From positions 1 through 32,968 of the IMG/VR virus record IMGVR_UViG_3300028569_000103: a stretch of 32,968 bases of DNA. One strand, written 5' to 3'. A model generated the notes under the pieces. That model searched no databases. It was not told where the DNA came from and was given only the letters and a program-made list of their open reading frames with translations. Source of the stretch: a virus. Below are positions 1-32,968 of the stretch, piece by piece (positions within the stretch are counted from its first letter, which is position 1; each line of letters starts with the position of its first letter). The translations under genes were made by a program, and so were the position numbers.

Positions 1-468
1 GCACTAGAGGGACTCAAAGAACTCTACGAGATCTTCCCTGAAGTGTTGGTAAATTTTTCGAACCACGGTTCGCGCTTCTATAGGGTTGCATACGCCGCAG
101 GAATCCCTTCACGCGCAATGAAGAGTTACCACGAGCTACTCGAAGCCCCGCCAACATGGACGTGGGCTCAGCGTATCGTTATCCAAAACGTCTGCTACTT
201 GCACGGAGATCCGTTCTCTTCAGCAAGCGCAACTAGAAATTGGATGAACGCAAACAAGATGAGCACAGTGCACGGGCACGTTCACCAGTCGGCCCAAGTG
301 CTTTACAGCACAGACGCATTCAAAGAAATCTTTGGGATGAACGCGGGTGCGCTTATTGATCCCGAAGCACTGGCATTTAAATACGGCCACATTTATCCAG
401 CTAAAGCGTGTCTTGGTTCTGGCATTGTACACGCAGGACGTGACGCCCATTTCATCCCGATGAGGTAG
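1..468 (+). CDS. Metallophosphoesterase (calcineurin-like), C-terminal part, 5' truncated by window edge
   Basis: The frame is open from base 1, so the gene begins outside the window; a GTG at 43 is only an internal codon. The visible 155 residues carry motifs in the order expected for the second half of a calcineurin-like phosphoesterase: an NHG motif (SNHGSR), a later HGD, then GHVHQ, which matches the family's GHxH metal-binding signature. These enzymes use a two-metal centre to hydrolyse phosphomonoesters or phosphodiesters; phage members are often placed with nucleic-acid metabolism genes. The substrate cannot be told from sequence. The next gene starts 2 bases after its stop, so the two are cotranscribed. 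I infer that it belongs to the early plus-strand operon that leaves the right edge of this window. Confidence 0.75.
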   Translation, partial: ALEGLKELYEIFPEVLVNFSNHGSRFYRVAYAAGIPSRAMKSYHELLEAPPTWTWAQRIVIQNVCYLHGDPFSSASATRNWMNANKMSTVHGHVHQSAQVLYSTDAFKEIFGMNAGALIDPEALAFKYGHIYPAKACLGSGIVHAGRDAHFIPMR

Positions 469-470
469 CC

Positions 471-830
471 ATGAAAGACGAATTGAAGTTTCGCCATGTC
501 TCTTTAAAGCTTAAGCAGCGCCTGAATAAAGCGTATGGATCTAAGGTTAGAATCTCGCGCCATGACTACAAAGTGACATGGTGCTCTGAGCTAGTTTGGC
601 ATGGCAAGGGCATTTGTGGACTCTGTGACCCTGGAGCTAAAAGAATTTATGTCGTTGCTGATTCAGTGGCAGGTGCGCTCGATACGCTTATCCACGAGAT
701 GGCACACGCTGAGTTTGCATCGTCTGGGCTGCGCTACACGACTCTATGGAGCCCCGATCTTGAGGAGCAAGTTGTTGAGCTTATGAGTCAGATGATAGCG
801 TCGTCGTTTCACTTAAGACGTCGCGCTTAG
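471..830 (+). CDS. Putative zinc metallopeptidase-like protein (HExxH)
   Basis: A 119-residue protein with a clear HEMAH zinc-binding motif at residues 75-79, preceded by a hydrophobic helix (ALDTLI). A glutamate-rich helix at about 97-106 (DLEEQVVEL) could supply the third metal ligand. This layout resembles the small SprT/ImmA-like domains common in phages. Cysteines at about 38, 49 and 52 might bind a second metal. It starts 2 bases after the upstream phosphoesterase stop, with GAGG just before the ATG. No signal peptide is seen, so it should act in the cytoplasm. The target is unknown; proteolysis is inferred only from the motif. Its last 50 bases overlap a convergent small ORF. Confidence 0.7.
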   Translation: MKDELKFRHVSLKLKQRLNKAYGSKVRISRHDYKVTWCSELVWHGKGICGLCDPGAKRIYVVADSVAGALDTLIHEMAHAEFASSGLRYTTLWSPDLEEQVVELMSQMIASSFHLRRRA

Positions 831-1002
831 CCCAGACCCTCATGACCTCATCCCAATGATGCGCGTGGAATATCGTAATGCAGTCATGCAGTAATACTAT
901 GTAGTAGGTCTTTTTCTGAGGAGATCTCTTAACGACGATATCAAAAGCGTCTTCGCTTGATACGTAGTCGTTCCACTCGTAAGCACAAAGCGCCGTCCCC
1001 AT
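781..1002 (-). CDS. Small hypothetical protein at the end of the late operon
   Basis: A 73-residue ORF beginning 14 bases downstream of the rusA stop, on the same strand. Composition is protein-like, with aromatic and beta-rich stretches (KKTYYIVLL, ITIFHAHHWDEV) and no membrane segment. No good Shine-Dalgarno sequence precedes the ATG, which lowers confidence. The last 50 bases overlap the convergent metallopeptidase-like gene tail to tail. Position and strand support it as the last gene of the minus-strand operon; the product is not recognised. Confidence 0.5.
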   Translation of the reverse strand: MGTALCAYEWNDYVSSEDAFDIVVKRSPQKKTYYIVLLHDCITIFHAHHWDEVMRVWAKRDVLSETTTLSSDS

Positions 1003-1016
1003 AAGGATAGTTTAAA

Positions 1017-1385
1017 CTAGCTTTTTCCAACGTCAAAGATAGCTATAACTGTCTTTTCGGTTACGGCTTGAACCTTTGTGACATTCAGCGAGAAGATATG
1101 CGAGTCGTCTACTCCGAGATGCTTGAAGACAGAATCTAAAGTTGTCTTTACGTAGTTATCGGCGTCTTTCTTGCGGATATCTCCCTTTTGCGTAAACCAA
1201 TTCGAGTGCAGGGAGATCTCAACTGAGAGCGTGCAGAGACTAAGATCGGGGATGTTCTTCGGAATGTAGTGCTTAGCGAGCACGAGCCAATTCTTATACT
1301 CGACCGACGTGATCACTCGTCCCTTGAACGTTCTCCACGCCGCATTAGCTGAGCAAGCAAGCGCAGGGATTTCTATGGTGATCAT
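1017..1385 (-). CDS. rusA: RusA-family Holliday junction resolvase
   Basis: A 122-residue protein with the RusA signature: KKDADN at about residues 72-77, a following lysine (K80), a downstream D84, and GVDD at 91-94. In the family these acidic residues form the Mg-binding site that nicks four-way junctions symmetrically, and the lysine is also catalytic. The length matches RusA (about 120 residues). Such enzymes resolve recombination intermediates and branched concatemers before packaging. Its stop lies just upstream of a small ORF, and its ATG overlaps the stop of the lipoprotein gene (ATGA type), so it is part of the late minus-strand operon. It sits far from the erf-like recombination gene on the other strand. 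Confidence 0.88.
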   Translation of the reverse strand: MITIEIPALACSANAAWRTFKGRVITSVEYKNWLVLAKHYIPKNIPDLSLCTLSVEISLHSNWFTQKGDIRKKDADNYVKTTLDSVFKHLGVDDSHIFSLNVTKVQAVTEKTVIAIFDVGKS

Positions 1386-1618
1386 TTCTTACAGCGTTTT
1401 AGGGCTTCCCGAATTAAGGCCGCAGCGTCTGACTTATGCCAGCACCGGAACTCTTCAAACTTAGGATCGTTTGCCAGGATGAACTCTTCGGCTGGGTGTC
1501 CATCTACTGTCGTGACGTTGCGGTAGATCTCACCATTACCGCCCATCCACATTTTAGCCTTGATCTGAGTGGCTGGGTCGCAAGCTACGAGAACTAGCAG
1601 AAGCGCAATAAGTTTCAT
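1382..1618 (-). CDS. Small lipoprotein of the lysis cassette
   Basis: A 78-residue protein with a very short signal peptide: one lysine, a leucine/valine core, and a lipobox ending in LVAC with the cysteine at residue 13. The mature part is mostly soluble, with two more cysteines near the C-terminus (FRCWH and KRCKK). The residue after the lipidated cysteine is aspartate, which in Escherichia coli retains lipoproteins in the inner membrane. If the host obeys that rule, this argues against a classical outer-membrane o-spanin. It lies between membrane proteins and rusA with 4-base overlaps on both sides. A role in lysis is inferred from position only. Confidence 0.7.
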   Translation of the reverse strand: MKLIALLLVLVACDPATQIKAKMWMGGNGEIYRNVTTVDGHPAEEFILANDPKFEEFRCWHKSDAAALIREALKRCKK

Positions 1619-1860
1619 TTCTTCAGTCTCCTAGGGCGAGTCTCGCCACGACCCGAAGGCTTACCCGCATCAGAGTCGCCAATGATCTTTTCTAGAGATT
1701 CGTTGTCGCCATCTTCAATAGCTTTAGCCGCGTCGTTTTGACGGCCCTTAGCTTTGTTGATTTCGAAGATCTCCCAGATGTGTGAGATGTAATCGGCCAG
1801 CAAGTCAAAGACTGCCTTGACTACTGGCCCGGCAAAAATACTGCCGAGCCACGCAAACAT
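1615..1860 (-). CDS. Small membrane-associated protein, possible holin or spanin component
   Basis: An 81-residue protein. The N-terminal 30 residues are hydrophobic or amphipathic (FAWLGSIFAG, then KAVFDLLADYI) and could lie in or on the membrane. The remainder is charged, with a basic tail (TRPRRLKK). It starts directly after the stop of the next membrane protein and ends overlapping the lipoprotein start by 4 bases. The arrangement of membrane protein, membrane protein, lipoprotein is typical of a lysis cassette. The hydrophobic stretch is not long enough for a confident transmembrane call. Holin accessory or spanin partner are both possible. Confidence 0.6.
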   Translation of the reverse strand: MFAWLGSIFAGPVVKAVFDLLADYISHIWEIFEINKAKGRQNDAAKAIEDGDNESLEKIIGDSDAGKPSGRGETRPRRLKK

Positions 1861-2058
1861 TTACTTAGCCTCGGGCTTTTTGATCTTCAAAAGCTCAAGA
1901 GCCTTCTTGATGCCCTCGAGGATGACGGCGAGGACAGAGCCGGGTTTAACCAAGCTAGTGGCGCCCAACCAGTATTCAATTGTCATGTAAAGAAAGCCGC
2001 CGATAACGGCAATCAGATTAGATTGCAAAAATTCCAAAATGCTATAAAGCCATGCCAT
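1861..2058 (-). CDS. Small transmembrane protein, holin candidate
   Basis: A 65-residue protein with a hydrophobic helix at about residues 12-30 (SNLIAVIGGFLYMTIEYWLG), a second weaker hydrophobic stretch at about 38-57 (GSVLAVILEGIKKALELL) and a lysine-rich C-terminus (KIKKPEAK). Small size, one or two membrane segments and a positive tail are the usual look of phage holins, which form lesions in the inner membrane at lysis time. GGGGAG precedes the ATG. It abuts the next small membrane gene without a gap. Function is inferred from these features and from the nearby cell-wall enzymes; no specific holin family is recognised. Confidence 0.6.
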   Translation of the reverse strand: MAWLYSILEFLQSNLIAVIGGFLYMTIEYWLGATSLVKPGSVLAVILEGIKKALELLKIKKPEAK

Positions 2059-2077
2059 GTAAATTATCTCCCCATTT

Positions 2078-2500
2078 TTATAGTAACTGTTTTCTCAATA
2101 AAGATATACCAACCACAGCATGAACAATAGAGCGCACAAGCTTTGCGCGGCATCTTCCTAGACGCTGCGCTTCTTTGAGAGTGCCGAGGTTAACAGTTGT
2201 TACGGTGTGTTTCCCGGTCACTTCATAGCCCATGTCTTTAGGCTTTGTGAACATCGGCTTTCCACAGTGATCGCCCGTCCACTCGGGGTTAGGTTCCGTA
2301 AGTCCTTTTATGCAATTGGAGTGCATAATCTTGAGAAACTCTTTATCGGGCCCTGTGCTTCGGATTCCCTTATCGTAGGTGCGGGATTCAATAACTAACT
2401 CAAAGTCTGGAGACTCGTGCACCAGGAGACAATCAAGACCCGTCTCGCGCATCTCGCGCCAGATTTCCATGTCCCAACCTTCGGGCGCTTTGATTCTCAC
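2078..2500 (-). CDS. Hypothetical protein inside the lysis cassette
   Basis: A 140-residue protein I do not recognise. It begins with a charged soluble part (APEGWDMEIWREM), has cysteines spread through the chain (about positions 24, 62, 78 and 117), and ends in a mildly hydrophobic amphipathic helix (RSIVHAVVGISLLRKQLL). Its ATG overlaps the stop of the upstream coiled-coil membrane protein by 4 bases, so translation is probably coupled. The context, holin candidates downstream and muralytic enzymes upstream, suggests a lysis or envelope role. The sequence itself shows no catalytic motif. Confidence 0.6.
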   Translation of the reverse strand: MRIKAPEGWDMEIWREMRETGLDCLLVHESPDFELVIESRTYDKGIRSTGPDKEFLKIMHSNCIKGLTEPNPEWTGDHCGKPMFTKPKDMGYEVTGKHTVTTVNLGTLKEAQRLGRCRAKLVRSIVHAVVGISLLRKQLL

Positions 2501-2709
2501 AAGACCTCAGACTCAAGCCTGTCTAACCGTTTGCCGTGATCGTTTTCAACGTGCTCAAGACGACTCACCACAAGAGTCATCGACGAGTTAAGGGCGTTTA
2601 CACTTTTGCGGAGTTCCTTAAATTCTGTAAGGAAGTCATAAGCAAAATAAGCAAGCAGGAACCCGATAAATCCCTGCATGATGATTGATAGTACTTCAAT
2701 GGTCAGCAT
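2497..2709 (-). CDS. Small signal-anchor protein with coiled coil (holin or i-spanin candidate)
   Basis: A 70-residue protein with one N-terminal transmembrane helix at about residues 5-25 (VLSIIMQGFIGFLLAYFAY) followed by a heptad-rich helix (FKELRKSVNAL through RLEHVEN to RLDRLESEVL). A single anchor plus a coiled coil resembles inner-membrane spanins, and also membrane-anchored holin-like proteins such as the XhlA group, although XhlA has the opposite domain order. It lies immediately before the lytic transglycosylase stop and overlaps the next gene by 4 bases. A lysis role is inferred; I cannot choose between spanin and holin. Confidence 0.65.
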   Translation of the reverse strand: MLTIEVLSIIMQGFIGFLLAYFAYDFLTEFKELRKSVNALNSSMTLVVSRLEHVENDHGKRLDRLESEVL

Positions 2710-3255
2710 TTACTCACACCACTGTTTGAGCCATTTTTTAGACTTTGTGTCCACGCGCAGGACTGAAAAATAGCGTGCTGCCCCCTTCCACTTTCCGCTA
2801 ACCTTTCCAGCTAGACGACCGTCTTCAAGCGATAGAGCCTTGATGATCTTGGCCCCGCAAGTGATGTTTCTTAGAGGATCGTGGATGTCTGATTGCACCT
2901 TAAAGCCGCATGAATAGCGAGCCTGCTGCGAGGACGAAAGCGACACCTGGAAGAGTCCCGTAGAAATAGGGCCGAATGATTCTTTATATTCTGACTTCGG
3001 ATTGAAGTTGGATTCGTATTTAATCATTGCCGCAAACAGGTGGACCCAGTTGCGAGTCGTTAAACCGTTCGGGCAGAAGTCTTTAGCGTCGGATAGTGTG
3101 AGCTGGTTTAGGCCAAGCTCAACGACTTGGCGTTCTGCGTGCTCTGCCCAAGCTTGATTAGGCCATGATGCGTAGGGTTTGATAGGCTCAATTTGAATAG
3201 GTATATCGCAAGCATTAAGCATACTTAGTGCTAAAACTGAATAGATAAACTTCAT
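2710..3255 (-). CDS. Lytic transglycosylase with lipoprotein signal (lysozyme-like fold)
   Basis: A 181-residue enzyme expected to cleave the glycan strand of peptidoglycan. The start at 3255 is chosen because its ATG overlaps the upstream stop (ATGA), a GGAAGA ribosome-binding site precedes it, and it opens with a lipoprotein signal peptide whose lipobox ends LNAC (Cys16). A longer frame reaches 3372 but only adds residues shadowing the upstream gene. The SLT-type domain shows the catalytic glutamate in KYESNF (E81), GLFQVS at 100-105 and the DPLRNITCG motif near 126-134. Aspartate follows the lipidated cysteine, the inner-membrane retention signal in E. coli. A lipid-anchored muralytic enzyme is unusual for a phage endolysin. 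Confidence 0.8.
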   Translation of the reverse strand: MKFIYSVLALSMLNACDIPIQIEPIKPYASWPNQAWAEHAERQVVELGLNQLTLSDAKDFCPNGLTTRNWVHLFAAMIKYESNFNPKSEYKESFGPISTGLFQVSLSSSQQARYSCGFKVQSDIHDPLRNITCGAKIIKALSLEDGRLAGKVSGKWKGAARYFSVLRVDTKSKKWLKQWCE

Positions 3256-3773
3256 GCGATGTCTTCCTTCGATATCAGTATATATGAGAAAGTCTTTTGT
3301 TTGGACTGGGCTAACAAAGAATAACCCAGTTTTTGGAAGTCCAGCCACTCGGCATGTTTCACTGTCTGGCACCCCAACGATGATGTGCTTCCGTTGCGTG
3401 AACCAGAGTGGACGTTTATCCCATGAAATCCACGGTCCTCATATGGAGGATCGCCGTCGCGAATCACGATGACTTCAGCAGCTTGACGAAAAGCAGGATA
3501 GCCGCCAACAAGAGGATGTGGTCCAGGCTTGTAGCTCCATATTCCATTCTTAAGCGATGCCATCCCTTTTCTGTGGCCTTTGCCCACTCCTTTACGATAA
3601 CCCGAGGGATCAACATTTGCTGTATAGGTAGCGATGAGCCCGGTGCTTTTTTGGCACCAGATAAGAGCATCATCATAGATGCCTCGCTTGTTCTTATCTG
3701 AATACATGCCTCGGACGCCAATAAGCACAACGTCGTCAGTGACCCTAGCTAGCTGTTTAGCAATCCATTTCAT
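3252..3773 (-). CDS. L,D-transpeptidase (YkuD)-like cell-wall enzyme, putative endolysin
   Basis: A 173-residue protein whose centre reads HGINVHSG and then SLGCQTV (His117, His122, Ser132, Cys135). This matches the YkuD pattern of a histidine followed 14-18 residues later by S/T-x-G-C. In that family the cysteine attacks peptide stems of peptidoglycan. There is no signal peptide, so it would need holin lesions or other help to reach the wall. It sits directly upstream of the lytic transglycosylase with a 4-base overlap. The pairing suggests that one enzyme acts on peptides and the other on glycans. Fold assignment rests on the motif alone; it could equally trim or remodel cross-links. Confidence 0.65.
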   Translation of the reverse strand: MKWIAKQLARVTDDVVLIGVRGMYSDKNKRGIYDDALIWCQKSTGLIATYTANVDPSGYRKGVGKGHRKGMASLKNGIWSYKPGPHPLVGGYPAFRQAAEVIVIRDGDPPYEDRGFHGINVHSGSRNGSTSSLGCQTVKHAEWLDFQKLGYSLLAQSKQKTFSYILISKEDIA

Positions 3774-4417
3774 CTAAACTTTCCTTCGTTTGCTGCCCAT
3801 GCCGCCTTATAGATCGGAAGCGTGGGATTCTTTCGGTCAGCTAGATAGCGTCCTTTGTATTTTTCCCCTAAACGCATGATCGCCGTCTCCATGTCCCGGT
3901 GATAGTAACCTGCCGCATAGAGCGCCATGATCTGCACGCGCTTTATGTTAAATGCCTTGGAGTAAAGCATGTTGAGGCGCATTGCCTTGTCTTCCCACCA
4001 ATGGGGCTTGATGCCTGCCATTACCTTTAGGAAGCCGCGATAGTCAGGGCGCATGAGCATGAACCACTCCCAGTCAATGATATGACCGTGTTCGTTTACG
4101 CCCGAGATATAAAGAGGTCCAGACTTTAGAATCTGCCTAGCCACTGCGCCGTTATCGTGAAGCATCGAGGAGACCGCTACACCAAATACGATATTATCGT
4201 GACTGTTTGCCATGTCAGATCCGGGACTACGACGAAAGACCCCTGGACGAATGCTCGTCTTCACACATTGCCTTAGATAAAGCATCGAGAGTTCTGAAAT
4301 GTCCTCGCCTGTCACTCTGACTTCGAGCGATTTGCTAGCAAGCTCAAGCTGAGAGTTTTGGTGATCCCAAAACCCTAGCTCGTTTACGCTTGCCAGTATC
4401 AGCGCGACGAGAGCCAT
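3770..4417 (-). CDS. Hypothetical protein between tail fibre and lysis genes
   Basis: A 215-residue protein I do not recognise. The start at 4417 shares a base with the tail-fibre stop (TGATG). The first 12 residues are hydrophobic (MALVALILASVN), a possible short signal sequence. The body is rich in histidine and aromatic residues (NEHGHIIDWEWF, KPHWWEDKAM, YAAGYYHRDM) and looks like a soluble all-alpha enzyme or structural protein. It ends 4 bases into the L,D-transpeptidase-like gene. Position suggests either a tail-associated wall enzyme or a fibre accessory protein. No catalytic motif is certain. Confidence 0.7.
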   Translation of the reverse strand: MALVALILASVNELGFWDHQNSQLELASKSLEVRVTGEDISELSMLYLRQCVKTSIRPGVFRRSPGSDMANSHDNIVFGVAVSSMLHDNGAVARQILKSGPLYISGVNEHGHIIDWEWFMLMRPDYRGFLKVMAGIKPHWWEDKAMRLNMLYSKAFNIKRVQIMALYAAGYYHRDMETAIMRLGEKYKGRYLADRKNPTLPIYKAAWAANEGKFR

Positions 4418-7098
4418 CAATTCAACTCGTACATGAACGACACAACACCATCCCTATTGTTTGCTGTTGTAGCGGTAAAGCTAAGCGCCACAGTTTGAGC
4501 ACCTGAAACAGCTTCTACTGTGCCCGCAGCTTGACCGAAGAAGGTCCCAGTGCCGAGAGCTTGAGAAACGTCGCTAAAGTTTGCCCTTGGAACAGGAAGA
4601 GATATCCGAAGGACCGTGTCTCCTATGCTTGTCGGGTCAACTGTTACCTTGCCCCAAACATAAACACGGTTGCCACGGTTCTCAAATCTAAAGACTAAAG
4701 CCGTAGACGCTGAGATGTTTGTCGTGTTTGTGAGCGTAGGGGTGTAGGTGCCTTGGCCTTGCTGAGTAAATGGAGCTAGAGCAATAACAGTTGGGTTAGA
4801 TGTCCAAGTTCCTGCTGTAGCTTGAGAAATTCTTGTCATAGCAACGAGCCTGAAAGCTACGTTAGATCTAGCCACTGCAGAATATAGAACGCCCCCGCTG
4901 TCAGATGCTGTATCCATAACAGTTGTTGAGATAGTAGAGCCCTCTTCAGGTATATATCCATTCGAGACAGCAAGCTCTACCGTTCCAGCGTTGTTGATGG
5001 CAAACCAGTAAAGATATGCATTATCTCCGTTTGCCATTCCAAGTGTAGCGCCTAATGGAATTGTTAAGAATGGGCTAGAGGTTACAGACACCTGAGAATA
5101 CTGACCCGCAGTTAGCGTTGCGTTTCTAAAGCCAATCAATACAGGAGAACTTACGGATGGGATCGCTGCCGATGCGTCCCTCAGTCTTCCTGTAAAAGCA
5201 CTTGCTGAAGATGTAGCATCAAACCCGGCATTGCTTAGTTGATCGCTTGATGTCGGGGCCGTTGTTGGAGTCGCCCAGATAGGAGCAGACGCCCCCTGAC
5301 TTGTGAGAACCTGGCCCGTCGTACCCGCCGCAGTGACCTCGATAGAGTCTGCGTCTGTATAGACCGCACCGCCAGCAGCAGGAGTTAAGTTCTTGTTTGT
5401 GCCGCCGTTTGCCAGAGGCAGAACGCCAGAAACATCTGCAGTTAAAGAAACCGCGCCAAAGCTAGGAGCTGAGCCTGTAGTGCCTTTGAGAACGGTGCCA
5501 GTTGTACCCGCAGCCGTTGCAACAGGGCTTGCACCTGCGCCACCGCCGTACACTACGCCGTTTGCAGTTAAAAGAGCCGAGCTTGTGAGTTGAGAAGTAG
5601 ACGAGAAGTAAGGGATGCCGCCCGATGTTCCTGTCGTTGCAAGGGCAATAGTTCCTGAGCTTGTAACTGGGCTGCCAGTAACGCTAAAGATTGAGGTTGC
5701 AGGGACAGAAAGTCCTACAGAAGAAACTCCACCAGCAGTTGCCCAAGTCCCATCTCCGCGCCAAAATGTAGAGCTAGTAGCACCTGTTCCTGAGTTTAAA
5801 TTAGTGACAGGAAGATTTCCTGTTACCATTGATGCAAGGTCTACGTTACCAAACTGAGTGTTGCCGCTTGTTCCTGACAAAAGGACTTTGCTAGCAGTGT
5901 AATTGTCTGGAAATCTAAATGTGTAGTCAGACCCCAAGTTGTTGGTTTCAAAAAGAATAGAGAATCCGTTTCCCCTCAGCCTCATGCCGCCAGTCCAAAC
6001 GGTCCAGGGAAAACTGTAAGAACCTAAACTCTGTGAAAACGCAGTGTTTGGCAAAAGATCACCGCCAAAACGTGAAGCCACGCCCGAAGATCCTGCAGTA
6101 TCAATCGCCCACGCTGTGTTGCTGTCACCACCACTTGCCACAACGTTATCAATCTTAAGACCAGTGGCGATGTGAGCCCCACCCCCACCGTCAGCTCCGG
6201 TAGCGTGAGCGCGTGAGATATAAATGCCAGTAGCATTTTTAATAATACCGCCACCAGTGGAAACGTTACCCACATAAGACTCAAGGCCGTAGGCATTCGT
6301 AATAGTACCAGACGAAACATCTCCACCGCCTGCGTTGTAGTCAAATAGACGAGAGATAGCACGAGCGCCATAGGTCTCAGTTACAACCCCATCACCAGAC
6401 ATCTCAGCCGTAAGATAGTTTCTAAGAAGATCGACTGTTCCGGTGGGATGATTGCCCCTCACGTTGGCGTAAAGCCCTTGATGATAGCTTCCTGCACCAG
6501 AGCTAGAAACAATAAGGGACGAATCTAAGTTGCTCCAAGTCGTCCCACCAGCAACACTTTTATAAACAGAAAGCCCGTTGTCAGTCGGTGCGTTGTTTCC
6601 GATGCCGACCTGTCCAGTGGAAAGAATGCGAAGCCTTTCCGCGTTGTCGGTCTTAATGACAAAATCTTGTGTGTCTGTGGTCCCAATAAAGTTTACAGCG
6701 TCATCAGTTCCGGCGTTACCCAAGATATCCCATTTCCCAGACATGTTGTTAACAACGGTCCAATTTGAATCCTTAAGATAAAAGGTTCCGGTCTGACCTG
6801 GGAGAACAAAGCCAAGTGATGCAGATGCAGAGTCTTCAACCTCGATGGCTCCAGTACTCTCGTTTACAACCTGAACACGACGACCAATAGGAAGTGTAGT
6901 CACATCGGGAAGCTGCAGAGTGTGTGCGCTTGAGCCCGTAAAGATCTGATAGGTCTGAGAGGATTTTGTTAGAACCTTTGTTGACCCAGACGTGACAGTG
7001 ATTTCTCGTCCCTCAACAAGAGCCGGACCTTGGACAAAAGTCTGAGCTACAAGAGAGACCGAGAGAGTAAGCCCTGCAATAAAGATTAAGCGTTTCAT
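4417..7098 (-). CDS. Large tail fibre or adhesin with N-terminal signal peptide
   Basis: An 893-residue fibre protein. Residues 1-19 look like a Sec signal peptide (Lys-Arg, hydrophobic core, SLVAQ). This is odd for a virion fibre, which assembles in the cytoplasm. The start is well supported: AGGAG is 4 bases upstream and the ATG overlaps the upstream stop. Residues 120-172 contain WDILGNAG, NFIGTTD and GQVGIG motifs, typical of bacterial trimeric fibres and tail fibres. Glycine/serine/threonine-rich beta repeats follow, including FWRGDGTWAT near 445-454 and PLANGGT near 562. A distinct beta-rich C-terminal domain (from about 780) is a candidate receptor-binding tip. It could instead be a lysogenic-conversion surface adhesin. 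Confidence 0.8.
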   Translation of the reverse strand: MKRLIFIAGLTLSVSLVAQTFVQGPALVEGREITVTSGSTKVLTKSSQTYQIFTGSSAHTLQLPDVTTLPIGRRVQVVNESTGAIEVEDSASASLGFVLPGQTGTFYLKDSNWTVVNNMSGKWDILGNAGTDDAVNFIGTTDTQDFVIKTDNAERLRILSTGQVGIGNNAPTDNGLSVYKSVAGGTTWSNLDSSLIVSSSGAGSYHQGLYANVRGNHPTGTVDLLRNYLTAEMSGDGVVTETYGARAISRLFDYNAGGGDVSSGTITNAYGLESYVGNVSTGGGIIKNATGIYISRAHATGADGGGGAHIATGLKIDNVVASGGDSNTAWAIDTAGSSGVASRFGGDLLPNTAFSQSLGSYSFPWTVWTGGMRLRGNGFSILFETNNLGSDYTFRFPDNYTASKVLLSGTSGNTQFGNVDLASMVTGNLPVTNLNSGTGATSSTFWRGDGTWATAGGVSSVGLSVPATSIFSVTGSPVTSSGTIALATTGTSGGIPYFSSTSQLTSSALLTANGVVYGGGAGASPVATAAGTTGTVLKGTTGSAPSFGAVSLTADVSGVLPLANGGTNKNLTPAAGGAVYTDADSIEVTAAGTTGQVLTSQGASAPIWATPTTAPTSSDQLSNAGFDATSSASAFTGRLRDASAAIPSVSSPVLIGFRNATLTAGQYSQVSVTSSPFLTIPLGATLGMANGDNAYLYWFAINNAGTVELAVSNGYIPEEGSTISTTVMDTASDSGGVLYSAVARSNVAFRLVAMTRISQATAGTWTSNPTVIALAPFTQQGQGTYTPTLTNTTNISASTALVFRFENRGNRVYVWGKVTVDPTSIGDTVLRISLPVPRANFSDVSQALGTGTFFGQAAGTVEAVSGAQTVALSFTATTANNRDGVVSFMYELN

Positions 7099-7406
7099 GT
7101 ATCTCCTAGTGCGGAATAATCAAAGGTGTAATTTGCCGAGTTCATCGGAGCATTAAAGGTCACGACAAAACCCGCCGTTGTTTTATCGGTCACAACCCAA
7201 CCGAGGAAGAGAAGATCTTCAACATCATCGGCCTGATTTACTAAAGAGCCGCTCACTCGGTAGTTAACCGAAGATAAAGGGGCATCAAAGGTTACTGTTA
7301 CAGTAGAGGAGGCATCGGAAACCGCCTGAGAGCCAACTTGACCGAAGGGGATGACAATACCGCCACCCCCGCCACCGCCGCCAGGAGGCCAATTGTACGA
7401 ACTCAT
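7095..7406 (-). CDS. Small tail-associated protein with polyglycine hinge
   Basis: A 103-residue protein opening with proline-proline followed by eight glycines (residues 9-16), then a compact beta-sandwich-like domain. Two similar halves are visible: TVTFDAPLSSVNYRV and VVTFNAPMNSANYTF, each a strand ending in an asparagine-tyrosine turn. This pattern resembles the H-type lectin-like domains found on phage fibres; that is a tentative reading. The gene lies between a small structural gene and the large fibre, with overlaps of 1 and 4 bases. It is probably a virion decoration or adhesin subunit joined by a flexible glycine linker. Confidence 0.65.
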   Translation of the reverse strand: MSSYNWPPGGGGGGGGIVIPFGQVGSQAVSDASSTVTVTFDAPLSSVNYRVSGSLVNQADDVEDLLFLGWVVTDKTTAGFVVTFNAPMNSANYTFDYSALGDT

Positions 7407-7795
7407 TAGATCTCCTTAGAGGTGAGCCAGCACTCAAAAGAGCCGGCACCCGAATCCGATGCGTAAGCAACGCGAATCCATTGAAAAGGAAATTGGTTGA
7501 TGTTGATAAGATACCCGCCAGAAACTCCTGCGGGCTGCGCGAGAACAGGATCAAAAGTCAGAGAGTAGAAATCACCCTGAACATGCTTAGCGGGGTCGTG
7601 ATTGTTCGATCCCTCTACAGTGATCTCGCCTACTGCGTCCCCGTCCCACTTGATTTGAAATCCAATGTTATCTTGCCACTGTACCTGTGACGGCTCAGTA
7701 GCAAAACTCGCAGCCATATCGGCAACGGACTCATCGCCGTCTAGCTGATATTCAGCCGCGTAAAGCATCTTGTGGTTATTGGTGTTTTTTCTCAT
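7406..7795 (-). CDS. Small beta-rich virion protein, apparent paralogue of 23042-23380
   Basis: A 129-residue protein with a predicted beta-sandwich: alternating strands IGFQIKWDG, GEITVEGSNN, GGYLININQ, and the ending FPFQWIRVAYASDSGAG. The last segment closely parallels the ending of the small protein near the portal (FPFKASRLVYTATSGAG), so the two are probably homologous. Such proteins occur among phage structural genes and may decorate the capsid or tail. A strong GGGGGG Shine-Dalgarno run lies 4 bases before the ATG. It shares one base with the next gene (TAATG). The precise role is unknown. Confidence 0.65.
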   Translation of the reverse strand: MRKNTNNHKMLYAAEYQLDGDESVADMAASFATEPSQVQWQDNIGFQIKWDGDAVGEITVEGSNNHDPAKHVQGDFYSLTFDPVLAQPAGVSGGYLININQFPFQWIRVAYASDSGAGSFECWLTSKEI

Positions 7796-7821
7796 TTATC
7801 CCCCCTGGTAGGCTCGGGCTT

Positions 7822-10530
7822 TTAGGCCCTGGTTAAGTTCTGTTGAACCGCCGTCTTTGTTGATTGTGCCACGCTTAAATCCTTTAAGCCAGTCACGTTG
7901 CCTTTTTTCATCTCAGCATCGGACACCATCGGATCTACGTTATTGGCTTGCATGGCTTGGATAAACTGCGGGCTCATTGTGCTTGATACTGGCATTCTGA
8001 GAAGCGTTGCAAGTTGCATCTTTGAGGCATAGCTAAGCTTCTTCCCTGATCCGGCGTAGCTCATTGCGTTGTCTACCATACGCTTGTAGAGGCGCGGGAA
8101 TACTGTAGCCACAGCGTCAACAGATTCAGGCTGAAGCACTCCACTCTCTAAGTCATCCATAATCGACAAGGGAGCGTCTACGGCTTTCACGTAGCGATTG
8201 AACTTAGCCAGCTCAGCGTCAGAGGGTTGGAATGGAGAGTCGCCAAAGAAGTCAGTCGTCTGCGGTTTCTTCGGGGCTTTCTCAGCTAGGAACGTAGCGG
8301 CGCGGATAACTGAGTCTGAGACTTCGTTTCCTACGTCCATGTCAGTATCAGAAATAGATCTAGTATTCTCTGCAAGCATTTCGGCTAATTTCTCGGGATT
8401 GTTTGAGAGATCTACAATGCGCTCAATACGGTCCACGTCATTTTGACTTGTTGAAAGCGTTCCTTGGAGGACGGCGGGTTTAATAACTCGGCTAGACCTA
8501 TCCAAGAAGTTGAGAAACTTAGTCTGAATAGTGTTTTCTTGGCTTTTAATGGCCTTTTGAATCCTGGGAGCAAGTTCAAGAGCACGTGAAAGCGCAAAAT
8601 CGCTAGCTTCTCTAACAGCCGTTGCCGTGATGCCGCTTTGCATAGACAGCCAAGGAGCTGAGCCCTTCATAAACTTTTCAGGGAGTGAGTTAGCGGCGGT
8701 TTCGAATGTTTTAAATCTGTATGTTTGAGCATCTCCCAAAACTAGCTTTAGCATGTCGTCATTTAGGTTTAATTTTTTAACATTACGAGCAAACAGTTTT
8801 GGAGAAAAAACAGATTCACCGTTAACAACTACAAAAGATTTTTTATAAATATCGTTTTTAAAGTTAGCCTGTAACGAATCAAATACTTCAGGCATTTCTT
8901 TTTTAATCAGCTCTAAAGATCTTTTATCTTGGATATTAAACAGCTTTTTTAGCGCGGTTTGATCGTTTTTCTTTTCTAAAGCTTCGATAATTCTAGACGG
9001 TGATGAGTTACGTTTAAGCCCTAAAGCCTCAGAAACATCGCCGACAAGAGTCTTATATTGAGCGTAGCCCTTGTCTGCATTTGCTACCGTTTCAAGCGTT
9101 TCGTTAATGAGCTTTGCAGAATCTCCGCGCTCAAGGCCTGTGCGCTCAATATTCTTTCTAACCCAAGTTTTACGCATCTCCGTAAGCTTGTCTTTGATCT
9201 CATAGAGAGCATCCGAAAGGTTGAAATCCCCAGCGCGTTTAGAGGCCTCTAGGTCATTGCCTACAGCTGTTCTGATTCTCTTGAGTTTGTTAAGGTCCGT
9301 TGCGTTTGTCTCAATAGCTGAAGCGTATCTTTTAGCAGCAGACTCAGCAGAAGACCCTGGAATAATGTTAGCAGCCTCAAGATCTAAGATGTTTTTAGCA
9401 ACAGCTTTTCTAGCCTTTTCAGAAATCTCTGTTCCAACAAAAGATTGCTCTAATGATTCATAAACTTCTTCTAAAGGTTTTACTTTGTCATCAAGGAAGC
9501 TAGAGACTTTGCCAATAATAGCCTCAGCGTCAGGGATAATTGCGTCGTTTGTATGCCCGTCCAAAATTGATGTCTCAGCGTTATCAGTAAGAACCTTAAT
9601 GCCACGAGCAGCCTTAGCCGCTTCTGCACGTCCTGCGATGCTGTCAGACTCAACTAAAAATTCACCCTTACGACGAACAAAGCCATCTTTATATGTAGAT
9701 GCTTTGGGTAGTTGATCTTCAGCCACCCCGAGAGATCGCCATGCGGATAAAGCCTCTTCGTTCTTCTCGCCGATCTTAATTGAATCACGCAAAAGGTCGT
9801 CAGATATATTTGCCTGTGCAGCTGCCTCTAAAGACTCGCCGTTAAGCTTGTTGACGGCTTTTGAGATCCCAGACTTAGCGCCCTTTGCAATAGCTCCGGC
9901 AGTCTTAGATACTGCAGACCCAGCAAGTGAGAACGCTCCACCAGTAAGAGCACCAAGGCCGATCTCAGCCGCAAGGGTTTCCCCAACGTCAGCCGCATCA
10001 ATATCTTGGCGCTGATCTAGGGCAGCTTTAGAAATACCTGTTCCTGTGCCGTACAAAGCACCTTCAACAGCTGTCCCCGCAGCCTTAGCAAGCAACCCTC
10101 CACCAAGTTTAGCCGCAGCAGCTTCCCCAGCCGTAGCCGCAAGCACTGAGGGAGCAGCACGAAGCGCCCCTTGAGCTGCACTTTGCCCAGCTAAGGCCGC
10201 AGGGGTTGCCGTCCCCGCTGATAGAATTGTAGCAGCTACAACAGGAGCAATCGCCCCCGTGATCTCGCCGCCGATACTAGACTTTGGATTGTATTCTTTG
10301 AGTTTTGCTAATTCGTCATCAAGACCGACAGCGCGACCCGCAACATCCGAAAGACCGAATGTAAGACCTCGCGCCGCACCCGCTAGACCCGCAAGGACAG
10401 GGCTATCGTATTCTTTAGCTTCGGCCTCAATAGTCGCAAAATCATCATCCGAAACAAAGTTAGGATCTTTAGACTGTTGATCTTGAGCCTCAAGAACCGC
10501 GAGATCTTCGTCTGTTAGAAAGTCCTTCAT
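7822..10530 (-). CDS. Large internal virion / DNA-ejection protein
   Basis: A 902-residue protein. The ATG at 10530 is preferred over an upstream TTG because it overlaps the preceding stop (ATGA) and has GGAAG 8 bases before it. Residues about 45-210 hold alanine/glycine-rich hydrophobic stretches (LAGLAGAARGLTFGL, ITGAIAPVVAATILSAG, GLGALTGGAFSLAGSAV), as in proteins that enter the host envelope during genome delivery. The rest is long, charged and helical. Three such genes in a row (this one and the two upstream) correspond in position to P22 gp7/gp20/gp16 or T7 gp14-16. No enzymatic domain is obvious. The role in ejection is inferred from architecture and context. Confidence 0.75.
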   Translation of the reverse strand: MKDFLTDEDLAVLEAQDQQSKDPNFVSDDDFATIEAEAKEYDSPVLAGLAGAARGLTFGLSDVAGRAVGLDDELAKLKEYNPKSSIGGEITGAIAPVVAATILSAGTATPAALAGQSAAQGALRAAPSVLAATAGEAAAAKLGGGLLAKAAGTAVEGALYGTGTGISKAALDQRQDIDAADVGETLAAEIGLGALTGGAFSLAGSAVSKTAGAIAKGAKSGISKAVNKLNGESLEAAAQANISDDLLRDSIKIGEKNEEALSAWRSLGVAEDQLPKASTYKDGFVRRKGEFLVESDSIAGRAEAAKAARGIKVLTDNAETSILDGHTNDAIIPDAEAIIGKVSSFLDDKVKPLEEVYESLEQSFVGTEISEKARKAVAKNILDLEAANIIPGSSAESAAKRYASAIETNATDLNKLKRIRTAVGNDLEASKRAGDFNLSDALYEIKDKLTEMRKTWVRKNIERTGLERGDSAKLINETLETVANADKGYAQYKTLVGDVSEALGLKRNSSPSRIIEALEKKNDQTALKKLFNIQDKRSLELIKKEMPEVFDSLQANFKNDIYKKSFVVVNGESVFSPKLFARNVKKLNLNDDMLKLVLGDAQTYRFKTFETAANSLPEKFMKGSAPWLSMQSGITATAVREASDFALSRALELAPRIQKAIKSQENTIQTKFLNFLDRSSRVIKPAVLQGTLSTSQNDVDRIERIVDLSNNPEKLAEMLAENTRSISDTDMDVGNEVSDSVIRAATFLAEKAPKKPQTTDFFGDSPFQPSDAELAKFNRYVKAVDAPLSIMDDLESGVLQPESVDAVATVFPRLYKRMVDNAMSYAGSGKKLSYASKMQLATLLRMPVSSTMSPQFIQAMQANNVDPMVSDAEMKKGNVTGLKDLSVAQSTKTAVQQNLTRA

Positions 10531-12134
10531 TGTACCAACTTCCAACCGCCAGTTACTTTCTGATATGTTTTACCGTTTACGGTTCTAAATTCTGCGCCAG
10601 ATTTATCAGCCGGAGGGGCTCCCTGAAGTTTAAGCTCTAACTTGGTTCTAAAGTCGTTATCGTTATCTCTCTTGAAAGCCTCAAGCTTTGTTAGGACAGG
10701 ATCTTGTCCTGTCACAGAAGAGAACGGCGTAAACTGAAGCGGGTCTTTAGGAACAATCTCGTTAATAATCGATTCGTCGCTTGCCGAAAGGACTCCAAGT
10801 TTTGCCAAGTTTTTATAGGTTAGCAAAATGTCATTAGACAGCTGCTTAGCTCTAGCGACCGCATCTCTATTGAGGACTTCCCCGCCGTATGTTTTGCGCA
10901 GGTTAATAAGCTCTGCCACCTGGCTATCCATTTTGGACTTATCAGAAACAGCTTGCTTTAGGGCCGTAGCATCGGTAGCAGTGTAAGCCATACCATACCC
11001 AGGAACATAACGATCATTTGCTTTAAGAGCGGCTTCTTGTTTCTTAGCCATAACCGCGTCTTGCTTAAGACCGTATTCAGCCCGAGCGTTATCAATCTTA
11101 GTCTGAAGCGCAGCAAGGGCGGCCATACCGTTAGCCTTAGCTTGCTCCCCGCCGTATGAAGCTATTTTCTCAACGCCACGTTGTTTAGCGGCCTCAAGAG
11201 TAGAGATGTAAGTCTGTTGAGCGGCTAGATCTTTGTCTCCTAGCTTGCGGTAAACGCGAGCATAGGTAGAGTCTGCTTCTGAAGCAGCGCCTTTGAGCTT
11301 GTCGTAGTTGAGTTGTTGAAGCTTTATGTCACGCTGAATGGCAGCATCAAGACTTTGTAGCGCGGGGTTGTCTTTGTTGCCCGTGAGTCCTTGGCTAAGA
11401 CCGCCCAGCATAATCGCAAACGCGGTGCCAATTCTCTGGCCCGTCGAAGCGTCTGCAAAGTAGTCTTTAAACGCAAAATCCTTCACTGAATCTGCAGCTT
11501 CTTGGCGTTTGGCTTCTGCGTCAGCGAGTTGTTGTTCTTTCTCACGTTGCAAAGTCTGCATTTCAAGCAAACGTTGATCGTTAATCTTAGAAACTTCTTG
11601 AGCCGCTCCATATTGAGCCGCCGCGATCTGTGTCCCGACCTGCTCGGCTTTCTTAATCGCAGCACGCTCGGCCTGAGCACCGCTAGAGAACGGGTCTTGA
11701 TCTACTGAAGGTGTGCCGCCCTCAACACTGACGGGAGCTTGCTGACCTGTGATAAGTGCTGGGTCTACCGCCGGAGTCTGTGGAACTTCTGCCATAGGAG
11801 CGCCGCTAACCGCAGGATCTTGAATGCGTGAAGTGGCCGCGTCTACCTGTGGTCGCGCTCCCATAAAGTTTGCTGCGTACATTTTGTCTTTATTTGCAGC
11901 TTCTTCAGCTCTATCAGCCTGAAGCTTTTCAAATTGAGCATCCGCCTTAGCCATGATCTCAGGAGAGTTAACAACAGGGCCAGCGGGAAGCTTTCCGGCT
12001 GTGCTCATGATTGCGTTGCCTACGCTATCAAGAAGATCAAACTCGGCTGTACCGTCTTCACCAAGCCGCTTAATGCGAGCCTTTTGTTGCTTGCCCCCTA
12101 CTGGGATTTCTAGTTCTTCACCGATAATTGGCAT
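10527..12134 (-). CDS. Internal virion / DNA-ejection protein
   Basis: A 535-residue protein. The N-terminal 25 residues form a small beta unit (LEIPVGGKQQKARIKRLGEDG). A disordered proline/alanine-rich section follows, then a long helical region (QTLQREKEQQLADAEAKRQEA) with one hydrophobic segment at about 237-250 (GTAFAIMLGGLSQGL). After that come an NPALQSLDAAIQRDI motif and further helices. I recall this segment plus helix pattern from uncharacterised podovirus virion proteins. The C-terminus ends in a small beta unit (YQKVTGGWKLVQ). It overlaps both neighbours by 1-4 bases and belongs to the three-gene ejection set. Confidence 0.7.
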   Translation of the reverse strand: MPIIGEELEIPVGGKQQKARIKRLGEDGTAEFDLLDSVGNAIMSTAGKLPAGPVVNSPEIMAKADAQFEKLQADRAEEAANKDKMYAANFMGARPQVDAATSRIQDPAVSGAPMAEVPQTPAVDPALITGQQAPVSVEGGTPSVDQDPFSSGAQAERAAIKKAEQVGTQIAAAQYGAAQEVSKINDQRLLEMQTLQREKEQQLADAEAKRQEAADSVKDFAFKDYFADASTGQRIGTAFAIMLGGLSQGLTGNKDNPALQSLDAAIQRDIKLQQLNYDKLKGAASEADSTYARVYRKLGDKDLAAQQTYISTLEAAKQRGVEKIASYGGEQAKANGMAALAALQTKIDNARAEYGLKQDAVMAKKQEAALKANDRYVPGYGMAYTATDATALKQAVSDKSKMDSQVAELINLRKTYGGEVLNRDAVARAKQLSNDILLTYKNLAKLGVLSASDESIINEIVPKDPLQFTPFSSVTGQDPVLTKLEAFKRDNDNDFRTKLELKLQGAPPADKSGAEFRTVNGKTYQKVTGGWKLVQ

Positions 12135-12820
12135 TATTTGTCCCCGCTACTAAAAAGCCCACCAGTCGCAAGACTTGCAGCGCCTCCGATAAGACCGCCA
12201 ACAAGACCCGATTTACGTTCATTTGCAGCGTTAGCCGCTCCGAATTTAGCTTGTGCCAGAGCTTGGTTAGCCTGGAACTGCGCTTGATCCAGAGAAAGAC
12301 CCATCTGCAGGTATTGCTGAACGAGTTGTTCCTGTTGTTGTTGAGCCTGGACGTCGGCTTGAGCCACTTGAACATCCTGACCGCGAGCACCGCTAAGAAC
12401 TTGAGCAAGAGAGTTTTGAGCTGCCTGTTGTTCTTGTGCTCTAAGAAGTCCCGCATCTGCGTTTACTTGTTGTCCACTGATAGCGAGCTGCTGCGCCAGA
12501 TTGCGCTGTGTAAGACCCGCATTAGCTCCGCGAGCTGAGGCCGCTTGAGCCATTTGAGCTTGAATGTTGGCATCCTGACCGCGCTGAAGCTGCATTTCTG
12601 CAACCGAGGGGCCAGCCGTACCTGCTACTTGTCCTTGAAGTTGTTGAACAAGACCTTGTTGGCCCTGGCGAAACTGTTCTTGGGTTGCGGTATCAAGCCC
12701 CGGAGCGGCATCAAGCCCGCCAATTCGGTTGTTGATAAGCTTCTTATTCCTATTGAGATTCGGGTCTTGATAAGCCTTTTGATCAATTGCTACAGGCTTT
12801 GTCCCTAGTAAACTTCCCAT
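12134..12820 (-). CDS. Glutamine/alanine-rich ejection-type virion protein
   Basis: A 228-residue protein dominated by glutamine and alanine. Repeated helical stretches of the type QQGLVQQLQGQVAG, QAASARGANAGLTQRNLAQQ and VQAQQQQEQLVQQYL cover residues 50-190. It ends with a glycine-rich hydrophobic segment (GLVGGLIGGAASLATGGLF) that could insert into a membrane. Comparable Q/A-rich proteins sit next to ejection proteins in many podoviruses. AGGGG precedes the ATG at 12820, and the stop shares a base with the next start. A role in forming a trans-envelope conduit is inferred from context, not shown. Confidence 0.7.
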   Translation of the reverse strand: MGSLLGTKPVAIDQKAYQDPNLNRNKKLINNRIGGLDAAPGLDTATQEQFRQGQQGLVQQLQGQVAGTAGPSVAEMQLQRGQDANIQAQMAQAASARGANAGLTQRNLAQQLAISGQQVNADAGLLRAQEQQAAQNSLAQVLSGARGQDVQVAQADVQAQQQQEQLVQQYLQMGLSLDQAQFQANQALAQAKFGAANAANERKSGLVGGLIGGAASLATGGLFSSGDK

Positions 12821-13180
12821 TTAAACCACCCCTAATTCTAAAATCTTGTTTTGTTCACTCACGAGTGAAAACCCCATTTTGAGCGCCCTATTTCTAACTG
12901 AAGACATCTCTGTATAGGCTCGAATTACTTTAAACCCAAGTTTCCCAGCTTCCCTACAGCAAGCGTTAATAACTTCTTCAATGTTATCAGGTAGCGCCGT
13001 TTTTGCAGCTATCAGATACTCGATAAAGCACACGGGCGTATCGGTAGAGACAAGGAAACAAACCGCTGTATCTGAAATGAAGCCCACTTTAGGCAGGTAT
13101 TCATTTGGAGCAATCTCAACGCCGCGATCATAGGCCCAGCCGCTAATCGTCGGATAGTCAGAGGCTTGATAGTTCCTCAT
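12821..13180 (-). CDS. GNAT-like acetyltransferase-fold protein in the tail operon
   Basis: A 119-residue protein resembling a short GNAT domain: an opening strand-turn-helix (MRNYQASDYPTISGWAYDRG), central strands (AVCFLVSTDTPVCFIEYLI), a helix (IEEVINACCREAGKLGF) and the typical late pattern VRNRALKMGFSLV. The R/Q-x-x-G-x-G acetyl-CoA loop is not evident, so it may be catalytically degenerate. GNAT-like genes are common in podovirus structural clusters, where their role is unclear. It overlaps the tail hub gene by 4 bases and abuts the Q-rich gene, so it is made with virion proteins. Confidence 0.65.
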   Translation of the reverse strand: MRNYQASDYPTISGWAYDRGVEIAPNEYLPKVGFISDTAVCFLVSTDTPVCFIEYLIAAKTALPDNIEEVINACCREAGKLGFKVIRAYTEMSSVRNRALKMGFSLVSEQNKILELGVV

Positions 13181-16100
13181 GTAGAGCTGATCCTTTTCGA
13201 ATCCGGCATCCCGAAAGTTCCCGCCTTAACGCCAACGACAGCAAGCATACCAACCATAACAAAGCCTTCACCGTCCACGTTGGTTGGGTTCACGTCGTCG
13301 ATTTGGAACTTAACCGATTGGCATTTCTGAAGCTCTGGAAGCACTTCCATTTGATAGAGCCCATCATTTGCGCCGTTAAACGCTGACGCCCCAAAATAAG
13401 GATCTGATCCGTAGTAGGCAGATCCAAGGACTGCAGCAGTGTCGAAGATAAATTGCTCTGCGGGTGTGTCTTGGAAGTCGTAGGCTACTTGTATTCTCAA
13501 GAGATGCTGACTCTTAAGCGTTCCAAGGAATAAAGCACGATAGATGCGCTGTGCTCCCTGAAGCCCTGCAATAGAAATCCATGAGGTGCCGATCTTCATG
13601 CTAACCGCACCACCTGCATCCCTAAAAGTCTCACGATTCTCAACGTAGACTTGTCCATTAGATTTGCCAATCGATGGGCTACCTTTCCAGAGGCAAGAGC
13701 TTTCACATTCTAGCCCGGTATCAGTACCCCACTGACCGCTCAAATAGTTATAAACAAGCGTTACGCCGTTCTGGTGATAGAAACGGATCTCATTATCTTG
13801 AGCAACAAGAACAGCCCCCGAAGGGATAAGGTCGTTGTATTTCTGAACTTCCTTGCCGATATACACAGACTCTAGACCACGAGAGAGCATATAAATGCCC
13901 TTCTGTGACCTAAAGCAAATGCCACCCGGGAACGTAACGATAGTTAACGGGAATGGGCAGCCAACGTCAGTGACTACGGCTTGAGGAACTTGGAAATCAT
14001 TCTGCGTCCCAATATCTGTGGGTCCGTTGCCTACTTGAATTTGGATCTGACTCTCTTTGAAGATAACGAGCTTCTCATCCATTGTCTTATAAGCGGTAAT
14101 ACCGCCGCCGTCTTGAGCAGATCTAAACGTAAGTGCGTCTGAGAAGTTCACCGACTCGTTAACGGTCCAAGTCTGCGAGTACTGCGAAAGCGTGTTGTCA
14201 TCGAGCACGTTAGCCACAATACGGCCCCGATAGTCCTCAACAGCAGAGCAAGCGCGTGGGACAATGTTCTCCAAAACGCCGCCCGTTGTGTAGAGCAGCT
14301 GGTTAGAGCCGATTGCCGTATCTGCTAGACCGTCTTGGATTGTAACCGTGTCGGTTGTTGTGTCGTTTAGCGTGGGGCTTGTGATCGAAGAGACGCGGTA
14401 AAACACGGTGCCAGCCGCTTTGGTGCGGTAGAGCACGATAGAAACGGGTGAGCGAGAAGCTTCAGTCTTCTTTTCAGTTACACGAAGCGCGGGGATTGTA
14501 AGCGTGTTGCGGTCATTAAGAACGTTTGTGACCGATAGCCCGATAGAGGGAGCCGATTGGTGCACCTGTCCGTTAGCGTCTGACCACTCATAAACAGCTG
14601 CATAAAGACGAGTTCCCGCCTCGATAGAGCCAGCTGCACCTGTAACACTGTTAGAAAGTCCTTCGGGGTACATGAAGAAACCCGATTCAACGACAGAAAG
14701 GCCATCATAAATCGAGAGAAGCCCCCCGGTTATGTGCATATTCTCGCCCAAGACCTTGGTTTGAAACTTATCGTCCGTTTTAAACACGATAGACTCAACG
14801 CCAATCTGCCCAAAGACTGTGCCAGATTCAGACAGAAGCTTAGTTTTAATAAGAGCAGGGAAGATATGGCGGTCTTCCGTAATGCTTACGATGTTTGAAA
14901 CGGTAGAGCGCAGCTGCGTGCCGCCGCCCGAAGTTGCAGACAGGAAAACACTAGCAACCATTCCACGGCTTGTACTCACGTCTCGGATTGTAAAATACGT
15001 GGGTTGAAGCGTGGATTGATGGTTAGCAACCAAGAACGAGGTGCCGTCAGCATCTTTAAAAGCTTTCCCAGAGATGCCAACCGAGCGCATGTATTCAATT
15101 CCAGTGCCACCAGAGCTAACAACGCCAGCACGAGTAATCCCATCGGATTTGATTCGAATGTTCCCTGTAGACGCTGCGTTTACTTCGTACCAGACGCGAG
15201 TAGAGCCCTCGGTAATAATGGCTGTGATTTGGTTCACTACTGAGGTTAAAGGATCAATAAGGGAGTTATGGGCCAGTAAAAGCGCGTCGTTGTAGATCTC
15301 GCACTTCAGCCCATCCGTTGTGTTGTGCATAAACAGATAAATGCCGTCGTTAGCGTCGCCATTAATGCTTGCGACAACCGCAATAGCCCCAGAACCAGAG
15401 ATTAGAGAATCAATCGGAGTTGGGAAACCCTCAAGAGCTGTCCCAATAGTTCCGGCATTAGAAAGAATTGACGTATTGACTACCGAACCTGTCGTTTGGA
15501 ACGAAAGAATCAAGTTATTTCCATAGCGGCAAATGTCGTAGTTGGCATTTGTTGTGTTGATGTTTGCCGCTACTGTGACAGCCGTCTCAAGCGTTGGGCT
15601 ATTTGCAGGAATACGACGCACCTTAAGGATGTTTGTCGATGTGTTTACGTAGTGGATGTAGAGATACTCGCTTGTGGCAGAGCAGCGGGGACGAGCCGAG
15701 TTAGCCTCGACTAACTGATCATTGAGGATTGTAAGCCCAGTAGTTTGATCAACGACCGTACAGCGCACGCCGCCGCGAGAGTCTTCCCATGCATAAACAG
15801 AGATCCCATTCGTATAAGCCACGTCGGGAGTTTTTTGGATTGCTGTGTTTCTGATAATCGAAGATGCGGAGAATGAAACGGAGTTAAAGAAACCACGATC
15901 AACCCAGGCAGAAGATCCTTCGGAATACGAATAGACCTTGTTGGCGTCAAAGAGAACAATCTCATCTTGGAATGAAGCGTGGGTCCTTAGAGACTCGATC
16001 TTCCCGCCGCCTAGAATATCTTGAGGCAAGGCATCGTAGCCAAATCTCTTATTGAGAGCGCCGTTTCTTTTAAACCGACCGTTCTCTAGAGTAAGAAGTT

Positions 16101-16182
16101 TCCCAAGCGGGACTACCTTTTCATCCGTTTGGGTGTCTACTCCCTGACCAAAGATTAGTGGGACGTTTTGCTTTTGAAGCAC
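13177..16182 (-). CDS. Large tail hub / nozzle protein (P22 gp10 / T7 gp12-like role)
   Basis: A 1001-residue protein. The N-terminus (PLIFGQGVDTQTDEKVVP, LENGRFKRNGALNKRFGYDAL) is the opening seen in podovirus tail tube or hub proteins, where a short loop lists the path and then a beta-propeller-like body follows. The C-terminal third has YKTMDEKLVIFKES, FRSQKGIYMLSRG and VTLVYNYLSGQW, which are typical of gp10-like tail proteins. It is roughly twice the length of P22 gp10, so it may include extra domains (residues about 100-480). The start is GTG, supported by GAGGAG 7 bases upstream. It likely forms the end of the tail from which DNA exits. Confidence 0.75.
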   Translation of the reverse strand: MLQKQNVPLIFGQGVDTQTDEKVVPLGKLLTLENGRFKRNGALNKRFGYDALPQDILGGGKIESLRTHASFQDEIVLFDANKVYSYSEGSSAWVDRGFFNSVSFSASSIIRNTAIQKTPDVAYTNGISVYAWEDSRGGVRCTVVDQTTGLTILNDQLVEANSARPRCSATSEYLYIHYVNTSTNILKVRRIPANSPTLETAVTVAANINTTNANYDICRYGNNLILSFQTTGSVVNTSILSNAGTIGTALEGFPTPIDSLISGSGAIAVVASINGDANDGIYLFMHNTTDGLKCEIYNDALLLAHNSLIDPLTSVVNQITAIITEGSTRVWYEVNAASTGNIRIKSDGITRAGVVSSGGTGIEYMRSVGISGKAFKDADGTSFLVANHQSTLQPTYFTIRDVSTSRGMVASVFLSATSGGGTQLRSTVSNIVSITEDRHIFPALIKTKLLSESGTVFGQIGVESIVFKTDDKFQTKVLGENMHITGGLLSIYDGLSVVESGFFMYPEGLSNSVTGAAGSIEAGTRLYAAVYEWSDANGQVHQSAPSIGLSVTNVLNDRNTLTIPALRVTEKKTEASRSPVSIVLYRTKAAGTVFYRVSSITSPTLNDTTTDTVTIQDGLADTAIGSNQLLYTTGGVLENIVPRACSAVEDYRGRIVANVLDDNTLSQYSQTWTVNESVNFSDALTFRSAQDGGGITAYKTMDEKLVIFKESQIQIQVGNGPTDIGTQNDFQVPQAVVTDVGCPFPLTIVTFPGGICFRSQKGIYMLSRGLESVYIGKEVQKYNDLIPSGAVLVAQDNEIRFYHQNGVTLVYNYLSGQWGTDTGLECESSCLWKGSPSIGKSNGQVYVENRETFRDAGGAVSMKIGTSWISIAGLQGAQRIYRALFLGTLKSQHLLRIQVAYDFQDTPAEQFIFDTAAVLGSAYYGSDPYFGASAFNGANDGLYQMEVLPELQKCQSVKFQIDDVNPTNVDGEGFVMVGMLAVVGVKAGTFGMPDSKRISST

Positions 16183-16183
16183 C

Positions 16184-17425
16184 TTATAGCTCCTCTACAA
16201 GCAAGGTACAGTTTCTAACGAATGCGCTAATGTTTGAGTCTCCCCCGGCTACCTCAACGCTAAATGTATATGTGCCAGCTGCAGGAGATACGTTTGCTAG
16301 TACAAAACCAACATTATAAAGGGAACTTCCTGTTTGTGTTGTGCCCTCTGGGTTTCCAAAGTTTGCAGTAGCCTCATGCTCGCCGACAGTCGTTGCCCCA
16401 TCTTGCCTTACTCGGATTTTTACTGATCTTGGAGAAAAATCCCCTGCTGTTATGGCCCGCTCAAGACCCCAATAAGAAACAAAACTTGTAGAAGACGGCA
16501 TAAGCCACATTCTTAGTCTGCGCCCAGTGGTTGTGAACGAAACTGAAAGGTTTGTTACAGGTGTGTAAGTTGTTCCCGTCATTGAGAACGTACCAGAACC
16601 AAGGGATTCAGCTTCATTCCTACCAAGTTTTGCTGGGGTTACTGCATTATCAGCAATCTTTGCAGTTGTTACGTTGCTATCTGCAATCTTGGTTGTCGTA
16701 ACATTGGAGTCGGCAATCTTTGCAGTCGTTACATTAGAGTCGGCGATTTTAATCGTTGTGACGTTAGAATCTGCAATGTCTGCCGTGATGACTTGCGTAG
16801 ACGACAGGACACCAGTTGAAGAAATCTTTACTGGAAGCGTGGACAGGGGCAAGCCGTTAAAGAAGGTAATTGTTTGGTTTGATCCAAGACCCGCAGGGTT
16901 TTGGAGCTTTGTGTAGTTCGAAGCTGCCGTGTTCTCGTAGATAAACACAGGACCACACGCAAGGTTCGCTGTGAGCGTAGGAGATTGCTTGAACAAGAAG
17001 AGCTTGGTTGAGTCTGTGTAGATAACCGAAGCTGTTGACGTGGAGTAATCCCCGCCGATAGTTCCTAGAGAAGTTAGGTTGATGCCTGTCCCTGCTGTAA
17101 TCTGAATCGGCACACCTGCAGAGTTGTTGAAGTAAAGATCTCCACCGACAACGTAAACCGCAGACGCCTGAGCCGTAACAGCTACCTTACTTGTGTAGCG
17201 GCTAGCTCCAAGCTCAACAATGTCAAACGAGTTCATGTCAAACGAATCGGTGATGATGAAGGCCGCCTGACTTAGGGGCTGACCGTTTCCAGACGTGTGA
17301 TCGTGAGCATCAACGCGCTCAAGAGCTGTGTTGAGGTTAGTTGCATACGTTGGCCCTACCTGTCCCGAGGGACCTACTGTGGGCAATACCAAGTTCATGA
17401 GGGGCGTTGTAAAAGTTACAGGCAT
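16184..17425 (-). CDS. Tail fibre / tailspike with decapeptide repeats
   Basis: A 413-residue fibre. The N-terminal 60 residues (LPTVGPSGQVGPTYATNLN, DAHDHTSGNG) resemble the virion-anchoring region of podovirus fibres. The centre is beta-rich (VYVVGGDLYFNNS, GTGINLTSLGTI). Residues about 217-266 contain five copies of a ten-residue repeat (IADSNVTTxK), encoded by 30-bp direct repeats, which probably form a slender triple-stranded shaft. The C-terminal domain from 275 has a jelly-roll-like look (GTFSMTGTTYTPVTNLSV through TYTFSVEVAGG) and may bind receptors. AGGAG sits 4 bases before the ATG. It lies between the tail hub and a small virion gene. Confidence 0.75.
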   Translation of the reverse strand: MPVTFTTPLMNLVLPTVGPSGQVGPTYATNLNTALERVDAHDHTSGNGQPLSQAAFIITDSFDMNSFDIVELGASRYTSKVAVTAQASAVYVVGGDLYFNNSAGVPIQITAGTGINLTSLGTIGGDYSTSTASVIYTDSTKLFLFKQSPTLTANLACGPVFIYENTAASNYTKLQNPAGLGSNQTITFFNGLPLSTLPVKISSTGVLSSTQVITADIADSNVTTIKIADSNVTTAKIADSNVTTTKIADSNVTTAKIADNAVTPAKLGRNEAESLGSGTFSMTGTTYTPVTNLSVSFTTTGRRLRMWLMPSSTSFVSYWGLERAITAGDFSPRSVKIRVRQDGATTVGEHEATANFGNPEGTTQTGSSLYNVGFVLANVSPAAGTYTFSVEVAGGDSNISAFVRNCTLLVEEL

Positions 17426-17432
17426 AATGCTC

Positions 17433-17747
17433 CTAGAATACCCAAAGTTTGATAGTTACGTTAGCGCTTGAGCGTAAAAGTAGCGTCAAGCTAGCGAGGC
17501 TGTTTGAGGTTGTGGAACGCCAAATGTCACAAGTTGCTTGCTTGTCGAGAACAATGAAACCCGTAGGATCACGACCTAGGCCATGATCAACGCGGTTATC
17601 CACTCCAGAAACAAGAAGAACGCCGTCAATAATAACGCCGCCCATCCATGGAAGCGTTTCAATGGTCTTTAGCGATGCGTCCACATTAGATTGCACGCGG
17701 TTCAAGTCGCTGTCTTTCACAAACAGCTTGTTGAACTTAAATGCCAT
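17433..17747 (-). CDS. Small virion-associated protein next to the adaptor
   Basis: A 104-residue protein with a helical start (KFNKLFVKDSDLNRVQSNVDASL) and a short beta domain containing DHGLGRDPTGFIVLDK, then TIKLWVF at the end. The HGLGR-P-GF pattern is one I associate with small conserved podovirus proteins encoded beside fibre and adaptor genes; their role is not established. It overlaps the adaptor gene by 11 bases and ends 8 bases before the fibre gene. It could be a fibre-attachment or tail-completion protein. Confidence 0.65.
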   Translation of the reverse strand: MAFKFNKLFVKDSDLNRVQSNVDASLKTIETLPWMGGVIIDGVLLVSGVDNRVDHGLGRDPTGFIVLDKQATCDIWRSTTSNSLASLTLLLRSSANVTIKLWVF

Positions 17748-18405
17748 CGTAGAAGCCCAGGTTATACATGGTTTTGGTAGTCGTATTTACGTCGGTCACG
17801 CGTTCAGGAAGACCTTGATCACGATTTGGAGCCATATCGATGATGCGCTGTTTGACTGCAGCTTGAAGCGCCATAAGTCCCGAAGGATCGGACTCTTCCT
17901 TGATAAGCGCCATTATTGCAGAGCCTAAAATAATGTACTCTTCGAAGCCGTTCACACCATCAAAGGTGTCTGTGTCGTTCACAAGTGGTTCCATTTTGGG
18001 AACAAGCCAAAGATCAAATGTCTGAGCAGGAGGGCGTGGAGTAAAGTAAAGCGTAGAGCCCACAAGACGATAACGAAGGGTCTGGAAACCCTGATACTGA
18101 TAACTGAGACGGTCACGAAACATGAAACGATCCATGGGAGTCTTAAGACCGCCCAGGAGATAGTCTACGCCGATAAGTTTATAAAGATTGCTAGGGAGAG
18201 CCACGCTGTCTTGATTGCCGTCCACAGTAACGGAGCCTGGAATCGTGTAATAGTCCTCGGCAGTGGCAACAAGAAGATCATAAAGCTCCGCTGCGACAAG
18301 ATTGATGATGTTGTTCCATTCGGCATCGTCAATAAAGCGTGATTTCGTAAGGTCAGAACGCTGTTTAGCCTGCGTCCTTAGCGTTTCGAGAGTAACTAAA
18401 GCCAT
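17737..18405 (-). CDS. Head-to-tail adaptor protein (P22 gp4-like)
   Basis: A 222-residue protein with a helical start (LETLRTQAKQRSDLTKSRFIDDAEWNNIINLVAAELYDLLV) shared by podovirus adaptor or tail-accessory factors, in which a DxS motif precedes the helix that enters the portal ring. The middle is beta-rich (YYTIPGSVTVDG, LYFTPRPPAQ), followed by a C-terminal helix (AAVKQRIIDMA) and TTTKTMYN. P22 gp4 has a similar size (about 166) and job: it extends the portal and binds the tail hub. Its position between capsid and tail genes fits. A terminator hairpin lies just upstream, so it may be expressed separately from the capsid genes; GGGGG precedes its ATG. Confidence 0.7.
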   Translation of the reverse strand: MALVTLETLRTQAKQRSDLTKSRFIDDAEWNNIINLVAAELYDLLVATAEDYYTIPGSVTVDGNQDSVALPSNLYKLIGVDYLLGGLKTPMDRFMFRDRLSYQYQGFQTLRYRLVGSTLYFTPRPPAQTFDLWLVPKMEPLVNDTDTFDGVNGFEEYIILGSAIMALIKEESDPSGLMALQAAVKQRIIDMAPNRDQGLPERVTDVNTTTKTMYNLGFYDGI

Positions 18406-18416
18406 TGAACCCCCAT

Positions 18417-18445
18417 GAAAAGCCGCTTCCCGCTAAGGAAACGGC
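18417..18445 (-). terminator. Rho-independent terminator after the small acidic protein gene
   Basis: Read on the minus strand, GCCGTTTCC pairs with GGAAGCGGC (9 bp including one G-U wobble) around a 6-base loop, followed directly by TTTT. The wobble is a G-U only on the minus-strand RNA, which supports that direction. It starts a few bases after the stop at 18453 and separates capsid genes from the adaptor/tail block. Confidence 0.7.
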
Positions 18446-18452
18446 CCATTTA

Positions 18453-18692
18453 TTAGTCGTCGCTTTCCATTGACTCGTGTTTCATCTCTTTAAGCTCCAT
18501 GAAGCCAAAGAGAGCCTTCTTAAAGGCACGAGCATCTTTCATTTCAAGGGCAGACATCATATCATCGGCCATAGCTTCAAAAGCTACTTCCGAATCGAAC
18601 TCGTCTTCCTTTTCTTCTTTCTTTTCCTCAGACGGCCCCTCAAGCATTGCTGCCAAGGGCTTAGCGTCGTCGTTCATCATGCCAGGGATCAT
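18453..18692 (-). CDS. Small acidic protein between capsid and adaptor genes
   Basis: A 79-residue, strongly acidic protein (SEEKKEEKEDEFDSEVAFEA) with a helical C-terminal half (DARAFKKALFGFMELKEMKHE). Similar short acidic ORFs with an AL-x-GFMELK-like helix occur beside capsid genes of other podoviruses and have no assigned function. It shares one base with the upstream stop (TAATG), and a strong terminator follows it. It may be a capsid-assembly or DNA-mimic type protein, but nothing in the sequence proves this. Confidence 0.65.
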   Translation of the reverse strand: MIPGMMNDDAKPLAAMLEGPSEEKKEEKEDEFDSEVAFEAMADDMMSALEMKDARAFKKALFGFMELKEMKHESMESDD

Positions 18693-19063
18693 TAGATCGC
18701 CACGCTAGAGTTACGCATCTCCAAGTTAATGTAGACGCGGCAAACGGCTGCAGGGTTTGTTGCTGTAGCTCCGGTGAGAAGCTTAAAGACAACAGTCTTA
18801 GCGCCCGAAACATCTTGGCTAACGATTTGAGGAACAAGGTCAACAGCTGTAGCTGCTTGAAGAGTCAAGTTAGCGTTAACGATTGCGTTGTATTTGTCAG
18901 TCAGGGTCAGCGTGTACTCGCCTGTGCCCGTCTTAGTGACAACGCCACCAACGACAGAGCTAGCAGATACTGATGCATCTGCAGCGATGTCTACGTAGCC
19001 TTTAACTGCGGTAAGTTTTTTAACAAAAGAGAAATAGAATTGTTGAAGATAGCGATTAGCCAT
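18692..19063 (-). CDS. Capsid-associated protein, decoration candidate
   Basis: A 123-residue protein starting MANRYLQQFYFSFVKKL, then a beta-rich domain (ASSVVGGVVTKTGTGEYTLTLTD, with TVVFKLLTGATATNPAAVCRV near the end). I associate the GEYTLTLTDKY and L-x-NSS features with a family encoded directly after podovirus major capsid proteins. Size and position suggest a decoration or cement protein binding the capsid exterior. AGGAG precedes the ATG by 7 bases. A GC-rich hairpin lies between this gene and the capsid gene, possibly lowering its expression relative to capsid. Confidence 0.65.
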   Translation of the reverse strand: MANRYLQQFYFSFVKKLTAVKGYVDIAADASVSASSVVGGVVTKTGTGEYTLTLTDKYNAIVNANLTLQAATAVDLVPQIVSQDVSGAKTVVFKLLTGATATNPAAVCRVYINLEMRNSSVAI

Positions 19064-19115
19064 GTGTAGCTCCTTTCAAGAGCATCGCGATTTAAGCTCC
19101 CGCGTGGAGGAAAGC

Positions 19116-19145
19116 GGGGCGGCCCTCCCCCTAGAAGACCGCCCC
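19116..19145 (-). terminator. GC-rich hairpin after the major capsid gene (possible partial terminator)
   Basis: On the minus strand GGGGCGGTC pairs with GGCCGCCCC (9 bp, one U-G wobble) around a 12-base loop. Only a short T run (GCTTTCC) follows, so it is weaker than a standard terminator. It lies 10 bases beyond the capsid stop and about 50 bases before the next start. It could act as an attenuator or protect the capsid mRNA 3' end. Confidence 0.5.
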
Positions 19146-19154
19146 TAGTTTTAA

Positions 19155-20378
19155 TTAGATCTTGAAGTGACCGTTCCAGCCGGGTGCGTTGCACGCGAGC
19201 TGAGCGTAGTAACCGATACGGATCTCAATACCGTCCGAGGTGGGCTCACGAAGAGCTTCCAAGGTGTCGAGGTTGAGGATACCAGGTGCTTCGCCAAGCG
19301 AGTGCAAGAGCCAGGTGTCAGATTGCAAGAGGAACATGCTGTCTTTAGGACAGTTGCGCTCGCTGTAAACTTCAACTACGGAGTCATCAAGGTGTACACG
19401 AACGCCTTTGAAGCCAACCGAGCCGAACTCAGCATCAACGTACTGAACTTTCGAGCCTAGAGACTTGATAAGGTCAGCCATCTTGCCGATAGACATCCAC
19501 ACGCGGTCAACTTGAGCGCCTACGCGACCCATTTGAGCGCCAGCTTCGATCAGAGCTTCTTCGATAGGAAGAGCCGAGAGATCAGCAGTAACGCCGCCGA
19601 GACGTTGGCTATCAACAGTGCGGTCAACGCCGAAGAACGCAGTAGCCGAAGGGCCACCGTAAGGAAGCCAAGCCTGGAGTCCTTTGATCTTCTGATCGTA
19701 GTCGCCAGCTGCGAAGATGTAGTCGCTTGCCGCTGCGGTAGCGATACAGGTCGAGATAGCAGTAGCAGCGCCACCAGCAGTCGAAGAAACTACGAAAGTC
19801 CCTGCGGTGCGGTCGATGCTGATAATGAACATCGAGCCAGCTTTAACAGAACCGCCACCGTTTGCTGTGGAAGCTTGGAGCTGCATACCGACTTCGAATT
19901 TCACGATGTCAGAGACTTCCGACAAAGTGACAACGCTCAAAGCGACGTTCTGAGCAGCCGCGAGGCGACCACGAACACCGGAACCGTTACCGAACAAGTC
20001 AACGTCAATAGCGTTGGTGATATTCTTGAAGCCGCCGTCGATTTCAGTCTTACGAGCAGCAAGGAAAGCGCCAGCATCGTTCGAAGAAGCCTTGAGGGTT
20101 TCGCCGTCGATACCGAGGATTTGGTAATCCTTGTTACGGGTGATGTTGAAAGCGATAGAAGCAGTGTTGCCCTTGTTACCTTGAGCAGTTGCGAAGGTAG
20201 CAGAACGACCTTGGGGGTTACCGTAGATCAAAGGAACTTTACGGCTATCACCGAAGAAGTCGGTTTGCTTAGGAAGCGACGCAAACAGAGGGTTCGACTT
20301 GTATACAAGGTTCTGGACCTTACTGGGCTTGTAGAGGGTTTTGAGAATTGGTGCAAAGTTAGTTAAATTGAGTGCCAT
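19155..20378 (-). CDS. Major capsid protein
   Basis: A 407-residue protein between the scaffold and decoration genes, the standard position for the major capsid protein. The N-terminus (NFAPILKTLYKPSKVQNLVYKSNPLFASLPK) and GRSATFATAQGNKG region, together with the RNKDYQILGIDGETLKAS segment, match the E-loop/P-domain layout of an HK97-fold capsid protein of podovirus type. The C-terminal half (EAGAQMGRVGAQVDRVWMS, TWLLHSLGEAPGILNLDT) fits the A-domain. AGGAG precedes the ATG. No protease gene is seen, so maturation may depend on scaffold release alone. The long ORF on the opposite strand here is a shadow. Confidence 0.85.
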   Translation of the reverse strand: MALNLTNFAPILKTLYKPSKVQNLVYKSNPLFASLPKQTDFFGDSRKVPLIYGNPQGRSATFATAQGNKGNTASIAFNITRNKDYQILGIDGETLKASSNDAGAFLAARKTEIDGGFKNITNAIDVDLFGNGSGVRGRLAAAQNVALSVVTLSEVSDIVKFEVGMQLQASTANGGGSVKAGSMFIISIDRTAGTFVVSSTAGGAATAISTCIATAAASDYIFAAGDYDQKIKGLQAWLPYGGPSATAFFGVDRTVDSQRLGGVTADLSALPIEEALIEAGAQMGRVGAQVDRVWMSIGKMADLIKSLGSKVQYVDAEFGSVGFKGVRVHLDDSVVEVYSERNCPKDSMFLLQSDTWLLHSLGEAPGILNLDTLEALREPTSDGIEIRIGYYAQLACNAPGWNGHFKI

Positions 20379-20387
20379 TTAGGGCTC

Positions 20388-21212
20388 CTATTGTTGAAGC
20401 ATCTTGGCTAGATACGCCATCTCTTGATCCGGAGGGATCTCCTCCGGTGGGCGAGTCGTGCCGTTAGACGCAGAATTTGAAAGTGTTTTCGGTTGAGAGA
20501 GTTCAAGCGTAGGTGTCGGGCTCTTATGTAGGGATTTGAACTTCTTGGATTGTTCGGCTTTACGGAGTTCAGCTTCTAGTAGTTTTTCGATCTTCTCGGC
20601 TGCTGCTTTGATACTGATTTCTTCGTTAGTCTCTTTATAGTGCCGGATAATTTCGTCACATACAAGATCATGGCGGCCATAAATGTTGATTAGCTCGCAC
20701 TCGTCACCAAGGGCAACGACATCATCTTTAACCTTTTGACGGGCTTGGGATTGGGCTGCTTGAGCAGCGAGAGCCTGAGCTTTCTTGGTTTCTTCTTCTT
20801 TCTCGCGTTGGAGTTTCTGAAGACTTGATTCAAGCTCACGGAACTTAGCGTTAGCTGGGTTCTTTCCATCAAGGATGTGGTTAGTGAGAACGTCATAGAC
20901 CTTTTCAATGTCCAGACCTAGGGAATCAAAGACAGCAAGGGGGTTAGATTGTGCGTTAAGCTTAGCGTTTTGGAACGCCTTGAACCCATCGGACTCCTTA
21001 CGGAATGATTCAACAGCAAGTTGGTGAGCGCGTTCTTTACGAGCTAGTTCAAGGAACTTAGAGCCTAGCGGATCTTTGGGCGGTTCTTTAGCTACCTCGG
21101 GTTCCTTAACAGCTTCAGGCTTGGGAGCTTCTGCTTCGGGTTGGGGAGCTTCTAGCTTTGTTAGCAATGACTCCATAGACTCTTCAACGGGTGCGGTTTC
21201 AGTAACTTCCAT
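20388..21212 (-). CDS. Capsid scaffolding protein
   Basis: A 274-residue, highly charged helical protein. The N-terminus is glutamate/proline-rich and disordered (about residues 1-45), then comes an alpha-helical core (ELARKERAHQLAVESFRK, a coiled coil around SSLQKLQREKEEE). The C-terminal end is helical with a basic patch (ELRKAEQSKKFKSLHKS), as in scaffold proteins whose positive C-terminal helix binds the capsid protein. Its place between portal and capsid genes is diagnostic. AAAAGGAG precedes the ATG at 21212. It should direct procapsid assembly and then leave before DNA packaging. Confidence 0.8.
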   Translation of the reverse strand: MEVTETAPVEESMESLLTKLEAPQPEAEAPKPEAVKEPEVAKEPPKDPLGSKFLELARKERAHQLAVESFRKESDGFKAFQNAKLNAQSNPLAVFDSLGLDIEKVYDVLTNHILDGKNPANAKFRELESSLQKLQREKEEETKKAQALAAQAAQSQARQKVKDDVVALGDECELINIYGRHDLVCDEIIRHYKETNEEISIKAAAEKIEKLLEAELRKAEQSKKFKSLHKSPTPTLELSQPKTLSNSASNGTTRPPEEIPPDQEMAYLAKMLQQ

Positions 21213-21230
21213 TCGTATCTCCTTTTAGTT

Positions 21231-23045
21231 TTATACGGCTTGCATAAGTTCGGCGGTCGGAAGGGGCGGCGGTGCGCCTACTCCTGCGTCGGGAGGAGTC
21301 GGGGGCATCACGGCACCTTGAGGGGCTGGGGCGTTAGGCTGTGCTGCGGCTTGTAGTTGCACGCATTGCTCAATAAGGCGGCGTAGAAGCTCTAGAGTCT
21401 CTTCGGGCGCTCCATGAATGCGGGCGTAGTTGTAAGACATTTGAGCGTAGGTCTTAAGGAACTCAAGATCGTCAAACGGCTCAGGCGGTCTAAACTTATT
21501 GTCATCCATGATCATTTGGACTGTTTCACGTGCAACATTTCGTGCGGCAAAGCGTAGATTGTTGTTCTGCTCAAGGTCAGGGAAGTCTAGAAGCTCAATC
21601 CCTGTATCAGGGTCAATAAGCCCTGCGGTCATAAGCTCCTGCACATAGGCTAGGCGCCCTGCTGGCGTGTTCGGAAGGCTTGAGGTTGGGAAGATCTGCA
21701 TGACGTACTTCTCTTCGTTAAGGTCAACCTCGGACCATTTAACGTCCTCGACAAACTTCTTTGTGCGGGCCTTAAACGAAAGGTTCTTCTTGGTCGCGTA
21801 GATTGCCTTGGACTCTTCAATGTTGAGCTTAGCAATATCCATGTGGAACTTTTCCCAACGCTGGCCGACCTGAATAAACCTCTCAGACTCAATATCATTG
21901 TACTCACGCAGAGCTTTGCCGCTATCGAGTCCGGCTGGCTTCTGAGAGTTTGCCGAGAGCTGGCTAACGCCCGTTAGCTCATACGCTTTATTATAGAGGG
22001 CTTCGAGTTGCTCAGCCTTTTGTGGGTTATGCGTTGCCCAGGTACGAAGCTCAGGCGGGATGCCCGTGTATTTAATTACGTGTCCGATGTCGTTGTTAAT
22101 ATGAGCAGAAACGATCTTAGACCCGTTTTCAACAAGCCATGCTGGGGCGCTGTTCAGATAGTCCGAGCGTGTGATGTCTTGAAGCATCTTGTTAATCTGA
22201 ACTTGGATGCCTACAAGAATCTCTGCAATGCCCTTATCATACCAGCCGACTTGGCGTGGCTTGTATGGGAGCTTAGCAATAGGGAAACGAGCGCGGTCCC
22301 ACTGCTCATTAACAAGCGTTGCGCCAACAATAGCGATAGCGTGGCGACCGTCTTTAGCGTCCTTAGACGACTTCAAATGCCATGCTTCAATGACCCATAC
22401 CATGTCGCAAAGAGGCTGCCCAAGGGTGTAGCCGTCTTCTGATTGGATAGACTTTAGCGCACTAATAGCAATTTCATGCTCAGGGAATTGAAGCATAAGA
22501 GCTTCACGGGCCACGGGCTTGCGCTGGTAAAGGTTGCGAGGCTTGCCGTAGAGCGATTCAGCGTCATCAACAAGGAATTCCTCAACAAGCACGCGCTCAT
22601 TGATCACTTCCTCGTCTTTAGAGAACACTTTAACGATGCCGGAACCAAGAACAGCGGCATCAACGAACGCTTTTGCCGTCTCTTCGTATGTTTCTGAGCC
22701 GTAGAATTGCCCAGCGACAACCTTTTCAAGCTTCTTAGCTTGTTGCTGAAGGCCCCAATCCCCACCAGACGTGAGAAACGTAGGGCGTGGACGGCTCTTA
22801 GCGATCTTAGCCGCTGCCGTATCAATGCAGGACTCGATAACGTTCCAAGTTACTCGACCTTGGTTGAGCGAGAGAACAGGACGCGAATAAGTTGCAGTTG
22901 TGAGCCCCAAGATCTCTAGGTTTCCGTAGAGACGAGCGTGCATTAGGTTCTGGCGCCGCTGGTACTCCTGATTCATGTAGATCTGATCTACAAGCTTAGT
23001 GAGTTCCTGGTGACAATCTCCCTGGATCGTCCACCAAGCACTCAT
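21231..23045 (-). CDS. Portal protein
   Basis: A 604-residue protein following the terminase region. N-terminal helices (ELTKLVDQIYMNQEYQRRQN) lead to the ARLYGNLEILGL segment and NVIESCIDTAAAKIAKSRPRPTF, which recur in podovirus portals. A beta-rich crown region follows, and a long helical clip with WEKFHMDIAKLNIEESKAIY appears later. The C-terminus is proline/alanine-rich and probably disordered. Portals form a dodecameric ring at one capsid vertex through which DNA enters and leaves. The ATG at 23045 overlaps the upstream gene stop by 4 bases. Confidence 0.85.
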   Translation of the reverse strand: MSAWWTIQGDCHQELTKLVDQIYMNQEYQRRQNLMHARLYGNLEILGLTTATYSRPVLSLNQGRVTWNVIESCIDTAAAKIAKSRPRPTFLTSGGDWGLQQQAKKLEKVVAGQFYGSETYEETAKAFVDAAVLGSGIVKVFSKDEEVINERVLVEEFLVDDAESLYGKPRNLYQRKPVAREALMLQFPEHEIAISALKSIQSEDGYTLGQPLCDMVWVIEAWHLKSSKDAKDGRHAIAIVGATLVNEQWDRARFPIAKLPYKPRQVGWYDKGIAEILVGIQVQINKMLQDITRSDYLNSAPAWLVENGSKIVSAHINNDIGHVIKYTGIPPELRTWATHNPQKAEQLEALYNKAYELTGVSQLSANSQKPAGLDSGKALREYNDIESERFIQVGQRWEKFHMDIAKLNIEESKAIYATKKNLSFKARTKKFVEDVKWSEVDLNEEKYVMQIFPTSSLPNTPAGRLAYVQELMTAGLIDPDTGIELLDFPDLEQNNNLRFAARNVARETVQMIMDDNKFRPPEPFDDLEFLKTYAQMSYNYARIHGAPEETLELLRRLIEQCVQLQAAAQPNAPAPQGAVMPPTPPDAGVGAPPPLPTAELMQAV

Positions 23046-23380
23046 ATACGCACTCCATCAATCCAGACATCGACCGTTCCTGCGCCGCTTGTCGCGGTGT
23101 AGACGAGACGCGAGGCTTTGAACGGAAACATCTTGTTATCAAGGAAGAAGATAGAGTTAGCTGAGAAGACCGTGATAGGCGTAAACGACGCATAATCAAC
23201 AAAGTTCTCGCCATCGACAGAGACTTGCATCTTCAAAGAACCTACAAGCGTGTTGGCTGCCGAGAAATTCAACTGAATCGCTAGTCCGTAATAAGCAAAG
23301 AGTTCTGGCAGATCCTTAGTGACGGTTGCCGCCAAGCTTTGCGCAGACAGAACTTTGACAGGGTTTAAGACTGTTTTCAT
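23042..23380 (-). CDS. Small beta-rich protein beside the portal, apparent paralogue of 7406-7795
   Basis: A 112-residue protein of beta-sandwich look (YGLAIQLNFSAANT, GSLKMQVSVDGENF, FPFKASRLVYTATSGAG, DVWIDGV). The closing pattern matches that of the protein encoded at 7406-7795, so the phage carries two related small proteins, one near the portal and one near the fibres. It overlaps the portal gene start by 4 bases, and its ATG follows a 3-base gap from the upstream gene. It is likely a minor virion protein; no enzymatic motif is seen. Confidence 0.65.
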   Translation of the reverse strand: MKTVLNPVKVLSAQSLAATVTKDLPELFAYYGLAIQLNFSAANTLVGSLKMQVSVDGENFVDYASFTPITVFSANSIFFLDNKMFPFKASRLVYTATSGAGTVDVWIDGVRI

Positions 23381-23383
23381 GTA

Positions 23384-23593
23384 TTACCTCGCCGAGTAAT
23401 AGAGCAACTCCTGCTCCATTTGTTCTTTAGACTTCTGGGGCGCTTCGGTAATATCTCTGACGGCTTTAGTAGGAAGCTTGTTCAGTGTAAGCGATAAATC
23501 TCCATAAGAAAACTGGGTGATCCCATTATCTTGGAGCATTTTTATAAGGCTTTTAAGTGCGTTTTGTTCTGTTTTCTTTAGGATTCCCGTCAT
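23384..23593 (-). CDS. Small conserved protein between terminase and portal
   Basis: A 69-residue protein. The start at 23593 is chosen over one 12 bases upstream because its ATG overlaps the terminase stop (ATGA) and GGTGGG lies at Shine-Dalgarno distance. Residues 5-35 are helical then beta (NALKSLIKMLQDNGITQFSYGDLSLTL), followed by an acidic/glutamine-rich tail. Small helical ORFs with this pattern sit between terminase and portal in other podoviruses with no assigned function. It probably acts in packaging or assembly, judged only from its position. Confidence 0.65.
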   Translation of the reverse strand: MTGILKKTEQNALKSLIKMLQDNGITQFSYGDLSLTLNKLPTKAVRDITEAPQKSKEQMEQELLYYSAR

Positions 23594-24975
23594 AATTCCC
23601 ACCATTCTTTCTTATTTTGTTCATGTTTCTCGATTAACTCGCGTTCCATTTTATCTTCTTCTTCAGCAATCAGCTCTGCTGGGCTCTTTTTAATTACTCG
23701 CGTGTGAGCGTAGGCCTTGGCTTCTCGGTACGCGTAAAGGTTACAATCGCACTCGTCGTTAGATAGCCCCGCCTGCTCATTCCCTTTGTCGTCTTTCACT
23801 AGCGTTTCATACTGACCCATTAGCTCACCTAGGGAAGCGTGCACCTTGAGATGCCCGTCGATAAAATCACCGTTCATGAGATGGATGTTGGTCATTTTCT
23901 CAGTTTTTTGAGCTGCTTTGATTGGGATGCCGTAGCGCCTAATCATCTCTTCGGTGATGGATTTACCTAATCCGCCAGTATCCGCCACGATGATGGAAGG
24001 GTGATAGAGCGACACGAGACGCTGAATCCTTATAGCAATGTCACTTGGGATCATCTCCGCGTGACTCTCACTGTGCTCAATCCATATGTCTGGCAGCTCG
24101 TCCGAGTAGCTCACGATACCGAACGCCGTCTTGTCGTTCCAGCCGTAGTCGATACCGAGCACGCGGCTAATCGTAACGCCCGACGGGATCTCGCTGTAGA
24201 TATTGCGCTCTCTACGGAATCTATACACAAGAGCATCAAGGTCAATGACCCACTCGCCCAGCCATTCACGCCGGAAGGTAGGATTATTTGTGGTCCAGCC
24301 CCGAGCCTTAAGCATTTGCTCAATAAAGCCCTTAGCGTGCGGCATGAACGGGTTATCGAGCACTGACCACTTGTGGACTGAATAGCCATGCTTGCCGTTT
24401 GTAGCGTCGTAGAAGAACCCGTTAGGGATAGGTCCAGGCGTTCCCAGGATGTAGATAGTTGCTTGTAAATCTAGACAGGCGGGCTCTAGCACGTCTTCGA
24501 CAAGCGTTTGCAAGTGAGAGCCAAAGCTTTGACCCTCGTCGATAACCACGACCGAATACTTGGCACCACGCAAGCGGTCCATGAAGTTGATAGCGTCAGC
24601 ACCAACGAGAAGGATTGTTGAGCCCTCAGGAGTCTTGATCGACAGGGAACTCTCCGCCATCTCCCAACCAAGACCGTTCTCACGGTTCAACCTCGACAGG
24701 ACGGGCCACATGATCCGCTTAGCTGAGTCACGGGTCAGAGAGATATAAAGCGCAATCTCGCCAGGCTTAGCCTGGGCGGCGATGCCTAAGATCCTACCCG
24801 CAGCTTCAGACTTGCCAGCCCGACGCGTACACAGGGCCGTCTTGCGCGTTGAGGGGTCAACTACGAAAGAACGTTGCTTAGGGAATAGCTGTGAAAGATA
24901 ATCTACGCGCTTGGCTGAGTATTGTTTTAAAAGCAGAGCGCGAAGGTAGACCTCATCACTCAGGTTTTGAGGCAT
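23590..24975 (-). CDS. terL: Terminase large subunit
   Basis: A 461-residue packaging motor. The ATPase domain has a Walker A-like TRRAGKSE at about 50-57 and Walker B VVVIDE at 142-147, followed by the ILGTPG coupling motif near 177-181. The nuclease domain shows GIDYGWND (Asp276) and IIVADTGG (Asp332), the acidic residues that bind metal in the RNase H-like fold. It cuts concatemeric DNA and pumps it through the portal. The N-terminus overlaps the upstream small gene by 20 bases and has AAGG before the ATG. The packaging mode (cos, pac or repeats) cannot be told from this. Confidence 0.92.
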   Translation of the reverse strand: MPQNLSDEVYLRALLLKQYSAKRVDYLSQLFPKQRSFVVDPSTRKTALCTRRAGKSEAAGRILGIAAQAKPGEIALYISLTRDSAKRIMWPVLSRLNRENGLGWEMAESSLSIKTPEGSTILLVGADAINFMDRLRGAKYSVVVIDEGQSFGSHLQTLVEDVLEPACLDLQATIYILGTPGPIPNGFFYDATNGKHGYSVHKWSVLDNPFMPHAKGFIEQMLKARGWTTNNPTFRREWLGEWVIDLDALVYRFRRERNIYSEIPSGVTISRVLGIDYGWNDKTAFGIVSYSDELPDIWIEHSESHAEMIPSDIAIRIQRLVSLYHPSIIVADTGGLGKSITEEMIRRYGIPIKAAQKTEKMTNIHLMNGDFIDGHLKVHASLGELMGQYETLVKDDKGNEQAGLSNDECDCNLYAYREAKAYAHTRVIKKSPAELIAEEEDKMERELIEKHEQNKKEWWEL

Positions 24976-25186
24976 TCTTTGCCTTCTTCGGTTCCTCGAT
25001 CAAGGGCCTGAATGACTTAATGTTAGTTGAGAACACGCAGACGGGAGCTTCTTTCTTATGGCGAATGGTCACAATGCCAGCTTCGAAAGTCATGTCACAA
25101 CCTGCGGGGCCGTGGGCGTAGATGCTCACAAGCTCACGGTTAGCGATTTTAACGGGGGACCCTAGGAATAGTGCTTCAATCTTCAT
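24956..25186 (-). CDS. Small hypothetical protein upstream of terminase
   Basis: A 76-residue beta-rich protein (KIEALFLGSPVKIANRELVSIYAHG, AGIVTIRHKKEAPVCVFSTNI) with a basic tail. A longer open frame extends upstream to 25546, but the start at 25186 has AGGAG 9 bases before it and fits directly after the GNAT gene stop (4-base gap), so the rest is a shadow. It overlaps the terminase start by 20 bases. The product is not recognised; context is packaging. Confidence 0.7.
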   Translation of the reverse strand: MKIEALFLGSPVKIANRELVSIYAHGPAGCDMTFEAGIVTIRHKKEAPVCVFSTNIKSFRPLIEEPKKAKNASKPE

Positions 25187-25190
25187 TAGT

Positions 25191-25652
25191 TTATGCTCCT
25201 TCGTAGTCAAAGAACGGATCGTATACGAGTTCTGCTTTTTGTATGAGTTTGCGGGTAGAGACGCCGCCATGCGTAGCGACGCGACAAGGGCCGAGTTGCT
25301 CATAGAGGCGGCGTGCAATGCCCAGTTTTCTGAAGTTATGCTTAACGTAGACATAGGAAACGATTCGGATTTCTGGGGAATAATCCCGGTAGACGATAAA
25401 GCCGATGATCTGCCCTGCGTCTTCTGGACTGCACGCAATGGAAACAAAGGAAACTGGGATAACTCTGTCAATGATCTGGCGTTGACGCTTGAAGTACACG
25501 TCGATGTCCCAGAGAGCGCAGCCTGTTTTGTATTCCTTGACCTCATCGCCTTCTCTAATCTTCTTGATATTGATTTCCCTGAAGCTCTTAATCCACGAGC
25601 TGTAGATAAAAGCTAAGTCTGCTTCTGTGTGATCACGAAACTTTATTTCCAT
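25191..25652 (-). CDS. GNAT-family N-acetyltransferase
   Basis: A 153-residue protein with a recognisable GNAT domain: opening IKFRDHTEADLAFIYSSW, a core strand (GQIIGFIVYRDY), then motif A VSYVYVKHNFRKLGIARRLYEQL, in which R-K-L-G-I-A is the acetyl-CoA pyrophosphate loop. The ATG at 25652 has GGGGC before it; an upstream ATG at 25676 would add eight residues. It uses acetyl-CoA to modify an unknown target. This is the second GNAT-like gene in the late operon (the other is at 12821-13180). Phage GNATs can modify host proteins, but no evidence for this appears here. Confidence 0.75.
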   Translation of the reverse strand: MEIKFRDHTEADLAFIYSSWIKSFREINIKKIREGDEVKEYKTGCALWDIDVYFKRQRQIIDRVIPVSFVSIACSPEDAGQIIGFIVYRDYSPEIRIVSYVYVKHNFRKLGIARRLYEQLGPCRVATHGGVSTRKLIQKAELVYDPFFDYEGA

Positions 25653-25723
25653 GCTTGCCCCAGTATAAAGCCCCATAGTAGCCCCACGACTAGCGCGAGG
25701 AACTCAGGATCACTGAGCGTCAC
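25643..25723 (-). CDS. Candidate 26-residue membrane peptide
   Basis: A GTG-initiated frame, with AGGTGAG 4-5 bases upstream, encodes a short peptide that is almost all one hydrophobic helix (FLALVVGLLWGFILG) and ends in a basic residue. It overlaps the end of the upstream small gene and the start of the GNAT gene by a few bases, and its stop falls just inside the latter. Size and composition fit a small membrane regulator, but the frame is short and no conservation evidence is available. Confidence 0.35.
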   Translation of the reverse strand: MTLSDPEFLALVVGLLWGFILGQAWK

Positions 25724-25880
25724 TCAGCTCACCTAGTTGCTTCTTGATCTTAGCAATGTGCGCGAGAACGAGATCTAGCTGCAGGTAGGCTTCGCCTAGT
25801 TCCTTAGCGAGAACGTTCCATTTGTGTTGGAGTTCAATGTTAGCTTCTTGCTCATTGGCAACCATTTGCTCAGGGCTCAC
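25710..25880 (-). CDS. Small coiled-coil protein
   Basis: A 56-residue frame that starts at a GTG overlapping the upstream stop by 4 bases (GTGA); an internal ATG at 25865 would shorten it by five residues. It is leucine/glutamate-rich and helical (QHKWNVLAKELGEAYLQLDLVLAHIAKIKKQL), with heptad spacing of hydrophobic residues. It lies between two small genes of the packaging block. It may be a short oligomerising packaging or regulatory factor. No ribosome-binding site stands out, so translation is probably coupled. Confidence 0.6.
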   Translation of the reverse strand: MSPEQMVANEQEANIELQHKWNVLAKELGEAYLQLDLVLAHIAKIKKQLGELSDAQ

Positions 25881-26074
25881 GGTTCACGTCCATTAGACGA
25901 GATAAAGGCTTTCCGCTCGTTTTCGGCCATCGAAGAGTAGGTAAGAGTTTTCGTCTCTAGGTTTACATCTACAAGAACGGGACAAAGTTCTTCAGTTGGG
26001 ACGGCTTTAGGTGGACTCGCCTTTGGCTTCTTTGGCTTGTGGATCGTTACGGGGTTTGATTTCGTCTGCTTCAT
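25877..26074 (-). CDS. Small basic-N-terminus protein overlapping the small-terminase candidate
   Basis: A 65-residue protein. The start at 26074 has GAGGG 5 bases upstream. The N-terminus is basic and proline-rich (TIHKPKKPKASPPKAVP); the remainder is a short beta/helical unit (VLVDVNLETKTLTYSSMAENERKAF). Its first 68 bases overlap the 3' end of the upstream gene in another frame, which is more than usual here, but the ribosome-binding site and continued operon packing support it. The product is not recognised. Confidence 0.6.
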   Translation of the reverse strand: MKQTKSNPVTIHKPKKPKASPPKAVPTEELCPVLVDVNLETKTLTYSSMAENERKAFISSNGREP

Positions 26075-26384
26075 TGTTTCCCTCAATTATTTCTAGAGCT
26101 TTGATCTTGAGATCTTCTATCGACATGGAATCAATTACAAGAGCCTCGGGAGATTTCATCTCGACAGTAAGTGCGTTGAGCTTTGGATAGTAGAACGGCA
26201 ATAGCTTGGCCCATAGCTCAGCCCTATCCCTAGGGTTTGTTACCTTAGCGATACAGGCAAGCATTTGCTCAGCAGGGTCGACGTGATGACGGTCTAAAAT
26301 GTCCCTTAGAATAAGCGTGCGTTGATTAACAGAGCCTTTAGGCCTACCTGGACCTGGCTTGGGATCATTCGCACTAAACGCCAT
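26007..26384 (-). CDS. Putative terminase small subunit / DNA-binding packaging protein
   Basis: A 125-residue protein beginning with a GPGRPKGSVNQRT motif, an AT-hook-like GRPKGS followed by N-x-R, common at the start of podovirus small-terminase-like proteins. Helices follow (LILRDILDRHHVDPAEQMLACIAKV, RAELWAKLLPFYYPKLNALTVE); the LLPFYYPKL end is also seen in that group. It lies three small genes upstream of the large terminase, as expected for a DNA-recognition subunit. There is no clear Shine-Dalgarno site; a TATATT hexamer about 14 bases upstream may serve as its promoter. Confidence 0.65.
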   Translation of the reverse strand: MAFSANDPKPGPGRPKGSVNQRTLILRDILDRHHVDPAEQMLACIAKVTNPRDRAELWAKLLPFYYPKLNALTVEMKSPEALVIDSMSIEDLKIKALEIIEGNNEADEIKPRNDPQAKEAKGEST

Positions 26385-26397
26385 GTTATTAGACGTT

Positions 26398-26403
26398 AAT
26401 ATA
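26398..26403 (-). promoter_or_regulatory. Possible -10 box upstream of the packaging block
   Basis: On the minus strand TATATT lies 14 bases before the ATG at 26384, and no ribosome-binding site separates them. No good -35 hexamer is present at the expected distance (GCAATT is a weak match at 17 bp). If active, transcription would start only about 7 bases before the start codon. Low confidence. Confidence 0.3.
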
Positions 26404-26436
26404 TAACTCTAACGAAGTAAAATTGCTCCGTATTAT

Positions 26437-26988
26437 TTAACCTTCAGATGCCCAATAAACTGAGTTGCGCTTGTAGTGGCGTGTCTCTGTTTTCGTTGTG
26501 AAATGCGAATCATTAAAAAGACAAGCATTGTTCGGGACGGCTGCAAAAGATCCGTTGATAAGAGCAATGATGTTGTGAGTCTTATGCTGTTCAGGATCTT
26601 CTGAATAGTTGCCGTCGAAATAGTCAATTGTCATCAGATAGCGGCCCCCAGTGTAGACATTTCCAAGCCTCACCGTTACATCGTAATCTTTTAAATAAGC
26701 GTGCTTAACGGCTTGAGCTTTGTTCCCAATACAGGACCATGGCACAAGCTTGATGTTTCCAATGTCATCCATAGAAAGATCAGGCTCAAAGTTTTTCCAC
26801 CGAAAGGCCCACAAAGGCAAACGAGAGAATACAGCTCCAGAATCCGTGTGACAGGTAAAGAGCGGCGTCCTGTTTGGGATACATGTCACGGCAAAGATGT
26901 AGCAATCCTCCCAGCCGTTTAGAGCCCCATCGGTTAGGACTGATTGGTGTACTTTGCAATGGATGTACTCTGGAAGATCTAAGATCAT
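26437..26988 (-). CDS. Conserved hypothetical phage protein
   Basis: A 183-residue protein. The start at 26988 is chosen because its ATG overlaps the HNH stop (ATGA); a longer start at 27003 lacks a ribosome-binding site. Landmarks are FTCHTDSGAVFSRLPLWAF, NIKLVPWSCIGNKAQAV, a glycine-rich strand (GNVYTGGRYLMTIDYFDG), QHKTHNIIALINGSFAAVPNN and a C-terminal aromatic end. I recall the QHK...PNN and DSGA...RLP pattern from uncharacterised proteins encoded beside packaging genes in many podoviruses. It is likely a conserved phage core protein of unknown function. Confidence 0.7.
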   Translation of the reverse strand: MILDLPEYIHCKVHQSVLTDGALNGWEDCYIFAVTCIPNRTPLFTCHTDSGAVFSRLPLWAFRWKNFEPDLSMDDIGNIKLVPWSCIGNKAQAVKHAYLKDYDVTVRLGNVYTGGRYLMTIDYFDGNYSEDPEQHKTHNIIALINGSFAAVPNNACLFNDSHFTTKTETRHYKRNSVYWASEG

Positions 26989-27275
26989 TTGTTGTGCACC
27001 CATTTGAGAAGTACGGGGCAGAAGCTCCAAGAATTAGCAATGAGCCATGATCGAATAGCGGGAAACTTCTCAGCCATGTAATTCATACCTTTTGAGTGAG
27101 CCATACGGTGAAGGGCCGAGCACAGGGGGATCATGTTTTGAGGGTCGTCTGTGCCGCCAGCTCCACGAGTTTTAATGTGATGATACTCGGCACCGTTAGA
27201 ACCCATGACAGTGCAGACCAAATCTTCTGAAGCGTATTTAGCGATAACCCCTCCAACGGATTCTAGATAAAACAA
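26985..27275 (-). CDS. HNH endonuclease
   Basis: A 96-residue protein with a recognisable HNH core: EYHHIKTRGAGGTDDPQNMIPLC followed by HRMAH. The histidines and asparagine match the catalytic beta-beta-alpha metal fold. The flanking zinc-ribbon cysteines of many phage HNH proteins are incomplete (C-x-x-M and C-x-x-L). The start is uncertain: a TTG at 27275 gives 96 residues, another TTG at 27221 gives 78; the core lies in both. Stand-alone HNH nucleases often assist terminase cutting or act as homing enzymes. Its stop overlaps the next start. It lies next to a structured intergenic region. Confidence 0.75.
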   Translation of the reverse strand: MFYLESVGGVIAKYASEDLVCTVMGSNGAEYHHIKTRGAGGTDDPQNMIPLCSALHRMAHSKGMNYMAEKFPAIRSWLIANSWSFCPVLLKWVHNK

Positions 27276-27279
27276 AACC

Positions 27280-27489
27280 CTGAGAGATGTCCAGCGTTTT
27301 AAGCCTTAGTCTCTCAGAGTTTAGACCCATGTAAGCAACGGTTGGAGGTCGAAACTTGGGGTGCTTCTACCCTAAGCATTTGGCCCATAAATCGCAAGAG
27401 CGTCTTTGGATAATCTTTAGCGAGTGCGCTCTATGCGCGGGCTGACAAAGCCCACAATCCTATGCGGGGTCGAGAGGCCCCGCTATTTT
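27280..27489 (+). ncRNA. Candidate structured RNA on the plus strand, ending in a terminator
   Basis: This 200-base intergenic stretch has no convincing gene. It holds an 8-bp perfect stem (CTGAGAGA, 27280-27287, with 27310-27317), an 8-bp stem (CTTGGGGT, 27355-27362, with 27369-27376) and a 5-bp hairpin at 27439-27453. The last element is GCGGGGTC-GAGA-GGCCCCGC (27464-27483) with a GNRA loop and TATTTT after it. Two stems contain a G-U pair that forms only on the plus-strand RNA, which suggests transcription opposite to the flanking genes. A plus-strand promoter is not clear. Confidence 0.3.
27464..27489 (+). terminator. Rho-independent terminator on the plus strand at the methylase 3' end
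   Basis: The plus-strand RNA folds as an 8-bp stem (GCGGGGUC with GGCCCCGC, one U-G wobble) closed by a GAGA tetraloop and followed by UAUUUU. On the minus strand the same stem has a C-A mismatch and no U run, so it is not a good terminator for the methylase gene that ends here. It overlaps that gene's stop codon. Confidence 0.5.
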
Positions 27490-28355
27490 ACTCCATTCCA
27501 GAATAACTTTTCAACGCTATCGGTTGTAGTTTGTGAGTTGGTCTTCTTATGCCTAAAGGCCGCCACAGTTTTTATGTCTGGCGGAGCCGTATACTCAGAA
27601 ACGTAAACTGGGTGAGGGCATTCACGCACCCATTCCCAAAACCTATCGTGATCGAAGCTCCGAGTGTAGCCAGCGGTGCCCTTGTAGGGAGGGTCGCAAT
27701 ACACGACTGAATTCGGTTTGATCGCAACTTCGTCGTAGCTTAGGGAGCTTGTTGTAAGCCGCTCTAGCCGCTCTAGCCGCTCTAGCCGCTCTAGCCGCTC
27801 TAGCCGCTCTAGCTGCTCTAGCTGCTGTAGCTGCTGTAGCTGCTGTAGATCCAAACGATCTCCCCGTGTGCGCACTATGGTTCGACATGCGAGCCGTCGC
27901 CCTCGGATACTAATGTCAGGTAGCTTACTAACACCTAGAATCTTGACGGCGCGTTCGCTCCACTCATCGAACACAACCGCCATATGAAGCGCACGCTTAT
28001 CCTGCTCAATATCTTTCCCAAAGATGTAGCCCTTCTGATTGTTGCCAAAGCTCCAAACAATACGCGTGTAGGCGCATGTTGCTTTACGAGCGTCAAACAT
28101 TTCTCGGCTAATCCACTCAGGCTTAAAATTATCGTAGCTATATTTTCCCGCGATTGCGTCGAGCACAAGCTGCACAGTGCTTGACTCAATTTCGTTGTAG
28201 TGGACATTGCACTTTCGGTGAAGAGTCATGTAATGCGAGACAGAAAACCCACCACCGAACAGATCATAAAAGTTTTCAGCAGTGGGGATAATTGCGTTTA
28301 GCTTGTCGACGAGCTTATCCTTTGATCCCTGGTAAGGTAAGCCATAGTTAGCCAC
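27483..28355 (-). CDS. Dam-type DNA adenine-N6 methyltransferase with leucine repeat insertion
   Basis: A 290-residue class D12 methylase. Motif I is seen as DLFGGGFS (about 31-38) and motif IV as DPPY (221-224); YQGSKDKL near the start is the usual SAM-binding opening. Between them, residues 170-200 form a leucine repeat: three LQQ, one LEQ and six LER triplets, encoded by a 9-bp tandem repeat. The enzyme would transfer methyl from S-adenosylmethionine to adenine in phage or host DNA, possibly for restriction evasion. The start is a GTG at 28355, 8 bases inside the ParB-like gene. Target sequence is unknown. Confidence 0.85.
   Translation of the reverse strand: MANYGLPYQGSKDKLVDKLNAIIPTAENFYDLFGGGFSVSHYMTLHRKCNVHYNEIESSTVQLVLDAIAGKYSYDNFKPEWISREMFDARKATCAYTRIVWSFGNNQKGYIFGKDIEQDKRALHMAVVFDEWSERAVKILGVSKLPDISIRGRRLACRTIVRTRGDRLDLQQLQQLQQLEQLERLERLERLERLERLERLTTSSLSYDEVAIKPNSVVYCDPPYKGTAGYTRSFDHDRFWEWVRECPHPVYVSEYTAPPDIKTVAAFRHKKTNSQTTTDSVEKLFWNGVK
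27756..27848 (-). repeat. 9-bp tandem repeat inside the methylase gene
   Basis: On the minus strand the units progress from CTACAGCAG (three copies) through CTAGAGCAG (one) to CTAGAGCGG (six). Neighbouring unit types differ by a single base. They encode LQQ, LEQ and LER. Because the unit is three codons, gain or loss of copies keeps the reading frame. Confidence 0.9.
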
Positions 28356-28842
28356 TGATTGTTACACCGCAGTTTGGGCAAGTCTTTAGGTCTACGGCCT
28401 TTTGGCCCGGATCTTCTTTGGGCTTCGGCTCCTCAAAATCAGAAACATCTAGCGCGAAGTTTTTAATTCCAAGCATATGAATGTCGAACTCAGGTCCGAA
28501 GTTCTCCATGTCCTGGTTGATAAAACTAAGATCAATCTCGGCCCAGCTTGCAATTGCGTTGTCCGCATGGAGATCCGCGCCCTCTTGGTCGTCCGATTCA
28601 TAATCTTGGTAATTAACGGGGACTTCTTTGAGCCCTAAAAGCTTAGCTGCCATTAATCTGCCGTGACCGCTCGTGATAAAACCGGAACGCTTAGAAACTT
28701 TAATCGGATATCGCCAGCCTTGATAATCGAGGATGTCGGCTAAACGTCTAATTTGTTCGTCCGGGTGTTGGTTAGCGTTACGGGGATGAGGGGTCAAGTC
28801 TGCGACGGGCACCAAACAATCGTAAAGGCAATGAATTTTCAT
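28348..28842 (-). CDS. ParB/Srx-like nuclease-domain protein
   Basis: A 164-residue protein. Residues about 10-75 form a ParB N-terminal-like domain: LTPHPRNANQHPDEQIRRLA, then ITSGHGRLMAAKLLG, with the GHGR signature at 59-62. The C-terminus carries a single CPNCG motif (Cys155, Cys158), half of a zinc knuckle. Small phage ParB-like proteins often neighbour methylases, as here, where the genes overlap by 8 bases. The domain can bind nucleotides and sometimes cuts DNA; which applies here is unknown. It is the first gene of the minus operon after the divergent control region, with AAGG before the ATG. Confidence 0.8.
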   Translation of the reverse strand: MKIHCLYDCLVPVADLTPHPRNANQHPDEQIRRLADILDYQGWRYPIKVSKRSGFITSGHGRLMAAKLLGLKEVPVNYQDYESDDQEGADLHADNAIASWAEIDLSFINQDMENFGPEFDIHMLGIKNFALDVSDFEEPKPKEDPGQKAVDLKTCPNCGVTISG

Positions 28843-28868
28843 CTAGCCTTGTTTTAATGAACCCCAGT

Positions 28869-28895
28869 ATTTTATGCAACCAGGATAAAAAGCAA
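28869..28895 (-). promoter_or_regulatory. Promoter candidate P2 for the minus-strand operon
   Basis: On the minus strand a -35-like TTGCTT (28890-28895) and a -10 TAAAAT (28869-28874) are 15 bp apart; shifting the -35 by one base (TTTGCT) gives 16 bp. The expected start is near 28862, about 20 bases before the ParB-like ATG. Its -35 overlaps the T run of the upstream terminator. Confidence 0.5.
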
Positions 28896-28938
28896 AAACC
28901 CGCCTAAGCAGTCTGGACAAACTGCAAAGACGGGCTTT
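28890..28938 (-). terminator. Strong stem-loop terminator in the leader of the minus operon
   Basis: The minus-strand RNA folds as AAAGCCCGUC with GGCGGGUUUU (10 bp with two G-U wobbles), an internal loop and an inner GCAGU/ACUGC stem, followed by TTTTTGCTTTTT. The wobbles form only on this strand. It sits between promoter candidate P1 and promoter candidate P2, so it would stop transcripts from P1 after about 70 bases unless overcome. Confidence 0.65.
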
Positions 28939-28940
28939 AT

Positions 28941-28960
28941 ATCAGAGTTGCAGCACTGAT
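28941..28960. promoter_or_regulatory. Imperfect palindrome, possible operator
   Basis: The 20-base imperfect dyad atcagagttgcagcactgat lies at the -35 of the plus-strand promoter candidate and in the leader of the minus-strand P1. Eight of ten symmetric positions pair. It would be a natural site for a repressor such as the XRE-type protein encoded at 31065; this is inference. Confidence 0.35.
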
Positions 28961-28976
28961 GGCGCTAGATTCTAAC
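28948..28976 (+). promoter_or_regulatory. Plus-strand promoter candidate for the replication operon
   Basis: TTGCAG (28948-28953) and TCTAAC (28971-28976) are 17 bp apart. The -10 is weak (four of six) but the spacing is ideal and the start would be near 28983, about 30 bases before the replication gene. It overlaps the -10 of the opposing promoter P1. Confidence 0.4.
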
Positions 28977-28995
28977 GGAATCCCCATCATGTCAA
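28969..28995 (-). promoter_or_regulatory. Minus-strand promoter candidate P1
   Basis: On the minus strand a perfect TTGACA (28990-28995) and a TAGAAT -10 (28969-28974, five of six) are 15 bp apart, slightly short. The start would be near 28962, giving a leader of about 70 bases to the terminator. It overlaps the plus-strand promoter, so the two probably exclude one another. Confidence 0.55.
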
Positions 28996-29013
28996 GCTTT
29001 GCAAGGGGGCATA

Positions 29014-29949
29014 TTGGGACGAATTAGAACAATTAAACCTGAATTTCCACAATCCGAAACTATGGGCAAAGTAAGCCGTGATGCACGCTTAACTTTTCTG
29101 CTTTTATTTACACTCGTCGATGACTCGGGGACATCTCGTGGAAACGTCGCGATGCTTCGTCGAAGCCTCTTCCCTTACGATGATGTGACCCAAGAGCAGA
29201 TGGACGGCTGGCTTTCTGAGCTTGCCGACGCAAAAGCCATCATTCGGTATCAAAGCGCCGAAGGTGATAATTACATCAAAATACCTAAGTGGGCGGAACA
29301 TCAGAAGATTGACCGCGCAAGCCCCTCAAAACTTCCCCAGTTTGACGACAATTCGACGACAATTCGACGACAATTCGACGAATCCTCGCGAGGGCTCGCC
29401 GTAGGATTGGAAGGGAATGGAAGGGAATGGAAGGGAATGGAAGGGAATGGATCTAGTGCACCCGCGCGAAGGCTCGCCGACAAGCCTCCGGCTGTCGGGC
29501 CGTCTCCAATTTCAGAAATCCGTACTTCGTTTTTAGAAAGTTTCGAAAAGGAGTTCGGAAGAAGCTACCCAGGTTGGGGCGTGAAAGAAAACGGCCAAGC
29601 TAAGGCCTGGCTCAAAAGCGTCAGCGTTGAAACGGCCAAGGAGCTTTGCCGCCTGTACCCGAAATGGAACGACCCTTGGGTAACAAAGCAGGGCCACCCA
29701 TTTGGGATTCTCGTAGCCCAATATGTGCAGCTCGATGCCTGGTCTAAGTCCCACAGGATTCTCGTTGACAAGATCGCCAAAGGTCGGGCAGTAGAGGCGG
29801 TAGACATCAAGAAAGCAGTTCAGTTGGAGGAACTAGATCGTGGAATACAGCACACCTACGAATCATCGCGGGATCGTCATGATGGCAGCGGAAAACTTCC
29901 GCATAAAACCTCGGACGGAATACCTATCACAAGCAGCGATTTTCTTTGA
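29014..29949 (+). CDS. Phage replication initiator-like protein
   Basis: A 311-residue protein. The TTG at 29014 is preferred because AGGGGG lies 4 bases upstream and it gives the classic opening GRIRTIKPEFPQSE; an earlier TTG at 28999 lacks a site. The N-terminal 100 residues (SRDARLTFLLLFTLVDDSGTSRGN, LFPYDDVTQEQMDGWLSEL, YIKIPKWAEHQKID) form the winged-helix DNA-binding domain of this common phage replication family. Residues about 111-146 are a repeat-encoded linker. The C-terminal helical domain (FEKEFGRSYPGWGVKENGQAKAWLK) may recruit the helicase loader. It is first in the early operon and its last 110 bases overlap the next gene. Confidence 0.8.
   Translation: MGRIRTIKPEFPQSETMGKVSRDARLTFLLLFTLVDDSGTSRGNVAMLRRSLFPYDDVTQEQMDGWLSELADAKAIIRYQSAEGDNYIKIPKWAEHQKIDRASPSKLPQFDDNSTTIRRQFDESSRGLAVGLEGNGREWKGMEGNGSSAPARRLADKPPAVGPSPISEIRTSFLESFEKEFGRSYPGWGVKENGQAKAWLKSVSVETAKELCRLYPKWNDPWVTKQGHPFGILVAQYVQLDAWSKSHRILVDKIAKGRAVEAVDIKKAVQLEELDRGIQHTYESSRDRHDGSGKLPHKTSDGIPITSSDFL
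29344..29381 (+). repeat. 11-bp tandem repeat in the replication gene (iteron-like)
   Basis: Unit GACGACAATTC is present three times in full, at 29344, 29355 and 29366, followed by a partial copy at 29377. The unit is not a multiple of three, so copies are read in different frames. An 11-bp period places the copies on nearly one face of the helix, as in initiator-binding iterons. Confidence 0.85.
29409..29450 (+). repeat. 10-bp tandem repeat in the replication gene
   Basis: Unit GGAAGGGAAT occurs four times in full, with two extra bases, starting 28 bases after the 11-bp array. The unit is purine-only apart from the final T on this strand. Change of copy number by one would shift the reading frame. 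Confidence 0.9.
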
Positions 29950-30370
29950 GAAACACTTTACCGAAGAGCAAACTAAACAATGCCTTAAGGTTGCTGTCGA
30001 AACGATGGATAACTTCCCTTCGGTTGCCGAAATTACAAAGCTGTCCGAGCGGCTGGGCTTCAAAAAAATATCAGAAGCTAAGCCGCAGATCATCGAGGAC
30101 GACTGCCAATGGTGCGACGGCTTCGGGATTGTTGCCATGTCCCCAGCTGATAGCTCTAGGCTTGCCCCCTTTCACTGCACTTACTGCGAGAACGGAGAGG
30201 CTATGAGGATCTTGACCTCGACAATGAGCGATGGGTCAATTGCTTCGGCACGGCAGGGCTGGTGCATAGGCTGGCGGCCACAAAATAAATTATTACTTGC
30301 TAGGTGCTTGGAAGCGGTAGAGGCCAAGAAAGTCAACCGTTTGCCCTACCGAGATGATCCCCATTACTAG
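29840..30370 (+). CDS. Zinc-finger replication accessory protein (helicase-loader candidate)
   Basis: A 176-residue protein. The GTG at 29840 has a strong GGAGGA site 7 bases upstream, better than the ATGs at 29879 and 29882. The N-terminal half is helical (TEYLSQAAIFFEKHFTEEQ, FPSVAEITKLSERLGF), and a zinc-binding pair CQWC / CTYC follows at about residues 89-124. The C-terminus is helical. Gene order (initiator, then a zinc-knuckle protein) resembles phage pairs of replication organiser and helicase loader, but no ATP-binding motif is present. It overlaps the initiator gene by 110 bases, so translation is linked. The function is inferred from position. Confidence 0.6.
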   Translation: MEYSTPTNHRGIVMMAAENFRIKPRTEYLSQAAIFFEKHFTEEQTKQCLKVAVETMDNFPSVAEITKLSERLGFKKISEAKPQIIEDDCQWCDGFGIVAMSPADSSRLAPFHCTYCENGEAMRILTSTMSDGSIASARQGWCIGWRPQNKLLLARCLEAVEAKKVNRLPYRDDPHY

Positions 30371-30390
30371 ATTCTTAACACAATCTTAAT

Positions 30391-30419
30391 TTGCTTAGTA
30401 AACTGTTTCTAGTTATATT
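30391..30419 (+). promoter_or_regulatory. Sigma70-type promoter before a leaderless small gene
   Basis: TTGCTT (30391-30396) and TATATT (30414-30419) with an ideal 17-bp spacer. The predicted start is at about 30426, exactly at the ATG of the 52-residue gene, which has no Shine-Dalgarno site. Confidence 0.6.
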
Positions 30420-30425
30420 GAAATC

Positions 30426-30584
30426 ATGATAAGCATTAAAATAAACGCAGAACAAGCCGCTATACTTCGAATCATGATCCGCGAAGCACTCGCAGAAGCC
30501 ACTAGCAAAGACAAGCTTAGTCAAGAGCGCGACATAGATTATATCGCAGCCCTCGAAGACCTCCTCAAGAAAGTGAGGGGGTAA
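30426..30584 (+). CDS. Small helical protein, probably leaderless
   Basis: A 52-residue frame beginning ISIKINAEQAAILRIMIRE and ending in a charged helix (YIAALEDLLKKVRG). It is bounded by a good promoter 7 bases upstream and shares a base with the next start (TAATG). No ribosome-binding site precedes the ATG. The amphipathic helices suggest a small DNA- or protein-binding factor. The product is not recognised. Confidence 0.6.
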   Translation: MISIKINAEQAAILRIMIREALAEATSKDKLSQERDIDYIAALEDLLKKVRG

Positions 30585-30865
30585 TGGACTACAAAGATTT
30601 CAAGGTCGATGAGTCCTGGGAGCACCAGGGCGTTGAATATTATCTTTTAGCCAAGGCTGAGATTAACGTGGTTCATTCTCGCTCAGGCGATCTTGAAACC
30701 TCATGGCCCGTCGCTGAGTTAGGCAACAAGGTAAACGTCTGGGAGATTGAAGTGCTCGCGTATACTTCCGATCATGAGGGATACGCAACCCCAGTCATAG
30801 AGCCCAGGATCATTGCCTCCGCTAAAGAATACATAACCAAAAACGCTCAACATTTTGCACGCTAA
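30584..30865 (+). CDS. Small hypothetical early protein
   Basis: A 93-residue protein with mixed beta and alpha segments (DESWEHQGVEYYLLAKAEINVV, NKVNVWEIEVLAYTSD) and a C-terminal helix (ASAKEYITKNAQHF). GAGGGGG just before the ATG and the one-base overlap with the upstream stop support the start. No family is recognised. It belongs to the operon from the 30391 promoter. Confidence 0.65.
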   Translation: MDYKDFKVDESWEHQGVEYYLLAKAEINVVHSRSGDLETSWPVAELGNKVNVWEIEVLAYTSDHEGYATPVIEPRIIASAKEYITKNAQHFAR

Positions 30866-30874
30866 GGAGTATCT

Positions 30875-31063
30875 ATGAAATATTTATTTTTACTCTTAAC
30901 CCTTTCTTCTCTCTCAGGCTGCGCAGGTATGGCTCACATGGGCCAAGCTCTCGGCAAAGGTATGCAGCAAAATGCACGTTACGGTTATCAGCAGCCACAA
31001 CGCCAACAAGTCTGCACGACTTCACCGAACGGCTTTGGTGGCTTTAGAACGGTGTGCAACTAA
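30875..31063 (+). CDS. Small lipoprotein
   Basis: A 62-residue protein with a signal peptide (LFLLLTLSSLSGC) and lipobox LSGC at residues 13-16. The mature part is glutamine/glycine-rich with two further cysteines (QQVCTTSPNG and the ending FRTVCN). The residue after the lipidated cysteine is alanine, which in E. coli would permit outer-membrane sorting. AAGGAG lies 5 bases upstream of the ATG. Expressed early, it may alter the cell surface or exclude other phages, but this is conjecture. Confidence 0.7.
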   Translation: MKYLFLLLTLSSLSGCAGMAHMGQALGKGMQQNARYGYQQPQRQQVCTTSPNGFGGFRTVCN

Positions 31064-31064
31064 T

Positions 31065-31316
31065 ATGACCCTAGACGACAAAGCTAGAGAAGAACTGGCA
31101 GAGCTTCTACGCACAACCCGAAAGAAACGCTGTACACAACGAGACATTGCCAACGAAATGGGGCTTGGATCGGCTCAATACGTTTCAAACGCTGAGCGTG
31201 GTGAAACAATGCCAAGCCTTGAAATGCTTAGGGCCTATCAGCAGCTAGACCCAAAGAACTTTAGAACCAAAGTGGCCTCAATCTTTTTTGATTCAGTTAG
31301 GAGAGCTTTAAAATGA
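31065..31316 (+). CDS. XRE/Cro-type HTH regulator
   Basis: An 83-residue DNA-binding protein. The helix-turn-helix is RDIANEMGLGSAQYVSNAERG at about residues 24-44, with the family's conserved SNAERGETMPS turn into the fourth helix. The start at 31065 follows the lipoprotein stop by one base; a longer frame from 30972 is only overlap. Such proteins repress phage promoters; the divergent control region at 28941-28995 is the obvious candidate target. There is no partner cI-like gene in the window, so lysogeny cannot be argued. Confidence 0.75.
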   Translation: MTLDDKAREELAELLRTTRKKRCTQRDIANEMGLGSAQYVSNAERGETMPSLEMLRAYQQLDPKNFRTKVASIFFDSVRRALK

Positions 31317-31801
31317 ATTTAGCATTACTTAACCAAGCCTATAACCAATTCCTAGAGCAGATCGAAAACGCTCAAGGCGAGATTGCCGACGAGACAGCCC
31401 TAGAAGAAGTCCAACGCGCTCTTGTCGCTAAGGTCGATCACGTCGCCTGGGTGCTCGATAAACTGGACGCTGACGCGGCTTTCTACACCGAACAGGCCGA
31501 TAAGCTCTATAACGCTGCCCAATCGCTCAAAAGGGCTCATGAGAGACTTAGATCATTCGTCTACTCGGTTGTTCAACAGACGCAAGATAAACGGCTTGAG
31601 GGCGAAACCGTGGCGTTTGGAGTTAAGAAAAGCCCGCCAGCCCTGCGGATTACCGATGAGTCACTGATTCCCGACCGTTTCCGCGTCCTAACCCCGTCGA
31701 TTGACAAGCCCGCTTTAAAGAAAGCTCTGGCTCAGGAAAGTATCCCAGGCGCATCCTTAGTGCAGGGTGAGAGTCTTCTGCGCACCCGTCCCAAAAAGTA
31801 G
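31313..31801 (+). CDS. Siphovirus Gp157-like protein
   Basis: A 162-residue protein whose helical centre (DHVAWVLDKLDADAAFYTEQADKLY, then AQSLKRAHERLRSFV) and beta segment (FGVKKSPPALRITDESLIPDRF) match the Gp157 family. This family recurs beside single-strand annealing and single-strand DNA-binding genes and may act in recombination or resistance, but its biochemical role is unsettled. The ATG overlaps the regulator stop by 4 bases. The erf-like gene follows 50 bases later. Confidence 0.8.
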   Translation: MNLALLNQAYNQFLEQIENAQGEIADETALEEVQRALVAKVDHVAWVLDKLDADAAFYTEQADKLYNAAQSLKRAHERLRSFVYSVVQQTQDKRLEGETVAFGVKKSPPALRITDESLIPDRFRVLTPSIDKPALKKALAQESIPGASLVQGESLLRTRPKK

Positions 31802-31802
31802 T

Positions 31803-31831
31803 TTACACAGCACATTAATATTAGTTAGACA
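31803..31831 (+). promoter_or_regulatory. Weak promoter candidate before erf
   Basis: TTTACA at 31803-31808 (five of six to a -35) is 17 bp from TTAGAC (a poor -10) in the 49-base gap before the annealing-protein gene. This gap is longer than usual in the operon. Low confidence. Confidence 0.25.
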
Positions 31832-31850
31832 GATCTTGTTGGAGGCAATC

Positions 31851-32423
31851 ATGAAATCATCACCCACTACGGCGGCCATCTTTACGGCCCTGGCTAAGGC
31901 GCAAGCTGAGCTTAAAAATGCAAAGTTTGACAGCCAAAACCCGCACTTTAGAAACAACTACGCATCACTAGAAAGCGTGCTTGAAACGATCAAGCCCGTC
32001 TTTGCTAAGCACGGCTTAGCCCTTTTCCAGTGTCCAGACCGCACCGAAGACGGCGGCTTCGTTCTCTCGAATATTCTCACCCACGAGTCTGGCGAGTTTA
32101 TTCAAACCGAGGCTCCGATCATTCTCACAAAGAACGACATGCAAGGACTCGGCTCCGCGATTACCTACCAACGCCGTTACTCAGCTCAAGGCATTGCTGG
32201 AATCGGATCGGACGACGATGACGGCAATGAAGCCTCTAAACCGGGCAACAAAGCGGGCGTTTACACAATTCCTTTTGGCAAACACAAGGGCAAGACCATT
32301 CCAGAGCTTGGCAAAGAAGAAGCGCGCAGCTACGGCTCGTGGCTGACGTCACAAGAGAAATCTAAGCAGGGAGACGAGTTGCTTGAGAAACTCCGAGAAT
32401 ACCTCGCTGAAAAGAAAGCTTGA
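31851..32423 (+). CDS. erf: ERF-family single-strand annealing protein
   Basis: A 190-residue recombinase. The start at 31851 has GGAGG 5 bases upstream; the longer open frame upstream is a shadow. The N-terminal domain reads AIFTALAKAQAELKNAKFDSQNPHFRNNYASL and contains GSAITYQRRYS at 101-111, with an acidic DDDDGN after it, all hallmarks of Erf. The C-terminal 55 residues hold FGKHKGKT (about 142-149), a separate small domain often attached to phage recombination or exonuclease proteins. Erf promotes annealing of complementary strands, helping genome circularisation and repair. Confidence 0.85.
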   Translation: MKSSPTTAAIFTALAKAQAELKNAKFDSQNPHFRNNYASLESVLETIKPVFAKHGLALFQCPDRTEDGGFVLSNILTHESGEFIQTEAPIILTKNDMQGLGSAITYQRRYSAQGIAGIGSDDDDGNEASKPGNKAGVYTIPFGKHKGKTIPELGKEEARSYGSWLTSQEKSKQGDELLEKLREYLAEKKA

Positions 32424-32613
32424 TGAATCAGACTTCCCCGAGATCCTACGGCTCTACGAGTTAGGCTGGGGGATTGACCGCATTGGGATTCATCTAAAGA
32501 TCAAGCACAGCCCTATCCTTCGATTTATCAAGGCCCAGGGCATCTGGAGAAACAAGGCACAGGCCGTTGCCGTTCGGGATCACACTTATAAAAGGACTTA
32601 TGAGAAGAAATAG
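32383..32613 (+). CDS. Small HTH-like protein after erf
   Basis: A 76-residue protein with a homeodomain-like helix-turn-helix (SDFPEILRLYELGWGIDRIGIHLKIKHSPILRFIKAQGIW) and a basic tail. The start is uncertain: a TTG at 32383 has GGGAG 9 bases upstream but overlaps erf by 41 bases. The domain begins only after the erf stop, at about residue 17. It probably binds DNA as a small regulator. Confidence 0.6.
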   Translation: MRNSENTSLKRKLDESDFPEILRLYELGWGIDRIGIHLKIKHSPILRFIKAQGIWRNKAQAVAVRDHTYKRTYEKK

Positions 32614-32728
32614 ACCGCTGATCACGCCTCAACAAATTGTAGAGTACTCAGTTATCGTCATCAGCATAGCTCTAGCCAGCGGAGCCGTGATGTTCATGGG
32701 CGAGATGGCGATGAGGATTTTGGGATAA
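32600..32728 (+). CDS. Small single-pass membrane protein
   Basis: A 42-residue frame with AAAGGA 3 bases before its ATG. The N-terminus is basic (RRNRPLITPQQ) and a hydrophobic helix follows (YSVIVISIALASGAVMFMG). The charge pattern suggests the N-terminus stays in the cytoplasm. It overlaps the HTH gene end by 14 bases. Short early membrane proteins of phages may modify the host envelope or exclude other phages, but the sequence gives no specific function. Confidence 0.55.
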   Translation: MRRNRPLITPQQIVEYSVIVISIALASGAVMFMGEMAMRILG

Positions 32729-32760
32729 CTGAATGAGAAACGGAATAAGGAGTATGAAAC

Positions 32761-32968
32761 ATGAGTAAGAAAAAATATACGTTAACAGAAGAACATAGGG
32801 CACTTTTGAAGCCCCACGCGGACAAGTGGATCGCAAACGGCATGAGCACAAAGCCGATGAATGATGAGGACCGCGAGGCTATGCGTAAAGCCGTTAAGGG
32901 TATGTACGCAGCAGCCAAGCTTAAAGAACCCAGAATCATCTTTGTCCCGTCTCCGATTGTCGGCGCTT
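32761..32968 (+). CDS. Hypothetical protein, truncated by the window end
   Basis: The gene begins at an ATG with AAGGAG 8 bases upstream and continues past the last base. The 69 residues visible include WIANGMSTKPMNDEDREAM, KGMYAAAKLKEPRIIFVPSP. I weakly recall a family with a W...T...DR...Y...L..P..I.WV.SP pattern (DUF6745-like), but this is not secure. No membrane or catalytic motif is visible in this part. Confidence 0.6.
   Translation, partial: MSKKKYTLTEEHRALLKPHADKWIANGMSTKPMNDEDREAMRKAVKGMYAAAKLKEPRIIFVPSPIVGA

Follow-up and report, generated by a model that had tools for sequence, protein, structure and literature searches.

Two tandem repeat arrays lie next to one another within the coding sequence of a putative replication gene in a virus record of IMG/VR. 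This raises the question of what maintains them. They could serve the encoded protein, they could switch its expression through changes of reading frame, or they could be an element of the DNA itself, such as an origin of replication. We have analyzed these arrays in the window, i.e., the whole 32,968-bp virus record, and in the homologues of the gene. The conclusion that emerges from the comparison of sequences is that the segment 29341-29452 is very probably a phage replication origin made of two modules, situated in the linker-coding part of the gene for the phage's own initiator.

The initiator gene and its arrays

The features required for the analysis are as follows.

29014..29949, + strand: replication initiator gene (PHROG match and RepA-like annotation in relatives; start set by alignment)
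29014..29355, + strand: predicted winged-helix N-terminal DNA-binding domain (AlphaFold2 model)
29341..29401, + strand: putative iteron array of six boxes (Tandem Repeats Finder and inspection of the boxes; helical 6-mer repeats in relatives)
29404..29452, coding (+) strand: purine GGA array, GGATT and then GGAAG/GGAAT alternating (Tandem Repeats Finder, homologues and hybrid energies)
29480..29949, + strand: C-terminal part of the initiator (frame still open 3' of the arrays; variable across relatives)
29840..30370, + strand: overlapping next gene, possible helicase loader (by position only)
30972..32423, + strand: rest of the early module, with an HTH regulator, a Gp157/Gam-like protein and an Erf-type annealing protein (Pfam/PHROG)

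The reading frame of the initiator is open from TTG 28999, but alignment indicates that the protein most likely starts at TTG 29014 (MGRIRTIKP...), the start of its relatives. Residues 8-153 match the replication initiation protein profiles PHROG 2149, 1408 and 16167, with E values from 2.9e-29 (PHROG 2149) to 2e-18, and the N-terminal region of 110-150 residues that gives these matches carries the annotation of RepA-like initiator or replication initiation protein in many actinophages. The PHROG 2149 match bears out the initial annotation of a replication gene. The C-terminal domains vary from one relative to another, and a Pfam search revealed no AAA+ domain in the initiator. The overlapping gene that follows gave no family match in Pfam or PHROG. 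The gene after the initiator is annotated as a helicase, helicase loader or ATP-binding protein in named relatives, and from its position the product here is possibly a helicase loader. The GC skew of the window is confounded by gene direction, and hence provides no call of an origin.

The N-terminal domain (N-domain) was modeled with AlphaFold2 using an alignment of 68 sequences, giving a mean pLDDT of 90.7, and the model allows us to predict a winged helix with confidence; prediction of the whole initiator from the single sequence gave a pLDDT of 35. The solved structures that matched the N-domain model best were 4pql, 4pt7 and 5kbj (Z = 9.1 to 8.3, the highest over 98 residues), which we take to be the N-domains of RepA_N plasmid initiators of the pSK41 type. 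These values are slightly above those for other winged-helix proteins and near the generic level for the fold, with the winged helices of ORC and Fur scoring almost as high as the plasmid initiators, so that the fold search excludes no winged-helix family. Searching PDB sequences with a profile of the N-domain gave nothing meaningful, and the initiator did not match Pfam RepA_N (PF06970) at E ≤ 1. At three other loci the N-domain is found in ORFs that contain no arrays, apparently fused to an HNH-type endonuclease; these sequences suggest that it has been reused as a DNA-binding domain in homing enzymes.

Both arrays are located in the linker-coding part of the gene. Tandem Repeats Finder (TRF) reports GACGACAATTC repeated 3.5 times at 29344-29381 (array 1, 100% match, score 76) and GGAATGGAAG repeated 4.8 times at 29404-29451 (array 2, 97% match, score 89), a period of 5 also being reported for the latter. 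Thirty Markov-1 copies of the entire window gave repeat scores of at most 64; neither array is therefore due to chance, and the two tandem repeats first noticed here are genuine. The gap between them is 22 bp (29382-29403) rather than the 28 bases initially given, and it contains two degenerate copies of the 11-bp box, CTCGCGAG at 29385 and CTCGCCG at 29395. Array 1 thus comprises six boxes and almost touches array 2. The first box (TTTGACGA) starts at 29341 and the next three (TTCGACGA) at 29352, 29363 and 29374, so that together with the degenerate copies the steps are 11, 11, 11, 11 and 10 bp, the 11-bp array being the regular core of the set. Array 2 starts 2 bp after the last box, and its basic period is 5 bp (GGAAT/GGAAG). 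The GGA triplets are spaced by 5, 6 or 7 bp across the relatives, and array 2 is therefore not helically phased. The earlier suggestion that both periods correspond to about one helical turn consequently holds for array 1, with its 10-11-bp steps, but not for array 2.

Conservation of the two arrays

We collected homologues using the N-domain motif RIRT[IV]KP alone, in viral contigs and bacterial genomes, in order to avoid selecting on the arrays. This gave a set of at least 160 relatives, 116 of them non-redundant by k-mer overlap of their N-domains. The best 80 matches were taken from each scan, and hence the frequencies below apply to relatives near the query. The five closest viral homologues have differing direct repeats of 10-12 bp followed by repeats of GGGAA/GGAAT or GGGACC. 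Two of the five carry both arrays 3' of the stop codon of the N-domain gene. Mycobacterium phages Butters, Fishburne and Nazo share the arrangement of the window.

A GGA array was scored when at least five GGA triplets were present in 40 bp, within 280 bp after the N-domain. Such an array is found on the coding strand in 75% of the 116 listed non-redundant loci, and on the complementary strand of this region in 5%. Of 1762 control windows taken from these loci, 0.8% contain one. A TRF score of 50 or more after the N-domain was obtained for 69% of loci and 2.3% of controls. The distance from one GGA to the next is most often 5 bp (199 times), followed by 7 bp (145) and 6 bp (67). Array-bearing loci for which the organism could be placed belong to seven bacterial phyla. 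About a quarter of the homologues, several of those from Streptomyces among them, lack a clear GGA array. We also observed two runs of C (five or more, then four or more) within 100 bp after the GGA array in 7% of loci, compared with 0.3% of control windows.

Upstream of the GGA array, 70 of 88 loci have helically spaced 6-mer repeats where the boxes of the window lie. Pairs of identical 6-mers in the 85 bp before the array occur at distances of 10 bp (41 loci), 20 (29), 11 (25), 22 (15), 30 (12) and 33 (11), where shuffled sequences lead us to expect 2.5-4.2 per distance; the majority of the remaining distances do not exceed the expected number. The cores of the boxes vary among phages (TCGCGA, TCGACGA, TCACTGA, ACGCGT and others), and their class tracks the tree of 140 N-domains, four classes requiring 9 changes compared with 46.7 when the labels are shuffled. 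The distance from the last box core to the first GGA has a median of 12 bp in two large classes. In many relatives the sequence of array 1 therefore behaves like a set of initiator-specific, helically phased iterons, although the divergence of iterons together with N-domains could have arisen from shared descent alone. Judged by this comparison of sequences, the proposal of an iteron origin within the initiator gene is well supported.

The association can also be approached from the DNA. An exact search with the 27-bp unit of the window found three loci only, and a degenerate pattern was therefore employed. The pattern (GGRAD)5GGR was scanned through 2.9 million viral contigs with no reference to genes, giving at least 80 loci. 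In 62 of the 80 matches listed, an N-domain is encoded on the strand of the repeat no more than 900 bp upstream, and in none of those listed is it antisense; the 18 remaining listed matches include incomplete loci and about five that seem unrelated. The equally degenerate control (CCRAD)5CCR had an N-domain in 6 of the 80 matches listed, each of them an initiator gene with (CCAAT)n in the place of the array. With the heptamer pattern (GGAYCAA)3GGA, an N-domain was found upstream on the same strand in 35 of 40 loci. The GGGAACA heptamer is a poor marker by itself, since 37 of 80 listed loci have no upstream N-domain and many of the arrays lie in other genes. As arrays of this heptamer are found in numerous phage genes of other kinds, they may in part be repeats that are mobile or prone to slippage.

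The blind scan further identified GGRAD arrays with other replication proteins, of the DUF1376 type (L024) and of the Lin1244_N type (L040 and L045). Three matches have an initiator-like layout, yet no match to a replication family. Detached, non-coding GGA arrays with iterons of their own were found in L018, L034, L035 and L081. The first three have ACGCGTG iterons together with a GGA array beside structural genes, and in L034 an initiator gene without ACGCGT lies some 5 kb away from this copy. In L081, at approximately position 6699 of the reverse strand, GATC boxes recur every 10 bp and are followed by (GGGAT)7, beside minus-strand phage genes that look structural from their layout; this copy is possibly an origin with methylation-sensitive boxes. 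Finally, in the initiator genes found with the (CCRAD)5CCR control, which represent five or six relatives (L310, L311/L362, L331, L340 and L350), (CCAAT)n follows iterons of their own, with opposite polarity.

Function of the arrays

We infer an origin that would work in the following manner. The six boxes, brought to one face of the helix by steps of 10-11 bp, would serve as binding sites for the initiator's winged-helix N-domain; box sequence and N-domain diverge together. The GGA array would be the site at which the duplex is opened, or held open, beside the complex of initiator and iterons, and the opened duplex would let the helicase loader or helicase encoded just downstream load. The linker peptide translated from the arrays would then be a by-product, needing only to keep the frame and to contain no stops.

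The mean GC profile shows no AT-rich unwinding element beside the iterons. The purine repeat takes its place, with a GC content of 0.51-0.53 compared with 0.60 in the background, no AT-rich trough, and a purine content reaching 0.81. Because the GGA array is not AT-rich and adjoins unrelated initiators, our view is that it would depend on a physical property that differs between the strands, or on a host factor in common, and not on recognition by the initiator. Among several readings we favor, tentatively, one in which transcription of the initiator gene leaves purine-rich RNA hybridized at the GGA array, much as transcription assists the opening of ori-lambda. Hybrid preference was estimated from nearest-neighbor energies, and for a transcript in the direction of the gene it is −0.37 kcal/mol per step in the arrays, compared with −0.08 (sd 0.085) in random windows. 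The strongest preference for an RNA:DNA hybrid on either strand of the window is at the GGA array. These energies favor a route through an RNA:DNA hybrid but do not prove it, and it counts against the argument that any purine-rich sequence will give such a preference. The (CCAAT)n cases have the opposite polarity, and so weigh against a strict rule of coding-strand purines or R-loops.

The GGA array might alternatively be a loading site in single-stranded form, the initiator or helicase loader gripping the GGA triplets once the iteron-bound initiator has strained the duplex. The constant order of the two modules and the short interval between them would fit, as would the bias to the coding strand, and a spacing of 5-7 bp would suit flexible contacts with single-stranded DNA. 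There is moreover a precedent in the strand-specific single-strand recognition element proposed for DnaD at B. subtilis oriC (PMC10201434). However, the array accompanies unrelated initiators, so that one and the same gripping protein would have to serve them all, and the (CCAAT)n exceptions are no easier to accommodate here. We consider this rather unlikely.

Folding of the coding strand into a G-quadruplex that keeps the duplex open is improbable. Four GG tracts with short loops can be found in all 128 of 128 arrays, and the window itself has a GGG-N7 motif, but only 32% of arrays have a three-tier motif. The GGAAA and GGATCAA types have GG tracts only, which would be weak, and it is the GGA that is conserved and not the length of the tract.

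Selection on the protein would provide a quite different explanation, in which the arrays are kept as a flexible, charged linker between domains and the repeats are mere products of slippage. The arrays do lie between N- and C-domains in most relatives, with the frame open. Yet only 30% of array periods are divisible by 3, compared with 76% for control repeats of the same contigs (P = 1.7e-9), the GGA triplets of the relatives fall in all three reading frames, the iterons are helically spaced, and there is no common linker peptide. In addition, both arrays are non-coding in actinophages with split genes and in some of the detached copies; in three loci they come, untranslated, after a separate N-domain gene. 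Given the non-coding copies and the period statistics we have rejected this explanation as highly improbable. GGRAD repeats are free of stops in all frames because T always precedes GG, and can therefore be tolerated inside a gene. A repeat of the control type is also present in the window. The D12-class methylase gene (27483-28355, minus strand) has a 9-bp unit repeated 10.2 times at 27757-27848, which in contrast to the initiator arrays preserves the frame, encoding LERLERLER. Another minus-strand gene (16184-17425) has a 30-bp unit repeated 3.1 times at 16653-16744, also preserving the frame, with the protein repeat ADSNVTTAKI.

The phase-variable switch that was initially suggested, in which gain or loss of a copy would frameshift the C-domain and turn the initiator on or off, draws on the fact that 11 and 10 are both indivisible by 3, but it can be virtually discounted. 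In 77 of the 83 homologues with an array the ORF runs on without a stop for 40 codons or more beyond it, split genes being among the others; the median open length is 125 codons in its own frame and 30 in the other two. A difference of 5 bp between the arrays of close relatives leaves long ORFs in both, from which we deduce that the frame is conserved by compensating changes and not switched.

The probable origin and comparison with known systems

Iterons inside initiator genes are already known, from lambda O and from RepA_N plasmids. The shared GGA module appears to be undescribed; we found no account of a GGA array in phage origins in the literature searched, which comprised open-licence papers and is thus weak evidence of novelty. 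It is quite possible, if short of probable, that a GGA repeat with 5-7-bp spacing directly after initiator-specific iterons constitutes a widespread module of phage origins, common to unrelated initiators and to hosts in at least seven bacterial phyla. It would provide a common route, either a stable RNA:DNA hybrid made by transcription or a shared host factor, in place of an AT-rich opening element. If so, the sequence would point to the origins of a great many temperate phages and prophages that have not been cultured. How an initiator with no recognizable ATPase domain brings about the opening of a duplex that is not AT-rich, and the loading of a helicase, is a long-standing question that could then be tested in a 110-bp segment. 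The specific part (the iterons) and the general part (the GGA array) are physically separate, and swaps between phages would therefore make clean experiments. The odd repetitive peptides in annotated phage replication proteins, such as EGKGREGKG and GNREQGTGNR, would be coding by-products of the origin.

For the extrachromosomal mycobacteriophages Miko, Rachaly and Jeeves, a RepA origin has been proposed in or just upstream of the initiator gene (PMC7157519). Their RepA is a different one, with an HTH predicted at residues 95-132, and the stretch from the tail genes to parS-L is reported to lack repeated motifs (PMC7157519).

Bacterial oriC resembles the proposed origin in that its initiator boxes, in double-stranded DNA, are succeeded by a short element specific to one strand, close to the site of opening. 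One such element is the DnaA-trios, which are gripped by DnaA. Another is the recognition element of DnaD (PMC10201434). Here the initiator shows no AAA+ domain, and in place of AT-rich trinucleotides the repeat has GGA at intervals of 5-7 bp.

The origin of lambda shares with the window the placing of iterons in the initiator gene, followed by a second tract. The lambda iterons are longer than the boxes found here, and the initiator of the window has no match to the lambda-O family in Pfam or PHROG. In lambda the tract that follows the iterons of gene O is AT-rich and is needed for opening, and transcription activates ori-lambda; the neighboring gene P encodes a replication protein, the helicase loader, which we count as a further likeness (PMC7466680). 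The corresponding tract here is a GG-containing purine repeat, of the GC content given above.

Staphylococcal RepA_N plasmids of the pSK41 type also have boxes in the middle of their own initiator gene and a separate C-domain. Their winged-helix N-domain binds these boxes, and the linker encoded by the origin is dispensable (PMC5703833). The initiator of the window differs in having no match to Pfam RepA_N or to PDB sequences, and its boxes are at steps of 10-11 bp. It also has the GGA array, for which the RepA_N account consulted (PMC5703833) has no counterpart. By analogy with the RepA_N and lambda precedents, the boxes of the window would be expected to bind the initiator within whose gene they lie.
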